Source: Paraglaciecola arctica BSs20135 (lineage in GTDB: Bacteria > Pseudomonadota > Gammaproteobacteria > Enterobacterales > Alteromonadaceae). From it: a stretch of 64,000 nt of DNA. Location of the stretch: assembly GCF_000314995.1 (NCBI RefSeq), contig NZ_BAEO01000012.1, positions 1 through 64,000 on the forward strand, given 5' to 3'. Every line of letters starts with the position of its first letter. The first letter of the stretch is position 1. A program made the translations under genes and the position numbers. Shown here piece after piece: positions 1-64,000 of this stretch. A model generated the notes under the pieces. It was not told the DNA's origin. It worked only from the letters and a program-made list of their open reading frames with translations, and ran no database searches.

Positions 1-429
1 GACTTGATCTTGTCCACTAGTACCGTCTTGCACTACTAGGGTGTATGTACCTGTCTGTGTTGTAGCTAAGTTGTGGATATTGGCAACCGTATTATTGTTT
101 GCGTAAGTTACATAAGAACCATCCGGTGCATATAAAGTCATTTTGGGATAGAAATCTGATTGTTGTAAATCAACCAGTTGAATATTGAGTCTTTCACCAG
201 TAGTCGAATTAAAAGTCCAACTGTCTTCCTCACCTGCAATAGAAATTGAACCAGTCACGGACCCACCATTATTTAAACTTGCTGCTTGGGCATAACTTGT
301 ACTTATAAAAAGCAACATCAAACTGCAAAGTAGCAACCAATAACTCTTTAAGGACCACTTTTGATACGCTGAGGGCGTGGCTTGTTGCTGCTGCAATCGT
401 CGATTAAAACTAACGTTTCTAGTTCCCAT
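1..429 (-). CDS. Secreted protein with PPC-like beta domain (3' part outside window)
   Basis: The reading frame is open from an ATG at 429 to the window edge (143 codons seen, no stop). A purine-rich AAAGGAAA lies just upstream of the ATG and supports this start. About 33 polar N-terminal residues precede a hydrophobic stretch (YWLLLCSLMLLFISTSYAQA), an extended signal peptide as is common on large secreted proteins. The mature part reads as a small beta domain (SVTGSISIAGEEDSWTFNST, then LYAPDGSYVTY and TYTLVVQDG), the pattern of bacterial pre-peptidase C-terminal (PPC) domains, which usually occur in extracellular enzymes or adhesins. The function of the complete protein cannot be told from this fragment. 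Confidence 0.75.
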   Translation of the reverse strand, partial: MGTRNVSFNRRLQQQQATPSAYQKWSLKSYWLLLCSLMLLFISTSYAQAASLNNGGSVTGSISIAGEEDSWTFNSTTGERLNIQLVDLQQSDFYPKMTLYAPDGSYVTYANNNTVANIHNLATTQTGTYTLVVQDGTSGQDQV

Positions 430-911
430 GATATTTCCTTTACATGTTTAGTTAGTGAAGTTCCGCAATAAAGCGAATACGCTGACCACCGAAGGCTCCT
501 CGGGTTTACCTAGTCATGCATCATTAGAATGGCACAATAAAAAAAGTTAAATAAACTCACCAGAAACTTAAATGGAGCAAACTGAACCAAACGAATACTT
601 AAGTGAACTGAAATGAATATAACGAAGATAAGCTAGCCACTTATCCATTGTGATGATGGGTAATAAAAGTGTTTTGCCTTTTGCCACCAGTCAGGATCAC
701 AATAGCGTTAGCTAAGGCAATTCAGATCCTAATACAGGTTAAATGTGGCGTATTCACCATCTTCTGTTACGACACCCAATATCCACCAGCGGATAATGGA
801 AAAGTAATTTACCAGCAATGGACGGCCAAATAACCGATGAGAAGACTTACCTAGGTTTTGTATGCGGGTTTAATGAACATGGCCGACGGCACATTTAAAG
901 TATTTAAATAG
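430..911. other. Intergenic region with leader hairpin, no convincing gene
   Basis: This 480-bp stretch carries the promoter and leader of the leftward gene ending at position 1. On the minus strand, about 60 nt before that start codon, lies a short hairpin with arms CCGAG and TTCGG (about 489-503). I compared the leader with the c-di-GMP-I (GEMM) consensus by eye and it does not match. A minus-strand reading frame of about 30 codons ending at 729 looks protein-like but has no start or ribosome site and may be a gene remnant. Confidence 0.4.
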
Positions 912-962
912 GGATTTATCAAGCCACCCATAACAAAGGATTTATCAAGCCACCCATAACAA
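912..962 (+). repeat. Two tandem REP-like units at left end of RAYT locus
   Basis: A 25-bp unit beginning GGATTTATC and containing the core AAGCCACCCATAA occurs at 912-936 and again at 938-962. A third full copy is at 1216-1240, preceded by a 13-bp partial copy at 1203-1215. The same 13-bp core occurs in inverted orientation at 2467-2479 and 2572-2584, on the other side of the transposase gene. Short palindromic-type elements in opposite orientation around a Y1 transposase gene are the expected layout of a RAYT and its REP substrate. No GTAG tetranucleotide, typical of classical REPs, was seen next to the core. Confidence 0.65.
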
Positions 963-1480
963 TGTGACTAAATAAAAAGACAAACTAGGCTTTAGTTAAG
1001 AAATAAATCAAAGGATTGATGTCATGCCCCAGCCACGTAGTAGTCAAATTTGTTTATCGGATACCCCATTTTATCATTGTGTTTCCCGTTGTGTGCGGCG
1101 TTCTTTTTTGTGCGGTGTGGATAGTTATTCAGGCCAAAGTTATGAACATCGCCGGGGGTGGGTTGAACAACGACTGTTGTTTTTATCATCTGTGTTTTCA
1201 ATGGATTTATCAAGCGGATTTATCAAGCCACCCATAACAATTTGACTAAATATAAAGACGAGCTAGGCTTTGATTAGGAAATAAATCAAAGGATTGATGT
1301 CATGCCCCAGCCACGTAGTAGTCAAATTTGTTTATCGGATACCCCCTATTACCATTGTGTTTCCCGCTGTGTACGGCGTTCTTTTTTGTGCGGTGTGGAT
1401 AGTTATTCAGGTCAAAGTTATGAACATCGCCGTGAGTGGGTTGAACAACGACTGTTGTTTTTATCATCTGTGTTTTCAAT
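963..1480 (+). repeat. Tandem duplication, period 278 bp (RAYT 5' region)
   Basis: Positions 963-1202 and 1241-1480 are near-identical direct repeats (a handful of mismatches) covering the RAYT leader and its first 59 codons. The left copy breaks off in the codons for SVFS and joins directly to REP-like units at 1203-1240; the right copy continues into the full gene. The junction exactly at REP units suggests the duplication arose through the transposase acting on its own ends or by recombination between REP units. Confidence 0.85.
1024..1202 (+). pseudogene. Truncated 5' copy of RAYT transposase
   Basis: Starting at the ATG at 1024, this frame encodes the same first 59 residues as the complete transposase at 1302-2282, with two visible differences (F for Y in TPFYHC, G for E in HRRGW). 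It then runs into REP-like sequence, and the frame continues for only a few non-homologous codons. It lacks the HVH catalytic motif (residues 71-73 of the full protein) and everything after it, so it cannot be active. It is the left copy of a 278-bp tandem duplication. Confidence 0.85.
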
Positions 1481-2282
1481 TGATATATGTGCTTATGCTG
1501 TGATGAGTAATCATGTGCATGTGGTGTTACACGTAGATGTGCAACAAGTTCAGGCTTGGACAGATAGTGAAGTGGTTGAGCGCTGGCACCGTCTACATAA
1601 AGGCACATTGCTCACGCAAATGTTTGTAAGAGGTGACACGTTAAGCCAAAGTCAACAACTCACCTTAGATGACACCATAATCGAGTATCGCAAGCGCTTA
1701 CATGATATTAGCTGGCTGATGCGTAATTTGAATGAATACATTGCCCGCGAAGCTAACAAAGAAGATGACTGTACAGGTCGATTCTGGGAAGGACGGTTTA
1801 AATCACAGGCTTTATTAGATGAAGCGGCCTTACTGGCCTGTATGGCCTATGTTGACTTAAACCCTATTCGAACCAAGATAGCGGATACCCCAGAAACCTC
1901 AAAGCATACCAGTATTAAAAAACGTTTAGAATCGATAAAAGACCCCATCACAACACCTTCACTGATGTCTTTTATCGGCAATCCTAGACAAGATATGCCA
2001 AAAGGCATCGCTTTCTCACTCAAAGACTATTGTGAGTTAGTGGATATAACAGGCAGAATAATCAGAAATGACAAAGCAGGCCATATTGACCATCAACAAC
2101 AACCCATCTTACAAAGGTTAGGCCTATCAGACGAACAATGGCTCACCCTCACCACTGAGTTTGAAAAGCATTTTTGTTATGCTGCAGGAGCAGAAATGAT
2201 GATGAACCAGTTCAAAGCGCACACAGGCCATCAACGTATTCGAGGTATGGGTAAAGCAAAAACTCTGCTACGCTGCGCATAA
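1302..2282 (+). CDS. REP-associated tyrosine transposase (RAYT, Y1/HUH family)
   Basis: A 326-residue protein of the Y1 transposase family found as single domesticated or semi-mobile genes beside REP sequences. Visible family marks are the opening SSQICLSDTPYYHCVSRC, the HUH metal-binding motif SNHVHVV (HVH at 71-73), FWEGRFKSQ at 161-169 and MAYVDLNPIR at 181-190, whose Y183 is the likely catalytic tyrosine. The enzyme is expected to nick and rejoin single-stranded REP DNA. REP-like 13-mers lie upstream (912-962, 1216-1240) and inverted downstream (2467-2479, 2572-2584). The gene looks intact, while a truncated copy precedes it. Alternative start codons nearby are less likely, since the duplicated leader ends at this ATG. 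Confidence 0.9.
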   Translation: MPQPRSSQICLSDTPYYHCVSRCVRRSFLCGVDSYSGQSYEHRREWVEQRLLFLSSVFSIDICAYAVMSNHVHVVLHVDVQQVQAWTDSEVVERWHRLHKGTLLTQMFVRGDTLSQSQQLTLDDTIIEYRKRLHDISWLMRNLNEYIAREANKEDDCTGRFWEGRFKSQALLDEAALLACMAYVDLNPIRTKIADTPETSKHTSIKKRLESIKDPITTPSLMSFIGNPRQDMPKGIAFSLKDYCELVDITGRIIRNDKAGHIDHQQQPILQRLGLSDEQWLTLTTEFEKHFCYAAGAEMMMNQFKAHTGHQRIRGMGKAKTLLRCA

Positions 2283-2383
2283 CCTACCTTAATAAAGCGG
2301 TTAACTTATCAACGATAAGGCACAGTTGTGCTCACAACCCCGATAAATACCTATTATTCCCACCAAATAGGCTGAAACTAACT

Positions 2384-2593
2384 CTCAGCCTCCATACCTC
2401 AATCAATCCAAGTCATTTTCACGCTTAAAATCGATATTGAATATTTTGGTTAGTCTCAAAATCTAATTATGGGTGGCTTGGTAAAATGCTCAGCCTCCAT
2501 ACCTCAATCAATCCAAGTCATTTTCACGCTTAAAATCGATATTGAATATTTTGGTTAGTCTCAAAATCTAATTATGGGTGGCTTGGTAAAATG
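2384..2593 (+). repeat. Tandem 105-bp direct repeat with inverted REP core
   Basis: Two apparently identical copies of a 105-bp unit lie head to tail (2384-2488 and 2489-2593). Each begins CTCAGCCTCCATACC and ends with TTATGGGTGGCTT, the reverse complement of the REP-like core at the left side of the transposase locus, followed by GGTAAAATG. The duplication mirrors the one on the left side of the gene: both duplicated segments are bounded by a REP-like core. Confidence 0.85.
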
Positions 2594-2606
2594 GCTGCTT
2601 GGTAAA

Positions 2607-2795
2607 ATGGCTCAGCATAAACAAGCTGTTATCAATCTGATTGAGACTCAATTATCTGCAGAAGATAAGACTAAAGCCGAACAAATCGGCTTGTTAGTTG
2701 AAGGGGCCATTGTGATGGCACACACAAGGGGGGCAAAACACTCAGCGCTTATAGCAAAAGAAATGGCTCAGAATTTGATTTCGGTAGTCTTTTAA
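2607..2795 (+). pseudogene. Probable C-terminal remnant of a TetR-family regulator
   Basis: This 62-codon frame begins immediately after the REP-like repeat and has no clear ribosome-binding site. The residues resemble the last two helices of TetR-type ligand domains: KAEQIGLLVEGAIVMAHTRG, then a helix with ALIAKEMAQNLI to the end. No helix-turn-helix half is present upstream; the RAYT locus sits there instead. The simplest reading is that the transposase element, or a rearrangement at it, removed the 5' part of a TetR gene. A genuine small protein is possible but less likely. The family call rests on pattern only. Confidence 0.5.
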
Positions 2796-3020
2796 ACCAG
2801 CATCACTCAGAAGTTAGAAGCAAAAGAATTTGAACCACAGAGACACAGAGAGCACAGAGGAAAAGCTGGTGAAAAAGAGGGTTGTTATTGAATTGAGGGG
2901 CTAGAGCTAACAAATAATCTAAACAAAATCCGTCATAGCAGAAATGAACATCCAGAAATTCAATATGACTAACAATTAAGCCAATAAACTAGGTCTTTTT
3001 AATATGCTGTGCGATCTGGT
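2796..3020. other. Intergenic, contains CACAGAG-rich tract
   Basis: No gene is visible. At about 2833-2858 there is a purine-rich run with repeated CACAGAG (ACCACAGAGACACAGAG, then AGCACAGAGG), a type of short tract that recurs between genes in many bacterial genomes. Its role here is unknown. Confidence 0.4.
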
Positions 3021-3065
3021 GTGGTAGTGTTTAAAATATCAAACTCATATTTTAAACACTACCAC
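3021..3065. repeat. Perfect 19-bp inverted repeat just upstream of the lipoprotein hydrolase gene
   Basis: GTGGTAGTGTTTAAAATAT at 3021-3039 is matched base for base by its reverse complement at 3047-3065, with a 7-nt loop. The structure ends 15 bp before the ATG at 3081, so the transcript would carry a strong hairpin close to its ribosome-binding site (AGGAT). There is no T-tract typical of a terminator for the rightward direction. It could be a leader hairpin, a very symmetrical operator, or a small mobile palindrome. Confidence 0.8.
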
Positions 3066-3080
3066 CTATAGGATATTTTC

Positions 3081-3908
3081 ATGGTGAAAATCGTACTAAT
3101 CGTCGGCACACTGCTTGTTACAGGCTGTAGCTCTGTCGTTAAAACAAATGATTTATTAATGATAAATACTAAGAAAACACCAATCAATATCACCGCTATT
3201 TCAAACGGAGATTGGTTCGAACCGGCAATCCATAAAGTAGAAGATATTGCTATTACACATGATGACGGAATTACGACCAGAGGCTTACACCTGTCAGTCA
3301 AAGACTCTAAATATGTAGTGATTTACTTTGGCGGAAACTCTTTTCGTATTCAGGATGCAGGCATTGGCCTAACAAGACGATTTGCACAGCTAGGTGTGGA
3401 TTTTGTTTGGATGGACTATCGAGGCTTAGGTGCAAGTGATGGCATTCCATCTATCGATACATTGAAAAAAGATGCGATTAGCACTCATAATTTTGTTCAA
3501 CAGTACGATAAAAAAATTATTTTGCACGGTGTTTCAATGGGCAGTTTACTTGCTGCAAATATAGCTGCGAGTGACAACGATATCCACGCATTGGTATTAG
3601 AGGCGGCTATTTCTGACGTTGAGTCGTTAGTAAAAGGGATGGCTCCCTCTTGGAAAACGGTAGAGGTCGATCCCGAGTTAAAGGGTATCAGCAATGAAGA
3701 GTTTATTGCTAAATATGAAGGACCTCTGCTCTTCATCGTTGGCGAGGACGACTCAGTTACACCTAGTGATAACACACGAAAGTTATTTAACACCTCACCG
3801 TCAAATCAGAAAAGTTTTATAGTAGTGTTAAACGCCTCTCATGTTAATTCGATGACGTTCGATCAAGCATTCAACGAATATGCTTCGTTTCTTAAGAGCT
3901 TAAATTAG
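3081..3908 (+). CDS. Lipoprotein alpha/beta hydrolase (BEM46-like)
   Basis: A 275-residue protein with a lipoprotein signal (hydrophobic IVLIVGTLLVTGC, predicted lipidated C16). The alpha/beta hydrolase fold is shown by YFGGNSF, WMDYRGLGASDG, the nucleophile elbow LHGVSMGS (serine near residue 151), an acid in VGEDDSVTPS and the C-terminal histidine in LNASHVNS. These are marks of the BEM46/serine aminopeptidase S33-like hydrolases; the substrate is unknown. The mature protein would sit on a membrane facing the periplasm. It stands alone, convergent with the cupin gene, and has a strong palindrome in its leader. Confidence 0.8.
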   Translation: MVKIVLIVGTLLVTGCSSVVKTNDLLMINTKKTPINITAISNGDWFEPAIHKVEDIAITHDDGITTRGLHLSVKDSKYVVIYFGGNSFRIQDAGIGLTRRFAQLGVDFVWMDYRGLGASDGIPSIDTLKKDAISTHNFVQQYDKKIILHGVSMGSLLAANIAASDNDIHALVLEAAISDVESLVKGMAPSWKTVEVDPELKGISNEEFIAKYEGPLLFIVGEDDSVTPSDNTRKLFNTSPSNQKSFIVVLNASHVNSMTFDQAFNEYASFLKSLN

Positions 3909-3978
3909 CTCTTTTTGCGAAAAACTCAGTCTGATATCTGTTAAAATTCCTATCAGGTTGAGTACCAATTAATATAAT

Positions 3979-4671
3979 TTAAGCATTTTGTACCCGTGAA
4001 ATTTGTTTATCTACATCCACTAAATGCCCAGTTTTGAGCCAGACTTTTGCTCCTTTGTTACCTGCTTTTGCCTTGATTTCACTATTTATTGGAACTCGTA
4101 ACCAGCTGTGTTTCACTAACGTATCGGATTGCTCATCTAAGGTGCCTTCCAATACAAGCAGCTCTGCGCCACCTTTCACATTTAGTGATATTTCTGCTTC
4201 AGGCTCAAAATACAGCAAACTCACCTCTTCGAACGCATCTTTATATAAAGGTGTCACAGCAACTTTGCTAAAATCTGGATGTGCAATGTTTGCCATAAAA
4301 TCAGTTTGTAAGCGTATTTGAGTTCTGTCTTCCATTTGAAACTGCCATAGTTTTACAAAAATAACACAACCATTTCTAGAGCTTGGTTGATGCCTAGATT
4401 GTGGTGGGTTTCTTATATAGGAGCCAGTAGGAAAATCGCCATGTTCATCTTGAAATACACCATCAAGTACAATAAATTCTTCACCACCTGTATGCACATG
4501 GGGTGAAAATTCACTGCCAGGGGCGTAGCGCACTATGCTAGTTGCACGTGCCACTTCACCTCCTACTCTATCAAGTGGTTTTCTATCTACACCTGGCATA
4601 GGTGATGGGATCCACTCAAGTGACTCACTATGTACTACAACACGTTGACTAAAATCGGCTGCAATTTTCAT
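3979..4671 (-). CDS. ChrR-like double-cupin protein
   Basis: A 230-residue protein with two cupin repeats. The first carries the metal-binding pattern SPHVHTGGEEFIVLDG (H58, H60, E64 or E65) followed by GSYIRNPPQSRH; the second, from about residue 130, has lost most histidines (EISLNVKGGAELLVLEG). This is the arrangement of the cupin domain of ChrR, the zinc anti-sigma factor of the singlet-oxygen response, but the N-terminal zinc-binding anti-sigma domain is missing, so this is a stand-alone ChrR-like cupin. It follows the glutathione S-transferase gene by 29 bp on the same strand, so the two are probably co-transcribed and share the TetR control. Confidence 0.82.
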   Translation of the reverse strand: MKIAADFSQRVVVHSESLEWIPSPMPGVDRKPLDRVGGEVARATSIVRYAPGSEFSPHVHTGGEEFIVLDGVFQDEHGDFPTGSYIRNPPQSRHQPSSRNGCVIFVKLWQFQMEDRTQIRLQTDFMANIAHPDFSKVAVTPLYKDAFEEVSLLYFEPEAEISLNVKGGAELLVLEGTLDEQSDTLVKHSWLRVPINSEIKAKAGNKGAKVWLKTGHLVDVDKQISRVQNA

Positions 4672-4700
4672 TTCTGACTCCTAAATATTAGTATTTTTAC

Positions 4701-5321
4701 TTAACCAGCAACACTTGGTCGTTTAGCTACATTTTCTTGCCATGCAACTAAATGTGTTAGCTCACTAGGTATGGCGATTTGGGCAAACCCAGCAAAAACT
4801 AGCCCAGCAAATAACGTTATATCTGCAACACTAAATACGTCACCAGCAACAAATTGTGAGTTACCTAATACATCATTAAAATACACTAAACCTTGGCGTG
4901 CTTTTTCTCCTTGTATATTACCCCATTCTTTATTTTGATAGGTTTCAAGCACTGGGCCTAAACCATCAGTTGCATGGTGAAAATATGTAGCTACCGCATC
5001 GAGTACCGTGGACTCAGCTCGTTTTTGCATCATGCTGATGATTGCACGTTCTTTGGCAGTTGTGCCTGTTAAAGAATCGCCTGCAAATTCAGTATCGATA
5101 TACTCAATAATTGCCGAACATTCAGATATAAAGGTGCCGTCATCTAATTCAAGCACAGGCACAGCCCCTAATGGGTTTTTAGCCAAAAAGGCATCAGTAC
5201 GGTGCTCACCATTCATTAAATCTACAGCAATGAACTCAACATTCGAAGTAGCATTTTTTTCTGCTAATGCAATACGTACTCTAAGTGGATTTGGAAAGTT
5301 TTCTACGTCATATATTTTCAT
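4701..5321 (-). CDS. Glutathione S-transferase
   Basis: A 206-residue cytosolic GST. The N-terminal thioredoxin-like domain shows MKIYDVENFPNPLRVRIALA, the cis-proline loop GAVPVLELDDG and the glutathione-binding SECSAIIEYID; the helical C-terminal domain ends with the conserved VADITLFAGLVFAG region. Such enzymes conjugate glutathione to electrophiles. It heads a leftward two-gene unit with the ChrR-like cupin and is divergent from a TetR regulator, with a perfect palindrome in the shared intergenic region. The class and substrate cannot be set from sequence alone. Confidence 0.9.
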   Translation of the reverse strand: MKIYDVENFPNPLRVRIALAEKNATSNVEFIAVDLMNGEHRTDAFLAKNPLGAVPVLELDDGTFISECSAIIEYIDTEFAGDSLTGTTAKERAIISMMQKRAESTVLDAVATYFHHATDGLGPVLETYQNKEWGNIQGEKARQGLVYFNDVLGNSQFVAGDVFSVADITLFAGLVFAGFAQIAIPSELTHLVAWQENVAKRPSVAG

Positions 5322-5387
5322 AGGTTTACCTCTATTGAATAAGTTTTAAATGAATTACCAGCTAGCCACACTTTACTTAACCACAAT

Positions 5388-5405
5388 CTACCTACTGATA
5401 GGTAG
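5388..5405. promoter_or_regulatory. Palindromic operator between GST and tetR genes
   Basis: CTACCTACTGATAGGTAG consists of 7-bp perfect arms with a 4-bp centre, the size and symmetry expected of a TetR-family operator. It lies 67 bp before the GST start and 45 bp before the first possible tetR start, so one bound dimer could control both divergent promoters. The binding protein is inferred from proximity. Confidence 0.7.
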
Positions 5406-5449
5406 GTTATATTATTTAATTTATACTAAGTCAATGTTTAAAATAAAGA

Positions 5450-6091
5450 GTGGTGATCAAACATGACGAAAGTAACGTGGAAAAAGAACCTGAAAATAAT
5501 GAAAATATGCTCTTGCTTGTAAATAACAATCTGCCAGTTGATAATGCCGTCACACTGTTCGGAAATATGAAAATGACCAAAAAAGAAGCTCTATTAAAAG
5601 CGGCAGAAGATAAGGTACGCCAAGGTGGCTATAGTAATTTTAGCTTTAGGGAGCTTGCTAACGAAGTAGGTATTAAAAGTGCGAGTGTGCACTATCATTT
5701 TCCGACAAAAGCCGATTTAGGTGCCGAGCTTGCACATCAATATACGAATTCATTTTTAGCCGCATTAGGCGATCCAGCCAATATTAAGGCCAGCGGCATA
5801 AACCCTATCGATGTATACACTCAACTTTTTAGAAGTGCATTAATCACCGATGACAAAATGTGTTTATGTGGATTATTAGGCGCACAAAGTGAAAGCCTAC
5901 CAGACAAAGTACGCCTCGAAGTAAAACGTTTTTTTAATGAAAATTTGGCTTGGTTAACGGCTGCACATACTGCCAACGGCGAACATGATCCGGCACGCGC
6001 AGCTATTGTTACTATCAGTTTGCTTGAAGGCGCCATGATGATAAGCAAAGCCCTTAACGATCACAGTTACTTTGAAAGTGTGACTCAGTAA
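5450..6091 (+). CDS. TetR-family transcriptional regulator
   Basis: The DNA-binding helix-turn-helix is clear: KEALLKAAEDKVRQGGYSNF, FRELANEVGIKSASVHYHFP and TKADLGAELA. The C-terminal ligand domain ends with a LLEGAMMISKALND-type helix. The frame opens at a GTG at 5450, but the conserved part begins at MTKKEALL (ATG 5573, with GGAAA seven bases upstream), so the first 41 residues may not be translated. Divergent from the GST-cupin pair with a palindromic operator in between, it is most likely an autoregulated repressor of that pair, induced by an electrophile or related ligand (inference). Confidence 0.85.
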   Translation: MVIKHDESNVEKEPENNENMLLLVNNNLPVDNAVTLFGNMKMTKKEALLKAAEDKVRQGGYSNFSFRELANEVGIKSASVHYHFPTKADLGAELAHQYTNSFLAALGDPANIKASGINPIDVYTQLFRSALITDDKMCLCGLLGAQSESLPDKVRLEVKRFFNENLAWLTAAHTANGEHDPARAAIVTISLLEGAMMISKALNDHSYFESVTQ

Positions 6092-6261
6092 TTTTAATAT
6101 ACATTTAGGTGATATTGGCTATCTACTTAATACACTTGAGATGTCGAAAGTCTTGTTTTTACCATTCATTTTTAGCTTGTTCGATTTTAAAATAAATATT
6201 TATTTGAACAAAAATAGACAAGTCATAGGTCTTCTCTGAGCTAATCTATATCGAGATACTC

Positions 6262-7323
6262 ATGAAATTACCAATACTGCTATTTAAAGCTAAGCCAATA
6301 GAATCAATACTCCCTTTAATTTCTAATCAAGTACTGCGTTCTTTATCCTTACTCACAACTTTAGTGATGTTTATCAGCATAATATTTGTTTTCTTAGTAA
6401 CACTCACATCTAAGGTTAATGCTGCTGACGCTGCTTGGCCTTCAAAAACCTCTTACCGTTATGCGGCCATACAAGGAAAACAAATTTTTTACCGAGAAGC
6501 CGGTGAACAACATAAACAAACAATAGTGTTGTTACATGGTTACCCGTCGTCTTCACATACCTATCGCGAACTGATACCGCTGTTGTCTGGGCGTTATCAT
6601 GTTATTGCACCTGATTATTTAGGCTCAGGTTATAGTGAACGCCCTGACCCAGCAGAGCAAAAATATACCTTTGATTTATTAGCAAAATACGTAAATGGGT
6701 TACTTGAGAATCTTAAAGTAGAGCGATATAGCTTATATATTCAAGACTTTGGCGCGCCTGTTGGTTTTAGAATGTTATTAAACAATCCAGATAAACTAGA
6801 TAGGCTTATTGTACAAAATGGTAATGCATATTTGGCGGGTTTAACGCCATCTAGACAGGCGTTCTTTAAACAAGCTAATCAGGATAGATCACAAGCTCAG
6901 CTAGATAAGCTTTATTCGTTTACCGGTGAGCAAGCTATTATCAACAAGCAGTATTTACGTGACGTGCCTAACAATACAGCCATTATGAACCCAGATAGTT
7001 GGACTCACGATTTACATTTTTTACAAACTAAAAAAGACCGTCTAATTCAAGTTCAATTAGTACAAGATTATTACAATAACCTACTGGATTATCCAAAGTG
7101 GCAAGCCTACTTACGAAAATATCAACCACCCACACTAATTGTATGGGGTAACAAAGATCCAGCTTTTATCGCCGCAGGAGCACAAGCCTACTTAAAAGAT
7201 GTGCCAAAGGCAGAGTTACACTTGTTAGATTCAGGACATTTTACAGTGGAAGAAAAGCCTGTAAAAGTCGCAAAATATATAGTTAATTTTATGGAGGGCA
7301 GCAGCTCCAAGATAGATAAGTAA
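6262..7323 (+). CDS. Exported alpha/beta hydrolase, epoxide hydrolase/haloalkane dehalogenase-like
   Basis: A 353-residue protein with a hydrophobic N-terminal segment (residues about 29-50) ending KVNAADAA, a signal peptide or anchor, so the enzyme is probably periplasmic. The hydrolase core has the oxyanion motif LHGYPSSS (92-97), PDYLGSGYSERP, a nucleophile elbow QDFGAPVGF in which D162 replaces serine, and a C-terminal histidine in LDSGHFTVEEKP. An aspartate nucleophile is the hallmark of epoxide hydrolases and haloalkane dehalogenases. It lies downstream of the TetR gene on the same strand and would suit a detoxification block, but the 170-bp gap suggests its own promoter. Confidence 0.82.
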   Translation: MKLPILLFKAKPIESILPLISNQVLRSLSLLTTLVMFISIIFVFLVTLTSKVNAADAAWPSKTSYRYAAIQGKQIFYREAGEQHKQTIVLLHGYPSSSHTYRELIPLLSGRYHVIAPDYLGSGYSERPDPAEQKYTFDLLAKYVNGLLENLKVERYSLYIQDFGAPVGFRMLLNNPDKLDRLIVQNGNAYLAGLTPSRQAFFKQANQDRSQAQLDKLYSFTGEQAIINKQYLRDVPNNTAIMNPDSWTHDLHFLQTKKDRLIQVQLVQDYYNNLLDYPKWQAYLRKYQPPTLIVWGNKDPAFIAAGAQAYLKDVPKAELHLLDSGHFTVEEKPVKVAKYIVNFMEGSSSKIDK

Positions 7324-7739
7324 TGCATTATGACGAATCTTGGGGTTATAACGAGGAGCTTGTGGGGCTGAAATCGAGTTAATACCTATAAACCTTTTAA
7401 ACTTTTTTGTTTGGGGTTTACTTAAAATATCATGGCTGTCTTCGTAATCTTTAGCTGGCAAAATAAAACTACCAGAATCATTAACCCCTTTGATTTTAAA
7501 AGCCGTGGGCTAATTTTCTTTCGTAAAACAACTAGATTGAGTAACAGAATATTAACCATGACTGTCTTTATAATTGCCGATTTTCTCAGTGGTAAGAAGC
7601 TTTAGTCTTTTGCTTTTATCTACTGCTTTTTCGTCAAAGGCTGAATTTCCCTTATGTGCCATAGCGGTCGTTGGTTTAGTGATAAATCAGCGGCTCTAAC
7701 CCCACCGATTTCTACACGTTATGCAAAGCCGCAACGACT
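7324..7739. other. Intergenic between convergent genes; no supported gene
   Basis: No well-supported gene or clear terminator is visible. A 36-codon minus-strand frame (7552-7662) starts with MAHKGNSAFDEKA but lacks a ribosome site. The region separates the rightward hydrolase from the leftward secreted-protein gene. Confidence 0.4.
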
Positions 7740-10556
7740 TTACCTTAACATTTTCATTTCTGGTTTTAATCTAAATATTAAACCTAATAGCAGCAATATT
7801 ATGAAGAATAATTCTGATGACCCTCCTCCTGAACTCGAATCCGATGGAAGTTTTATTAGGGGCGCAGTCCCCGATTCGTTAATCGTGACAGGTATACTAA
7901 AAACGAGTTCTCCACCATTATTATCGGTGACTATAACGACAATTTCATAATCGCCAGTTTTCGACGAGGCGCCGTTAATATAATTTCCGATTTGACTATA
8001 TCCATCAGGTAAGTCGCTAGTTTTAAAAGTCAAATAATCGTTGTCTTGGTCTAAAACGTAGTCATTTAGATCGACTTCATACATATCGTTTACTTTTAGA
8101 TATTCACGATTAACCGGGGCTATTAATTCTGGAATATCATTCACATTTACTGGGACAATATAAAAATAACCGATACGGACATCATCTATGTAAAAACTCG
8201 CTTCAATTTCTAAGCCCGGACGGTAATTTAATTTCAAAATATCTTCATTGGTTAAAATACCGCTGAGTTTGCCTTGATCAAGGGTAAATTTTTCGTGGGT
8301 CTCAACTCGTATTGTCGATTCTGGATTGAGAACATATTCTGAAAAATCTATTTCGAATAACTCATCTTCTGTGGCGTAATATGTCGTGCCGTTATTAAAG
8401 TTTCTCTTATTTACATAGGGCTTTGTATCAACAAGTTCAAATGTTGAAATGTGACGATCTGTTTCGGTTACATTTATTACAAAACCTTTATTGCCATCCA
8501 CTACTTGAAACCATCCAGATAGATTGATCCTTTGTTCGGTCCGCCAAAATTTAAGCGCAGAGGGCTCAAAAACTAACGGCTGACCAATTGGAGTTATATA
8601 ATAATCGTTAGATCCAGTTACGTTTATGAAAAATGTGTCCGCTTCTTTCTCTGACAATACCCACTCGTTATCAATTAATTTTAGATGTTTATTTTTACTT
8701 CCAATTTCCAAAAATATTTCTGTTCCATTATTTATCGACAAAAACGCACTGATTGACTCATAACCTCGCTCTTTTTCATTAAGCGGAAAAGATTGCTTAA
8801 CGACAAACTCTTCACCATTAAATTCGAGTATATAAAAGTCTTTCAGGGTTTCTTCAGAATATGAATCTGAAGCAAAAAGAAATTGCCCTTCGTCGTTTAT
8901 TTTGTGGAAAGTATACCCAGAAAAATCACGCGAAAACTCCAATTCACTGAACAATGTAGCGAAAGAACAATCAATAATATCCCCTTGTTGGTCATCCAAT
9001 TTACAAATCTTGTATGTCAAATTTGAACTACGCATAGTTGCAATGAGCGTATTATCGGTTGCCAAAAAAACATCTTCCACAACCTGGCGATTTTCGGCAT
9101 CAGAAATATCGTATTCTTGGATAATTTCTATACCCGAATCTGTCTTGGATAGAACAGTGATCGTGGAAAATAAATGGCTTGAGTCAAACACATAATAATG
9201 GTTTCCTACACTTCCTATTGGTCTGTCAAAGCGTATTGGGCTTGCGGTTAAAGATGCACCAACAAAACTCATATCATTTAACGTAGCATCATATTGCCAA
9301 ACGTATAATTTATCCTCAGTAACACCCGGAACGGGGTTGGAATCACCGGTAATAAGCAATTGTTGGGTTTTCTCGTTGAAGTAATAATCAGAATGTGAAT
9401 CTGAAGGTAAGTCGCCAGTATTTTGAATATTTATCGCAACTTTGCTAATGATTCCATTTTGATTGAATTTCCACAGCTCTCCTTCTTTGCCATCTAGAGC
9501 CAATCGCATTAACATATTAGAGGTTAAAATTTTAACTTCGCCTCGTAGAGTTTGGCTTTCTAAATTCTCTCGCAACACATCGTTGTTTTTCCAATCAATC
9601 TCTACCTGGCGGATAGTTTCGGTCACTTCAAAAGCTAATTGATGGGTTTGGTCTAAACCTAAGGAGCCTAAATTAATGTTGTTGGAGAATTCAAGCTCAA
9701 CAGAATCGGTGTTAATTCCATTGAAAATGTATTCTCGGTTAGTGGTTCGCAGATAAATTGCAGAGGCATCCGGTTTCACTAACAGGTTAACCAATCTGTT
9801 GTCTGACGAATCGTTTACGAACCGGTCAAAATTGATGCTTGTTGTATGTATGGGCCTGAGAAGATTATTGCTCCAATTAATTTCAAATGTATCAAATTCA
9901 ATTTCTACTATACCACCAAAATAATCATCATTCAGTATGACAAAAATTAGCGTATTTGGATTTAAGACCGAAATAAAATAATCGTCCGCCCCAGAGATGC
10001 TTTGAATAGGTAATCTTTCTTCCATTAAAAAACTAAGCATTCCATCGTCGCTTATTTGCCAGAAAGCTATTCTAGAGTCTAACGTTTGAAAAAATTTATT
10101 TTCTGTCACATTAGTCATTTTTGACCAACTGTAAAAGACGTTGCGGTTGATTGTTTGCTTATCTAAGTAGTTCAGATGGCCATGCTCATCAAATTCAAAA
10201 CGATAATAAACAAGTTTAGGCTCTGCACTCAACGCTAATAGATAATTTTTGTAATATACCAATTCGCTAATTACACCGACTTGTTCTGTCTCACTTGCAG
10301 GTATTTCGAGAATTTGAGACTGCTGAAAACTTCCATCGTTTTCACGCTTAAAAACGGTAAAGTTGCTGGTATAACCTGATCCTGTTCTGACTTGTTTTAC
10401 ATCATATAAAAAACTACCGTCATCATTAGCAACAGTAAGTTCAGACAGGTAATTGTTTGCTATCGTATGGGTGTTTATTGTCCGATAGGCATCTGCAGAA
10501 TGAACCTGCGAAGAAAAAAGTAACACACTTATTATGAAACACACATGTCTAAACAT
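7740..10556 (-). CDS. Large secreted protein with GlyGly-CTERM-like tail
   Basis: A 938-residue protein with an N-terminal signal peptide (CFIISVLLFSSQVHSADA) and a GGAG-type ribosome site before the ATG. Most of the chain is beta-rich with repeated YY/F-x-D segments, compatible with a propeller. Residues about 780-910 read as cadherin-like or Ig-like units (NDIPELIAPVN, YVLDQDNDYLTF, VVIVTDNNGG). The C-terminus has a short SSSGGGSS stretch, a hydrophobic helix (ELFFIILLLLGLIF) and basic residues, the three-part signal of GlyGly-CTERM proteins. In the family, such tails are processed by rhombosortase after type II secretion, and a complete gsp operon lies at 40.7-52.2 kb. Its function is unknown. 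Confidence 0.8.
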   Translation of the reverse strand: MFRHVCFIISVLLFSSQVHSADAYRTINTHTIANNYLSELTVANDDGSFLYDVKQVRTGSGYTSNFTVFKRENDGSFQQSQILEIPASETEQVGVISELVYYKNYLLALSAEPKLVYYRFEFDEHGHLNYLDKQTINRNVFYSWSKMTNVTENKFFQTLDSRIAFWQISDDGMLSFLMEERLPIQSISGADDYFISVLNPNTLIFVILNDDYFGGIVEIEFDTFEINWSNNLLRPIHTTSINFDRFVNDSSDNRLVNLLVKPDASAIYLRTTNREYIFNGINTDSVELEFSNNINLGSLGLDQTHQLAFEVTETIRQVEIDWKNNDVLRENLESQTLRGEVKILTSNMLMRLALDGKEGELWKFNQNGIISKVAINIQNTGDLPSDSHSDYYFNEKTQQLLITGDSNPVPGVTEDKLYVWQYDATLNDMSFVGASLTASPIRFDRPIGSVGNHYYVFDSSHLFSTITVLSKTDSGIEIIQEYDISDAENRQVVEDVFLATDNTLIATMRSSNLTYKICKLDDQQGDIIDCSFATLFSELEFSRDFSGYTFHKINDEGQFLFASDSYSEETLKDFYILEFNGEEFVVKQSFPLNEKERGYESISAFLSINNGTEIFLEIGSKNKHLKLIDNEWVLSEKEADTFFINVTGSNDYYITPIGQPLVFEPSALKFWRTEQRINLSGWFQVVDGNKGFVINVTETDRHISTFELVDTKPYVNKRNFNNGTTYYATEDELFEIDFSEYVLNPESTIRVETHEKFTLDQGKLSGILTNEDILKLNYRPGLEIEASFYIDDVRIGYFYIVPVNVNDIPELIAPVNREYLKVNDMYEVDLNDYVLDQDNDYLTFKTSDLPDGYSQIGNYINGASSKTGDYEIVVIVTDNNGGELVFSIPVTINESGTAPLIKLPSDSSSGGGSSELFFIILLLLGLIFRLKPEMKMLR

Positions 10557-10630
10557 TGTTTCTCCATAAACTTAATAAAAGCACCAAAGTATTGCTACAT
10601 CGGTTCAAATTTGGCTTATTTAAGTAGCTG

Positions 10631-10659
10631 AAAAGAGGGTGAGATACTTAGGTCTCACC
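10631..10659 (-). terminator. Rho-independent terminator of the barrel-protein gene
   Basis: On the minus strand a perfect 7-bp stem (GGTGAGA with TCTCACC, 8-nt loop) is followed by CTCTTTTC, 12 bp after the stop codon of the gene at 10671-11219. Confidence 0.75.
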
Positions 10660-10670
10660 TTACTCGAAGT

Positions 10671-11219
10671 TTAAAATAAATAGGAAATAGTTAAATTGCC
10701 AGACACCGCAACATAGGTACCAGATACAACTACGAAGTCCTCATATTCATCTGATTGACGTAACGTTAAAACAAAATCTAACGCTGCTGGCCCCCAATTG
10801 TATCCAAGGCCTCCTCCAAACTGAAAACCGAACACAGAATCACCTTGATTACCCCACTCTTCAGAAAAGAAACCAGCCCCTCCATAGCCTCTAAATCCTC
10901 TCTTTAACAAGCCAACTCCACCGTATGCCATAAGGTCGAATCCTTTATTTTCTAACCCAGAATAACCATTATCATTTTCAAGTGAAAAATAAGTTGCTCT
11001 GATTTGAAATTTATTACTAAAGGCATAACCCGCAGCGACATTAATGCCACTAAAATCTATAGTGCCTGAGTCGTTGTCATCATTGGCTAAAGAGAAAGCA
11101 TAAGATCCTACACCAATGCTAAAATGTTTTTCAGAATTCGAGTTAGATGCATTGGCAGTGACAGAATAACCAAATAATAAAGTGGATAAAAACAAAGTGT
11201 TACGGATGTTTTTTTTCAT
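10671..11219 (-). CDS. Small outer-membrane beta-barrel protein
   Basis: A 182-residue protein with a signal peptide (MKKNIRNTLFLSTLLFGYSV, cleavage after ANA). The mature sequence alternates amphipathic strands rich in Gly and aromatic residues (SIGVGSYAFSLAND, NVAAGYAFSN, GGLGYNWGPAALDFVLTLRQ) and ends in YLF, the terminal phenylalanine recognised by the BAM machinery. This is the pattern of 8-stranded OmpX/OmpA-type porin-like proteins. It lies 114 bp upstream of the large secreted-protein gene on the same strand, with its own terminator in between. A specific role is not apparent. Confidence 0.8.
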   Translation of the reverse strand: MKKNIRNTLFLSTLLFGYSVTANASNSNSEKHFSIGVGSYAFSLANDDNDSGTIDFSGINVAAGYAFSNKFQIRATYFSLENDNGYSGLENKGFDLMAYGGVGLLKRGFRGYGGAGFFSEEWGNQGDSVFGFQFGGGLGYNWGPAALDFVLTLRQSDEYEDFVVVSGTYVAVSGNLTISYLF

Positions 11220-11477
11220 GATATTTCCCTATTTTATGTATTTAAACTAACTTCGTTAAATACGTCCCATGTTGATATGATTTTTGCAAAAATTCGGCAG
11301 GATATTAACGTAACAGGTCGAAAGTGTCTATTGTAGAAACGGAGTATTTTATTTTACCATCTCGACGGTGAAATAAATTGTATATTGTTGATCTATCAAG
11401 TCTGACCAATTTTGGTAGCGCCCCCAAGAACGTGTCGAAGCGTTCACCTTGTGCACAATAAAGTACTGCCTACATCC

Positions 11478-11885
11478 TCAACTATACTTCGCATCAATCT
11501 TCTTCAACGACCGCAAAAACAACCCCAATCCGCCCACAGCTAATACCAAAATAACTATCAGCTCAAAAGTTGTCATAGTGCGCAGGTTAAATCTTACCGA
11601 TGAAATGACACCAAAGATTAGGGCGGTGATTGAACCTAGGGTTAACAGCCAACCTAAAATGTTTTTAGCGTTAAAAAAGACTAACCCTATTCCAAAAATA
11701 AAAGGGATCATGATCATGCCACCAGTGACACCAAAATTATTACCAAAACCAAATAGCCTTGAACCAAGGCCGAAGTTGGACGAGACAGTGATGGAATTAA
11801 GTAGCAGATAAAAACCGCCACACATCATAATCACACCAATAAAAAACTGACCAATACCACCTGAACTTCCGCCTGCACCATTCAT
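11478..11885 (-). CDS. Small membrane protein at end of flotillin/ATPase operon
   Basis: A 135-residue protein with about four hydrophobic segments (FFIGVIMMCGGFYLLL, GGMIMIPFIFGIGLVFF, ILGWLLTLGSITALIFGVIS, ELIVILVLAVGGLGLFL) and a Gly/Ser-rich start (MNGAGGSSGGIGQF). I recognise no family. It starts 59 bp after the giant ATPase gene on the same strand with no terminator in between, so it is probably the last gene of that operon and may be an inner-membrane partner of the SPFH/ATPase proteins. Confidence 0.75.
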   Translation of the reverse strand: MNGAGGSSGGIGQFFIGVIMMCGGFYLLLNSITVSSNFGLGSRLFGFGNNFGVTGGMIMIPFIFGIGLVFFNAKNILGWLLTLGSITALIFGVISSVRFNLRTMTTFELIVILVLAVGGLGLFLRSLKKIDAKYS

Positions 11886-11944
11886 ATCTATTACCTTTCT
11901 AAGCTGTTTTCGCTACTGTGGCTAATTAAACGATGATTTTCAAA

Positions 11945-14900
11945 TTACTTTTTCTTCTTAAAATCGTCTTCTGTCGCACCTGACCATACTTTACTCAATA
12001 GATGCATAGCGGTGGCCACTCGGTTGATGGGTTTAATTAAGTCTGTGGTATCCGACTGCTGCATATCGAGTTTTATCGCTTCGAGTGAATTGGATATTTG
12101 ACCCAATTGTTGCACCGCTTGGGTGGTGGGGTCGCCTTCAATGTCTAGGCTTTTTTTACTGCTAAAGGCACTACAAATATGATGCCAACGGGCGGTTTTT
12201 TCATCATCCATTACACCCCGTAATATGGCTAGTTTAAGTAAATTTTCTTCGGCACCTGAGGTGAGGGTTTGCGCTTCACCTGTGTAGTGGTCGCTGATTA
12301 ATTGCATGAGTTCGTCATGATTCATTACAGCTGAGATTTTCTCTGCCATTTTGTTCATATTGCGGTAACTACCTTGCAATTTGAAGGGAGGCTCTTCGCG
12401 GTAATCTTCTGCGGTGGCGGCTGATCTTATATATTCGAGGTTAACTTTGAGGATCACATCTTGAATGGCGGTTAAGTGTTTCAATACACTAGTGATCTCA
12501 TTGACTTCAGCGCCGCTGTATTGATGACTCAAGTCGCTACTACTGTTATCGCCGCTTTGTGCCATGGCCACTAATTTATAGACATCTTGCATGTCACGCA
12601 GAGCCAATGGCGCTAACACTGGATTAGAGGTGAGGGCATTTTCAATATAACTCAGCGCGAACTGCTCTTCTTTACCGCCTAACACGTCACCTAAGTTATA
12701 AATATCGGCACGGTTGGCTAACATGTCGGGCACTTTAAACACATCACCAGATTCGGTGTACGGGTTACCCGCCATCACCACGCAGAATTTTTTGCCACGC
12801 ATATCATAGGTTTTGGCTTGGCCTTTCCAGACACCTTCAATACGTCTGGTGCCATCACACAATGAGATAAACTTTTGCAAAAACTCTGGGTGGGTATGTT
12901 GAATATCATCTAAATACAACATCACGTTACTGCCCATTTCTAGGCCAAGATTGAGTTTTTCGAGCTCCTGGCGAGCGGTAGCATTTGGCGCGTTTTCAGG
13001 ATCGATAGACGTCACATCGTGTCCGAGCGACGGGCAGTTTATTTTCATAAACACTAAACCTAAACGGTCGGCCACGTATTCCATCAAGGTGGTTTTTCCG
13101 TAACCCGGTGGCGAAATTAGTAATAACAGCCCCATTAAATCGGTACGTTTATTTTCACCTATGGTGCCCATTTGTTTGGCGAGGTTGTCACCAATAATAG
13201 GCAAATAAACTTCGTTGATTAAACGGTTTCGGACAAAAGAACTAAGGGGCTTGGCTTTGTAAGAGTCTAGTTGTAATTCCTTTTTGCTGGCTTGCATTTC
13301 ATGCTGGCGTAACTGGTGATAACGATGAAAGTTCGCCACATGTTGATTATGATATTGGTTAAGTCGTTCACTGTATTCATCCAGCGCAATATTTAGCTGA
13401 CTGTCCACAATGTTTTTATGATCACTAAGCAAACCTTCCACCGTAATATTAAGATCGACTTTACTGGGTCTAACACTTAGTTTGCCTTGGCATATAAGTA
13501 AAGCCGCAGTCTCTGGTAAATAGTGACTTAATTGTGCTTTATCGCTATCGCCTAAAGTGGCCGCTAGCCAAGCGTTAGTTAAACTCCATTGTTCTTCTAA
13601 GCCTGCAATATTGGCTTGTTTAGGTTCGGCTTGTTCAAGCAATTGATTAAACTGCGCCATAGCGCCTTGGAATTCATGTAAATGCCCCAGCGTGTCTAGC
13701 TGTTTAGTAAAGCCTTCAGACAAACTTTTAGCCGATTGGCTACTGATAAATGCCAATTTGGGCTGGGCCAATTCTGCACTTAAATAATCAGTACTTTGGA
13801 CTATTTCATGCTCTTCAAACCTTAGTGAAAATTGCTGACAAAAAGCCTGAATTTTTAGTTTTAATGTATGCTGTAATTGTTCAAATCCACTGCGGCTATT
13901 AAATGATGTTGCCAATAGTTGTGCACTAAAGGCATGGCTTTGCCAAATTTTTTGTTGAGTTTTTTCTCGGCTCGCGAAGGTCCAAAATAACATCGCCAAA
14001 GCCCTAGACTTAGGAGAGTAACGCAACAAATCCGCTTTTTGATGCACAGGTAATATAGCCTGCAATAGTTTGACTGTGTCTGCGTCATGTACGCCTTTTT
14101 CGTAACCTTCTTGATAACGTTCGGCCATATAATGACGCACTAACTGCTGCAGGGCTTTGGGGTCATCAACCAATTCATACAAAGCGTGAATTGATTGACC
14201 ATTTTGCTGTAACTCACCATCACGAATAATCAAAGATGCTAAATATTCGACTCGGCTCACATCACTATTTTCAGATACTAAGGCTTGTTGCCAATAGGGT
14301 TTAAGGTCATTTAGTTCCTGATTATCTAGCTGTTCAAAATAGTCAGTACCCACTAAGTGGCGATATAGGCCATCGTCACGGGGCAGTAAAGTTAAATCTA
14401 GGTTTTGAGAATTGACGCTAAATTTATGCCTGCCCAACTTAATAACCGCGCCGCCATCTTCAAAAATATCCTGCTTATCTCGAAGGCTACGAATACCTTG
14501 TTCTTTGGCCGCTTTTAATTGCGCTTCTAAATCATCCGCTTTAACCGGGTCGTTCAGTTCGCGCAACTGCGCCACTAAATCAGCAATTTTCTTCACCATA
14601 GGATCGGAAGCAAAGTAGGTATTTAGCTGGTCTGCATCTTTAAAAGAATTGGCACGCCTACCCACACCTTTTAAAATTCTCTGTGCTGCAGAAAACAAGT
14701 TTTGCGAACGACGTTGTTGGTCTTCAAGCAGGCTTTGTTTGCGGCTTTCAAATACGCTGTGTAATTCTTCCCGCTTATCCATAATATCGCTGAGGAACTG
14801 GTCGTACTCACTGAATTTAGACTCTAATTCTTCTAACTGGATCATCAATCTGGATAACTGCTCATCGGCTTTTTCTGGCGTATCTACCATAGCAATCGCA

Positions 14901-17011
14901 CTATTAATGCTTTGGGAAAACAACCTAAACTGTGCTGCAAATTCAGCGGTGGATTCGCCTGAACCTAACTCTTTACGGCGTTTTTTACCCTTAGCTTTAA
15001 CTTGATTGAGTTTGGCATAGATCTCTGAGATATCATCGAGGATTTTGGTTCTGATGGTGGCATCATCCACTTTTAATCCATTGAGGATCTCGGTCAATAA
15101 ATCTAAGCCAATAGATAGGTTATCCAGCTCTTCGATAAGGGGCTTGATTGCCACGACTAAATCTACTTGAGACAAACTATTTTCTAAGGTGATAATTTTG
15201 TCATGGTAAGGCTGCAGTGCTTTGTCAGCGGATAAAAAGTCTACTGTGGCACTGCTGACTATTTCAAACTGTTCAGTTACTTGAGTATCTAATTCAGCAA
15301 TACGTTCTCTGTTGATATAACGCTGCTCTTTGAGCGTGATCAAATGCCCACGTTGTTGTCGTAGCGCTGTTAAACATTCAACAAATTGCTCAGGTGATTG
15401 CCAGTCGCTTATTTTAATTGTGGCTAAAACATCCGTTTGTTTTTGTTCGGCTTGGGCTAACGCTTTGTCTGCCTGTAAACGGATTTGTTCGACTTTAACA
15501 AACTCGTCTATCACCAATTCCGCAGTAGCGGTTATCTGTTTGACTACTTCTCCTAAACCGTCCACTTCTGGCTCAGCTAGCCAGTAATAACTGTCGAACA
15601 TAGTGCGGCAGGTCTTAATCAGGTCTTCATATAAATTACGGCTGGGATTAGGGTTTGCCACACTGCGGTTAATCGCAATTAAGTCTGAAATCCCGCGCAC
15701 TAACTCTTTATTGCCAATACGACTAAAAAAGCTATCAGTGGTGGGTTGTTTTGCGGCATGTTCTTGACTGAAATAGGGGGTTTCCCAGACTTGCATGGGG
15801 TGTACACGGGTTGCTTCATCTTCGGCGACAAACACCACCATAGTGCCGTTTTCAAACACACTATAACCGTGGGCATAAATGGGATTTTGTAATTCTTTAC
15901 GGATAAGATTGTAAGAATACAACCCAATCAATCCCGACTCTGGCTCATAAAATACATAGAGTACATCTTCACCATTAGGCGAACTGACTGTACGCTTAAA
16001 TTGCAAACCTTGTATTTCATCTGGGAAGGATTTGCTTTCACCATTTTGTAGGTAATAACCACCTGGGAAAATGATGCCGTGATCTTCAGGTAAAGATACA
16101 CAAGCCAAACCAATAGCATCGATACGATTAACTTGATTGGTGCGGGTATTAAATACCAAAAAGCGATACTGCTTTTCTCGATACGGCTGAATTTTTAATA
16201 ATATCAAGCTGCCTATTTGCGCATATTGCACGTCCGCATCGGCTAGACTTTGAGTTTGATCTTCTACCGATTCATTGTAGATACCCAAACCATCTTCGGT
16301 ATTGTTTTCAACCTTAATAGTCAGCTGGCCACTTATGGTTTCAACAAACACCTGATCGAGAATGTTAATGTGTGGATGTTGACCCGTCTCGTGGGTTTCA
16401 CGCCCAGCTTTTTGCCATTCAAAATCGTGTGAAGCGGCAACTTTGATCGTTCTTTCGCCACGATTGTCGATGTAACTAGCCGACCCATCTTTATTGACTC
16501 GCCATTGAAATACCCGAGTGTCTTCGATTTTTCGGCCAATCTGAAAAACCGCAAACAGGGTTTGGTTTTGTACTTTTAGCTGAATTAAACGGGCTTCTTT
16601 GTAATAGACATACAACTCATTAAATTCTTTAACAAAGGTACTATCAGCTAAAAAACTACCGGCTAAATCTTGTGCTTCTAATTCAAAACCAGAATCGTGC
16701 TGTTTGAGCTTATATAAGGCAAACACATCTTGGACTTTGGTTTCTTTTTTCAGCCCAATAAAAACGTTGTAACCAAATAAAATATTATCGCCCACAGGCA
16801 CAATATCTCTGGCCACGCAGTTATTTTCAGTGCGCACTCGCACGCGGCTAAGCACATCAAGTTTGGCTTGACCGAACTCTTCTATACGCGCCTGATTAAG
16901 GCTTTCGACTTTTTGTTTAAGCTTAGACGCTTGCTCGGTTAAACGGGCGCGAATGACTTCATAGGCGCCGCCTTCGGCTACTGCTTGATCAACTTGGCTT
17001 TGATCAGTCAT
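11945..17011 (-). CDS. Giant DUF3686/AAA-type ATPase (annotated elsewhere as DNA repair ATPase)
   Basis: A 1688-residue protein. The N-terminal several hundred residues match the DUF3686 type (RARLTEQASKLKQKVESLNQ, DNILFGYNVFIGLKKET). A long coiled-coil region follows, about residues 490-830. A AAA+ module with Walker A SPPGYGKTTLM (near 1300) and Walker B NVMLYLDDIQHT (near 1365) lies towards the C-terminus, with a sensor-like VVMAGNPY segment after it. The protein has no membrane segment. Databases label the family as DNA repair ATPase on slim grounds; its position after a YqiJ-like and a YqiK-like flotillin gene points instead to a membrane-associated role (inference). A terminator-like hairpin between it and the flotillin gene suggests lower or conditional expression. 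Confidence 0.85.
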   Translation of the reverse strand: MTDQSQVDQAVAEGGAYEVIRARLTEQASKLKQKVESLNQARIEEFGQAKLDVLSRVRVRTENNCVARDIVPVGDNILFGYNVFIGLKKETKVQDVFALYKLKQHDSGFELEAQDLAGSFLADSTFVKEFNELYVYYKEARLIQLKVQNQTLFAVFQIGRKIEDTRVFQWRVNKDGSASYIDNRGERTIKVAASHDFEWQKAGRETHETGQHPHINILDQVFVETISGQLTIKVENNTEDGLGIYNESVEDQTQSLADADVQYAQIGSLILLKIQPYREKQYRFLVFNTRTNQVNRIDAIGLACVSLPEDHGIIFPGGYYLQNGESKSFPDEIQGLQFKRTVSSPNGEDVLYVFYEPESGLIGLYSYNLIRKELQNPIYAHGYSVFENGTMVVFVAEDEATRVHPMQVWETPYFSQEHAAKQPTTDSFFSRIGNKELVRGISDLIAINRSVANPNPSRNLYEDLIKTCRTMFDSYYWLAEPEVDGLGEVVKQITATAELVIDEFVKVEQIRLQADKALAQAEQKQTDVLATIKISDWQSPEQFVECLTALRQQRGHLITLKEQRYINRERIAELDTQVTEQFEIVSSATVDFLSADKALQPYHDKIITLENSLSQVDLVVAIKPLIEELDNLSIGLDLLTEILNGLKVDDATIRTKILDDISEIYAKLNQVKAKGKKRRKELGSGESTAEFAAQFRLFSQSINSAIAMVDTPEKADEQLSRLMIQLEELESKFSEYDQFLSDIMDKREELHSVFESRKQSLLEDQQRRSQNLFSAAQRILKGVGRRANSFKDADQLNTYFASDPMVKKIADLVAQLRELNDPVKADDLEAQLKAAKEQGIRSLRDKQDIFEDGGAVIKLGRHKFSVNSQNLDLTLLPRDDGLYRHLVGTDYFEQLDNQELNDLKPYWQQALVSENSDVSRVEYLASLIIRDGELQQNGQSIHALYELVDDPKALQQLVRHYMAERYQEGYEKGVHDADTVKLLQAILPVHQKADLLRYSPKSRALAMLFWTFASREKTQQKIWQSHAFSAQLLATSFNSRSGFEQLQHTLKLKIQAFCQQFSLRFEEHEIVQSTDYLSAELAQPKLAFISSQSAKSLSEGFTKQLDTLGHLHEFQGAMAQFNQLLEQAEPKQANIAGLEEQWSLTNAWLAATLGDSDKAQLSHYLPETAALLICQGKLSVRPSKVDLNITVEGLLSDHKNIVDSQLNIALDEYSERLNQYHNQHVANFHRYHQLRQHEMQASKKELQLDSYKAKPLSSFVRNRLINEVYLPIIGDNLAKQMGTIGENKRTDLMGLLLLISPPGYGKTTLMEYVADRLGLVFMKINCPSLGHDVTSIDPENAPNATARQELEKLNLGLEMGSNVMLYLDDIQHTHPEFLQKFISLCDGTRRIEGVWKGQAKTYDMRGKKFCVVMAGNPYTESGDVFKVPDMLANRADIYNLGDVLGGKEEQFALSYIENALTSNPVLAPLALRDMQDVYKLVAMAQSGDNSSSDLSHQYSGAEVNEITSVLKHLTAIQDVILKVNLEYIRSAATAEDYREEPPFKLQGSYRNMNKMAEKISAVMNHDELMQLISDHYTGEAQTLTSGAEENLLKLAILRGVMDDEKTARWHHICSAFSSKKSLDIEGDPTTQAVQQLGQISNSLEAIKLDMQQSDTTDLIKPINRVATAMHLLSKVWSGATEDDFKKKK

Positions 17012-17060
17012 CGTTTGGCCTGCATAGCTTGTTCTTTCATAGAAAATACTCCCAGCTAAT

Positions 17061-17085
17061 TAAAAGGGGCAGTTCATCACTGCCC
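17061..17085 (-). terminator. Intercistronic terminator between flotillin and ATPase genes
   Basis: On the minus strand GGGCAGT and ACTGCCC (7-bp perfect stem, 5-nt loop) are followed by CTTTTAATT. It lies 12 bp after the flotillin stop and 50 bp before the ATPase start, so it would reduce, not necessarily block, read-through. Confidence 0.7.
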
Positions 17086-17097
17086 ATGTATTCTTTA

Positions 17098-19119
17098 TTA
17101 GCTTGAGGATTTGTCTGTCTTAGTTCCCTGACTAGTTAAAGCTTTAGTCACTAAATCCATAATTTGTGGGTTATCACCTCCTTCTTTGAGGAATTTTGCC
17201 ACTAACGCCGTGATAGCAGTGTCTTTAGCGTTGCCACTGGCACCACCAAATCCGGCGATAAGTTCTTTAGCATCTTCTACAAAGCTGGCATCACCATTAA
17301 AGTGATCAGCGAAGGCCGTTTGTAATGTTTGACTCTTGCCAATGGTGCCATCAATAGCTTTACCCACAGACAGAGATTTAACAAAACTGTCTAGGTAGCT
17401 GGTGTCCCCACCTACAATATCAATGTTGGCTTCTTTAAGGGCTTCAGAAAGCACTAAGGCTTGCTGTTTAGCAATTTCAACATTAGTGGTAATTGATTCC
17501 ATGTTTTGCTCATGATGTTTGTCTAAGCGCATTCTAAATTCTTCGTGAGCGCGTTGTTGTTCAGACATAGTTGCCATGGCTTCGAATTTTTTGGTCATGC
17601 CTTCTGCTTCGGCCGCGGCTTTCTTGGCCATCACTTCAGCTTCCGCTACACCGGTTTTCTCAACTGCATCAGCCATCGCTTCTTGTACCCGCACATCCGC
17701 CATGCCTTCTTGTTCTTTAGCAATGGCTTTTGCTTCCATCACCTTAGCTTCTGCAAGGCCTGAAGCCGCAGCAAGTGCTTCATTACCTTCTGCTTCTTTA
17801 CGTTGTGATAAGGCTAGTTTTTCCGCTACTTCTAAGTCTGCAGCAGCAATAGTGACTTTTTCTTTAGCCAAATATTCACTAGATTTTTCAGCAGCTTCTG
17901 CCGCTTTAATATCTTTAACCAAGGCTTCTTCAGCGTCTGCTTCTGCAGCTATCACTTTTGATTTTCTTAAACGTTCAGCTTCTGAAATCACCCTTACGTC
18001 GTTGATTTCTTCTTCTTTCTCAGCCACGGTTTTATCAACTTCAACACGGCTACGAATGACATCTGCAATTTCGCGTTTTTCGTGTTCGAGTAATTTTTCG
18101 TTAGCAATACGTTGTAAAGATGCTTCTTTTTCACGCTCGATTTGTTCTAACTCTCGCGCCTTAATCACACGTTCTTCTTCAATGGCAACCGCACGCAAAC
18201 GGTTGTTTTGAGCCACTTCCACTTCGCGCTGTTTGTTTTGTTCTTGTACTTCAATTTCTTGCTCGGCTTGCACTCTTGCTTGCTCGGCCTTGAGTTTTTC
18301 TTCGTGTTGTACCCTTTCTGTTTCGGCTGTTTCTCTGGCGATAACGGTTTGTACTTCACGCTGTTGTTTGGCTTCCGCGTCGGCTTGCTGACGCTCAAGT
18401 TCTAAAATGGCTTCTCGTGTTTCAACGTCTTTACGTTTAATTTTCATCTCTTCGTCACGCTGGAACACATTGGTTTGAATATGTTGCTCGGCGGTCAGTT
18501 GAGTGATTTTACGAATACCTTGGGAGTCCAAAATGTTATTGGGATCTAGCTTTTCAAGGGGAGTTTGTTCAAGGTAATCAATAGCCACATCTTCGAGCAC
18601 ATAACCGTTAAGGTCGGTACCTATGTTGTCGATAATCATATCTCGGAATTTGTCACGCTTAGCGTATAACTCTTCAAACTCAAGAGATTTACCGACGGTT
18701 TTTAATGCTTCTGAGAATTTTGCACTGAACAAATCTTCTAGTGTTTTAATATTTGATGCACGTTCGCAACCAATAGCTTGGGCCACTTTCATTACGTCAT
18801 CACGGTTTTTATTCACCTTAACAAAAAAACCAACTTTGATATCCGCACGAATATTATCGTTGCAGATTAATCCATCAGAACCACTTCTATCTACTTCAAT
18901 GGTTTTTAGGGAAATATCCATAAGTTCCATTTTATGGAATACGGGGATCACCACACCACCGGTAAAAGTAACTACAGGTTCGTTACCCATTTTATTGATG
19001 ATCATGGCGTGGCCTTGCTCAACCTTTTTGTATAGGCGAGCCAGCATTAAGATAACCCCCATCACTAGGACAAAAATACCTACTGCAAGAGAAATCCAAA
19101 AAATTACAACTTCATTCAT
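17098..19119 (-). CDS. Flotillin-like SPFH protein (YqiK type)
   Basis: A 673-residue protein with an N-terminal membrane anchor (residues about 5-27, IFWISLAVGIFVLVMGVILM). The SPFH/PHB domain runs from about 28 to 210 (QGHAMIINKMGNEPVVTFTG, DNIRADIKVGFFVKV, FEELYAKRDKFRDMI). It is followed by about 350 residues of heptad-rich Glu/Ala/Lys coiled coil and a flexible C-terminus. This is the layout of bacterial flotillins such as E. coli YqiK, which oligomerise in membrane microdomains. A YqiJ-like gene lies 58 bp upstream, the usual partner, and the DUF3686 ATPase 86 bp downstream. Terminator-like hairpins flank it on both sides. Confidence 0.92.
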   Translation of the reverse strand: MNEVVIFWISLAVGIFVLVMGVILMLARLYKKVEQGHAMIINKMGNEPVVTFTGGVVIPVFHKMELMDISLKTIEVDRSGSDGLICNDNIRADIKVGFFVKVNKNRDDVMKVAQAIGCERASNIKTLEDLFSAKFSEALKTVGKSLEFEELYAKRDKFRDMIIDNIGTDLNGYVLEDVAIDYLEQTPLEKLDPNNILDSQGIRKITQLTAEQHIQTNVFQRDEEMKIKRKDVETREAILELERQQADAEAKQQREVQTVIARETAETERVQHEEKLKAEQARVQAEQEIEVQEQNKQREVEVAQNNRLRAVAIEEERVIKARELEQIEREKEASLQRIANEKLLEHEKREIADVIRSRVEVDKTVAEKEEEINDVRVISEAERLRKSKVIAAEADAEEALVKDIKAAEAAEKSSEYLAKEKVTIAAADLEVAEKLALSQRKEAEGNEALAAASGLAEAKVMEAKAIAKEQEGMADVRVQEAMADAVEKTGVAEAEVMAKKAAAEAEGMTKKFEAMATMSEQQRAHEEFRMRLDKHHEQNMESITTNVEIAKQQALVLSEALKEANIDIVGGDTSYLDSFVKSLSVGKAIDGTIGKSQTLQTAFADHFNGDASFVEDAKELIAGFGGASGNAKDTAITALVAKFLKEGGDNPQIMDLVTKALTSQGTKTDKSSS

Positions 19120-19148
19120 ATGTTTACTCCACTAACTACTAAATTTGG

Positions 19149-19179
19149 AAAAAAGGGGTAATACAGACCAATAGCCCCT
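19149..19179 (-). terminator. Possible terminator between YqiJ-like and flotillin genes
   Basis: On the minus strand AGGGG, overlapping the TAG stop, pairs with CCCCT across a 16-nt loop-sized gap and is followed directly by TTTTTTCC. The stem is short (5 bp), but the T-tract is good. Confidence 0.5.
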
Positions 19180-19810
19180 AAAGATGGCTTGATGACATAG
19201 CCATCACTTCGGCTTCAGAGGCAACGATATAACTATCATGCTCTGTAGAATATTCTAATAAAACAATACGACTGCCTTTACATAAATCGTTGGGGGTATT
19301 AGCTCTGACGCTATACACCATGCCATCATCGGCAGCGGCTTGCCCGAATGACTCTGTCACTGTTTGGGTGGTAACTGTGCAAATCACACCGTCTAAATCT
19401 TTCTTAGACACAGCTTCGTGGGTGTAAAATACTTTGCGTAAAGGTTTGCAGCACATAGCGGCCACTGGAATGGCAATTAAAACTGCAAAAATGGCAACGA
19501 TAAAACCAATCGCCGTTGCCGAAAGTATTCCATCGAAAAGCGGAGTCAGGTATTTGCGAGCTAAATAAGTAAACGCAAAAGCGTAAATATCAACTAAGGT
19601 CAGTGCCACTGTAAGCGGCACACCATCAAGTCCAAAGGTTTCTAACCATCCGCCGACAGTAGCATCGGTGTCATTGTCTGCATCAATATCAAATATTTCG
19701 ATATCCACTAAACCTGCAAAAGCCATTAGCCAAAACAGCATTAAAACAATCAGTGGTATGGTGAATATTAGAGTGGGAAAGCTAAATACTTCGTTTAGAA
19801 AAAGTTCCAT
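19178..19810 (-). CDS. YqiJ-like membrane protein with OB-fold tail (NfeD-type flotillin partner)
   Basis: A 210-residue protein with membrane segments at about 12-35, 60-84 and 90-118, followed by a soluble beta-rich C-terminus (DLDGVICTVTTQTVTESFGQ, GMVYSVRANTP, GSRIVLLEYSTEHDSYIV) that reads as an OB fold. This layout is that of E. coli YqiJ, an NfeD-related partner of the flotillin YqiK. It is the first gene of the operon. A sigma-70-type promoter and a palindrome lie upstream. In the family, NfeD-like proteins act with SPFH proteins in membrane organisation; a more specific task is not established. Confidence 0.8.
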   Translation of the reverse strand: MELFLNEVFSFPTLIFTIPLIVLMLFWLMAFAGLVDIEIFDIDADNDTDATVGGWLETFGLDGVPLTVALTLVDIYAFAFTYLARKYLTPLFDGILSATAIGFIVAIFAVLIAIPVAAMCCKPLRKVFYTHEAVSKKDLDGVICTVTTQTVTESFGQAAADDGMVYSVRANTPNDLCKGSRIVLLEYSTEHDSYIVASEAEVMAMSSSHL

Positions 19811-19846
19811 TTTGACCTACTCCAAAACTACGTGTTGAGAATCAAA

Positions 19847-19863
19847 TTAACCTCTAGGGTTAA
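19847..19863. promoter_or_regulatory. Palindrome downstream of the flotillin-operon promoter
   Basis: TTAACC and GGTTAA form a perfect 6-bp inverted repeat around TCTAG, six bases past the -10 element, so it covers the likely transcription start. A protein bound here would block initiation. No candidate regulator gene is adjacent. Confidence 0.45.
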
Positions 19864-19868
19864 TCGCC

Positions 19869-19897
19869 AAATTACTTTGAGAACCTAGTATTGTCAA
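19869..19897 (-). promoter_or_regulatory. Sigma-70-type promoter of the flotillin/ATPase operon
   Basis: On the minus strand a consensus -35 TTGACA (19897-19892) is followed after exactly 17 bp by TAATTT (19874-19869), about 60 bp before the YqiJ-like start codon. Confidence 0.6.
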
Positions 19898-19969
19898 ATG
19901 AATGTGTCTTAAATGGAGTACTAAGATATGTAACAACATGCAAATAAATTGTCTCGGATAGACAGGATC

Positions 19970-19994
19970 ACCTACCTTTTTGTTAAAGGTAGGT
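19970..19994 (-). terminator. Hairpin after the DUF1499 gene
   Basis: A perfect 10-bp stem (ACCTACCTTT with AAAGGTAGGT, 5-nt loop) lies 17 bp downstream of the stop at 20012. It lacks a following T-tract, so it may be a terminator of the weaker kind or a 3'-end protecting hairpin. It separates this gene from the flotillin operon. Confidence 0.5.
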
Positions 19995-20011
19995 ATGTTG
20001 CACAAGTTTGT

Positions 20012-20722
20012 TTAGTTTAGGTTGGATTTAATGCTCGCTATTAAGGCATTAAGACGTTCAGCATTTTTCCCTATATCACTTTTACCAACACGAGATTTGC
20101 TGCGAGCATCAAGCATAGTCATCTGGCCGTCACTTTGAATGCGGATAACCACATCATCAACAAAACCGAAAAAAGTAGTAGTGTCATAAGCTTCAATCAA
20201 ACCAAGGGTTTTATCAGAATTAACTACTTCTAATCCCATATCCTGAACTGACACTAAAGCTGCATCGAATACTTGTGCTGCTGTTTTCTGATATTTTTGG
20301 GTTGTAACTTCTGGGTATGCTTTACGCTGTTGGCTAGCTATTTCTTCGCCTTGATATTCAGCAGGGTTAGGTGCATCTGCACGTAACGCTAAAATGGCAA
20401 CAAATTTTGGCGGGTTAACTAAATCTGTTGATATGTCGTGGATAGGAGGCACAGATTTAGCTTTATTCATCATGCTAAGAGGCATAATAATCGCTACAGC
20501 TGCACATAAAACAGCAATCCCCGTGGCAGGCCAAGAGATAGTTTTACGCATAAAGATCACTTGAATTAACGCCAAAACGATCGCAACCGCACCAAGAATT
20601 AAAGCAATACGCATAGCAAAAAATGCGTTCATCAAGCCCAATATCTCTGCCTGATATAGAGGGCCAGCAAGAAGCAGCAATAAAAGAGCTAAAACACCCG
20701 CAATTAACGTAAGAATTTTCAT
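20012..20722 (-). CDS. DUF1499 membrane protein
   Basis: A 236-residue protein. Three or so hydrophobic segments occupy the first 95 residues (LIAGVLALLLLLLAGPLY, MRIALILGAVAIVLALIQVI, TGIAVLCAAVAIIMPLSMM). The soluble half carries the DUF1499 pattern: PPKFVAILALR, QKYQKTAAQVFDAALVSVQD, EAYDTTTFFGFVDDVVIRIQ and MLDARSKSRVGKSDIGKNAERL. The family is widespread and has no established function. It is read in the same direction as the flotillin operon but lies 200 bp upstream with a hairpin in between, so it is probably a separate unit. Confidence 0.85.
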   Translation of the reverse strand: MKILTLIAGVLALLLLLLAGPLYQAEILGLMNAFFAMRIALILGAVAIVLALIQVIFMRKTISWPATGIAVLCAAVAIIMPLSMMNKAKSVPPIHDISTDLVNPPKFVAILALRADAPNPAEYQGEEIASQQRKAYPEVTTQKYQKTAAQVFDAALVSVQDMGLEVVNSDKTLGLIEAYDTTTFFGFVDDVVIRIQSDGQMTMLDARSKSRVGKSDIGKNAERLNALIASIKSNLN

Positions 20723-20818
20723 TAAAACAATGTCCTTTAATTTATTAATGAAATGATAATATACAAACTATAGGTATATATCTAATTGATTCACTATAAA
20801 GGGTAACCATCATTCACT

Positions 20819-21616
20819 ATGATTAATGATACATGGATTAGGCTTGGAAGTTTTCTTGGCGTACTCGCAATAATGATGCTCTGGGAAAGTTTTAAACCTA
20901 ATCGTCTTTCACCTGTCAGCACAGGGAAACGTTGGTTAAGTAATTTCTCTTTAGTTTTACTGGGAGCGGTAGTAGCTAGATTAATGGTACCAACGGGTTT
21001 GGCGGCTGTTGCAATCTATGCACAAAACAATCAGATTGGATTGTGGAGTCATTTGTCAGTTAGCCTCTGGTTAAGTGTGCCTATTTCAGTATTGTTATTT
21101 GACTGTTTAATTTACTGGCAACATCGACTTTTTCACCGCGTCCCAATGTTCTGGCGTATCCATAGAGTCCATCATGCTGACCCGCACCTTGACGCCTCAA
21201 CAGGTTTGCGTTTTCATCCTATCGAAATTGCTCTGAGTTTAGCTGTAAAAATGGCTGCGGTACTACTATTGGGAGTGCCTGTATTAGCCATTTTAATTTT
21301 TGAAGTGTTGCTTAATGCCAGTTCTATTTTCAACCATAGTAATATCAAACTTCCGATTAAACTCGACAAGTTATTGAGAATGTTTATCGTAACCCAAGCC
21401 ATGCACCGTATTCATCACAGCCAAGTGGTTAGGGAAACAGACAGCAATTTTGGTTTTAACCTATCTATTTGGGACAAGTTGTTTGGTAGTTACATAGACG
21501 AGGCGAAAGATAGCGACGCTGGCATTAAATTGGGTTTAAAAGAATATTCAAGCCCTCAAACCAACACCAGCTTAATGGCTTTGTTGTTGATGCCTTTTCG
21601 CAAAAAGCCAAACTAA
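20819..21616 (+). CDS. Sterol desaturase/fatty acid hydroxylase family protein
   Basis: A 265-residue integral membrane protein with four or more hydrophobic segments and the histidine clusters that bind the di-iron centre: HRLFHRVPMFWRIHRVHH (residues about 103-120), then FHPIE, and MHRIHHSQ near 200. The family inserts oxygen into or desaturates lipids, for example sterols, fatty acids or carotenoids; the substrate here is unknown. It is divergent from the DUF1499 gene with about 96 bp between the starts and has no obvious partner genes. Confidence 0.88.
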   Translation: MINDTWIRLGSFLGVLAIMMLWESFKPNRLSPVSTGKRWLSNFSLVLLGAVVARLMVPTGLAAVAIYAQNNQIGLWSHLSVSLWLSVPISVLLFDCLIYWQHRLFHRVPMFWRIHRVHHADPHLDASTGLRFHPIEIALSLAVKMAAVLLLGVPVLAILIFEVLLNASSIFNHSNIKLPIKLDKLLRMFIVTQAMHRIHHSQVVRETDSNFGFNLSIWDKLFGSYIDEAKDSDAGIKLGLKEYSSPQTNTSLMALLLMPFRKKPN

Positions 21617-21814
21617 GTAACAAAACAATCTTTAGGGTTGCTTTAAAGAAAACGCAATTATGGACGAATTGACAAAGTTTAGGTGTATTGCACCTCTGTT
21701 TTAAACCATTTTTTGTAAGGTTGATATCTGTCGTACAACCAATTAAAAACAAGGGTATAAATTAAGATAAATACTAAAAACCCGGCTTCTAGAGTGACTG
21801 CGGCTAACCAGGAT
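21617..21814. other. Intergenic before LysR remnant
   Basis: No gene seen. It probably holds the old promoter of the broken LysR gene that starts at 21815. Confidence 0.4.
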
Positions 21815-22033
21815 ATGTTTAGTATTGAACAACTTCAAGCCTTTGTAGCAACAGTAGAAACTGGTTCGTTCTCTGCAGCGGCAAGACGTTTAGGCAGGGT
21901 TTAGTCGGTAACAAGCCAGCATATTATTAATTTGGAAATAGATTGTAATGCTACTTTATTTACTCGCACTGGGCGTTACCCAAAACTAACTGATACAGCA
22001 ATGGATAAAATAAACTTCATAACACTTCTCTGA
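21815..22033 (+). pseudogene. LysR-family regulator remnant with in-frame stop
   Basis: The frame reads MFSIEQLQAFVATVETGSFS, then AAARRLGRV, stop (TAG at 21902), then SVTSQHIINLEID and LFTRTGR, ending at TGA 22031-22033. This is the winged helix of a LysR regulator. The stop lies where these proteins usually have Gln (RVQSAVSQHI pattern), so a single CAG to TAG change would explain it. The whole effector-binding domain is also missing, so the gene is both interrupted and truncated. Confidence 0.85.
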
Positions 22034-22116
22034 AAAATGGAGGCTGATTATATTCACCCATCAATATTTAATACAATTCCATTAAAGAAGTGTTCATTTA
22101 TGCATCGAATAAAAGA

Positions 22117-22143
22117 GATAAGCCCAAATCCTATGGGCTTATC
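22117..22143 (-). terminator. Terminator of the small acidic/basic protein gene
   Basis: A perfect 9-bp stem (GATAAGCCC with GGGCTTATC, 9-nt loop) lies 6 bp after the stop at 22150, followed on the minus strand by TCTTTTATTC. Confidence 0.7.
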
Positions 22144-22149
22144 AAGCAT

Positions 22150-22335
22150 TTAGTCATCTTTTTCAAATGAGGGATCGGGTTGATGCCGATTTTTTGATTC
22201 ACTGTTTTTAAGTCTTTTTTCACGTTGCTTTTTTTCAAGCTCTGCTCGAATGTTGGCGGCGCTTTTATTTTTTGATGAACCTACTATTTCTTCTTCATCA
22301 AACTCGTCCAACTTAACTCTATTGTCTTTGCCCAT
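22150..22335 (-). CDS. Small highly charged hypothetical protein
   Basis: A 61-residue protein with a charged start (VKLDEFDEEEIVGSSKNK), a basic helical middle (ELEKKQREKRLKN) and a charged end. It has no membrane segment or known domain. A good terminator directly after the stop supports it as a real gene. Its composition suggests a mostly disordered or single-helix protein; its function is unknown. Confidence 0.6.
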   Translation of the reverse strand: MGKDNRVKLDEFDEEEIVGSSKNKSAANIRAELEKKQREKRLKNSESKNRHQPDPSFEKDD

Positions 22336-22483
22336 GATAATTAGCTACTTTAATAAACACCCAATGTGTGGTGTCAGATTGTAATGATAAAATTTAAATA
22401 AATCATCTGTTCAAATAATGTTGCACTAAATTTATGGCAAATAAAATCCGACTTTATATATTAACTATTACATTTAACGTCGA

Positions 22484-22975
22484 TTAAATACCATCAGGGC
22501 AAGTTGCAGATTTCCATTCACCTATGGTCTCAATGTTGTTTTTCCCCATTCCATCCATATCAGAATTTATTTGGCTTTCAACTCGCTTAGAGTTAATTGA
22601 TTTTGCAATAATAGTCATTTTTGTTGTGCCATCTGCACAAATCAATACCCCATTAAACTCTTGGGAAGTGCTTTTTGTCACTTGTAAATCACAGTCATTA
22701 CCAGCAGATTTAAATGACTTCTTCATTTGAGCTTCCATATCATTGAGTGTGTCTTGGGTAATACATTGCTTAATAACAGGTACTTTCATTTTACTGCTCA
22801 TCATTCCACGAACCATAGCTCTTTGTTCTTCTGGAATATTGGCCAACATGCCTTCAATATCAACTTTAGTTGTCGTTTCCCAATAGCCTAATTCCATATT
22901 CAAAGGCACAAGATCAACATCCGCTTTAACTTGATTAGTAATAATAATTAGCAACAAAACATATATTTTTTTCAT
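22484..22975 (-). CDS. DUF3617 family exported protein
   Basis: A 163-residue protein with a signal peptide (MKKIYVLLLIIITNQVKADV). The mature part has the DUF3617 marks: MELGYWETTTKVD, KQCITQDTLNDM, a Cys pair in NDCDLQVTKS and GVLICADGTTKMTI, and a final WKSATCPDG. The family is periplasmic with no established activity. It appears monocistronic. Confidence 0.82.
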   Translation of the reverse strand: MKKIYVLLLIIITNQVKADVDLVPLNMELGYWETTTKVDIEGMLANIPEEQRAMVRGMMSSKMKVPVIKQCITQDTLNDMEAQMKKSFKSAGNDCDLQVTKSTSQEFNGVLICADGTTKMTIIAKSINSKRVESQINSDMDGMGKNNIETIGEWKSATCPDGI

Positions 22976-23027
22976 GACAATCCCGTTTAGATAAGTTCAT
23001 TTCGTAAGAATAATATTGTTTATATTT

Positions 23028-23642
23028 TCAGCTTAGTCTTTTTAGTGTTTTGTAGCCAGTGACAATTCTCACTCCAGCTGTGATGCAACACGCTGTAGCG
23101 TAGACCAATGCGATAGCTACAAAGTTCTGTGGAAATAAACAAAACAAACATAATACAACTATGGTTTCGAAACCTTCAGCTAAGCCTCCCATATAATGCA
23201 AACTTTTATTGGGGTATTGCGGGTTGTCGATATTGTGCTTGCTGGCCATGATGGCGAAGGCTAAGAAGCAACTGCCTGTGGCGGTGAACGACAACATTAA
23301 TAAACTACCTGCTAGTGCATTTTGTTCTGGATGGCTGACAATAAACGCAAAAGGGATGGCAGAATAAAAAATAAAGTCCAAGCTAATATCTAAATACCCA
23401 CCAGCATCTGTAGTGTGAGTTTGCCGCGCTACGGCCCCATCTAAACCGTCGCTCAAGCGGTTAAGCAGTATGAGTATTAAAGCAATGTCAAAATGCTCAG
23501 AAATAATAGCAGGCACCGCCAATATTCCCAAAACAAAACCAAAAACAGTCACTTGATTTGCACTAATACCCAAACCCACTAGAGGTTTAGCCGCTAGGGC
23601 TAAAGGAGGCCTAAATATTTTATTCAGTAAAGGGTCAATCAT
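23028..23642 (-). CDS. ynjF: CDP-alcohol phosphatidyltransferase (YnjF type)
   Basis: A 204-residue integral membrane enzyme with the family signature DGLDGAVARQTHTTDAGGYL followed by D in the LDISLD segment, i.e. the D-x2-DG-x2-AR-x8-G-x3-D-x3-D pattern that binds metal and the CDP-alcohol. Five to six hydrophobic segments follow. Enzymes of this family transfer a phosphatidyl or phospho-alcohol group in phospholipid synthesis; the acceptor here is unknown. It overlaps the ynjD-type ATPase gene by 8 bp, and E. coli ynjF likewise lies in the ynj cluster, which supports the name. Confidence 0.85.
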   Translation of the reverse strand: MIDPLLNKIFRPPLALAAKPLVGLGISANQVTVFGFVLGILAVPAIISEHFDIALILILLNRLSDGLDGAVARQTHTTDAGGYLDISLDFIFYSAIPFAFIVSHPEQNALAGSLLMLSFTATGSCFLAFAIMASKHNIDNPQYPNKSLHYMGGLAEGFETIVVLCLFCLFPQNFVAIALVYATACCITAGVRIVTGYKTLKRLS

Positions 23643-24312
23643 CGCTCATTTCTGCTTTAATTTGCTCTAAGGTTTGATAATAATCGGCCAAACATAACTG
23701 CTTAGCCGATGAAGGAATGTCTTCTACATCATGTGACACCATCACACTGGGAATATTTTGTTCGGTCAGTTGTTGGAATGCCCAAGTTCCCATTTGTTCT
23801 CGGGTGCTAGGATCGAGTGCAGCAAAGGGTTCGTCAAGCAACATCACTTGAGGCTGATTAGCTAAGGCTCTGATCAACCCCACTCTTGAACGTTCACCGC
23901 CACTAAGATTTTGCGGATAACGTCTAGCTAGGTGAGCTAGTTTGATTTGTTCAAGCATCTTCATGGCCGCGAAGCGACGTTGCTTTTTTGAAGATAGCTG
24001 TGGGGTTTTAGGCAAGGCAAAACAAATATTATCTTGTACATTCAAGTGAGGGAACAGATACACGTCTTGCATCAATAACCCTACCCGTCTTTGTTCAATA
24101 GCTAAATCAGTAACATTAATGCCCGACAATAAAATTTGACCAGTTATAGCCACATGCTGAGGATTATTCCCTAATAGCCAATGTAACAAGGTCGATTTTC
24201 CGATACCGCTGGGGCCAGTGATCACCAGCAATTCACCTTTATTCAGATGAATGTCTGGCAAAGTGATACGCCATGTTTTGGCTTGAATTTGGCAATCAAT
24301 AATCTCTAACAC
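23635..24312 (-). CDS. ynjD: ABC transporter ATP-binding protein (YnjD type)
   Basis: A 225-residue ABC ATPase with Walker A GPSGIGKSTLL, Q-loop LLMQDVYLFP, signature LSGGERSRVGLIRALA, Walker B VMLLDEPFAALD and H-loop VMVSHD. It overlaps the permease gene by 17 bp and the phosphatidyltransferase gene by 8 bp, so it is translated as part of a tightly coupled operon. With ynjB and ynjC it would form an importer whose substrate is not established, although the sequence relationship is with thiamin/iron/sulfate-type importers. Confidence 0.9.
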   Translation of the reverse strand: MLEIIDCQIQAKTWRITLPDIHLNKGELLVITGPSGIGKSTLLHWLLGNNPQHVAITGQILLSGINVTDLAIEQRRVGLLMQDVYLFPHLNVQDNICFALPKTPQLSSKKQRRFAAMKMLEQIKLAHLARRYPQNLSGGERSRVGLIRALANQPQVMLLDEPFAALDPSTREQMGTWAFQQLTEQNIPSVMVSHDVEDIPSSAKQLCLADYYQTLEQIKAEMSDD

Positions 24313-25948
24313 TGTTCCCTCCCATACTGCCTCGAAATCTGCGGGCTAATAACGCCGCAACAAAAAATGCCATAAAAGGTAAAATGGATTGTAATAACAC
24401 ATATAGCGCAATCAGGTCTTGCTGAGTGCCGGTGCCAATAGCGACGGCTTCAGTGGTAATAGTTGTCACTCGTCCTGCTCCCATCATTAAGGTAGGTATG
24501 TATTGAGAGATACTCACCGAAAATGCTATCGCAAAAGCCGTAAAAACAGCCGGTAGTAATAGCCTAAATCGAACCTGCCACCAGCTTTGCCAAGAAGAAT
24601 AACCAAAACTTGCAGCTAATAATTCATAACGTGGTTCTACATTCAAAAATGGACCTTTTAGTACCAAATAAGCATAGGCAAAAGTAAAAGGTAAGTGAGA
24701 TAAAACAATCCAACCACTATGGTAGCCGCCTTGTGACCAGATATGCATAATTTGCCACCCTAACACCATACTAAGCTGAGGTAAGATAATGGCTAACAAC
24801 CAATAATAATCGGGCCAGTACTTGCCTTTTTGCCGTTGTAATTCCAAAGCTAATAAAGCCAATGCTACCCCCAGCAAACCTGCGAAGAAGCCAATTAACA
24901 ATGAATTTTGTAGTGGCAAAGAAAAAAACAACCATTCGTCTTGCCATAACTTAGTAGTTAACTGTGTTAATACTAAGCTATCACTATGCCAGTTAAAGCC
25001 AAATGACCACAAAGCGAATACCACCACCATCATGGCGGTCAAGAGCCCTAACATAGGTAACCAGGCTGTAAATATAGGATTGATTTTACCCAAATAAAAG
25101 CGACTGCCTTGTGTTGCCAGCGATTTACATGCGCCATGGGCAAGCTTTTCATGGGCATATAAAATGAACACCGTCACCGCCAGCAGTATCACCAACATAA
25201 CATTAGCCCAAAAGGCTAGCGCTTGATCTCCTGCAGCAAAACTGGTTTGCCAACGATAAACTGATACCGCAAATAACTCAGGTATATTGGGACCAACCAA
25301 CAAACTCACATCTACCACAGACAGGGTATAAGCCGCAGCGGCGAGCAGTGCTAAACGAGATTGTTTGAGTAGAGGCGGAAACACTAAAAACCACCAGCAG
25401 CGATAATCTTGGTAACCCAAGGCTTTTCCCTGCAACAGCCAATACTTAATGGGTAACTGGCGACCTATAGCACTAAAAATCAATAGGAAAAATGGCACTT
25501 CTTTAATCACTATGGCAAGGATAAGGGTGGATAATCCTTTACGAGGTAATCCTGGATCAACAAAAAATAGACTGCCATCGCTGAACAAAAACACTAGCCC
25601 TAAAGCGATAGCAAGATGAGGTAAGGATAATAACGGAGCGAGGTATTTTTCAAAGGACTGTAAGCGTTGACTGAGGTGATACTGGCTATACACCATAAAG
25701 GCAATATACAAAGATACTAAGGTGCTAAATATCGCACTGAAAAGGGTCATGAAAATCGAAACCGATAAACCTTGGTAGGCTAAAAAAGGCTTAAGATCGG
25801 CAAATGTAACCTGCTCTGGCGGCCACAACCCAACTACTATGCCTAAAATTGGCAACAATGAAATTAAAAACACCAGCAACCATCCGCTGGTGAGTGCTAT
25901 TTGCCTTATTCGCGCTGACGACCTTACCCGCCGTATCGTTGCTGCCAT
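24296..25948 (-). CDS. ynjC: ABC transporter permease, fused double domain (YnjC type)
   Basis: A 550-residue permease with about twelve membrane segments in two homologous halves, each with a binding-protein-dependent transport loop (EVPFFLLIFSAIGRQLPIKY and LAASFGYSSWQSWWQVRFRL regions). Fused two-domain permeases are typical of the ferric iron/thiamin class and of YnjC. It overlaps the ynjB-type gene by 25 bp and the ATPase gene by 17 bp. Confidence 0.88.
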   Translation of the reverse strand: MAATIRRVRSSARIRQIALTSGWLLVFLISLLPILGIVVGLWPPEQVTFADLKPFLAYQGLSVSIFMTLFSAIFSTLVSLYIAFMVYSQYHLSQRLQSFEKYLAPLLSLPHLAIALGLVFLFSDGSLFFVDPGLPRKGLSTLILAIVIKEVPFFLLIFSAIGRQLPIKYWLLQGKALGYQDYRCWWFLVFPPLLKQSRLALLAAAAYTLSVVDVSLLVGPNIPELFAVSVYRWQTSFAAGDQALAFWANVMLVILLAVTVFILYAHEKLAHGACKSLATQGSRFYLGKINPIFTAWLPMLGLLTAMMVVVFALWSFGFNWHSDSLVLTQLTTKLWQDEWLFFSLPLQNSLLIGFFAGLLGVALALLALELQRQKGKYWPDYYWLLAIILPQLSMVLGWQIMHIWSQGGYHSGWIVLSHLPFTFAYAYLVLKGPFLNVEPRYELLAASFGYSSWQSWWQVRFRLLLPAVFTAFAIAFSVSISQYIPTLMMGAGRVTTITTEAVAIGTGTQQDLIALYVLLQSILPFMAFFVAALLARRFRGSMGGNSVRDY

Positions 25949-27102
25949 ACTTCCTCAATCAGTACATGCCATGAACTGTGAAGTTCAGGGTGGGCAGGCA
26001 TAGTAGCTTTTTCATCAAACAAAGAGCTAACCACAGCAGGGTCACCCCATGATCCAGTGAATTTTTTCTGCTGTGCCATTTCACTCAACATAAAGTTTAT
26101 CACTACTTTCGCAGCATCTGGGCTAGGTGCAGATTTTGGGATCGCAAGATTATGACTATTAGTAATGGCACCATCAGTAAAATAGCGCCTAACACTGGTC
26201 TCAGAAATTTGTTGAGTACTTTTTTCTTTGAGCCATTGATTAGGGTTAAAACTCACGGCCATAGAGAGCGTTTTTTGTTGATACAACAATAGTTGCTCAG
26301 CTGCTGAACTAGGAAAAGCTTGCCCTTGTTGCCATAAATAGGGATGCAGCAAATCTAAGTATTGCCATAAGGCAGGTAATAATTCTTGTTGGGCTTGGGT
26401 CGTAGCTAACTGATACAAGCGCGGGTCGGCATCAGTTAAATCGATTAACAGTTGTTTTAAAAAAGTGGTGCCATGGAATTCTGGCGGCCGTGGATAAGTG
26501 ACCGTTTTAGGATTCGCTTTCGCTATATTCAATAGCGACTTGGCACTAATTTGCGTTGTAGGATAAAGCGCTTTCTCAGCAATAAAATTAAATTGGCCAA
26601 TGCCCCATGGCACTTCAAGGCCATCCATAGGCTCCCCAAAATCGACTCTGATGGGCAGCTTGTCGACGGCTAAAAAAGCAGAGTTAGGAATAGTTGACCA
26701 TAAATTGCCAAGCAAAAGGTTTTGCTGCTTGAGGTAGGCGAAATTTTCGCCGTTGACCCACATTAAATCAATGGCACTAGTACGGCCATTTTCAGCTTTG
26801 AGTCTAGATACAGGTTCAGATGGATCAGTGACTTTAACGTGAATTAGGCGGATTCGATATTGCTGAGCAATTTCTCGTGTTGCCCAACGCAAATAATCGT
26901 TCACCGCCTTTGAGCCACCCCAAGCGTAGAAATATACCGACTGCCCCTGAGCGGCCTTTAGTGTTTGTTGCCACTGAACACTATTTTCTGCAACAGTGTT
27001 AAGGGGTTGTGACTCTTGGTTAGCCATGACCCTAGTCACAAAAAAAAGTATACAACATACAGCAAAAGTTTTGCCTAAGGGACTAAAAAGTCGAGATATC
27101 AT
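25924..27102 (-). CDS. ynjB: ABC transporter substrate-binding protein (YnjB type)
   Basis: A 392-residue protein with a signal peptide (AVCCILFFVTRVMANQ) and the YnjB pattern: QSVYFYAWGGSKAVNDYLRW, IDLMWVNGENFAYLKQQ, VPWGIGQFNFIAEK, TYPRPPEFHGTTFLKQLLID and TNSHNLAIPKSAPSP. It is the periplasmic receptor of the importer encoded by the next two genes. The start overlaps the DUF547 gene by 20 bp. The ligand is unknown. Confidence 0.88.
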   Translation of the reverse strand: MISRLFSPLGKTFAVCCILFFVTRVMANQESQPLNTVAENSVQWQQTLKAAQGQSVYFYAWGGSKAVNDYLRWATREIAQQYRIRLIHVKVTDPSEPVSRLKAENGRTSAIDLMWVNGENFAYLKQQNLLLGNLWSTIPNSAFLAVDKLPIRVDFGEPMDGLEVPWGIGQFNFIAEKALYPTTQISAKSLLNIAKANPKTVTYPRPPEFHGTTFLKQLLIDLTDADPRLYQLATTQAQQELLPALWQYLDLLHPYLWQQGQAFPSSAAEQLLLYQQKTLSMAVSFNPNQWLKEKSTQQISETSVRRYFTDGAITNSHNLAIPKSAPSPDAAKVVINFMLSEMAQQKKFTGSWGDPAVVSSLFDEKATMPAHPELHSSWHVLIEEVWQQRYGG

Positions 27103-27925
27103 TCAACCGCCAATCGTAGTCTAGGTAACGAATTTCATAATTCTGTTTCTGCAACCAAGTGAGTTGCTGAGGATCATTGGCCATATCGGTTTGATAAACC
27201 TTAATCAGGTCTTTAATAGTGTTAAAGCCCTGTTGACCTTTCTCAAAATCTTCACCGTACCATTTAAAAATAGATGAGAGATATACACGGTTCTCGCTTA
27301 TCTTAATAGTGTTACGTTTATCATCTGATAAAAACTGAGACATTTGATCATCTAACTGCTGATCCAATTTATCAGCAATAAAAGCTTGGTTTCTCAGCGG
27401 TGGGCAACTCACGGCTGCACATACTAAGGCTGCATGTATACGTGGGCGCTCAAACCACACACGTACCATATCGTGTTCTATATTATCTAAATTGCGCTTT
27501 TCACCAAGCAGAGCAAAAAACGATTGTTTCCATGGACTAGAAAAAAAACTCCCCAAGTCTTTAATCGACTCAACTTTTCCTGATTGAAACTTAGCGTAGT
27601 TTTGAATAATCAGCTGTAAGGTAAAACCGTTATAAGCGTTGATCAAAAAACTCAGTTGTTCATCCCCTGTCCATAACTGGTATTCACTTTGTTTAACTGA
27701 GGATAGTTGCACCAAATATTGGTTTAGTTGTTCAGACTGCTTAAAAAGCTGCCCATAATCTACCCGGCTTTGCTTTTTATTAGGTGACAACTTCACCACA
27801 TCACTCAATACCTGAGTAAACAGTGGATGTTGGTGGTCAAAAGCCAGCACGGCCGTTGAGCTCATCATCAAAACGGCTGCCAATAAGTAAGATAGAGTTT
27901 TTGCATAAGTCAGTTTGTTAACCAT
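27083..27925 (-). CDS. DUF547 exported protein
   Basis: A 280-residue protein with a signal peptide (LLAAVLMMSSTAVLAFDHQH). DUF547 marks are VDYGQLFKQSEQLNQYLVQL, LSFLINAYNGFTLQLIIQNY, NLDNIEHDMVRVWFERPRIH and HAALVCAAVSCPPLRNQAF. The conserved N-A-Y-N, H and C positions resemble those of papain-fold proteins, but no activity is proven. Its ATG directly follows the stop of the flavoprotein gene (TAAATG) and its end overlaps ynjB, so it is part of one transcript. Confidence 0.88.
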   Translation of the reverse strand: MVNKLTYAKTLSYLLAAVLMMSSTAVLAFDHQHPLFTQVLSDVVKLSPNKKQSRVDYGQLFKQSEQLNQYLVQLSSVKQSEYQLWTGDEQLSFLINAYNGFTLQLIIQNYAKFQSGKVESIKDLGSFFSSPWKQSFFALLGEKRNLDNIEHDMVRVWFERPRIHAALVCAAVSCPPLRNQAFIADKLDQQLDDQMSQFLSDDKRNTIKISENRVYLSSIFKWYGEDFEKGQQGFNTIKDLIKVYQTDMANDPQQLTWLQKQNYEIRYLDYDWRLNDISTF

Positions 27926-30067
27926 TTATGAACGACGCCAAGTATGAAAACGCTCAACAAATGCCAGTAGTTTTTCAGGTGTATGGGCTTTTTTCCAGTT
28001 ACCTGCGGCGTTTTTGCTTGCTTCAGCCATAGTGGGATAGATATGAATAGTACCAAGAATTTTATTCATGCCTAGGTTGTATTTCATCGCTAGCACAAAC
28101 TCAGCAATGAGCTCTCCCGCATGGGCCCCGACAATAGTTGCACCAAGTATTTTATCTTTACCAGGAGGCGTCAGCACTTTTACAAATCCTTTCGCATGAT
28201 CGTCAGCTAATGCTCGGTCTAAACCACCAATATCATAACGGGTCACTTCGTATTCTACATTTTGCTCTTTAGCAGCTTGTTCATTTAAACCCACAGTGGC
28301 AATTTCAGGATCGGTAAAGGTTGCCCATGGAATGACCCGGTAATCTACTTTGAAGGTTTTAAAAGGTCTAAATAAAGCATTTACCGCAGCATACCAAGCC
28401 TGATGAGAAGCGGTATGGGTAAATTGGTATGGACCGGCAACATCACCAGCAGCCAAAATGTTGGGGTACTTAGTTTGTAACATCTCATTGGTCACAACAA
28501 CTCGGTTGGTTTCAATACCCAGTTTTTCTAAACCAAAACCTTTTAGGTTGGCCATACGTCCTACTGCAATCAATATCTCATCGAACTGCAATTTCTCTTG
28601 TTTACCGTCTTTCTCTAAAACAATAAACTTACCTTCATCAGTTTTTTCAATGGCTGTCGCTTTGGTATTCAAACGCACATCTACACCGTCTTTTATCAAT
28701 TGATCATACAAATACTGCGCTGCATCTGGGTCTTCTTTAGCGAGTAATTGTGGCAACATTTCTACTTGGGTGACTTGTGTACCTAAACGGCCAAATGCTT
28801 GAGATAACTCACTACCAATGGGTCCGCCGCCTAAGACTACTAAGCGTTTAGGTTGTTCGGTTAAATCCCATAAGTTATCAGCTGTTAGGTAATCTATATC
28901 CTGCAAACCCGGAATAGGCGGTACAAACGCACTGGCACCTGTGGCAATAACAATATTTTTAGTGGTAAGCGATTGCACCCCATCAGCAGTTTGAATATCC
29001 ACTTGCCAAGGCGAGACTATTGTTGCGCTACCAGTCACTACTTTTACTCCAAGGGACTCATAACGTTCGATAGAATCGTGGGGCTCTATGGTTTTGATTA
29101 CGCTATGTACTTGATTCATCACAGCTTTAAAATCGACTTCTGGAGCTTGGTAATTCACACCTGCATTGGCAGACACTTTATGTGTATGAGCCAACTTGCT
29201 GGCATGTAATAAACTTTTCGAAGGCACACAACCGGTATTTAAGCAGTCGCCACCCATTTTGTGTTTTTCTACTAAGGTAACGGACGCTTTTACAGCAGCT
29301 GCGATATAAGCAGTCACTAATCCAGCAGAGCCAGCGCCTATAACCACCATATTGCGGTCAAATGTCTTAGGTTTTTTCCAGCCTTTATAAACTCGCTTTT
29401 GTTTGATGAAATTTAAGATCAGCTTGGCAATAATGGGGAAAATACCCAGTAAAACAAAAGATAAAATTAATTCTTTGGAAGCGATATCAGACACAGCTTC
29501 TATTTCAGCTAGTTGGGTACCTGCATTAACATAAACTGCAGTACCTATAAGCATACCCACTTGACTAACAAGATAATAAGTGACCGTTTTGATACTGGTT
29601 ACACCCATCACTAAATTGATAACAAAAAATGGAAAAATAGGCACTAAACGTAAGCTCAATAGATAAAAAGGGCCGTCTTTTTCAACACCTTTGTCGATGG
29701 CTTTAATACGCTCAGAAAAAGTCGATTTGACCCAATCTCTAAGCAAAAATCGTGACACCAAAAATGCCAAAGTGGCACCAATAGTTGAAGCAAAGGAAGC
29801 CAAAAGCAATCCAAAACCTAAACCAAATAATGCACCTGCACCTAAAGTTAAAATAATCGCGCCGGGCAAACTAAGGGCAGTCGCTGTAACATAAATCAAA
29901 AAATAAACGATGAATGCCTGTAACCAATTTGACGCAATGTATTCAGCCAAATCTTGTTGGTTAGCTTTTAAACTTTCCAGAGTCAGATACTGCCCTATAT
30001 CAAAGATAAAAAAAGCGGCAATCAGCAGTATTATACTGACGAGTAGTATCCCTCGTTTAAAATTCAT
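27926..30067 (-). CDS. TVP38/DedA-like membrane domain fused to FAD disulfide oxidoreductase
   Basis: A 713-residue fusion. Residues 1 to about 225 form a TVP38/TMEM64-type membrane domain (LPGAIILTLGAGALFGLGFG, FFVINLVMGV). From about 237 the protein is a class I pyridine nucleotide-disulfide oxidoreductase: FAD fold VIGAGSAGLVTAYIAA, redox-active GGDCLNTGCVPSKS, NAD(P) fold VVLGGGPIGSELSQAFG, and a C-terminal dimer domain with HIYPTMAEA, as in mercuric reductase-like proteins. It probably moves electrons at the inner-membrane face; its acceptor is unknown. It is the first gene of the operon with DUF547 and ynjBCD/F. Confidence 0.9.
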   Translation of the reverse strand: MNFKRGILLVSIILLIAAFFIFDIGQYLTLESLKANQQDLAEYIASNWLQAFIVYFLIYVTATALSLPGAIILTLGAGALFGLGFGLLLASFASTIGATLAFLVSRFLLRDWVKSTFSERIKAIDKGVEKDGPFYLLSLRLVPIFPFFVINLVMGVTSIKTVTYYLVSQVGMLIGTAVYVNAGTQLAEIEAVSDIASKELILSFVLLGIFPIIAKLILNFIKQKRVYKGWKKPKTFDRNMVVIGAGSAGLVTAYIAAAVKASVTLVEKHKMGGDCLNTGCVPSKSLLHASKLAHTHKVSANAGVNYQAPEVDFKAVMNQVHSVIKTIEPHDSIERYESLGVKVVTGSATIVSPWQVDIQTADGVQSLTTKNIVIATGASAFVPPIPGLQDIDYLTADNLWDLTEQPKRLVVLGGGPIGSELSQAFGRLGTQVTQVEMLPQLLAKEDPDAAQYLYDQLIKDGVDVRLNTKATAIEKTDEGKFIVLEKDGKQEKLQFDEILIAVGRMANLKGFGLEKLGIETNRVVVTNEMLQTKYPNILAAGDVAGPYQFTHTASHQAWYAAVNALFRPFKTFKVDYRVIPWATFTDPEIATVGLNEQAAKEQNVEYEVTRYDIGGLDRALADDHAKGFVKVLTPPGKDKILGATIVGAHAGELIAEFVLAMKYNLGMNKILGTIHIYPTMAEASKNAAGNWKKAHTPEKLLAFVERFHTWRRS

Positions 30068-30470
30068 TTAGTTTTTTCCTTTAGTTTGTAGCGCTTGATG
30101 CACTTTTTGACAGGTCAATTTAGTTGATTCTATGACTTATTAGTTAATTGAACCGGATATGACCCAAGCTTAGCTGGTTTTCTTTCGTAATAGTGGCAGT
30201 AATGATTAATGTATACTGTTTTTTGGGGTAAAACAGCAACGGATTTAACAGCTCCCAGCTCAATTCACTGGTCAATACAAGGTAATACCAATCCCATTAA
30301 AGCTCGATACTAGTTGTGCGCCAGTTTGTTTTGACTCTACTTTTACTGCAAGAACCGGATCAGACTAATGACTCAATAATGCTAATTGCAGCAGCAAAGT
30401 CAAACGAGCAAAAATAAGCAATTGTGGCTCAAAAAAGAAGGTGAATAGTTGCGATCAAATGAACTAGAGC
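30068..30470. other. Intergenic between divergent operons
   Basis: No gene seen in about 400 bp. It must hold the promoter of the leftward TVP38-flavoprotein operon. The word TAATACCAATCCCATTAAAG (about 30283-30302) resembles TAATACAATTCCATTAAAG near 22067, a possible dispersed repeat. Confidence 0.4.
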
Positions 30471-30499
30471 TTGACCCGAGTAGCAAGCTTGCTTATAAA
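30471..30499 (+). promoter_or_regulatory. Sigma-70-type promoter of prkB
   Basis: TTGACC at 30471-30476 and TATAAA at 30494-30499 are separated by 17 bp, 30 bp upstream of the prkB start codon. Confidence 0.6.
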
Positions 30500-30529
30500 T
30501 GACATCCATTAAGCAGCAAAGTGTGTTGA

Positions 30530-31441
30530 ATGTCAGTAAAACATCCCATAATAGCTATCACTGGTTCGTCTGGTGCAGGCACAACTATGACCACCAATGC
30601 CATACGACATATTTTTCGTAACTTGTCGGTCAATGCGGCAGTAGTGGCAGGGGATAGCTTCCATAGATTCACTCGTCCAGAAATGGAAGTGGAGATCCGT
30701 AAAGCTCAAGAACAAGGCCGGCACATCAGTTATTTTGGTCCCAAAGCCAATGACTTCGAAATGCTCGAATCTTTGTTCACCGAATATGCACAAACCGGCA
30801 TGGGCAAACATCGTCAATACCTGCACACCTTTGACGAGGCCGTACCCTTTAACCAAATGCCCGGTACGTTCACTCCTTGGCAAGATTTACCCGAAAGTAC
30901 AGACGTTCTGTTTTATGAGGGATTGCACGGTGGCGTAGCCAACGACGAAGTAGACGTAGCCAAACACGTTGACTTGTTAGTTGGCATGGTGCCTATAGTC
31001 AACTTAGAATGGATCCAAAAAATTGTCCGTGACACCACAGACAGAGGCCATTCTCGTGAAGCAGTCATGAGCAGTATAGTGCGTAGCCTCGACGATTATT
31101 TTAAATACATCACTCCACAGTTCTCACGTACCCATGTTAACTTTCAGCGAGTCCCCACAGTTGATACCTCTAACCCTTTCAGTGCTCGTGAAATACCCAG
31201 CCAAGACGAAAGTTTTGTAGTGGTGCGTTTTCGCCGCGAAATGAAAAGTGTGGATTATCCCTATTTACTTAAAATGATTGATGGCTCGTTTATGTCCCGC
31301 ATCAATACCATAGTAGTACCCGGAGGTAAGATGGGGCTGGCCATGGAGCTGATTTTAATGCCACTTTTAGAAGAATTGCTGGATAAAAAACGCCGCGCTG
31401 GTTTTCAAATGGATTGGGTTAGTGAGGAGCCAGAGGATTAA
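30530..31441 (+). CDS. prkB: Phosphoribulokinase-like kinase PrkB
   Basis: A 303-residue P-loop kinase with GSSGAGTT near the start, then AGDSFHRFTRPEMEVEIRKA, HISYFGPKANDFEML, VLFYEGLHGG and MVPIVNLEWIQKI. It matches the PrkB form common in heterotrophic gammaproteobacteria. These proteins resemble Calvin-cycle phosphoribulokinase but occur without Rubisco, and none is seen here, so the true substrate is not certain. A good promoter precedes it. A small membrane-protein gene begins 5 bp after its stop. Confidence 0.93.
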   Translation: MSVKHPIIAITGSSGAGTTMTTNAIRHIFRNLSVNAAVVAGDSFHRFTRPEMEVEIRKAQEQGRHISYFGPKANDFEMLESLFTEYAQTGMGKHRQYLHTFDEAVPFNQMPGTFTPWQDLPESTDVLFYEGLHGGVANDEVDVAKHVDLLVGMVPIVNLEWIQKIVRDTTDRGHSREAVMSSIVRSLDDYFKYITPQFSRTHVNFQRVPTVDTSNPFSAREIPSQDESFVVVRFRREMKSVDYPYLLKMIDGSFMSRINTIVVPGGKMGLAMELILMPLLEELLDKKRRAGFQMDWVSEEPED

Positions 31442-31446
31442 AGCCG

Positions 31447-31647
31447 ATGAATACTGAACCAAAGCTTTCTCTTAAAATTCGTATTGTGATTGGAATTGTT
31501 GCTATTCCCTCATTAATTTTGGCTGCTATGATTATGTCGATGTTGATTAAACAAACAGAAGGGGAAATCAGTTTTTTTGAAGTAGTGTATTCATTGGTAG
31601 GAGTCTTCGCCATGTATATTGCTTTAACAGGTAAAAAGTTCTTTTAG
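31447..31647 (+). CDS. Small two-helix membrane protein downstream of prkB
   Basis: A 66-residue protein with two hydrophobic helices (IRIVIGIVAIPSLILAAMIM and FFEVVYSLVGVFAMYIALTG) and a basic end KKFF. Five base pairs separate it from prkB, so it is probably co-transcribed and translationally coupled. I recognise no family. Confidence 0.7.
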   Translation: MNTEPKLSLKIRIVIGIVAIPSLILAAMIMSMLIKQTEGEISFFEVVYSLVGVFAMYIALTGKKFF

Positions 31648-31785
31648 TTCCTGTAATACGCATAACTGACCGCCCATGACAAACTTTGTAACAATCCAAA
31701 TGCTTTGCTAATCAAGGCAACCTTTTGAATCAACAATCTTTCACATATAGTGTATTAAACCACTTAACACATTTTGGATTAGCTC

Positions 31786-32511
31786 ATGGGACAGGAAACA
31801 ACAAAAATTTTAGTAGTAGATGACGATATGCGCCTGCGCAGTCTGTTGGAACGCTACTTGGTTGAACAAGGTTTTCAGGTCAGAGCTGCCGCCAACTCTG
31901 AACAAATGGATAGATTGTTAGAGCGAGAAAACTTCCACCTTATGGTACTCGATTTGATGTTACCTGGTGAAGATGGCTTATCGATTTGTCGTCGTTTACG
32001 CCAAAAAGAAAACCAAATCCCTATAATAATGCTGACTGCTAAAGGTGATGAAGTTGACCGTATTATTGGACTAGAAATGGGTGCTGACGACTATCTTCCC
32101 AAACCGTTTAATCCCAGAGAGTTACTCGCCAGAATCAAAGCGGTACTGCGTCGCAAAACCACAGAAGCGCCGGGTGCACCTTCTCTTGAAGAACAAATTA
32201 TTGAATTTGGTAAGTACTCACTTAACCTTGGCACTAGAGAAATGAGTGCTGATGGTCAGGCAATGACCCTCACCAGTGGTGAATTTGCAGTGCTTAAATC
32301 TTTAGTGACTCATCCCAGAGAGCCTCTGTCTCGTGACAAACTGATGAACCTAGCCCGAGGGCGTGATTATAGTGCCTTGGAACGCAGTATTGATGTACAA
32401 GTATCCCGCTTACGCCGCATGCTGGAGGAAGATCCTGCCAATCCCCGTTACATACAAACCGTCTGGGGTCTAGGTTATGTGTTTGTGCCAGATGGTGAAA
32501 GTACGGCCTAG
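31786..32511 (+). CDS. ompR: Response regulator OmpR
   Basis: A 241-residue response regulator closely similar to E. coli OmpR: receiver domain [19 protein letters not shown], phosphorylation site [13 protein letters not shown] (Asp near 55), [20 protein letters not shown], and a winged-helix output domain ([51 protein letters not shown]). It regulates genes in response to osmolarity or envelope signals, mainly porins in enterics. The envZ gene starts 20 bp downstream. Confidence 0.95.
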
Positions 32512-32530
32512 TAGCGCTGTCAAAATCAAC

Positions 32531-33832
32531 ATGAAATTTCTCCCTAAAAGTGCCTTTGGCCAAACCGTGTTGTTGATTGGTATCTTGTTATTTATCAACC
32601 AAGTTGTGTCATTGGTCTCAGTCACTTTTTATTTTGTTAGCCCAAATGTACAACAAATCAATAATTTGCTCGCCACACAAATCAAACTCGCTTTTGTTGA
32701 AGACATTGACAGCCAAACCCCACAACTGGATCCGCGTTTTTATCAAACGGCAGGCATGCAGGTATACAACTATTCAGATGCCGTTAAAAATGGTTTAGAA
32801 CAAGCCACCCCCTACCAATATTGGTCCAGACAAATGTCTGATAGTTTAGGTGGTGAAGCACAAGTCAGAATCACTCATGGTGAACCTTATTTGTACTGGA
32901 TCAACCCGCCGCAAAACCCCGACATTTGGATCACTATTCCCATGGTGGGATTAGGAGAAGGCGACGGTTCCCCGCACCTCGTTTACTTATTAATGATTGG
33001 GATCCTAAGTGTGGGTGGCAGTTTAATTTTTGTGCGGCGCTTAAACCGTCCTTTAAAAGCACTGCAAGAAGCAGCCTTATTGGTAGGACGAGGCCAAGTA
33101 CCAAAACCTTTAAAAGAAGAAGGCTCTACTGAATTAATAGCGGTAACTCATGCTTTTAATCAAATGTCTAAAGGCATCAAACAGCTCGAAGATGATAGGG
33201 CACTGTTGACCGCTGGCATATCTCATGATCTACGTACACCTTTGACTCGCATCAGACTTGCGTCGGAAATGTTACCTGAATCACAAGACTGGGTGAAAGA
33301 AGGTATAGTCCACGATATTGAGGATATGAACGAGATCATTGACCAATTTATCGATTACGTGCGCCAAGACCAACAAGAATGTATGCAAGAAAGTAATATA
33401 AATGATCTGATTAGAGATGCCACACAAGTCAGAAATATTGAAGAAGATCATATAATCACCTTGGATTTAGAGCCGCTACCCAAAACACTCATTAGACGCG
33501 TTGCTTTAAAAAGAGTGATAGACAATTTAATCGAAAACGCCTTTCGTTATGGCAGCGACAATATCGAAATCACCTCCCGGCATAATAAAAAAGAAAAGCA
33601 GTTATGTTTTGCGATACGCGACTTTGGACCTGGTATTCCAGAAGAGCAAATACAAAGCCTTTTTGAACCTTTCACTCAAGGAGACAAAGCTAGGGGAAGT
33701 TTGGGCTCAGGGCTAGGCTTAGCTATAATCAAACGCATAGTTGAAATGCACTCTGGAAAAGTTACGTTGCAAAATCATGCTCAAGGGGGCTTAATTGCAA
33801 CAGTGTCTATTGGTTATCAAGTAATGAGTTAA
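32531..33832 (+). CDS. envZ: Sensor histidine kinase EnvZ
   Basis: A 433-residue inner-membrane kinase. I chose ATG 32531 ([13 protein letters not shown]), 20 bp after ompR; an upstream ATG at 32477 in the same frame would overlap ompR. It has two membrane segments (about 12-34 and 152-172) around a periplasmic loop, a HAMP linker, the H-box [20 protein letters not shown], the N-box [10 protein letters not shown], and the G-boxes [11 protein letters not shown] and [12 protein letters not shown]. It is the partner kinase/phosphatase of OmpR. The cytochrome-rhodanese gene starts 28 bp downstream. Confidence 0.94.
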
Positions 33833-33860
33833 CTAACTCATTCGTTAAAGGACTTTTACG

Positions 33861-34982
33861 ATGAGCAAACTACTTAAATTATTTGCTATAACATTAACCT
33901 ACTTAATGTTAACTAATATGGCTTTTGCAAAAAAAGTCTATGAAAAACAAGACCCTCCTAGAGAACTCACCTTAGAACAAGCCTCAACTGCAGCGTCTAA
34001 TTATCAAAAATATTGTGTTTTATGTCACGGAGAAAACCGCGAAGGACACAAAAATGACCACGCGCCATCACTGCGTGCTAAAAGTTTATTTGAATCCGGC
34101 GTACCCCATTCAATATTACGTCCTATTTCCTATGGCCGAGAAGGCACAGCCATGGGCGGTTACCTTGATGAAATGGGCGGACCAATGACACTCGATGAAG
34201 TCTGGGATTTGACCTATTGGCTATTCTGGCAATCTGGCGCCCAGCGCGTAAAGTTATCCGAAAATCCCGTAGATGGGGATAAAGTAAGAGGTGCAGAGGT
34301 ATATCAAGAAAATTGCGCAACTTGCCACGGTGTTAACGGTGAAGGTGTCAATGCACCGGCTTTAGGCAATCAATCGGCGTTAGCCCACAACAAAGATGAG
34401 TTTATTCGCTATGCCATTGAACACGGCCGACAAGATACACCTATGCCTGCTTTTGAAGAGCAACTGTCCTCGGCCGATATCGATAACGTTACCGCTTTTA
34501 TCCGCAGCAGAGCAAGTGGATGGAAAGCCGAAAAAGTCGTGCTAAGTGCATTACCCACTCCTGACCAATACGTACTCAACCCTGAAAATGACAATCCTAA
34601 TTTTACGTTAGACCAAGGTATCTATGTTTCTTCTAAAGATTTATATCAAGCCATTCAAGATAAAAAGAAAATGGTATTGCTAGATACTAGAGTAGCCTCA
34701 GTGTGGCAAAGAGCTCATATTAAAGGCGCGATACCCTTTCCTTATTACACCGAACTAGAAGGGCACTTAGTAGACTTACCTAAAGATGTACAAATTGTCG
34801 GTTATTGCTCTTGCCCAAGAGCGGCGACAGAATACGTCATTAAGCAGCTCAGAGAGCTTGGCTACAACAAAACCGCTGTATTATATGAAGGGATTTTTGG
34901 TTGGATGAACTTTGGTTACCCAGTGATGCGTGCAGAAAGTATAGTTGATGAGGATGAGGAAAAAGAAGAGCCACAGCACTAA
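33861..34982 (+). CDS. Exported dihaem cytochrome c fused to rhodanese domain
   Basis: A 373-residue protein with a signal peptide (LFAITLTYLMLTNMAFAKK). Two class I cytochrome c domains follow, with haem motifs CVLCH (52-56) and CATCH (152-156), each with a distal methionine candidate (AMGGYL, TPMPAFEEQ). A rhodanese domain occupies about 245-360 (MVLLDTRVASVWQRAHIKGA) with YCSCPRAAT, where C316 or C318 is the possible active cysteine. It is probably a periplasmic redox protein acting on sulfur compounds or as an electron shuttle (inference). It follows envZ by 28 bp, so read-through is likely, and it is convergent with the CAT-like gene. Confidence 0.88.
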   Translation: MSKLLKLFAITLTYLMLTNMAFAKKVYEKQDPPRELTLEQASTAASNYQKYCVLCHGENREGHKNDHAPSLRAKSLFESGVPHSILRPISYGREGTAMGGYLDEMGGPMTLDEVWDLTYWLFWQSGAQRVKLSENPVDGDKVRGAEVYQENCATCHGVNGEGVNAPALGNQSALAHNKDEFIRYAIEHGRQDTPMPAFEEQLSSADIDNVTAFIRSRASGWKAEKVVLSALPTPDQYVLNPENDNPNFTLDQGIYVSSKDLYQAIQDKKKMVLLDTRVASVWQRAHIKGAIPFPYYTELEGHLVDLPKDVQIVGYCSCPRAATEYVIKQLRELGYNKTAVLYEGIFGWMNFGYPVMRAESIVDEDEEKEEPQH

Positions 34983-35027
34983 AAACAAGTTAATCGATTT
35001 TTTAAACTCTTGGATTCAAATAATAAT

Positions 35028-35672
35028 TTACTGATCAAAAAAATCATCAAAGTTCTGTTGTAATTTTTCGAAGTATTGTCCTACATGTAAACCGTCAACT
35101 AATGCATGGTGGACCTCTACAGATACAGGCATGGCTATTTCGTTGTGGTTCTTTTTGTATTTTCCCATCACTATTCTTGGTACTGAGTCATGTTCATCTT
35201 GCTTTTGAGCATGAGAAAAGCTGGTAAAATGTAACCAAGGTAACACCGAACAGAAAATTTTATTGTCTATGTTATTTGACGACGTTAAAGACTTATAACC
35301 GTTTTTTACTTGGGCTAATTGTTGGGTAGCTCGCTGATAAAATATATCAAAGTTTTTACACCCACCAAATTCACAAAAACTAAAACTTTCGTCATTGTTT
35401 AACACAGTACAACTTATTTCCAATTCATCATGAATATCGACTTCATTGTTGTTAATGCGCAACCTAAATGGTTCTATTTGATTTGCTGTGTATCCGAGCA
35501 GAAACAAAGAACAGATAAAGAAAGATAGCTGATTTTCTTTACAATAATTAAGGGGTTTAGTGACATCAACTGTCCCACACACATTGAAGAATGGTTGTTT
35601 AAAGCTAGTATAAAATTCAAAATGTTCTTTTCTATGCCAGCTACTGAGTTCAATTTTCTTCATATGATTCAA
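35028..35672 (-). CDS. Chloramphenicol acetyltransferase-like protein
   Basis: A 214-residue protein of the size and pattern of CAT type A enzymes: SWHRKEHFEFYTSFKQPFFN near the start, and the catalytic segment VEVHHALVDGLHVGQYFEKL with the active histidine. The canonical CAT segment is HHAVCDGFHV, so the match is real but distant. Chromosomal members of this family often have unknown acceptors, so antibiotic resistance is not implied. An alternative start is ATG 35663. Confidence 0.85.
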   Translation of the reverse strand: MNHMKKIELSSWHRKEHFEFYTSFKQPFFNVCGTVDVTKPLNYCKENQLSFFICSLFLLGYTANQIEPFRLRINNNEVDIHDELEISCTVLNNDESFSFCEFGGCKNFDIFYQRATQQLAQVKNGYKSLTSSNNIDNKIFCSVLPWLHFTSFSHAQKQDEHDSVPRIVMGKYKKNHNEIAMPVSVEVHHALVDGLHVGQYFEKLQQNFDDFFDQ

Positions 35673-35763
35673 TAGTGTAATGGGATTACAAATATATTAA
35701 CCTGTTTTTAATCGTTGTTCACATTAGTCTAAAAATAAATCTCCCTAAGGTTTGTACTAAGAC

Positions 35764-35790
35764 TAAAGTTTCATTGTTTGCTCTCGATTT
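35764..35790 (+). promoter_or_regulatory. Sigma-28 (FliA)-type promoter of the chemoreceptor gene
   Basis: TAAAGTTT (35764-35771) matches the FliA -35 consensus in all eight positions. After 11 bp comes CTCGATTT, which shares the CGAT core of GCCGATAA. It lies 124 bp upstream of the chemoreceptor ATG, and flagellar-class chemoreceptor genes normally use FliA. Confidence 0.6.
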
Positions 35791-35913
35791 TTATATATAG
35801 TACTGAAGTTACGACTATATTTAATACAAAACATTACCAAAAATTAAGATGAATATTGAAGACTCATTATCTTTTTTATCAAACGTTTTAATTAAAGTGA
35901 AACGAGGCCAGTT

Positions 35914-37929
35914 ATGATTCATTTTAAAAAAATAAACCAAAAACTTACCGTAGCATTTTTATCAATGGCTTTAATTCCGCTATTCATTTTTGCTTTTTTA
36001 AGTATTAATACCGCAAGCAACTCAATTAAATCAATGGCCTTTAATCAGTTAGAGTCTATGCGTTCAGTAAAAAAAGCGCAGCTGAATAATTATCTTGACG
36101 CCCTAAAAGCGAGCTTATTGGTTATTAAAAATGATCCGTATTTAATAGAAGGATTTACTAAGTTTGATGCGGCATTCAGCGGCGCCAAAATTCAAGATGA
36201 TGGATGGAAATCTGCAGAGACAAAATATGACAGCCGGTTAAAACAAATTAACCAAATAAACGGTTGGTACGACTTGTTTTTAATTAATAATAATGGAGAC
36301 ATTATTTACACCGCAGCAAAAGAATCTGATTTAGGGATGAATATCCCAAATTCTAACTTAGCAAACACAAGTATTGGTGTAGGCTTTCAATTAGCAAAAA
36401 CCAGCAACTCCGATACAACCGTTATCAGCGACTTTAAACCCTATCCACCGTCAAATAATGAACCCGCTGCTTTTATAATGTTAAAGCTAGACTCTCAAAT
36501 GGGTTATATCGCATTACAATTTCCTTTAGACAAGGTCAATAAAATTATGCAGCAACGAGATGGAATGGGAGAAACGGGTGAAACCTATTTAGTTGGCCAT
36601 GATAAATTAATGCGTTCAGATTCGTATTTAGATCCCAAAGGACATTCGGTCATCGCCTCTTTTGCTGGTAATGTGAAAGAAAATGGGGTTGATACAAAAG
36701 CAGTTAGTGAAGCATTTATGGGGAAAACAAACAGTGAAATCATCATTGATTACAATGGAAATCCTGTGCTGTCAGCTTATACCACAATAGACGTGGGAGA
36801 TTTTAAGTGGGCCATGATTGCAGAAATAGATGAAGCCGAAGCATTTGAAACAAGTGGCACTTTAATCCAACTTTCAATTATTACTATGCTAATAGTGACT
36901 GGGCTTGTTTATGTTATTTCTCTATTAATTTCTAAAAATATTAGTGCACCTATAGTACAAGTTGCGCAAGACGTACACCGTATTGCAGCCGGTGATTTAA
37001 CGGTACAAGTTAAAATTGACCAACATAATGAGTTAGGTATGTTGCAACGTTCGATGTCAGAGATGATTATAAAATTACGCGATATGATCGAACACATTGG
37101 TAAGTCATCCGAACAACAAGCGACAGCCTCCGAAGAGCTTTCAGCTATTACCGAAGTAACCAATAAAAATGTTATTCGGCAACATAAAGCAACGGATCAA
37201 GTGGCCGCGGCTATTGCTGAAATGAGTGCTTCTGTTGATGAAGTAACAAACAATACAAATGAAGCTTCTGGTGCGGCAAATGAATCTAAAACGTTAGTCG
37301 ATAAGGGTAGTCTTGCCGTTCAACGCACTATTGACGGAATTATTGATTTATCATCTGTGATGAAATTATCACAAGCACTTATTACCGATGTACAAGACGG
37401 CACTACAAATATTGCTAATATTTTAGTGGTTATCAAAGGCATTGCTGACCAAACAAATTTATTGGCACTAAATGCGGCAATTGAAGCAGCAAGAGCTGGG
37501 GAACAAGGCCGTGGATTTGCCGTTGTGGCTGATGAAGTTAGAACATTGTCACAAAATACACAAAAATCAACAATCGAAATTGAGAATATGATCCAAGCTC
37601 TGGAATCCAAAGTGTCAGCGGCGACGGAGTCTATGAACAAAGGGGCGGATCAAGCGGAAAGTATTGTAGAAAAAACCCACGAAGTAACTGAAGTGTTGGC
37701 TAAAATACAGGAAACAGTATCGATGATTTCAGATATGAATATTCAGATTTCAACTGCAACACAACAGCAAAGCACGGTAGCAAGAGAGATTAGCCAACAG
37801 GCGTCAAATATTAGCTTAATTTCTATGGAAACAGGTGAAAGTGCCAAAGAAATAAACACCGCGAGTAACGAACTAGCTAACTTGGCTGTAGATCTTTCTG
37901 AACAAGTAAAAGCCTTTAAACTAAACTAA
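35914..37929 (+). CDS. Methyl-accepting chemotaxis protein
   Basis: A 671-residue chemoreceptor. It has an N-terminal membrane helix (about 12-34), a periplasmic double-Cache-type sensor (about 40-305, with [20 protein letters not shown] and [16 protein letters not shown]), a second helix (about 312-335), a HAMP domain ([20 protein letters not shown]) and the signalling domain with the tip [20 protein letters not shown] near 512-531. No C-terminal pentapeptide for CheR binding is seen. The ligand is unknown. A FliA-type promoter precedes it. Confidence 0.94.
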
Positions 37930-38205
37930 ACAGCGAAGCAGTTATTATTGATGAAAAAAAATTGAAGGAGCCAAATAACCTGAATTCTGGTTAAGGCGTG
38001 CCGCTTCCTTTTAAGTAATTTCAATAAAAACAGTATGTTAGAAAATTGTAATTACATTGCCAAGACATGGAGCACATCCAGTGCTGCTATTATTACGTTT
38101 ATCAAGGCGAGCTTGTGAAGGAATAGCCCGCTATTGTGAGCAAGTTCAACGAAGATAGGCATGATAATAGCGGTTCTGGACGGTATGGCTTATCCAGAGC
38201 TCAGG
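37930..38205. other. Intergenic between chemoreceptor and diguanylate cyclase genes
   Basis: No gene is seen. CCGCTATT (38128-38135) and AATAGCGG (38166-38173) form an 8-bp inverted repeat with a 30-nt loop. Confidence 0.4.
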
Positions 38206-39252
38206 TTAAATAGCAGCAACCACAACACGGTTTCTACCCTCATTTTTGCCTGCATACAAAGCTTTGTCAGCTAAATCCACCAAATGTTCAATAGAAGTGA
38301 GTTGCTCATTACTAATTGTACATATTCCTATAGTGGCGGTTAATGTTAATTGTATTTCATCATTAATAAAGACTGAGGTTTGTTCAATACTAGTACGAAT
38401 ATTATTGGCAATATCCAGTGCTTTTTGTGCATCGATATTTTTGATGACTACAATAAACTCCTCGCCACCAAACCGTCCGGCGATGTCACTACTATCACGC
38501 ACGTTTTGTTGTATCAATTTTGCAACCTGTTTTAAGCAAACATCCCCTGCTAGGTGACCATAGCTATCATTTATTGATTTAAAGTGGTCTAAGTCAATCA
38601 TCATCAAAGACAATTGGCCTTTTTGATTTCTTGATTGGTCAATAACTGTTTGTAAAAAGGTCATTATAGAGCGGCGATTTTTAAGCCCAGTTAAAAGGTC
38701 AGTCTCGGCTTGTTCACTTATCTTGTTACCAAACGCACCATAAATTCGATTAAATTGTACGCCTAATGCTGTACTTAACAATACAGACAAGCATAGCCAT
38801 ATAGCTCTTGATGCAGTTTTATTCTGGGGAACATTTTCATAGGTAAAGTCAGGAAAGAAACCCACGCCTATAAAAAGGCAAAACACCAAGATGACAACAA
38901 TAAGTCCAGTCATCCAAGTATATTTAGCGTTACTAACTAAAGCGATAAACATTGGGGTAATAGGAAATAAATAAGCAAATTGACTGTTTACACCACCAGA
39001 TACAAAGGTAATTGGCGACAGTACTAACAAACCAATACACGTAAACAACATGGGATACCAAGATTTGGGCTGGGTGTATTTTAAATAGACAAACACGCAA
39101 CCCATTGCAAGTGAATTGAATATTCCTATATAGGTAAACAAAATATCTTGCTCTATCATCATCGGCCTGATGATAGTGGCTAATGATGTTACGAAAAAAG
39201 CTAAAAACGCGGCCTTTAACGTTACCGCATACCTGATTTTTTCAATAAACAC
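38206..39252 (-). CDS. Membrane diguanylate cyclase (GGDEF)
   Basis: A 348-residue protein with about six membrane helices in the first 175 residues and a C-terminal GGDEF domain (DLLTGLKNRRSIMTFL, MMIDLDHFKSINDSYGHLAG, active site GRFGGEEFIVV near 262). It should make cyclic di-GMP. The segment before the active site is RDSSDIAGRF, where the inhibitory RxxD motif would need an arginine three residues before the last Asp; it is one residue off, so product inhibition through a classical I-site is doubtful. It is monocistronic and next to, but convergent with, the chemoreceptor gene. Confidence 0.92.
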   Translation of the reverse strand: MFIEKIRYAVTLKAAFLAFFVTSLATIIRPMMIEQDILFTYIGIFNSLAMGCVFVYLKYTQPKSWYPMLFTCIGLLVLSPITFVSGGVNSQFAYLFPITPMFIALVSNAKYTWMTGLIVVILVFCLFIGVGFFPDFTYENVPQNKTASRAIWLCLSVLLSTALGVQFNRIYGAFGNKISEQAETDLLTGLKNRRSIMTFLQTVIDQSRNQKGQLSLMMIDLDHFKSINDSYGHLAGDVCLKQVAKLIQQNVRDSSDIAGRFGGEEFIVVIKNIDAQKALDIANNIRTSIEQTSVFINDEIQLTLTATIGICTISNEQLTSIEHLVDLADKALYAGKNEGRNRVVVAAI

Positions 39253-39319
39253 TTAACTTTCCTTAACCGTTTTATCGCTACATATAAAAGATTCGCTACC
39301 ACTACATATTAATATGCCA

Positions 39320-40210
39320 CTACCCCTGCCCAACAGGGATATTAAAGGTGCCAGCATGAATACTCTCAATATCAATGGCATCAAAGCTATATTCTGTGTG
39401 GCAATATTGGCAATTCATTTTAATATCACCATCTTTAGCAACAATGTCTAACAACTCCTCTTTGCTTAATCCAGAAAGCGCTACGGCGCTACGTTCCTTG
39501 CTGCAATTACATTTAAAGACCACTTTAGTCGCTGGGTATATCTCAATGTCTTCTTGATGGTATAAACGATGCAAAATATCTTCAGCGGATAACCCGAATA
39601 ACTCTTCGTTTTTGATGGTATCTGTTAAAGCACTGAGATGTTCAAAGGCCGTGTCGGCTTTATCTGTTGTTTGACTGCTAGTAGGCATTATTTGTAAAAA
39701 CATGCCACAGGCTTTAGATTGTTTGTCTATTAGCTGCGTTCGCAATATTACTTTAGTGGCTAGCTGTTCAGATTGTTCAAAGTAACCTTCAATACATTGA
39801 GCCAAAGTAGGTTTATCTAAAGCAACCATGCCTTGATAACGTTCGCCGTCTTCTGGCGTAATAGTGATCACCAGCACCCCTTTTTTCACCAATTCATTGA
39901 AGTCTGTAGGCAATACAGTTAACGCTTCATCCCAGCGAGCGACACCTCGCAATTGCTGATTGTGGGTGCCGTTGATAACAGCATAGCTAAGAGGGCCTTC
40001 TCCTTGAATTTGGATGGCAATATCACCTTTAAACTTTAATGTGGCGGTCAACAAACTAGCTGCGGCCATCAATTCACCTAAAAGTTGTTGGATAACAGGC
40101 GGATATGGATAAGAATCCAAAATAGCCTGAAAACTTTTTTCTAAACGCACCATCTCGCCTCTGACGTTGCCTTGGTTGAATAAATATCGATGAAGTTGGT
40201 CAAATGCCAT
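39320..40210 (-). CDS. hslO: Redox-regulated chaperone Hsp33
   Basis: A 296-residue protein with the Hsp33 zinc switch at the C-terminus: CNCSKE, then about 27 residues later CQYCH, i.e. CxC...CxxC. The N-terminal core shows FNQGNVRGEMVRLEKSFQ, GDIAIQIQGEGPLSYAVING and RYQGMVALDKPTLAQCIEGY. Oxidation unfolds the switch and turns the protein into a holdase. It lies 17 bp downstream of hslR on the same strand, as in E. coli. Confidence 0.96.
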   Translation of the reverse strand: MAFDQLHRYLFNQGNVRGEMVRLEKSFQAILDSYPYPPVIQQLLGELMAAASLLTATLKFKGDIAIQIQGEGPLSYAVINGTHNQQLRGVARWDEALTVLPTDFNELVKKGVLVITITPEDGERYQGMVALDKPTLAQCIEGYFEQSEQLATKVILRTQLIDKQSKACGMFLQIMPTSSQTTDKADTAFEHLSALTDTIKNEELFGLSAEDILHRLYHQEDIEIYPATKVVFKCNCSKERSAVALSGLSKEELLDIVAKDGDIKMNCQYCHTEYSFDAIDIESIHAGTFNIPVGQG

Positions 40211-40227
40211 GTTGTTTACCTTACTAA

Positions 40228-40626
40228 TTATTGTTGTTTAAATTGAATAATTTGGCGACGCTGCTTTTTGTCTGGTCGGTGATCAGGTCTGGGGCTATGA
40301 AAAATACTTAGTTTACGTGCTTCTGCGTTGCTTGCACGTAACCTTTCACTAGCTGCCGTTTCTTCATACATAAGTTGCGCAAGTGGTGCCCCTAGTCGCT
40401 GTTCTTTTACCTGCACTACAAGCACCTCTTTTAAATCGTAACCTTGGGGAACTTTTATAGTTGCTCCCAACTCTACTATTTTGCCGGGTTTACTGCGTTG
40501 CCCGTTGTATTGCACCTTGCCAGATTGCACAGCATCTCTGGCCATGGATCGAGTTTTATAAAAACGGGCAGCCCAAAGCCATTTGTCTAAGCGTATACTT
40601 TTGCTTTTATCAGGATTTTTTTGCAT
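40228..40626 (-). CDS. hslR: Heat-shock ribosome-associated protein Hsp15
   Basis: A 132-residue S4-domain protein: RLDKWLWAARFYKTRSMARD, VQYNGQRSKPGKIVELGATI and a basic C-terminal tail (SPRPDHRPDKKQRRQI). Hsp15 binds free 50S subunits carrying nascent chains after heat stress. It forms a leftward pair with hslO; the gsp operon starts divergently 121 bp away. Confidence 0.95.
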   Translation of the reverse strand: MQKNPDKSKSIRLDKWLWAARFYKTRSMARDAVQSGKVQYNGQRSKPGKIVELGATIKVPQGYDLKEVLVVQVKEQRLGAPLAQLMYEETAASERLRASNAEARKLSIFHSPRPDHRPDKKQRRQIIQFKQQ

Positions 40627-40747
40627 AGGGTAGACTCTTTAAATTTGTATTTATTTGTAACGAAAGAAGAATTAAGGTTGTCGCCCTTGTCCCTACTCGT
40701 TATCATTGCCAAGTTAAGCTTTAATTTAAACATCCCACCGAGAGACA

Positions 40748-41677
40748 ATGACAGTCGTTAATCATACCGCTAATCAATTATGGCTCCAACTAGTCAAAAA
40801 CCAACAAAAATTAAATTTGTTGGTGGTAATGCTATTGGCGATTTTTCTGCTTGCTTACGCAGCAGAATTGACGTGGCGTTTATGGCCACAACCAGCTAGC
40901 AATAGCAGAATAACCAATATGTCTAGTGGCCAACCTGTTATACAAAAAAACGCTAATAACAGGTTAAACTTGGCTGACATCAAACGACTAAATTTATTTG
41001 GTAATTATGATGCAGCCCCCGTTGTAGAAACAGAAGAAATAACAGATGCGCCAGTTACACGACTTAGCTTGACCTTAACGGGCGTAGTTGCCAGCTCTGC
41101 AAAAGATCAGGGTGCAGCAATAATCGAAAATAATAAGCAACAACAAACTTATGGTATTGGTGAAAAAATTGAAGGTACTAATGCTTCTTTGAAAGAAGTC
41201 TATGCTGACAGAGTTATTATCAAAAATGGCGCCTCCCATGAAACCTTAATGTTAGATGGTGTGGATTATAAGAAAAATGTTGTACAAGTGCCTGTTAAAA
41301 GTGCGCAACAGAACAACCCGAGCTCAAATCGCCGAACATTGTCTGATGACGCAATTCAAGCCAGTAGGGATTTACAACAGCAACCGGCCAGCTTTGTTGA
41401 TTACATTTCCGTATCACCACACCGTCCTAATGGCGAATTGTCAGGTTATCAGGTGAGCCCCGGTAAAAAGCCTGCTTTGTTTGCAGCCGTAGGACTAAAA
41501 CCAGGTGATGTGATCACCGATATAAACGGTTTAGATTTAACCGATATGCAACAAGCATTAGAAGCAATGAATATGCTCAAAGAACTGCAATCTTTGCAAA
41601 TGACAGTACAACGCGAAGATGAACTTATTACTATTTACCTTGATCTACCCCAAGGGGAAGAGGAACCAGAAACATGA
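40748..41677 (+). CDS. gspC: Type II secretion protein GspC
   Basis: A 309-residue inner-membrane protein with one helix (about 23-39, NLLVVMLLAIFLLAYAAEL), a periplasmic homology region (RLNLADIKRLNLFGNY, RLSLTLTGVVASS) and a C-terminal PDZ domain (SPGKKPALFAAVGLKPGDVI, DINGLDLTD). GspC links the inner-membrane platform to the secretin GspD. It is the first gene of an eleven-gene operon; its stop overlaps gspD by 4 bp (ATGA). Confidence 0.94.
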   Translation: MTVVNHTANQLWLQLVKNQQKLNLLVVMLLAIFLLAYAAELTWRLWPQPASNSRITNMSSGQPVIQKNANNRLNLADIKRLNLFGNYDAAPVVETEEITDAPVTRLSLTLTGVVASSAKDQGAAIIENNKQQQTYGIGEKIEGTNASLKEVYADRVIIKNGASHETLMLDGVDYKKNVVQVPVKSAQQNNPSSNRRTLSDDAIQASRDLQQQPASFVDYISVSPHRPNGELSGYQVSPGKKPALFAAVGLKPGDVITDINGLDLTDMQQALEAMNMLKELQSLQMTVQREDELITIYLDLPQGEEEPET

Positions 41678-43749
41678 TCTGTATGTCACGCAATCGCTTG
41701 CCTGTTCGCAAACGCTCCAATGTATTAAAAGGATTACTCCTAGTTATTGGCAGTGCGTTTTTTGCTGTTTCTAGCCTAGTGGCTGCAGCGGACTATTCTC
41801 CGAATTTTAAAGACACTGAAATCGATGAATTTATTAATATAGTGGGTAAAAACTTAAAAAAGACCATCATTGTTGATCCTAATGTACGAGGAAAAATTAC
41901 CGTACGTAGTTATGACTTATTAAACGAAGAGCAGTATTACCAGTTTTTCTTAAACGTACTGCAAGTTTATGGTTATTCAGCAATAGAAATGTCCACTGGT
42001 GTGATAAAAGTGATACGTTCAAAGGATGCAAAATCCTCGAATATTCCAGTGGTTGGAGAGAATTTACTTGATGGTGATGAGATGATCACCCGCGTTGTGC
42101 CTGTGTATAACGTGCCAGTAAGAGAACTTGCCCCTTTGCTTCGTCAGCTTAATGATACTGCAGGCGGTGGTAATGTAGTAAGTCACGACCCGTCAAACGT
42201 AATGATGCTTACTGGTCGCGCCGCTGTGGTTAATCGTTTAGTTGAAATTATCGAACGTGTGGACCAAGCAGGCGATGAAGAAGTCGAAATTGTAGAACTA
42301 AAATATGCTTCTTCAACCGAACTAGTGCGTATTATCGAAAGTATTAATAAATCTCAAGGCAAAACCAACGCCGGAGATAAATCAGCTCCAAGAGTGGTGG
42401 CCGATGACAGAACCAACAGCATCATTGTTAGTGGTGATATAAAAGCCCGTAAACGTCTAATTAATTTAATTGAGCGAATGGATTCTGAACTGGAAACCAG
42501 TGGTAATACTCGCGTAATTTTTCTAAATTACGCAAAATCAGAAGATTTAGTGAAAGTATTGCAAGGCGTCAGCGCCAGCATTCAAGCTGATGGACAAGGC
42601 GCAGCTAAAAGTCGTCAATCCACATCCCGTGAAGTCAGTATTGACTCCCACCAAGATTCAAACGCACTAGTGATAACCGCTGAACCCGATATGATGCGCT
42701 CACTGGAAGACGTGATACGTAAATTGGATGTGCGCCGCGCTCAAGTGCAAGTGGAAGCCATTATTGTTGAAGTATTTGAAGGTGACGGTACCACTTTAGG
42801 TGTGCAGTGGGCCAATGAAAAAGGTGGCGGCACCCAGTTTACTAATGGTGTGGTAGGCATCGGCTCCCTCGCTGTCGGCGTCGATCAAGCCCAAGACAAA
42901 ACTATTGTAGATACCATTACCACAACCAATGATGGTGACGTAGTAGTGGTACCCACTGAAAAAACTCAACTCGGGGATTTAACCACACTGGCATCATTGC
43001 TTGGCGGGGTAAATGGATTCTTGTTAGGCGGAGTGACTGACGGTTGGGGAGCAGTTTTACAAGCAGTTAGTACCGATACCAATTCTAATATATTGGCTAC
43101 ACCACATCTGACAACTATGGACAACGAAGAAGCCTTTTTTATAGTGGGCCAAGAAGTACCAATTATTACTGGTTCAACAACAAGTTCAAGTAATTCGAAT
43201 CCTTTCCAGTCTGTAGAGCGTCAAGAAGTGGGAATCAAGTTAAAAGTAACCCCACAAATTAACGAGGGTACTGCGGTTCAATTACTGATTGAACAAGAAG
43301 TCTCTAGCGTCAGCGGGGCTACGTCAGTTGACGTTATTATCAATAAGCGCGAAATTAAAACCTCTGTCATAGTAGAAGACGGCGGCACAATTGTACTAGG
43401 CGGATTAATCGATGATGCAGTACAAGAAAGTGTATCTAAAGTACCATTATTAGGAGATATTCCGATCCTTGGTCACTTGTTTAAGTCGACATCCACTAGT
43501 GTAAGCAAACGTAACTTGATGGTATTTATTCGTCCTACCATAATACGTGATGGTGTGACTATGAATAAAATTAGTCAGAAAAAATACCAATATATACGTG
43601 CTCAGCAACTAAAACGTCAGTCACAAGGTATTCCATTAATGCCCTTTACCGAAGGCCCATCTTTGCCTGATTGGGATAACTCTTTAAGTCTGCCACCATC
43701 TTATGAAGAATATCTTCTTAACAAAGACAAAGCAGAGGATAAGGACTAG
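41674..43749 (+). CDS. gspD: Type II secretion secretin GspD
   Basis: A 691-residue protein with a signal peptide ending near SSLVAAAD. The N0 domain ([20 protein letters not shown]), N1-N3 repeats ([40 protein letters not shown]) and the secretin core ([50 protein letters not shown]) are clear. It forms the outer-membrane pore. No pilotin gene (gspS) is seen nearby. The start ATG overlaps the gspC stop; a second ATG four codons later is an alternative. Confidence 0.96.
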
Positions 43750-43751
43750 TC

Positions 43752-45314
43752 ATGTCATCCGCCAACCTACGCGCTGCGGATGCCGAAGAGCAGGCATTAT
43801 TAGAGTCAGGTACAGATCTTGATATGCCTATCGACGAGCCCGAGCACAAACAACTGGCTTTTAGTTTTGCTAAGCGTCATCAGGTATTACTTGATACGGG
43901 CGAAGAGCCAGCCATTTTGTATCATACCCAAAATACTAAGTTTCAAGTGTTTGCGGAAGTCAGACGCTTTTTAGGCGCAGAATTTCGTCTCAAGGAAATC
44001 GAACTAGAAAAATTCGAATCCATATTAACTAATGCCTTCCAACGAGATTCATCGGCAGCCAAGCAGTTAATGGAAGACATAGGCAACGAAAGTGATTTGT
44101 TTAGCCTTGCCGAAGACTTGCCCGACACCGAAGATCTGTTAGAAAGCGAAGATGATGCGCCCATTATCAAACTTATTAACGCCATGCTGGGTGAAGCCAT
44201 CAAGGAAGGTGCGTCAGATATTCATATCGAAACCTTCGAAACTCAGCTTTTAGTGCGTTTTAGAGTAGACGGTGTATTACGAGAAATTTTACGTCCCAAT
44301 CGTAAAATGGCTTCGATGTTAGTGTCCCGTATCAAAGTTATGTCGAAAATGGACATAGCAGAAAAACGTGTTCCACAGGATGGTCGTATTACCTTGCGTA
44401 TAGCTGGTCGTGCGGTTGACGTGCGAGTCTCCACTATGCCTTCTAGTCACGGCGAACGCGTGGTATTACGTTTACTCGATAAAAACAACGTACGCCTAAA
44501 CTTGCAAGACTTAGGCATGACTAAAGCTAATCGCGATTTCTTTTCTGTTTTAGTGCGTAAACCTCATGGCATTATCTTAGTTACAGGTCCTACAGGTTCA
44601 GGTAAATCGACTACTTTGTATGCGGGCTTAAGTGAAATTAATTCCAAAGACCGTAATATTTTAACAGTAGAAGACCCCATAGAATTTGACTTGCAAGGCA
44701 TAGGTCAAACTCAGGTTAACGCCAAAGTCGATATGACCTTTGCTCGGGGCCTAAGAGCAATATTGCGTCAAGATCCTGATGTTGTCATGGTGGGTGAAAT
44801 TCGAGATTTAGAGACAGCTCAAATTAGTGTACAAGCCAGTTTAACCGGTCACTTAGTGATGTCGACTTTACACACTAACACCGCTGCCGGCGCCATCACC
44901 CGTTTGGAAGATATGGGTATCGAACCCTTCTTATTATCCTCTAGTTTATTAGCAGTATTGTCGCAACGTTTGGTACGTACTTTATGCCCAGATTGTAAAA
45001 CGCCACATTTACCCAGTGAGCAAGAATGCGAAATCTTAGGCATAAAACCAGCAGATGCTTCTGACCACGCGGTTCATTCGCCTAAAGGATGCGCCGCTTG
45101 TAACCAAACTGGCTACCGTGGCAGAACAGGTATTCACGAATTATTAGTGGTAGACGAAGGGATACGAGAACTGGTACATACTGGTCACGGTGAACAAGCC
45201 ATTGAAAAATATATTCGCCAAAATACACCGAGTATTCGTGATGATGGTTGTGCCAAAGTATTGTTAGGCATTACCTCACTTGAAGAAGTGTTGCGTGTCA
45301 CAAGGGAAGATTAA
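43752..45314 (+). CDS. gspE: Type II secretion ATPase GspE
   Basis: A 520-residue ATPase with an N-terminal GspL-binding domain, Walker [16 protein letters not shown] (near 279), Asp box [18 protein letters not shown], Walker B-like [18 protein letters not shown] and the His box [13 protein letters not shown] four-cysteine zinc site is present (CPDCK near 412 and CAACN near 447), as in classical GspE. It powers pseudopilus assembly at the cytoplasmic face. It starts 2 bp after gspD and abuts gspF directly. Confidence 0.97.
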
Positions 45315-46535
45315 ATGGCGGCTTATGCATATCAAGCCATGGATAAAAGTGGCAAAAACAAAAGTGGTGTTTTAGAGGGCGATAACCCTAGGCAAATACG
45401 TCAACAATTGCGTGAAAAAGGGTTAATACCCATGCAAGTTGAACAAGTGGCTGAGAAAGAACGCAAGTCACAAGCAGGCTTTACCTTATTTAAAAACAGC
45501 ATATCGGCAGCCGATTTATCACTACTTACACGGCAATTATCTACCTTAGTTGAAGCTTCCTTACCTATTGAAGAGGCTTTGCTGGCTGTTGCTGAGCAAT
45601 GTGAAAAACCACGTCAAAAAAATATGATGAGGGCAGTGCGCAGTAAGGTGGTTGAAGGTCACACCTTAGCCGACGCTATGGCGGAATTCCCCCACGTATT
45701 TGATGATTTGTTTCGCGCTATGGTAGCTGCGGGTGAAAAATCGGGGCATCTTGATACTGTGCTTAACCGTTTGGCTGATTACACTGAAAAGCGTCAGCAA
45801 ACTAAAAGCCAAATTACTCAAGCGATGGTTTATCCCAGCATTATGATGTTTTTTGCCTTTGCCATAGTGATATTACTATTAACTGTTGTGGTTCCAAAAA
45901 TTGTTGGGCAGTTTCAAAATATGGGACAAGCCTTACCTACCATTACTCAAATATTAATTGATGTCAGTGAATTTTTGCGAACTTATGGGTTGGCGCTGGG
46001 CGTAGTGATAATGACAATCGCTGTGATCGTCAATAGCATGCTACAAAAGCCAGCAATGAAAAAACGCTATCATAAGTTTATTCTTGACTTACCCATTCTT
46101 GGAAAATTATCTAAAGGCATAAATACCGCTAGATTTGCTCGTACTTTAAGCATATTGACTTCTAGCGCAGTGCCCCTGTTAGAAAGTATGCGTATTGCCA
46201 GTGAAGTACTTGAGAACTTACATATAAGGGCTGCGGTCAACACAGCTGCAGGTTTTGTAAAAGAAGGCTCAAGTTTGCGAGCATCACTGGATCAAACTAA
46301 AATGTTTCCACCTATGATGATGCATATGATTGCATCAGGTGAACGTAGTGGTGAATTACAACAAATGCTAGCACGAGCGGCAGATAATCAAGACAGACAA
46401 TTTGAATCTTTGGTGGGTGTGTCACTCAAAATATTCGAACCTATACTCATTGTGACTATGGCAAGCGTTGTGCTATTTATTGTAATGGCGATCCTGCAAC
46501 CTATTTTAGCTTTAAACTCTATGGTGAACATCTAA
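45315..46535 (+). CDS. gspF: Type II secretion inner-membrane platform protein GspF
   Basis: A 406-residue protein with two homologous GspF domains (LLTRQLSTLVEASLPIEEAL and ARFARTLSILTSSAVPLLES) and three membrane helices (about 173-193, 223-243, 375-395). It interacts with GspE and GspL at the base of the pseudopilus. Its TAA stop shares a base with the gspG start (taATG). Confidence 0.96.
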   Translation: MAAYAYQAMDKSGKNKSGVLEGDNPRQIRQQLREKGLIPMQVEQVAEKERKSQAGFTLFKNSISAADLSLLTRQLSTLVEASLPIEEALLAVAEQCEKPRQKNMMRAVRSKVVEGHTLADAMAEFPHVFDDLFRAMVAAGEKSGHLDTVLNRLADYTEKRQQTKSQITQAMVYPSIMMFFAFAIVILLLTVVVPKIVGQFQNMGQALPTITQILIDVSEFLRTYGLALGVVIMTIAVIVNSMLQKPAMKKRYHKFILDLPILGKLSKGINTARFARTLSILTSSAVPLLESMRIASEVLENLHIRAAVNTAAGFVKEGSSLRASLDQTKMFPPMMMHMIASGERSGELQQMLARAADNQDRQFESLVGVSLKIFEPILIVTMASVVLFIVMAILQPILALNSMVNI

Positions 46536-46993
46536 TGAAACAACTTAACTCTTTAAACAAAAACAAACGCAGTAACGCAGGCTTTACTCTCATTGAAGTT
46601 ATGGTGGTATTACTGATTATTGGTATCATGGCAGGCATGATTGCACCGCAAATATTGGGCAACCAAGAAGAAGCGCAAATTAAATCAGCTGCTATTGATA
46701 TCCAAAGTTTAGAAAATGCATTAACCCAGTATAAATTAAGCAACAATGTATTCCCAACGACTGAACAAGGTTTAGAAGCCTTAGTCAAAGAACCTACAGT
46801 TGACCCTATTCCACGCAACTACAGAACAAACGGTTATATCACCCGCCTACCCAATGATCCTTGGAACAATCCTTACCAATTAATAAGCCCAGGAGAACTA
46901 GGACGGATTGACATTTTTTCTAATGGCCCAGATGGCGAACCAGGCACCGAGGACGATATTGGTAACTGGAATATAAACGATTACTTAAACTAG
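46535..46993 (+). CDS. gspG: Major pseudopilin GspG
   Basis: A 152-residue prepilin. The leader ends in NAG before FTLIEVMVVLLIIGIMAGMI, the cleavage and N-methylation site for the prepilin peptidase, with Glu at position 5 of the mature chain. The C-terminal calcium-site pattern is visible (FSNGPDGEPGTEDDIGNW). It builds the pseudopilus shaft. No prepilin peptidase gene (gspO/pilD) is in the window, so one must be supplied elsewhere. Confidence 0.97.
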   Translation: MKQLNSLNKNKRSNAGFTLIEVMVVLLIIGIMAGMIAPQILGNQEEAQIKSAAIDIQSLENALTQYKLSNNVFPTTEQGLEALVKEPTVDPIPRNYRTNGYITRLPNDPWNNPYQLISPGELGRIDIFSNGPDGEPGTEDDIGNWNINDYLN

Positions 46994-47014
46994 TTAAATT
47001 GATCGCTAACTAAG

Positions 47015-47641
47015 ATGTCTATTCGTCGCACACCTTTCGCCAAACATGCTGGCTTTACCCTGATTGAAGTCATGGTGGTGTTGTTAATCATGGGATTGGC
47101 AACAGGTACAGTCATGCTCAGTTACTCGGGCGAAAGTGGTCAGGATTTACTCAAAAAACAAACCCAACGTTTGCAAGTGGTATTTAATATGGCGTCGGAT
47201 TACGCGGTGCTAAACCAAAAACAATTGGGTTTAAGAGTCGAAGATAAAAATCGCAGCTATTATTTTATGTACCTTGATGAAGAGCAAGAATGGCAAAAAC
47301 TTGAGCTTGATAAAACCTTTGCTGAACATCAATTACCAAAATCATTTAACTTGGAACTGTCTTTAACCGACTTACCCTGGGAAACTGAAGATAGCCTTTT
47401 CAGTAGCGAAGTGTTTGATGAAGGGCTATCAGTATCTGATGATGGGGTAGAAATAGGTAAAGAAGAAGATAAGAAACTCGACCCTCCGCAAATTTTTATT
47501 TTTTCTAGTGGTGAAATCACTCCATTTTCTATCACTTTAGCTTACGAACCAGAGTTTAGTAATGAGCAACCAAGTTACTTTCGGGTTAATGGTCAAGATA
47601 GCACTCCTTTAACAACCGAAGGGCCCTTAGATGCGCCCTAA
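47015..47641 (+). CDS. gspH: Minor pseudopilin GspH
   Basis: A 208-residue prepilin with the leader ending HAG before FTLIEVMVVLLIMGLATGTV, then a C-terminal beta domain (DYAVLNQKQLGLRVEDKNRS, PQIFIFSSGEITPF). It is placed at the pseudopilus tip complex. It is separated from gspG by 21 bp and overlaps gspI by 11 bp. Confidence 0.92.
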   Translation: MSIRRTPFAKHAGFTLIEVMVVLLIMGLATGTVMLSYSGESGQDLLKKQTQRLQVVFNMASDYAVLNQKQLGLRVEDKNRSYYFMYLDEEQEWQKLELDKTFAEHQLPKSFNLELSLTDLPWETEDSLFSSEVFDEGLSVSDDGVEIGKEEDKKLDPPQIFIFSSGEITPFSITLAYEPEFSNEQPSYFRVNGQDSTPLTTEGPLDAP

Positions 47642-48029
47642 CTCACTGCATTCAAAAAGTCGCAAATATCAGTCTGGGATGACGTTACTTGAAGTCATGG
47701 TAGCGCTGTTCATTTTTGCTATAACAGGCACCGCTATTATGAAGGCTGCTAGCGATCATCTAACTGGTGTTGGCCAAATTGAAGATATTACTTTTGCGAC
47801 TTGGGTTGCCAATAATCGCCTCACTCAATTACACATAGATACCACTTGGCCTATCAAAAACAATAAAAAAGGTGAGCAAGAAATGGCTGGTCGAAAGTGG
47901 TACTGGCAACAGCGAGTAAATAAAACCAACGACGATGACATGGTACAAGTAGAAGTGTCTGTTGGATTGGACGAGCAATATCAAGGTACAGTAACCTCAG
48001 TCAGCACCTTTATTGCTAAGCAAACTTAA
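47631..48029 (+). CDS. gspI: Minor pseudopilin GspI
   Basis: A 132-residue prepilin with the leader ending QSG before MTLLEVMVALFIFAITGTAI, and the family segment TFATWVANNRLTQLHID with GRKWYWQQRV. It forms the tip complex with GspJ and GspK. It overlaps gspH by 11 bp. Confidence 0.93.
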   Translation: MRPNSLHSKSRKYQSGMTLLEVMVALFIFAITGTAIMKAASDHLTGVGQIEDITFATWVANNRLTQLHIDTTWPIKNNKKGEQEMAGRKWYWQQRVNKTNDDDMVQVEVSVGLDEQYQGTVTSVSTFIAKQT

Positions 48030-48031
48030 AC

Positions 48032-48664
48032 ATGACCCGCTCACCAAATCATCACACCCGCGGTTTTACCCTAATAGAAATCCTGGTCGCCATGGCAATA
48101 TTTACCCTCATTGGCTTGGCTAGTACAGGTGTGCTCACATCAGTCATTAATAGTGACCAATTGTCTTCTGAACGTTTTGCTAAATTGGAAGAATTACAAA
48201 GGGCGATGCTGACCATGGAACGGGATATCTTACAGATTGTGCCTCGCGCAGTACGTGTTAATGGCGAATTTGTTAGTGCTGTTACGACCGGTGGTGAAGA
48301 CGTATTTGATAGCGAAGCCGATGGCCTAGGTTTTGTACGCGTCGGCCGGTATAACCCGCAAATGTTGTTACCTCGAAGTACGCTGCAAGCAGTTGGTTAT
48401 CGTTTACAGGAAAATCAACTGCAGCGTTTGTACGGTAATTATGTAGATAATGTAATTGGTTACGAGCCTAAAATAAAAATTATATTGTCGGACATAGAGG
48501 ATTTTAGAGTCACCTTTTTGACCGATGTAACACAGCTAGAGGATCCTGAAAAATGGCAAGAAACCTATTCTAGCGCAGATTTACCAATAGCGATTTCCAT
48601 CACTTTTGTAAGTAAAACCTTTGGTGAAATTCGCCGCGAATTTATGTTGGCAAACGGCGTATGA
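48032..48664 (+). CDS. gspJ: Minor pseudopilin GspJ
   Basis: A 210-residue prepilin with the leader ending TRG before FTLIEILVAMAIFTLIGLAS, followed by LEELQRAMLTMERDILQIVP and VGYRLQENQLQRLYG, typical of GspJ. Its end overlaps the gspK start by 4 bp (ATGA). Confidence 0.94.
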   Translation: MTRSPNHHTRGFTLIEILVAMAIFTLIGLASTGVLTSVINSDQLSSERFAKLEELQRAMLTMERDILQIVPRAVRVNGEFVSAVTTGGEDVFDSEADGLGFVRVGRYNPQMLLPRSTLQAVGYRLQENQLQRLYGNYVDNVIGYEPKIKIILSDIEDFRVTFLTDVTQLEDPEKWQETYSSADLPIAISITFVSKTFGEIRREFMLANGV

Positions 48665-49659
48665 ATCCCCAAAAGAGCAAACAACAAGGCGTAGCCCTAA
48701 TAGTAGTGTTATTAATTGTGGCTATCGTTAGCGTGCTCGCCACAGAAATGGGTAGTCGTTTGCAGTTACAAGTTAAACGCGCATCCAATATAAAGGAAAA
48801 CAATCAAGCGTATTGGTATGCCATGGGGGCTGAGCAATATGCGCGAAAGTCCATTAAACAACTAATGGTTAATGATGGCAAAGTCATTCATCTCGAACAG
48901 CCGTGGAATCAAGAGTTTGTCTATCCAATAGAAGGGGGGGGCATTCAAGCACAACTAATAGATATGCAAAGCTGCTTTAACCTTAATGCGTTAAGAGTGC
49001 CCGCAGATAATCCATCAGGCGGAGGAGAGCCGCTGTTGCCGGACCGCATGTTAGCTTTCGAACGTTTGTTACAGAATGTAGATCCCGCAATTCCAAGTTA
49101 TAATATTGATATACTCCGTGACTCATTAGTCGATTGGTTAGACCAAGATGACAGACAAACGGGCTATGGAGCAGAAGACAGTGAATACGAAAGTCTACAA
49201 TTTCCTTATGTTGCAGCTAATAACTTTATGGTACACAAATCGGAATTACGCTTAATTCATGGGGTTGAAGTCTCTTGGCTAAGAGAATTACTTAAACTAG
49301 TGTGTGTATTACCCAATGACAGTTTATTTTTAATCAATATCAATACTGTGAGTGAAGAAAATGCGGCTGTTATTGCCGCCGCGACTGGGCTTCCCTTATC
49401 TGACGCTCAATCTTTACTTGCCAATCGGGGTTCAGAAGGTTATCAAACCACTGAAGCGTTTTTTAACGACCCAAGCATCCAAGCCTTAGAGCCTAGACTT
49501 AGTGAGGAACAGAAAAAATGGTTTGATGTAAAAACATCACATTTTATTTTGCACACTAAAACAAAGTACAATGAAGCAACTTTTTCAATGAAAACCTTAT
49601 TTAAGGTAGACTCGAGTAACAATGTGAATATCATCAGGCGTGATTTTGGCGGTTTTTGA
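48661..49659 (+). CDS. gspK: Minor pseudopilin GspK
   Basis: A 332-residue protein with the leader ending QQG before VALIVVLLIVAIVSVLATEM, lacking Glu at position 5 as usual for GspK. The long domain includes SCFNLNALRVP, a DSLVDWLDQDD segment and ININTVSEENAAVIAAATG. It caps the pseudopilus. 63 bp without an obvious terminator separate it from gspL. Confidence 0.95.
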   Translation: MNPQKSKQQGVALIVVLLIVAIVSVLATEMGSRLQLQVKRASNIKENNQAYWYAMGAEQYARKSIKQLMVNDGKVIHLEQPWNQEFVYPIEGGGIQAQLIDMQSCFNLNALRVPADNPSGGGEPLLPDRMLAFERLLQNVDPAIPSYNIDILRDSLVDWLDQDDRQTGYGAEDSEYESLQFPYVAANNFMVHKSELRLIHGVEVSWLRELLKLVCVLPNDSLFLININTVSEENAAVIAAATGLPLSDAQSLLANRGSEGYQTTEAFFNDPSIQALEPRLSEEQKKWFDVKTSHFILHTKTKYNEATFSMKTLFKVDSSNNVNIIRRDFGGF

Positions 49660-49722
49660 TAAGCAGGTTTTCAACGAAAATGAATTTTTAATCCATAACA
49701 ATTAACAAGGTATATAAACCTT

Positions 49723-50931
49723 ATGGAACAGTTAGTAGTGCGTCTAGGCGCCAACCCAGATGAATCTATTCATTGGATTGTGTGGTCTAGCCAACAAAAC
49801 GAAATTATTGCCTCTGGTGAGTTACCAGATGCGACACAATTAGCTACTTTAGCAGACAGAGCCGGTAGAAGACCGATATGTGCTTTAGTGCCCACCAGCG
49901 ACATTTTACTCAAGTGGGTTGAGTTACCTGCTAAAGCTGGGCGCAAAGCATTAGCCGCGATCCCGTTTATGCTAGAAGAAGAAATAAGTGGTGATATTTC
50001 GCAACAATTTTTTGCCCTTGGTCCTAAAGATGGCAATAAACAAGCTGTCGCTGTTGTTAACAAAGAAAAGTTACAAAGTTGGCTAGACACAATCGCAGCA
50101 GCGGGTTTAGCCTGTGACCAACTCATACCTGACGTTTTGGCATTGCCATTAGCAGATAAAGACGCATGGTCTATCTTAGAGCTAGGTCAACAACTGCTGG
50201 TTCGTAAGGATGATTGGGCGGGTTTACAAGGAGAGAGAGACTGGTTAATTCAAGCCATTAATCATCTTGCGCGACAATATGCTAAAGAGCACGAACAAGC
50301 ACTTTTGGTTAATGATTATTCTGGCGCTGATTTGGCGAATGTAGAGAACCTAGATGTAACTGTTATGCCGCTAGAATTGCCAATGAAAGTTTTAGCTCAA
50401 GGAGCTGAATCAACAAAATTCAACTTGTTGCAGGGCGAGTACAAAGTTAACAAAAAAGCAGGCGGTGAATGGAAAAAATGGCGTTTAGCTGCGGTGTTGG
50501 CAGTAATTGCACTATTCATCAGTTTAATTGATAAAAGCCTAGAGCAGAGCCAACTCAATGAGCAACTATCAAGTTTAAAGGCGCAAGTTAGCAGTGAGTA
50601 TAAACGTGCATTTCCAAATGCAGGTACTTATCGAGATCTTAGAAGTACCATGGAACGCCAAATGAAAGCCTTAGAACAAGGTGGTACAGGGGCATCAATA
50701 TTAGTTATGTTGAGTCAACTAAGACCGGCATTTGAAGAGTCCAAGGTTAAACCACAAACTATGCGTTTTGACAGTAATCGCGGTGAATTGCGTATTCAAG
50801 CCGTAGCCAGTAATTTTGGAGCTTTAGACAAGTTTAAACGCCAAGCAGAAGCTCAAGGGTTTACTGTTGAGCAAGGCTCTATTAATCAAAAAGACAATCA
50901 GGTAGTCGGCACATTGACGATTAGGAGTTAA
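49723..50931 (+). CDS. gspL: Type II secretion protein GspL
   Basis: A 402-residue protein with a cytoplasmic actin-like domain (about 1-240; PTSDILLKWVELPAKAGRKA, IPFMLEEEISGDI), one membrane helix (near 250-265, RLAAVLAVIALFISLI) and a periplasmic ferredoxin-like domain. It recruits GspE to the membrane. Confidence 0.94.
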   Translation: MEQLVVRLGANPDESIHWIVWSSQQNEIIASGELPDATQLATLADRAGRRPICALVPTSDILLKWVELPAKAGRKALAAIPFMLEEEISGDISQQFFALGPKDGNKQAVAVVNKEKLQSWLDTIAAAGLACDQLIPDVLALPLADKDAWSILELGQQLLVRKDDWAGLQGERDWLIQAINHLARQYAKEHEQALLVNDYSGADLANVENLDVTVMPLELPMKVLAQGAESTKFNLLQGEYKVNKKAGGEWKKWRLAAVLAVIALFISLIDKSLEQSQLNEQLSSLKAQVSSEYKRAFPNAGTYRDLRSTMERQMKALEQGGTGASILVMLSQLRPAFEESKVKPQTMRFDSNRGELRIQAVASNFGALDKFKRQAEAQGFTVEQGSINQKDNQVVGTLTIRS

Positions 50932-50932
50932 T

Positions 50933-51412
50933 TTGGACAAGCTCAAAAGTATGTACTTACAACTAAGTGGACGTGAACAACGCTTAGTGATTATTTCAGC
51001 GATATTAGTATTAATAGCCATATTTTATTGGGGTATTTGGTCGCCACTCAATACGTCACTAGAGCGCGGACAAGTCGCAGTCAAGAACCAAACAGAATTA
51101 CTTGATTGGGTACAAAAAAACGCCAACAAAGCGATTCAACTACGTAGTAGTGGCGGTAAAAATGCCTCTTTTTCAGGATCATTACTTCAAGCGGTGAACC
51201 AATCCGCTACTCGAATGAAAATTGCCATTTCTCGGGTGCAACCTCAAGGTGACGAAATACAAGTATGGATAGACCAAGCCCCCTTTAACGACTTACTAAG
51301 TTGGTTACAGTCACTTGAAAAAACCGGTGTGAGTATATTAGACATTGATATCGCAGAGTCTGATTTGCCTGGGCAAGTTAAAATTCGTCGTTTAAAATTA
51401 GGGAAATCATGA
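50933..51412 (+). CDS. gspM: Type II secretion protein GspM
   Basis: A 159-residue bitopic protein with one helix (LVIISAILVLIAIFYWGIW) and a periplasmic ferredoxin-like domain. The chosen start is a TTG at 50933, with AGGAG five bases upstream; the next in-frame ATG (50951) has no such site and would shorten the cytoplasmic tail to a few residues. It starts one base after the gspL stop and overlaps gspN by 4 bp (ATGA). Confidence 0.9.
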   Translation: MDKLKSMYLQLSGREQRLVIISAILVLIAIFYWGIWSPLNTSLERGQVAVKNQTELLDWVQKNANKAIQLRSSGGKNASFSGSLLQAVNQSATRMKIAISRVQPQGDEIQVWIDQAPFNDLLSWLQSLEKTGVSILDIDIAESDLPGQVKIRRLKLGKS

Positions 51413-52152
51413 AGTCAGTTTTGAAATGGGGCAGCTTATGCCTTGTGGTTTATTTGGTATTTTTAATTGTTAAATTACCTGCAGTTCATGTTTTAACAAA
51501 AATTCCGCTGCCCAAAGAGGTTAGTGTGAGTGGCATATCAGGTACCATTTGGCACGGGCATTTACAACGAGCTCAAATAAACGGATTGCCTGTCTCTAAT
51601 GTCGACTGGACTCTGTCCTTTTTACCTTTAATACTTGGCGAAATAAGTGCAGAGATAAAAGCAGGTGATATACGCGATGTCGACCAAATATCAGCAAATG
51701 GACATGTTAACGTCGCAGGACAGCACCTCAAAGTAGAGAATTTATTGGCTTACATGCCGACTGGGCTGGTGATCAGTTTGTTACCTTTACCTATTCCAGT
51801 TCAAGCTGACGGGCGTTTTAAAGTACAACTCGATGAAGTTGATTATAAAAACGGCTGTCAAAAATTCACAGGAAAAGGCCAATGGCTTAATGCTAACTTT
51901 ACTGGCACAACAGGAGTGATAGACCTAGGCAACTTTAATGCCGACTTAAGCTGCGAAAATGGCAGTGTTGTGTTGGATGTCAAACAACCTAACCGTTTTG
52001 GCTTAACGGCAAAAGCCACAATTCCAGCAGATATGAAATTCAAAATTTTAGGACGCTTCAAACCAGATGCCAACTTACCTAAAGAAGTGCACCAAGCAGC
52101 GCAATTTTTTGGTAAAGCCGATGCTGATGGATATTATCCAATTAAGTTTTAA
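51409..52152 (+). CDS. gspN: Type II secretion protein GspN
   Basis: A 247-residue protein with an N-terminal helix (WGSLCLVVYLVFLIVKLPAV) and a beta-rich periplasmic part (VSVSGISGTIWHG, LPVSNVDWTLSFLPLILGEI, GCQKFTGKGQWLNA). GspN is present in only some systems and its precise role is unsettled. It is the last gene of the operon; a hairpin follows. Confidence 0.92.
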   Translation: MKSVLKWGSLCLVVYLVFLIVKLPAVHVLTKIPLPKEVSVSGISGTIWHGHLQRAQINGLPVSNVDWTLSFLPLILGEISAEIKAGDIRDVDQISANGHVNVAGQHLKVENLLAYMPTGLVISLLPLPIPVQADGRFKVQLDEVDYKNGCQKFTGKGQWLNANFTGTTGVIDLGNFNADLSCENGSVVLDVKQPNRFGLTAKATIPADMKFKILGRFKPDANLPKEVHQAAQFFGKADADGYYPIKF

Positions 52153-52153
52153 T

Positions 52154-52173
52154 AAGCACTGTTTACAGTGTTT
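52154..52173 (+). terminator. Possible terminator of the gsp operon
   Basis: AAGCACTG and CAGTGTTT form an 8-bp stem (one G-T pair, 4-nt loop TTTA) directly after the gspN stop. The T-tract is short, so the assignment is tentative. Confidence 0.4.
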
Positions 52174-52196
52174 GACGGGCTGGTCTTAATAACAAC

Positions 52197-52880
52197 TCAG
52201 CCAATAAACGGATTAGCCTCAATATCATCTAATAGATAACGATAATCCTGTATTGAAGGAAATTCAGAGATGTCTCTTGAGGGTTGCTGACTATCTGGAT
52301 TGCTCACTGCTAACAAATGTTTAATGCCAAAGTCTTGGGCAGCCTTTAAAATTCCTAGACTGTCGTCTACAAATAAGGTGTGCTGCGGATTAAAACTAAG
52401 TTTTTCTTGAAGTTTTTGCCATAAGACCTGCGACTCTTTGGTCACAGCAAATTCGTGAGTAGATATCAATTGATCTATATGTTGATCTAACTGGGTATGC
52501 TCAACTTTTAACGATAAGCTATCAGGATGAGCGTTGGTAACTAAGATCACCTCACGCCCAGAGGCTTTTAAGGCATCAATAAAAGGCAAACTATCATCTC
52601 GCATACTGATCAGGTGCTCTATTTCACGTTTAGCCTCAACAATATCTATATCCAGCTTATCAGTCCAAAAATCCAAACAATACCAGCTCAGCGTGCCCAT
52701 CACTTGCTCATACTCAAGCGCCATCATATCTTTGGCAGCTTGCAGTGCAATAGCATTTTTTTCAGCTAACTTTTTAGGTAAGTGTTCTAACCAAAAGTGA
52801 TTATCGAAGTGAAGATCGAGTAAGGTGCCGTCCATATCTAACAACACGGTATGAATATCTTTCCAAGCAAGCTTTGACAA
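52197..52880 (-). CDS. yrfG: HAD-family nucleotidase YrfG (GMP/IMP phosphatase)
   Basis: A 227-residue HAD hydrolase with the catalytic LLDMDGTLLDL, motif II VTNAHPDS, the lysine in VTKESQVLWQKL and the acidic motif LFVDDSLGIL. The order and residues follow E. coli YrfG along the chain (FDNHFWLEHLPKK, WYCLDFWTDKL, SNPDSQQPS), which dephosphorylates purine mononucleotides. It is convergent with gspN and divergent from nudE. Confidence 0.93.
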   Translation of the reverse strand: MSKLAWKDIHTVLLDMDGTLLDLHFDNHFWLEHLPKKLAEKNAIALQAAKDMMALEYEQVMGTLSWYCLDFWTDKLDIDIVEAKREIEHLISMRDDSLPFIDALKASGREVILVTNAHPDSLSLKVEHTQLDQHIDQLISTHEFAVTKESQVLWQKLQEKLSFNPQHTLFVDDSLGILKAAQDFGIKHLLAVSNPDSQQPSRDISEFPSIQDYRYLLDDIEANPFIG

Positions 52881-52920
52881 GTAGCATGTCCTCTATTTAA
52901 CAGGTATATTTAAAACACTC

Positions 52921-52971
52921 GGGGCTGTTGACCTTTCATATATCGATGACATATGAAAGGTCAACAGCCCC
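52921..52971. repeat. Perfect 21-bp inverted repeat between yrfG and nudE
   Basis: The arm at 52921-52941 (starts GGGGCTGTTGACC, ends TTTCATAT) is exactly complementary to 52951-52971, with a 9-nt loop ATCGATGAC. It lies between two divergent genes, 41 bp before the yrfG start and 75 bp before nudE, so it is not a conventional terminator of either. A second smaller palindrome, GTTCAA...TTGAAC (52991-53009), repeats the word TTGACCTTT found in the first. The pair could be regulatory, or a REP-like element. Confidence 0.85.
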
Positions 52972-53045
52972 TTTAATTCATCTATTTAAAGTTCAATTGA
53001 CCTTTGAACAGACGAGATCGGCGACTATATTAACGTGAAAAATTC

Positions 53046-53609
53046 ATGAGCAACACAAACAATAAAAAATCACTCCCACAAATTCACGGACGCAAGGTGG
53101 TTGCCAAAAGCGGCTTGTTCAAAATCGAACAAGTCGATTTAGAATTTTCCAACGGCGAAACTCGCGTTTTTGAGCGTATGGCTGGCAGTGGCAGGGGCGC
53201 CGTTATGGTGGTTCCTTTTATTAATGATGATGAGTTTTTGTTGGTTAGGGAATATGCCGCAGGCACTCATAGCTACGAATTAGGCTTTCCAAAAGGTTTA
53301 ATTGACCCTGGTGAATCGCCAGAAGTCGCCGCCAATAGAGAGTTAAAAGAAGAAATAGGTTTTGGTACTGAAGTGTTACACCCACTGCATATCGTAAGTA
53401 TGGCTCCTGCTTTTTTTGATGCTAAGATGACCATTTTTATCGCTGAAAATTTATATCCTAAAGTACTACCCGGTGATGAGCCTGAACCCTTAGAAGTGGT
53501 TAAATGGTCTATTCATGATATTGATACCTTATTAGCCAGAGATGATTTTGTAGAAGCAAGATGCATTGTTGCTTTGTTACTTGCGGAAAAATGGTGGAGG
53601 AAACGCTAA
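53046..53609 (+). CDS. nudE: ADP compounds hydrolase NudE
   Basis: A 187-residue Nudix hydrolase with the box GLIDPGESPEVAANRELKEE IGF-type spacing (G-x5-E-x7-RELKEEIGF), preceded by FERMAGSGRGAVMVVPFIND and the ELGFPKGLID segment. NudE cleaves ADP-ribose, NADH and Ap-n-A compounds. The stop shares a base with the cysQ start (taATG), so the pair is co-translated. In E. coli nudE lies beside yrfG as here. Confidence 0.94.
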   Translation: MSNTNNKKSLPQIHGRKVVAKSGLFKIEQVDLEFSNGETRVFERMAGSGRGAVMVVPFINDDEFLLVREYAAGTHSYELGFPKGLIDPGESPEVAANRELKEEIGFGTEVLHPLHIVSMAPAFFDAKMTIFIAENLYPKVLPGDEPEPLEVVKWSIHDIDTLLARDDFVEARCIVALLLAEKWWRKR

Positions 53610-54454
53610 TGCCAACAGAAAACGCACAACAGCTTTTAGATATAGCTAAAAAAACCGCGATAAAGGCAGGCAAGGTAGTATTAGAAATATACGATAGTGG
53701 TGATTTTACCAGTTTTCAAAAAGAGGACGACTCCCCGGTCACCACTGCTGACTACAAAGCCAACGAAATCATTATGCAAATGTTGCAAAAGGCAACACCA
53801 GACATTCCCATTATGTCTGAAGAAACCGAACTTGGCGCATTAGCAGTACGTAAAACTTGGACACGATATTGGCTTATCGACCCAATAGATGGCACTCAAG
53901 AATTTATAGCCCGCAGTGGTGATTTTGCAATAAACATTGCCTTGATAGAAAATAATGTACCTATTATGGGCGTAATTTACTGGCCCACAGGAGGAACGTT
54001 GTATTCGGCGTTGAAAGGTCACGGCGCATTTAAAGAATGCCCAATAGAGAGTAAACAAATTTATGTACGTAGTTTAAAAGCCCCTAACGAAGATCCACTA
54101 ATTATAGCCATTAGCCGCAGACAAGCTCGCGAAAAAGTCATTTCTAGCTTAACTAAAGACCGTGTTTATCAGACCTTACCCACGGGCAGTTGCTCACTCA
54201 AAGCCTGCTTAATTGCTGAAGGCAAAGCTGATGTATTTTTACGTTTTGGTGTAACTGGAGAGTGGGATACAGGTGCATCTCAATGTATAGTAGTCGAAGC
54301 TGGAGGGAAAATATTGGCACACAATTTTGCCCCGTTAAGTTACAATCTACGTACCAGTGTTATTAACCCTGATTTTTTTATTACAGGCGACCAAAACGTT
54401 GACTGGCAAAATATAGTCAAATGCGAATTTGGCAACAACAATCAATCCGCCTAA
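53609..54454 (+). CDS. cysQ: 3'(2'),5'-bisphosphate nucleotidase CysQ
   Basis: A 281-residue inositol-monophosphatase-fold enzyme. Start ATG 53609 (MPTENAQQLLD) is supported by GGAGG at 53596-53600 and the 1-bp overlap with nudE. Metal-site motifs are DDSPVTTADYKANEII, PIMSEETE, WLIDPIDGTQEFI and GEWDTGASQCIVVEAGG. It removes 3'-phosphoadenosine 5'-phosphate formed in sulfate assimilation. Confidence 0.95.
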   Translation: MPTENAQQLLDIAKKTAIKAGKVVLEIYDSGDFTSFQKEDDSPVTTADYKANEIIMQMLQKATPDIPIMSEETELGALAVRKTWTRYWLIDPIDGTQEFIARSGDFAINIALIENNVPIMGVIYWPTGGTLYSALKGHGAFKECPIESKQIYVRSLKAPNEDPLIIAISRRQAREKVISSLTKDRVYQTLPTGSCSLKACLIAEGKADVFLRFGVTGEWDTGASQCIVVEAGGKILAHNFAPLSYNLRTSVINPDFFITGDQNVDWQNIVKCEFGNNNQSA

Positions 54455-54484
54455 CACCAATACATTTACCTAATTGAGTTAACT

Positions 54485-55066
54485 ATGAGATCTTTTTTAC
54501 TAAGCACTATTTTAATCAGTTTTTCTTTATGCTGTTTTTCTGCTAACGCCCACTGGATGTTAGTTGAGGGAAAATCCAGCCTGAGTTTTGTATCAACTAA
54601 AAATCAAAATATCAGTGAGATCCAACAGTTTAAAAAATTAACAGCTGAATTTAGTCCTGAAGGCAAATTGCAGGTTGAAATTGACTTAGCTAGTATCGAC
54701 TCCGGTATCGAAATCCGCGACTCCCGTATGCGCGAAAAATTGTTTTTGGTGGATAAGTTACCTTCTGCCAAGCTAACAGCTCAATTGCCTGACAGCGTAT
54801 TATCTCTTGCAAAAGGCAGCTCAATATTTGTGACAATTCCTGCAGAACTGAGCCTTATGGGGATCGCTAAAACGATTCAGGTAACTGTACAGGTCACGCG
54901 AAAAGCTGATAACGGTATAGTGGCTACCAGCACTCGACCAATCTTAATATCAGCTGATGATTTTGGTTTAACCTCGGGGATTGAAATATTGCAAAAACTG
55001 GCGGGACTAGATGGCATTGGCCTAACAGTGCCAGTCAACTTTAACTTAGTATTTGTAGCCCACTAA
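54485..55066 (+). CDS. YceI-family periplasmic protein
   Basis: A 193-residue protein with a signal peptide (STILISFSLCCFSANAHW) and the YceI lipocalin-like pattern: SSLSFVSTKNQNISEIQQFK, EVDLASI-like EIDLASIDSGIEIRDSRMRE and a final SADDFGLTSGIEILQKLAG. YceI proteins bind isoprenoid lipids in known examples; the ligand here is unknown. It follows cysQ by 30 bp in the same direction and is convergent with yheU. Confidence 0.88.
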   Translation: MRSFLLSTILISFSLCCFSANAHWMLVEGKSSLSFVSTKNQNISEIQQFKKLTAEFSPEGKLQVEIDLASIDSGIEIRDSRMREKLFLVDKLPSAKLTAQLPDSVLSLAKGSSIFVTIPAELSLMGIAKTIQVTVQVTRKADNGIVATSTRPILISADDFGLTSGIEILQKLAGLDGIGLTVPVNFNLVFVAH

Positions 55067-55086
55067 ATCCAACGCACTAAGCAATT

Positions 55087-55332
55087 CTATTGCTGCTCAG
55101 TCTCTGACAATTCAAATTCCCCTAGCTGCTGCTTGGGGATGATGTTTACTGTTTCATGTAATTCAGAATAGACTAAAAGTACATCACCTAACTTCAACTG
55201 TGCCAGCACTTGCTGTACTTTGTCTTGCAGTGACACATCAGCTTCACCATATTCGGTGCCCTCACGTAATACAAAGCCTTCAATAATATTTAGTAAAGTT
55301 TCTTCGCTTAAGTCAGCGATAGGTATGATCAT
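55087..55332 (-). CDS. yheU: YheU family protein (UPF0270)
   Basis: An 81-residue protein matching YheU: MIIPIADLSEETLLNIIEGF, VLREGTEYGEADVSLQDKV and QLKLGDVLLVYSELHETVNI. Its role is unknown. It overlaps yheT by 4 bp, the same pairing as in E. coli. Confidence 0.92.
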   Translation of the reverse strand: MIIPIADLSEETLLNIIEGFVLREGTEYGEADVSLQDKVQQVLAQLKLGDVLLVYSELHETVNIIPKQQLGEFELSETEQQ

Positions 55333-56384
55333 AACGCGTTACCGCTAGATAAATATGTGGCCTGGTTTGTAATAAAAGGCTTAAAGAAAGTATTTGCTCT
55401 TTGCTGCATCCAAATTTCAGGTCGCCATGGTGTACCTTGCATAAAGCCCACGTGCCCTCCGTTTTGACTCACTTCCAGGCACACATTTGGCGATAAAGCA
55501 TTAACATCAGGCACTATACTCTCATGCATAAAAGGATCATCTTTGGCATGCACCACTAAGGTAGGTGTAGCGATAGTTTTAAGAAAACTTCCTGAACTAC
55601 ATTTTTGATAATAATCGTCAGCATTCAAAAAACCGTGTAAAGGGGCAGTAATATGCTCATCAAAATCACGAAAATTTTTAAATTGCTTAATCTGTAATTC
55701 TGTCACTTTAAGTAACTTCCCATAATCTATTTTACGCATTTTAATCAACAGGTTGTTAACCATGCTTTTCAGTAAATAGGCTTGGTAAACCCTCGAAAAC
55801 CCTAGGTTAATACTATTCGCACAGATCTCTAAATTGAACGGTGTAGAAACTGCCATCGCCGCTTTTATGATCCGTTGCTTGGGCTGTTCACTCAAAAGTT
55901 TGAGCAACATGTTAGCCCCAAGAGAAAATCCCATAGCCGCTTTGCGTGTTTCAGGAAATTTCTGTTCAAGCCAGTTCAAAAAATACCACGCATCCTCGGT
56001 TTCACCTGAGTGATAAGCTCTAGGTGTAGCATTATGTTCACCACCACAACCACGAAAATGCATCAACACCACTGCATAACCTTGCTTTACAAAGTTCGCC
56101 GCCATGTCATTGGTATAATGGGAACGAATTGAGCCCTCTAATCCATGGAACATAGCAATTAAGCCCGATGATTTTTGTACATCACCAGCCCAAACTAAAT
56201 TAACGAAGTCGCCATCTGGCAAAGCTAACTTTTCTTTGCGGTAATCAAGCTTGGCGCGTTTTTGAATAAAACGTGGGAAGATAGTTTGTACATGTCTATT
56301 TTTAGCCCACCAGGGTGGCACAAAGTCACTTGTGATTACTTCACCATAACGGACATTTTGATTGGATTGGGGCTTGGAATACAT
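55329..56384 (-). CDS. yheT: YheT-type alpha/beta hydrolase
   Basis: A 351-residue hydrolase of the AB-hydrolase YheT/ABHD1-3 group: FVPPWWAKNRHVQTIFPRFI, AMFHGLEGSIRSHYTNDMAA, HFRGCGGEHNATPRAYHSGE, nucleophile GFSLGANMLLKLL (serine near 152), PTLVVHAKDDPFMHE and QNGGHVGFMQG for the acid and histidine. The substrate is probably a small ester; not established. It forms an operon with yheU. Confidence 0.92.
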   Translation of the reverse strand: MYSKPQSNQNVRYGEVITSDFVPPWWAKNRHVQTIFPRFIQKRAKLDYRKEKLALPDGDFVNLVWAGDVQKSSGLIAMFHGLEGSIRSHYTNDMAANFVKQGYAVVLMHFRGCGGEHNATPRAYHSGETEDAWYFLNWLEQKFPETRKAAMGFSLGANMLLKLLSEQPKQRIIKAAMAVSTPFNLEICANSINLGFSRVYQAYLLKSMVNNLLIKMRKIDYGKLLKVTELQIKQFKNFRDFDEHITAPLHGFLNADDYYQKCSSGSFLKTIATPTLVVHAKDDPFMHESIVPDVNALSPNVCLEVSQNGGHVGFMQGTPWRPEIWMQQRANTFFKPFITNQATYLSSGNAL

Positions 56385-56656
56385 CTACAACTAAAACGTG
56401 AATTATTATTAGGATAGGGTACATCAATTACTGGAAAACATAAAAATCTCTTTTGATTCAATCATCAATAAAAATCAGAAGTGTCAATAGCAGACACTCT
56501 GGCTGCGCAAGCTTGAATTAAATGATAGCTTCACTGTGTATTCTAGGCTGGCCTAACTTTTCCCCTTAATGGCGGTTAACTGCACGCGCTTCTAAAATCT
56601 TATTAGTTGTTAAGGTTAATAACTTGAGGGGTATAATCTCAGTCACTTTAACTGGG

Positions 56657-57727
56657 TTAATGGTTGTCGACGAAATCTCTGGGCGTCATGCCATTCCAAG
56701 CCTTAAAAGCGCGATTGAAACTTCTAGCATCGGAAAAACCCAGTTTATGGGCAATATCATCCAGATTCATATGTTGCGACAGCAACATTTTCGCTTCTTG
56801 ATTCAAGACTCTCTCTCGAGCTTTTCTAAAACTGCTGTTGCAGTCAGCCAACTTGCGGCGCAATGTCGCAACACTGCACCCTAGACGATCCGCAACCGCC
56901 TCTTGGCTGTACAAGCCAGCTTTTAATGCCGTTCTCACTTTGTTCAAAAAATTTTCATGGCTGTCAGGCTCAACTAGCAAATATTGTTTTAATTCGCTGT
57001 AAACTCGGGCTGACGTAAGGTGAATATGTTGCTCTCTGCGTAGTTTTACTTTGGCCAGTTCGACTGGATAATGCAGAGCGTAGCAAGAGGCGTTGTAACG
57101 GATGGGCAGGTTGGGAAATGCAGCCAAAAACAAAGAGTATTTCTGGCTCGAAGCTCGGCTTTGCAGCTTTTTCAAATCCACTTGCCTCGGATGAGAAAGG
57201 CTACAGATCACACCATGCACATATAATAATACGCATTCTAGATTGAATCGAATATGTTCACTGCTGCTGTCATCTAGGTAGGGGAAGTCACGGTCATCGA
57301 TGACGTATATCACTTCACGGTCTTTCACTTCCACCCTGTTGTAGGCGCCGCCATGAATAAAGTTATAAGAACTCGCCAGTTGTTGCAGGGCGTCTAACAA
57401 AGTATCACTACGACTCAAATTAGCCAATACATGATCGTTAGTCCCCGGCAGCAGAGGCCGCTTGGACATATGCAGAGACTCGTCACGCAGTTCGACGGAG
57501 AAAGACTCTAGTATTCTTAAAAAGTCCACTATGCTGAGCCGGCCGTTATCTTTCAGGCCTAAATCAGCCAGCACAACTGGCAATGACAACCCAGCAGCGG
57601 CCAGAATGGAAGTCAACATCGCCAGACCATGATCATGGATTGCCTGAGGAGGCTGGTGTGACAAAAAGAATGAATCAGGCACCAGTTTACTTTGTCCGAT
57701 AGAAAAGGAGTCAAGGCAATAAAGCAT
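56657..57727 (-). CDS. AraC-family transcriptional regulator
   Basis: A 356-residue regulator with the long N-terminal domain of the OruR/ArgR-like AraC group (LTSILAAAGLSLPVVLADLG, SSYNFIHGGAYNRVEVKDRE, SLSHPRQVDLKKL) and a C-terminal double helix-turn-helix (SQEAVADRLGCSVATLRRKL, LDDIAHKLGFSDARSFNRAF, WNGMTPRDF). It lies 81 bp after the lipase-like gene on the same strand, so it probably controls the TonB receptor/esterase/lipase genes (inference). The ligand would be the substrate or product. Confidence 0.9.
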   Translation of the reverse strand: MLYCLDSFSIGQSKLVPDSFFLSHQPPQAIHDHGLAMLTSILAAAGLSLPVVLADLGLKDNGRLSIVDFLRILESFSVELRDESLHMSKRPLLPGTNDHVLANLSRSDTLLDALQQLASSYNFIHGGAYNRVEVKDREVIYVIDDRDFPYLDDSSSEHIRFNLECVLLYVHGVICSLSHPRQVDLKKLQSRASSQKYSLFLAAFPNLPIRYNASCYALHYPVELAKVKLRREQHIHLTSARVYSELKQYLLVEPDSHENFLNKVRTALKAGLYSQEAVADRLGCSVATLRRKLADCNSSFRKARERVLNQEAKMLLSQHMNLDDIAHKLGFSDARSFNRAFKAWNGMTPRDFVDNH

Positions 57728-57808
57728 AAAGCGTCCCGCAAATCAATCTAACTAAAGTACTAAGAGACGTTTCCTACTCTCGCCTCTTGGATTTATCCTC
57801 GCTAATAA

Positions 57809-59065
57809 TCAGTTGGCATTAAGCCAGTTTTTAATCTGATTAACGCCGTTTTGCTGCCAACCTAGCTCCAAATGGTTAGTGGCAAGCACGGCAGTACCAC
57901 CGTTGTTATTGATGCCTGTGGTATCACTACAACTCGCTATAAATACAACACCATCTGAAGGGCCGGTATGTTCATTATGGATCAGCGCGATATCAGATTG
58001 ATTACCACAAAGATTGTGAACTCGAACAGTAGGATCAGTACCAGCAGCCCTAACCGCATCCACTATTGATTCAGGCATAAACGCATCGATACCCTGAGCG
58101 TGGGTATAATAGCCCCAGCCGCCATAATAAGTCGTATGCCAATCCTGTTCACCTACCGATAGTGAATAGGTACTATCCCATTTTTTCAGCATTTGTGCGG
58201 CACCAGTAAAATGGCTTGAGGCATAACTCCATTCAGAACCATATTGCCAAACGCCGAAGCAGAGAATGGCGTCATGGGCAGTTGGTCCGTTGATTACACC
58301 GCCGCAACCAGGATATACACCAAAAGTTTGGGTCCAACCGTGTCGAAAGGACCAGTCGATACCATTATTCGGACCTCCCAGCATTATCATTCTTCTCACA
58401 TCATCCTGATAGACAGTTCCCCATGATTGAGTCACGGATGAAATATACATTCGGGCATTAAAGGCACTTTTGGACCAAGTGACCAAATCCACACTCTGTG
58501 CGCCGGTTCGAGTTTTGATCACGCTGATAGCATTGGCAATCTGTTCTGACCAGAAATACCCGTCGCCGTTTTTATGGGCCAAGGACAGGGCAAACACCTT
58601 AAAGTTATCTGTTGCTAGAGCCTGCATCAAGCCTGTGTTCGGACAAGTCTGCCTCCCACATCCGTAGTCACCAGCCTCATTGGGATTTGCCCATGCTTGA
58701 TCGGCGTCCTGATTGGCACCGTGGATCAATAACACAGGCGTCGTTTTATTGTTGCTATTCCAATTCGGCCCGTAGTAAAGCAGAAACTTGGCCGAAGAGG
58801 GTGTTGGATCGGCAAAAAAAGTGGCTCGTTGACCAGTTTGATTACCGCGACCATCTGAGGGGAAGCTCTCCTGCACCAAATTACCACTGGTATCACGCCA
58901 CCGTTCAACTTTGGCCCAGCCATTGTTGATGCCACTGCTAAAACTGGCTTCCAGAACAGGACTGGCTGCGTTAACTAAGCTAGCAATAACCGTCAACAGA
59001 GCCGCCAGACCGAATTGTTGAAGCCTGCGAGTACCTTTGTACTGAATATTTTTCATCTTTATCAT
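57809..59065 (-). CDS. Secreted lipase-like alpha/beta hydrolase
   Basis: A 418-residue protein; the start is supported by GAGGAG about 9 bases upstream. The signal peptide is LQQFGLAALLTVIASLVNAA. The core shows TTPVLLIHGANQDADQAWAN, DNFKVFALSLAHKNGDGYFW and VDLVTWSKSAFNARMYISSV, where the WSKSA segment occupies the nucleophile elbow with a non-glycine pattern instead of GxSxG. A late DGVVFIASC and LATNHLELGWQ supply acid and histidine candidates. Several cysteine pairs suggest an extracytoplasmic disulfide-bonded enzyme. It lies 29 bp after the esterase gene. Confidence 0.8.
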   Translation of the reverse strand: MIKMKNIQYKGTRRLQQFGLAALLTVIASLVNAASPVLEASFSSGINNGWAKVERWRDTSGNLVQESFPSDGRGNQTGQRATFFADPTPSSAKFLLYYGPNWNSNNKTTPVLLIHGANQDADQAWANPNEAGDYGCGRQTCPNTGLMQALATDNFKVFALSLAHKNGDGYFWSEQIANAISVIKTRTGAQSVDLVTWSKSAFNARMYISSVTQSWGTVYQDDVRRMIMLGGPNNGIDWSFRHGWTQTFGVYPGCGGVINGPTAHDAILCFGVWQYGSEWSYASSHFTGAAQMLKKWDSTYSLSVGEQDWHTTYYGGWGYYTHAQGIDAFMPESIVDAVRAAGTDPTVRVHNLCGNQSDIALIHNEHTGPSDGVVFIASCSDTTGINNNGGTAVLATNHLELGWQQNGVNQIKNWLNAN

Positions 59066-59094
59066 AACAATGCTCTCCTCTGAGTCTGATTATT

Positions 59095-60066
59095 TTATTT
59101 GTTAGGTAACAAATCTGCTTTGAGCTGTTCAGCTAGACTTTGTCTAGCTTGCTGAGCCACAGGTAAGTCGCCAAAGGACAAAAACGCATGGATGGTGCTG
59201 TCAAAGTTATCAAAGTGTTTCAATTTTCCGTATTTTTGTAGTTTATCTGCAAATTGTCGACCTTCATCGTTCAACGGATCAAAACCCGCGACTAGGATGG
59301 AAGTCGCTGGTAAACGCTGTAAATCAGGCAGAAACATAGGAGAGACCAAAGGATCATCAGCTCGACCGTTTTCATCAAGATAAAAGGCACGAGTGTCATC
59401 GATTGCGTCTCTGCTGAGTAAATAATCCCCATTCCCATACTGCTCCCTCGAGGGGTAAGTCCGATGGGGGCTATACACGTCCAGCACAGGATAAATTAAA
59501 TACAGCCCTTTTAGCTGTATGCCGTTTATGCCATTCATCTGATAACTGGTAGATAAGGCAAGATTAGCGCCAGCGCTATCCCCCATTAGTACTATGTGGT
59601 TTGAGTCTAAATTCAGCGACTGAGCATGTTGAAAAAGCCAACTTAATCCTGAGCAGGCATCGTTTAGCCCAGCGGGATATTTGTGTTCCGGAGCCAGTCG
59701 GTACTCTAGACTTATAAATGCCATACCACTCAATTCACAAAGACTGGCGACCAAGGCCTGATAACAGTCCAAATTACCCAAAGACCAGCCGCCGCCGTGC
59801 AGGAACATAACGACAGGTAATGGGGTGTCTGTCTCAACAGCAGGTAGGTAAAGGCGAGCGGGGATATCACCTGCATCACTAGGTATGTTTAGCTCACTGA
59901 TCCGGCACTCTGTTGGCAAGGGACCTTGCAAGCCGATAAACATAGCTTGGGCCCCCTCCCGAGAGGTTTCTATCGAAACTTGTTGGTTATGGAGATCCGG
60001 CACCTGCTGATTAAATTGTTCCAGAAGGGCTGCGGTTTCATTATCAAGTCTCATACTAAAATCCAT
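59095..60066 (-). CDS. HSL-type (hormone-sensitive lipase family) esterase
   Basis: A 323-residue cytoplasmic esterase with the oxyanion motif HGGGWSLGN (H90), the EYRLAPEHKYPAGLND segment, nucleophile MGDSAGANLALS (S164), acid in FDPLNDEGRQF and histidine in DSTIHAFLSF. This is the bacterial HSL family, active on short acyl esters. It overlaps the TonB-dependent receptor gene by 11 bp, so the two are translationally coupled. It has no signal peptide, consistent with hydrolysing an imported ester. Confidence 0.92.
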   Translation of the reverse strand: MDFSMRLDNETAALLEQFNQQVPDLHNQQVSIETSREGAQAMFIGLQGPLPTECRISELNIPSDAGDIPARLYLPAVETDTPLPVVMFLHGGGWSLGNLDCYQALVASLCELSGMAFISLEYRLAPEHKYPAGLNDACSGLSWLFQHAQSLNLDSNHIVLMGDSAGANLALSTSYQMNGINGIQLKGLYLIYPVLDVYSPHRTYPSREQYGNGDYLLSRDAIDDTRAFYLDENGRADDPLVSPMFLPDLQRLPATSILVAGFDPLNDEGRQFADKLQKYGKLKHFDNFDSTIHAFLSFGDLPVAQQARQSLAEQLKADLLPNK

Positions 60067-62320
60067 ATTTTATATCGATACCAAAAGTGCGTGGTGCGCC
60101 GTAATAACCCAGCTGTACTCCGGGTGAGGCACTGAGATCGAAACCATGCTGCCGATAGTGCTTGTCGGTCAAGTTTTTGGCATACAGCATGACTTGCCAG
60201 CGTTCATCGGTAGAGCGGTATCGAATCGATAAATCCAAAAGTGAATAGGCATCTTGAGCCAACACTTCACTGCTGCTAACTGTCAGATAAGTTTTACTAC
60301 GATAACTGGATGACAGACTGCCCCATAAGGAACCTTTAGCGCCTATGTCAAACCAGTATTCTAAAGCGAGTCGACCATTCCATTTCGGAGCATTGACCAG
60401 CTCTCGTTTGTCACTGACTTCTTCACCGAAGTCACCCATCAAGTTGTCATAGCCCCCCCCCAGATAACCGGCATTAATATTGAGGGTAAGATCGTCGGTC
60501 AGCATGCTGCTGAATTCCATCTCAATGCCGTAGATACTTGCTTTCCCAGCATTATCAAACAGGGACAAGAAAGCGCCGGAGTCCGGATCAATAGAAAAAC
60601 GACTAAGCTGGAAGTTTTTATAATCGTTGTAAAATGCCGCCATGTTCAGACGAATGTTATCGTCGTTCAACAATGACTTAGATCCCAGTTCATAACTCCA
60701 CATGGTTTCAGGATCGAATGGCTGGACCTGGGATGTGAGTCGGCCGTTAAAACCGCCACTTTTGAAACCCCGACTGGCGCTGCCATACACTAGCGTTTTC
60801 TTAGAGGCCTTAAAATCCAAAACGACTTTGGGTGAGAAGGAGTTCCAATCTTGCTCTGCCTCATAACCGGTTTGCCCGTATCCCACACCTGTACCAAACG
60901 CTTTCTCCATCTGCTCTGCGGTTGTGATACCTGTTCCAAAAAACTCTTCCCCCTCGTTACTAACTGATTTTTTTTCCGTAGTGTAGCGAGCCCCAAGAGT
61001 GAGACTTAAACGCTCGGTTATATCAACATTGATATTGCTGTATATAGCGCTGCTAGTATTGGTTTGGTTCCGCTTTCCGGCATTGATTATCGGAAACGGA
61101 AGGTAAACCCCATCGCCAAGAGGGACAAAGAAATCCGTTGCTATTGCGCCGCCTAGAGTCAAATCGTTTTCCTTAAAATAATAGAGACCGGAAACCAGTG
61201 AAAGCGAGTCTGTACGGTAAAGCCATTGTAATTCCTGGCTAAACTGATCCTGATCTTCGAAATTATAAATACCAAAGGTCTCATCTGTAGTGCCATCAAG
61301 ATCCAAGTGGGTTCGGTAATCCATTTCACGATAGGCACTGATAGACTTAAAAGTAGTGTTATCCAAACTGTACTCTAGAGTCAGTGCCGCTCCTTTAGTT
61401 TTCAACTTTTCCAAATCGTTATAGGTAACATCAACTTCAAAAGGGTCATCCCCAGCAGGTAGGAAACCACCAGCTGCCAGCGAATAGATAGGGGTTTCCC
61501 TATGAGGCGTGCGTGAATGATTGGGGCTGCTGTCAGAGCCATCTACTACTAAATAAGCTGAAATAGCATCAGTGGGTTGGTACATCAGGCTTCCACGCCA
61601 GGCTAGGGTATCCTTATCATTGTCATCGCTGCCATCAGCGAGGTTATTACTATAACCATGCCGTTTTTTACTAGCCATCGAAAATCGCCCCATCAGCCTA
61701 TCACCTATCAAGCTACCGCTTATGCTGCCTTTAAGGCCCAATTGTTTATAATTGCCAAGATTAAGACCCAGATAAGCCTCCGTATCCTCTGTAGGTTTAG
61801 CACTGGTAAATTTAATCGCACCTCCGATAGTGTTGCGGCCATAGAGGGTGCCTTGGGGGCCACGCAATACTTCAATTTGCTGGGGATCCACCACATCGAG
61901 GAAGGCGCCTTGAACCCGCCCCATATAGATATCATCCAGATAAACGCCAACTCCAGGATCATTGAAAGAAATGGAATCTATCTGACCCACTCCGCGAATA
62001 TAGACTACCGCGTTGGAGGCATCTCCTACATGAAGGTTAAGATTAGGCACCTTAGACTCCAGATCGCCCAAATCCTGAATTTGCATCTTTTCTAACTCAT
62101 TTGCGGAAAGAGCCGTGATGGCAATAGGAACGTCTTGCAGATTTTCGACCTGTCGGGTGGCAGTCACTGTGATCAATTCAATGCCACGCTCTGGCTCTAC
62201 CTTTGTGTTGTCGCTGTCTTGTGCATAAACAGGCAAAGCAAGAGCTACTAACAAAGCACTGCATAGTGGATGGAGTCTAAACTTGTGTCTTGGACTGGTC
62301 GAGATCATAAATTCGAGCAT
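60056..62320 (-). CDS. TonB-dependent outer-membrane receptor
   Basis: A 754-residue receptor with AAGGTGA before the ATG, a signal peptide (LCSALLVALALPVYAQD), a TonB box-like IELITVTATRQ, a plug domain (VPIAITALSANELEKMQIQD, VYIRGVGQIDSISFNDPGVG, IEVLRGPQGTLYGRNTIGGA) and a 22-strand barrel ending in YGF with a terminal Phe. The plug resembles receptors of catabolic clusters in alpha- and gammaproteobacteria that take up hydrophobic or sterol/polyketide-like compounds rather than siderophore receptors. It is the first gene of the esterase/lipase operon. Confidence 0.94.
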   Translation of the reverse strand: MLEFMISTSPRHKFRLHPLCSALLVALALPVYAQDSDNTKVEPERGIELITVTATRQVENLQDVPIAITALSANELEKMQIQDLGDLESKVPNLNLHVGDASNAVVYIRGVGQIDSISFNDPGVGVYLDDIYMGRVQGAFLDVVDPQQIEVLRGPQGTLYGRNTIGGAIKFTSAKPTEDTEAYLGLNLGNYKQLGLKGSISGSLIGDRLMGRFSMASKKRHGYSNNLADGSDDNDKDTLAWRGSLMYQPTDAISAYLVVDGSDSSPNHSRTPHRETPIYSLAAGGFLPAGDDPFEVDVTYNDLEKLKTKGAALTLEYSLDNTTFKSISAYREMDYRTHLDLDGTTDETFGIYNFEDQDQFSQELQWLYRTDSLSLVSGLYYFKENDLTLGGAIATDFFVPLGDGVYLPFPIINAGKRNQTNTSSAIYSNINVDITERLSLTLGARYTTEKKSVSNEGEEFFGTGITTAEQMEKAFGTGVGYGQTGYEAEQDWNSFSPKVVLDFKASKKTLVYGSASRGFKSGGFNGRLTSQVQPFDPETMWSYELGSKSLLNDDNIRLNMAAFYNDYKNFQLSRFSIDPDSGAFLSLFDNAGKASIYGIEMEFSSMLTDDLTLNINAGYLGGGYDNLMGDFGEEVSDKRELVNAPKWNGRLALEYWFDIGAKGSLWGSLSSSYRSKTYLTVSSSEVLAQDAYSLLDLSIRYRSTDERWQVMLYAKNLTDKHYRQHGFDLSASPGVQLGYYGAPRTFGIDIKYGF

Positions 62321-62712
62321 ATTTCACCTTATTGTAAACAAACTGTTAATTTTATGATGCAGATGATACGTGGGATACTTTGACCAGCAAGGACAAAAAC
62401 CTTCAAGTTAACCGGACAATTGCGCTCAACATTTAGCTATTTCACAATAAGGGGCATCTTGATTGGTTTGGAACTCGGAGGTATAGATTCCCTTTAGCGA
62501 CGCGACACAACTCAAAAAAGACAACAACCTGCTACTACAGAAGGCAATAAGAAAGGAGAGAAAAGATTATAAAAGAACAAAAAGCGTTAGACTAAAGCAG
62601 AAATATTTCACATGGGCTTATCCAATAACAGTATTACATAGCGGAGAAACATGCGACTTAACCTTGTTTACTCACTTATCTTTACACTGGGCACAAAGCC
62701 GCTATTGTGAAA
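62321..62712. other. Upstream region of the TonB receptor operon; no gene
   Basis: About 390 bp with no supported gene. CCTTATTGT at 62327-62335 recurs inverted as ACAATAAGG at 62444-62452, which could be regulator half-sites, but the evidence is weak. Confidence 0.35.
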
Positions 62713-62919
62713 CTAAATGATGTCCGCAGGCGCTCCTAAATTACACTTTTTGCATGATAGTTTATGACCGAGCATAGATTTTCGGCCATCAGCAGTGATA
62801 ACCCAAGGGCGGCTCACCCAAGGTGGATTATGCCTGACGTGCTGAAAATGACCGCACGCTAGTTCAGCTACCCAGTCATTTTCTTCATCTTTGTGGTAAC
62901 CAGCAATGGGGCTATACAT
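62713..62919 (-). CDS. DUF3565 zinc-ribbon-like small protein
   Basis: A 68-residue protein with the DUF3565 pattern: GYHKDEENDWVAELACGHFQ, HVRHNPPWVSRPWV and a C-terminal LSCKKCN. Conserved Cys and His residues suggest metal binding; the function is unknown. It lies just downstream of the ClbS/DfsB-like gene (15 bp) on the same strand and is probably co-transcribed. Confidence 0.85.
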   Translation of the reverse strand: MYSPIAGYHKDEENDWVAELACGHFQHVRHNPPWVSRPWVITADGRKSMLGHKLSCKKCNLGAPADII

Positions 62920-62934
62920 TTCTTTAAAAATAAC

Positions 62935-63444
62935 TCATTTTAAGTTGTGTGAGCGTTTAAAACGTCTGACTTTGGCTCTAACATTTTTCATGGGGGAAGA
63001 GGTATTAAACTGGATCATACGACCTAACGTCCACTTGTCATACCAAGGTTTTCCATACAACTCTTGATCATCAAGCTTGCCAATTAAGGTCAAAATATTT
63101 GAGGTGACTTTTATCCACATCGACAGTAAGTCAGTAAAGTTAATTTCGCGATGCTGGTATTGAAAATGTTGTGCTAATTGCCCTAACTGATTCCACTTAA
63201 AACCTGTTTCGGGAAAGTCTACATATCTATTTTTTGACTTTTCCTCATACCATTTAAGCACCAACTCTCCCCAACCAATAAGATATGCCAAGGTGTCACA
63301 TATGCTGGTGTTTTTTACATTGCCCTCTATTTCACAGATTCGGGAATACTCTGCTGGAATACTCAGGTAATCCTCCTCAAGTTTAGAGAAGGACCTCTGT
63401 ATTGCTGTTATTAACTGCAATTTATTCAGGGCAATAGAAGTCAT
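62935..63444 (-). CDS. ClbS/DfsB family four-helix-bundle protein
   Basis: A 169-residue protein of the DUF1706/ClbS group: MTSIALNKLQLITAIQRSF, YSRICEIEGNVKNTSICDTL, AYLIGWGELVLKWYEEKSK and GKPWYDKWTLGRMIQFNTSS. The family is DinB-like; ClbS itself protects cells from the genotoxin colibactin by acting on it, and DfsB has a similar thiol/cyclopropane-linked role. The activity of this member is unknown. It lies 21 bp after the yheS stop. Confidence 0.82.
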   Translation of the reverse strand: MTSIALNKLQLITAIQRSFSKLEEDYLSIPAEYSRICEIEGNVKNTSICDTLAYLIGWGELVLKWYEEKSKNRYVDFPETGFKWNQLGQLAQHFQYQHREINFTDLLSMWIKVTSNILTLIGKLDDQELYGKPWYDKWTLGRMIQFNTSSPMKNVRAKVRRFKRSHNLK

Positions 63445-63465
63445 TTTTAGTCCTGCGAATTAATC

Positions 63466-64000
63466 TTACTCGGCTAACATATTATCAAATTCTTGCTGCT
63501 TAATTTCTAACTCTTCCTGCGCTTCTAACCAATACATTTCTGCCTCTTCAAGGCTAGATTTATTACTGGCTTGCTCTGCCAACACTTGTTTAAGTTGAGC
63601 CTTGTTTTCGGCATTGTATAACTCAGTATCGCCAAGTTGCTGCTCAAGGGCTTCGAGTTTTGATTGAGCTTCCGCCATGGTTTTTTCGTATTTCTCAATG
63701 GACTTTCTGAGAGATTTAGTGGCTTGTCTAAATTCTGCTTCTAAACGTTTGGTATTTTTACGATCAGGTTTAACAGTAGTTTTATCGCTATCTACGCCAA
63801 TCCCTTTATCGCCGCTTTTATCGCCTTTAAGGATCCAATCTTTGTAGTCGTCTAAATCGCCATCAAAGGGTTGCACCTGCTTGGCGTCCACTAAATAAAA
63901 ATCATCACAAACCGATGTCAGCAAAAACCTGTCATGGGAAACCAAAACCATGGCTCCTTCAAAGCCTTGCAGTGCAATATTAAGTGCATGGCGCATATCT
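63466..64000 (-). CDS. yheS: ABC-F ATPase YheS, C-terminal part (5' end outside window)
   Basis: The frame is open to the window edge (178 codons seen). It begins within the D-loop region (DMRHALNIALQGFEG), has the H-loop LVSHDRFLLTSVCDDFYLVD and PFDGDLDDYKDW, then the charged ABC-F C-terminal coiled coil (KNTKRLEAEFRQATKSLRKS, EAEMYWLEAQEELE). This matches YheS, a translation-associated ABC-F protein. In E. coli yheS, yheT and yheU are neighbours; here about 7 kb lies between. Confidence 0.9.
   Translation of the reverse strand, partial: DMRHALNIALQGFEGAMVLVSHDRFLLTSVCDDFYLVDAKQVQPFDGDLDDYKDWILKGDKSGDKGIGVDSDKTTVKPDRKNTKRLEAEFRQATKSLRKSIEKYEKTMAEAQSKLEALEQQLGDTELYNAENKAQLKQVLAEQASNKSSLEEAEMYWLEAQEELEIKQQEFDNMLAE

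Follow-up and report, generated by a model that had tools for sequence, protein, structure and literature searches.

A conserved yqiJ-spfh-DUF3686 ATPase operon with an optional small membrane protein in Paraglaciecola arctica

Organization of the locus

The window analyzed here is a stretch of 64,000 nucleotides from Paraglaciecola arctica BSs20135 (contig NZ_BAEO01000012.1), whose genome comprises 5.96 Mb in 72 contigs. The open reading frames of the minus strand bear out the four co-directed genes in the order and with the spacings given in an earlier note on this DNA, the gaps being 58, 86, and 59 bp in 5'-to-3' gene order. The genes and domains are as follows.

19178..19810, minus strand: YqiJ-related membrane protein, predicted, 210 aa (open reading frame; profile of 29 relatives)
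17098..19119, minus strand: SPFH/flotillin-like protein of the ATPase-linked group, 673 aa (Band_7, YqiK profile, tree)
11945..17011, minus strand: DUF3686 giant AAA+ ATPase, 1688 aa (Pfam PF12458)
15584..16921, minus strand: DUF3686 N-terminal domain, residues 31-476 (Pfam)
12212..13279, minus strand: AAA+ domain, about residues 1245-1600, modeled MoxR-like fold
11478..11885, minus strand: four-helix small membrane protein, 135 aa, optional neighbor (open reading frame)

Profile matching points to the 210-aa product being a YqiJ/YuaF-related membrane protein: the profile of its 29 relatives matches Escherichia coli YqiJ at 94.8% in hhalign and with an E value of 6e-8 in hmmsearch. The window protein falls below every Pfam YqiJ or NfeD model (YqiJ_N is matched by 2 of the 29 relatives, the window protein not among them), and a PDB sequence search returned chance-level matches alone. 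The SPFH domain that the earlier note had seen in the 673-aa product is upheld by a Band_7 match of 46.9 bits, above the cut-off, at positions 18580-19026 in a whole-genome search, and by the match of the family profile to E. coli YqiK (99.9% probability). hmmscan against Pfam listed no family for this protein, Flot and Band_7 are each matched by 2 of 31 SPFH relatives, with the window protein in neither pair, and PDB sequence searches gave no match. Since the genome search scores Band_7 where hmmscan lists nothing, Pfam-based censuses may undercount this coiled-coil-rich SPFH group.

The 1688-aa product matches DUF3686 at residues 31-476 (E value, 1.9e-202), with further Pfam matches to DUF7902 (597-681) and AAA_5 (1296-1419). 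Its AAA domain lies near the C-terminal end, after a sizable N-terminal domain and an extended middle part that is mostly helical. The DUF3686 domain is probably the part that Ravi et al. (mSystems 2024, PMC11237479) name beta-propeller repeats, a putative fold. The Walker motifs reported earlier hold up, the candidate residues being invariant in a 59-row alignment of the ATPase. Among the invariant columns we read K1306 as Walker A, D1368-D1369 as Walker B, N1416 as sensor 1, R1434 as the arginine finger, and R1550 as sensor 2, this naming of motifs being interpretive. The top ten Foldseek rows for the AAA domain are CbbQ/NorQ, and a beta hairpin precedes what we interpret as the sensor-1 strand (model residues 531-544). 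As modeled, the AAA+ domain is shown to belong to the MoxR-like fold class.

PDB sequence searches returned Rix7 alone for the full protein (residues 1262-1330), short stretches alone, all ending at the P-loop, for a C-terminal profile, and no match for an N-terminal profile. The best named relative among the matches listed is that of P. arctica A3R16 (locus L023), at 89%, and E. coli genomes searched with a Providencia copy of the ATPase gave no near match. In one genome (G022, locus L185), an in-frame TGA splits the ATPase gene into frames of 89 and 1583 aa.

Pfam gives DUF3686 the title "ATPase involved in DNA repair," as do many records, and weak RuvB-type P-loop matches, with RuvB_N matched by 20 of the 59 relatives, could be taken in the same sense. 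The protein would then be a genuine DNA repair or processing ATPase that merely adjoins SPFH genes, which we regard as highly improbable. The RuvB-type matches are limited to residues 1287-1330, the constant neighbors are membrane genes, and the best folds are CbbQ/NorQ, though fold is no proof of function. The candidate was set aside because of its membrane-gene neighbors and the confinement of RuvB-type similarity to the P-loop region. The earlier note had considered the label poorly supported, and nothing in our analysis backs it.

Co-inheritance of the three core genes

Neighborhoods were listed for the best 80 of 571 confirmed ATPase relatives, a selection that favors close kin. Among these 80, yqiJ, spfh, and the ATPase gene occur together in 71 loci, and spfh and the ATPase gene in 3 whose contig starts there, bringing SPFH to 74 of 80. 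The ATPase stands alone in six, of which four begin 542 bp or less from a contig end; two Methyloprofundus MAGs (L030 and L033) carry it with neither SPFH nor YqiJ nearby. Because this listing is biased to close kin, a census was taken of every DUF3686 gene in 196 genomes of the window's family. The gene is present in 28 of them, and both yqiJ and spfh accompany it in 28 of 28, with yqiJ upstream of spfh in every case. Outside the family, both genes are found at 12 of 12 DUF3686 loci. A plasmid collection held 12 records with the ATPase, several of them chromosome-sized and one, pQBR103, a plasmid; the 11 examined span four phyla (Gammaproteobacteria, Deinococcus, Streptomyces/Nonomuraea, and Hymenobacter) and carry spfh in 11 and yqiJ in 10, with the core gene order kept across phyla. 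The tie between ATPase and SPFH proposed in the earlier note is supported by these counts: the two genes do go together, almost without exception.

The reverse search, in which six candidates per genome were scored, found an SPFH match in 55 of the 196 family genomes. Close matches (50-100% identity over most of the length, in four genomes split into two reported segments) occur in 28, exactly the 28 DUF3686 genomes, and distant ones (26-31% identity, frames of 579-621 aa) in 26, none of which has DUF3686; these family comparisons assume that the 196-genome samples for DUF3686, SPFH, and the small protein are one draw. A genome with no DUF3686 match (G506, locus L221) retains a short remnant of an ATPase-type SPFH gene, which suggests loss. 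Within the genus, the ATPase and the close SPFH occur together in the same 7 of 22 genomes, and 3 of 22 have a distant SPFH only, one of them (G017) also giving a weak, 40-residue match to the ATPase query.

A quick 74-row tree of the SPFH region, built without bootstrap, with 14 of the 54 linked rows hand-picked and several branches long, has a branch with SH-aLRT of 100 that separates all 54 ATPase-linked rows from the rest; linkage changes state once, where shuffling gives 17.8 changes on average. Across this fully supported branch lie E. coli YqiK and 19 unlinked SPFH proteins from the window's family (20 of the 27 genomes with an unlinked SPFH were fetched, and the remnant was left out). 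The ATPase-linked SPFH proteins are, in this tree, shown as one group. Over 39 loci, one locus with a cut ATPase having been dropped, ATPase and SPFH distances correlate with r of 0.956, and the matrices for ATPase, SPFH, and YqiJ, the three core genes alone being compared, agree with r of 0.948-0.956 (0 of 999 permutations), as is expected of genes traveling together.

Such genes could also stay together through joint transfer, as a mobile accessory or defense cassette. The distribution is indeed patchy (7 of 22 genus genomes, 28 of 196 in the family, and 10 of 397 in a phylum sample), and both the plasmid-collection records, with pQBR103 among chromosome-sized entries, and the short SPFH remnant would fit. 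However, no ATPase relative was found in viral contigs or in phage records, the PADLOC matches of the ATPase are weak (IetA, E value of 4e-4, residues 1212-1324; mad8, E value of 0.006), and core order is kept across phyla, so that we judge this explanation improbable. A defense system as such was rejected, given the weak PADLOC matches only and the viral and phage searches.

The small membrane protein and the wider neighborhood

The 135-aa small protein has four hydropathy peaks and no Pfam match; its identification as a rhomboid was tried and dropped for want of such a match. The family sample has it in 31 of 196 genomes and a sample of the class in 7 of 369, one of the 7 being the host. Genomes with both it and DUF3686 number 16, where 4.4 would be expected (Fisher p of 2.8e-8, a statistic that ignores kinship). 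Its gene lies near 13 of the 28 DUF3686 operons, in seven genera, either downstream or divergently upstream; outside the family it is found downstream of the operon in one locus (L200). Around its relatives, 13 of 20 regions have no yqiJ, spfh, or ATPase gene within four genes on each side. On these counts its place as a fixed subunit was rejected: the fixed linkage sought in the neighborhoods of DUF3686 holds for SPFH and YqiJ but not for this protein, which is a real but optional associate of the operon. That it serves as an anchor or channel is a guess.

The small-protein gene often adjoins a zinc-ribbon gene; a divergent Zn_ribbon_TFIIB-like gene often lies between it and yqiJ (loci L129, L135, L136, L142, and L143). 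In one genome (G508, locus L207), yqiJ, spfh, a zinc-ribbon gene, and the small-protein gene are clustered with no ATPase gene, and the SPFH is distant and YqiK-like; the accessory genes are therefore not bound to the ATPase alone.

Counting neighbor profiles anywhere in the stretch, within about 10 kb, the best 80 of 571 loci include 46 with PspA, 44 with YjfI, 35 with a rhomboid, 29 with PLD, and 11 with a zinc ribbon; where clustered, PspA and YjfI mostly lie three to five genes upstream of the core operon. Outside the family, PspA is found at 8 and YjfI at 9 of 12 loci, and in the plasmid collection at 2 and 1 of 11. On pQBR103, genes for YjfI, PspA, a rhomboid, DUF2491, DUF350, DUF1190, and glutathionylspermidine synthase immediately precede the three core genes. 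Neither PspA nor YjfI lies in the operon stretch in any of the 28 family cases, the window's (L202) included. The host carries three PspA genes, all away from the operon, and its YjfI (CesT/Tir)-PspA dyad is on another contig, C7, in a cluster (L158:7477-12613) of yjfI, pspA, an ion channel gene, DUF2491, DUF350, DUF1190, and glutathionylspermidine synthase. Against the operon-PspA profile, the YjfJ protein of this cluster reaches 229.7 bits and the two other host PspAs 11.0 bits each; by this profile, only the C7 PspA is assigned to the operon-resident class. YjfI is present in 22 of 22 genus genomes, whether or not the ATPase is there, and so says nothing of dependence on the ATPase.

Two further genes recur near the operon. 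Next after the ATPase gene there is often one for a rhomboid-type membrane protease (L028:12554-13129 and 25 other loci), with a G[AS]SG motif in 25 of 26 clustered members and a second pattern, for the histidine, in 7 of 26. A PLD-family (PLDc_2) protein is encoded at L036:15874-16563 and 20 other loci, and the H.K...D motif is conserved in each of the 21 clustered members.

The adjacent rhomboids bear on a different account of the operon, in which the ATPase would be an SPFH-caged unfoldase for membrane-protein quality control, comparable to HflKC-FtsH but with no built-in protease and independent of PspA. It would extract or refold membrane proteins inside the scaffold, and in some lineages the adjacent rhomboid may cut them. 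We hold this to be possible but doubtful: among the best 80 of 571 loci, PspA and YjfI outnumber the rhomboid, the window's stretch has no rhomboid, and a Pfam search finds no peptidase family in the ATPase.

A possible mechanism

We lean slightly toward a conserved three-protein membrane module in which a MoxR-type remodeler would work on an SPFH scaffold, probably in envelope stress. To join SPFH protein and ATPase as scaffold and energy source is the natural reading. The SPFH protein would form a scaffold or cage bound to the membrane, with the YqiJ-like protein as its anchor or gate; the giant ATPase would be a dedicated AAA+ remodeler of protein complexes gathered there, acting probably during envelope stress. 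YjfI and the YjfJ-class PspA, an ESCRT-III relative, would be likely clients or partners, acting in trans in the host, where the pair is on another contig. The small membrane protein would be an optional add-on. The data show the gene order, the co-inheritance, the grouping of the SPFH proteins, the fold class of the AAA domain, and a PspA-class partner elsewhere in the genome; that a scaffold forms, that the proteins touch, that the ATPase remodels complexes, and that envelope stress is involved is what we infer.

The module is suggested by the constancy of yqiJ and spfh, their co-inheritance with the ATPase, the single SPFH group, the matching distances, the proximity of PspA and YjfI, the YjfJ class in the host, and the MoxR-like fold, together with the proposal of Ravi et al. 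and the YdjI precedent considered below. Against it we count the absence of PspA and YjfI from the family stretches, the few plasmid-collection loci with PspA, the two Methyloprofundus loci, and the lack of a Pfam VWA match among the four window products.

A more specific version, attractive but put forward very tentatively, makes the ATPase the bacterial equivalent of Vps4. It would be a motor of the MoxR class, carried by a dedicated group of SPFH proteins, and would take apart or recycle polymers of YjfJ-type PspA. These ESCRT-III-like polymers would lie where the membrane is damaged, and PspA encoded outside the operon would be provided in trans.

The module reading would supplant the "DNA repair" label of DUF3686. 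With a giant ATPase tied one-to-one to a separate SPFH group, and the corresponding PspA encoded elsewhere in the host, it offers a definite candidate that can be put to the test.

Comparison with known systems

The earlier note had put the system forward as a candidate for an undescribed one. This does not stand, since the accessible text of Ravi et al. (PMC11237479) already contains the three-gene core and a PspA-containing form, an operon of CesT/Tir-PspA, band-7/flotillin, YqiJ/YuaF, and AAA+ genes in an envelope-stress neighborhood. Three core genes are common to that operon and the window's; we identify their ATPase with DUF3686 on the grounds of architecture and context. The dyad inside the operon that marks their full form is absent from the window's operon. 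Abbreviated operons without PspA, maybe drawing it from elsewhere, are also described there; the window has their YqiJ/YuaF-related protein and AAA+ ATPase, and their band-7/SPFH feature includes a coiled coil and a flotillin-like C terminus. In the same accessible text, we found neither the one-to-one tie to a separate SPFH group and the MoxR-like fold, nor the small four-helix protein and the zinc-ribbon gene beside the operon, all described here; the paper does mention zinc ribbons, for the B. subtilis ydj operon, and "Rhomboid" has 0 occurrences in the main text. The literature searched, in which few subscription papers were included, yielded no mention of "DUF3686."

In B. subtilis, PspA depends on the SPFH protein YdjI for its location at the membrane (PMC8581546). 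The pspA-ydjGHI operon thus shares the SPFH-PspA link, but in the text available no large AAA+ ATPase is named in it. YqiJ/YqiK pairs were treated by Hinderhofer et al. (2009, PMC2636767), in whose available text "ATPase" does not appear; nor does it in that of a 2026 SPFH paper on Pseudomonas aeruginosa (PMC13086221). E. coli YqiJ-YqiK is a homologous pair in an order identical to that in the window. YqiK, however, has 553 aa, fewer than its window counterpart, and is recognized by Pfam Flot and Band_7; it lies outside the ATPase-linked group, and its gene has no annotated DUF3686 neighbor.

HflKC-FtsH likewise combines an SPFH scaffold with an AAA+ partner. FtsH is of an AAA class other than MoxR, and its AAA+ domain is fused to a metalloprotease, whereas the Pfam search finds no peptidase family in the window ATPase. 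MoxR-type enzymes are usually paired with VWA-domain partners. Compared with the MoxR ATPases CbbQ and NorQ, the protein described here carries its AAA domain near the end of 1688 residues, behind a large N-terminal domain.
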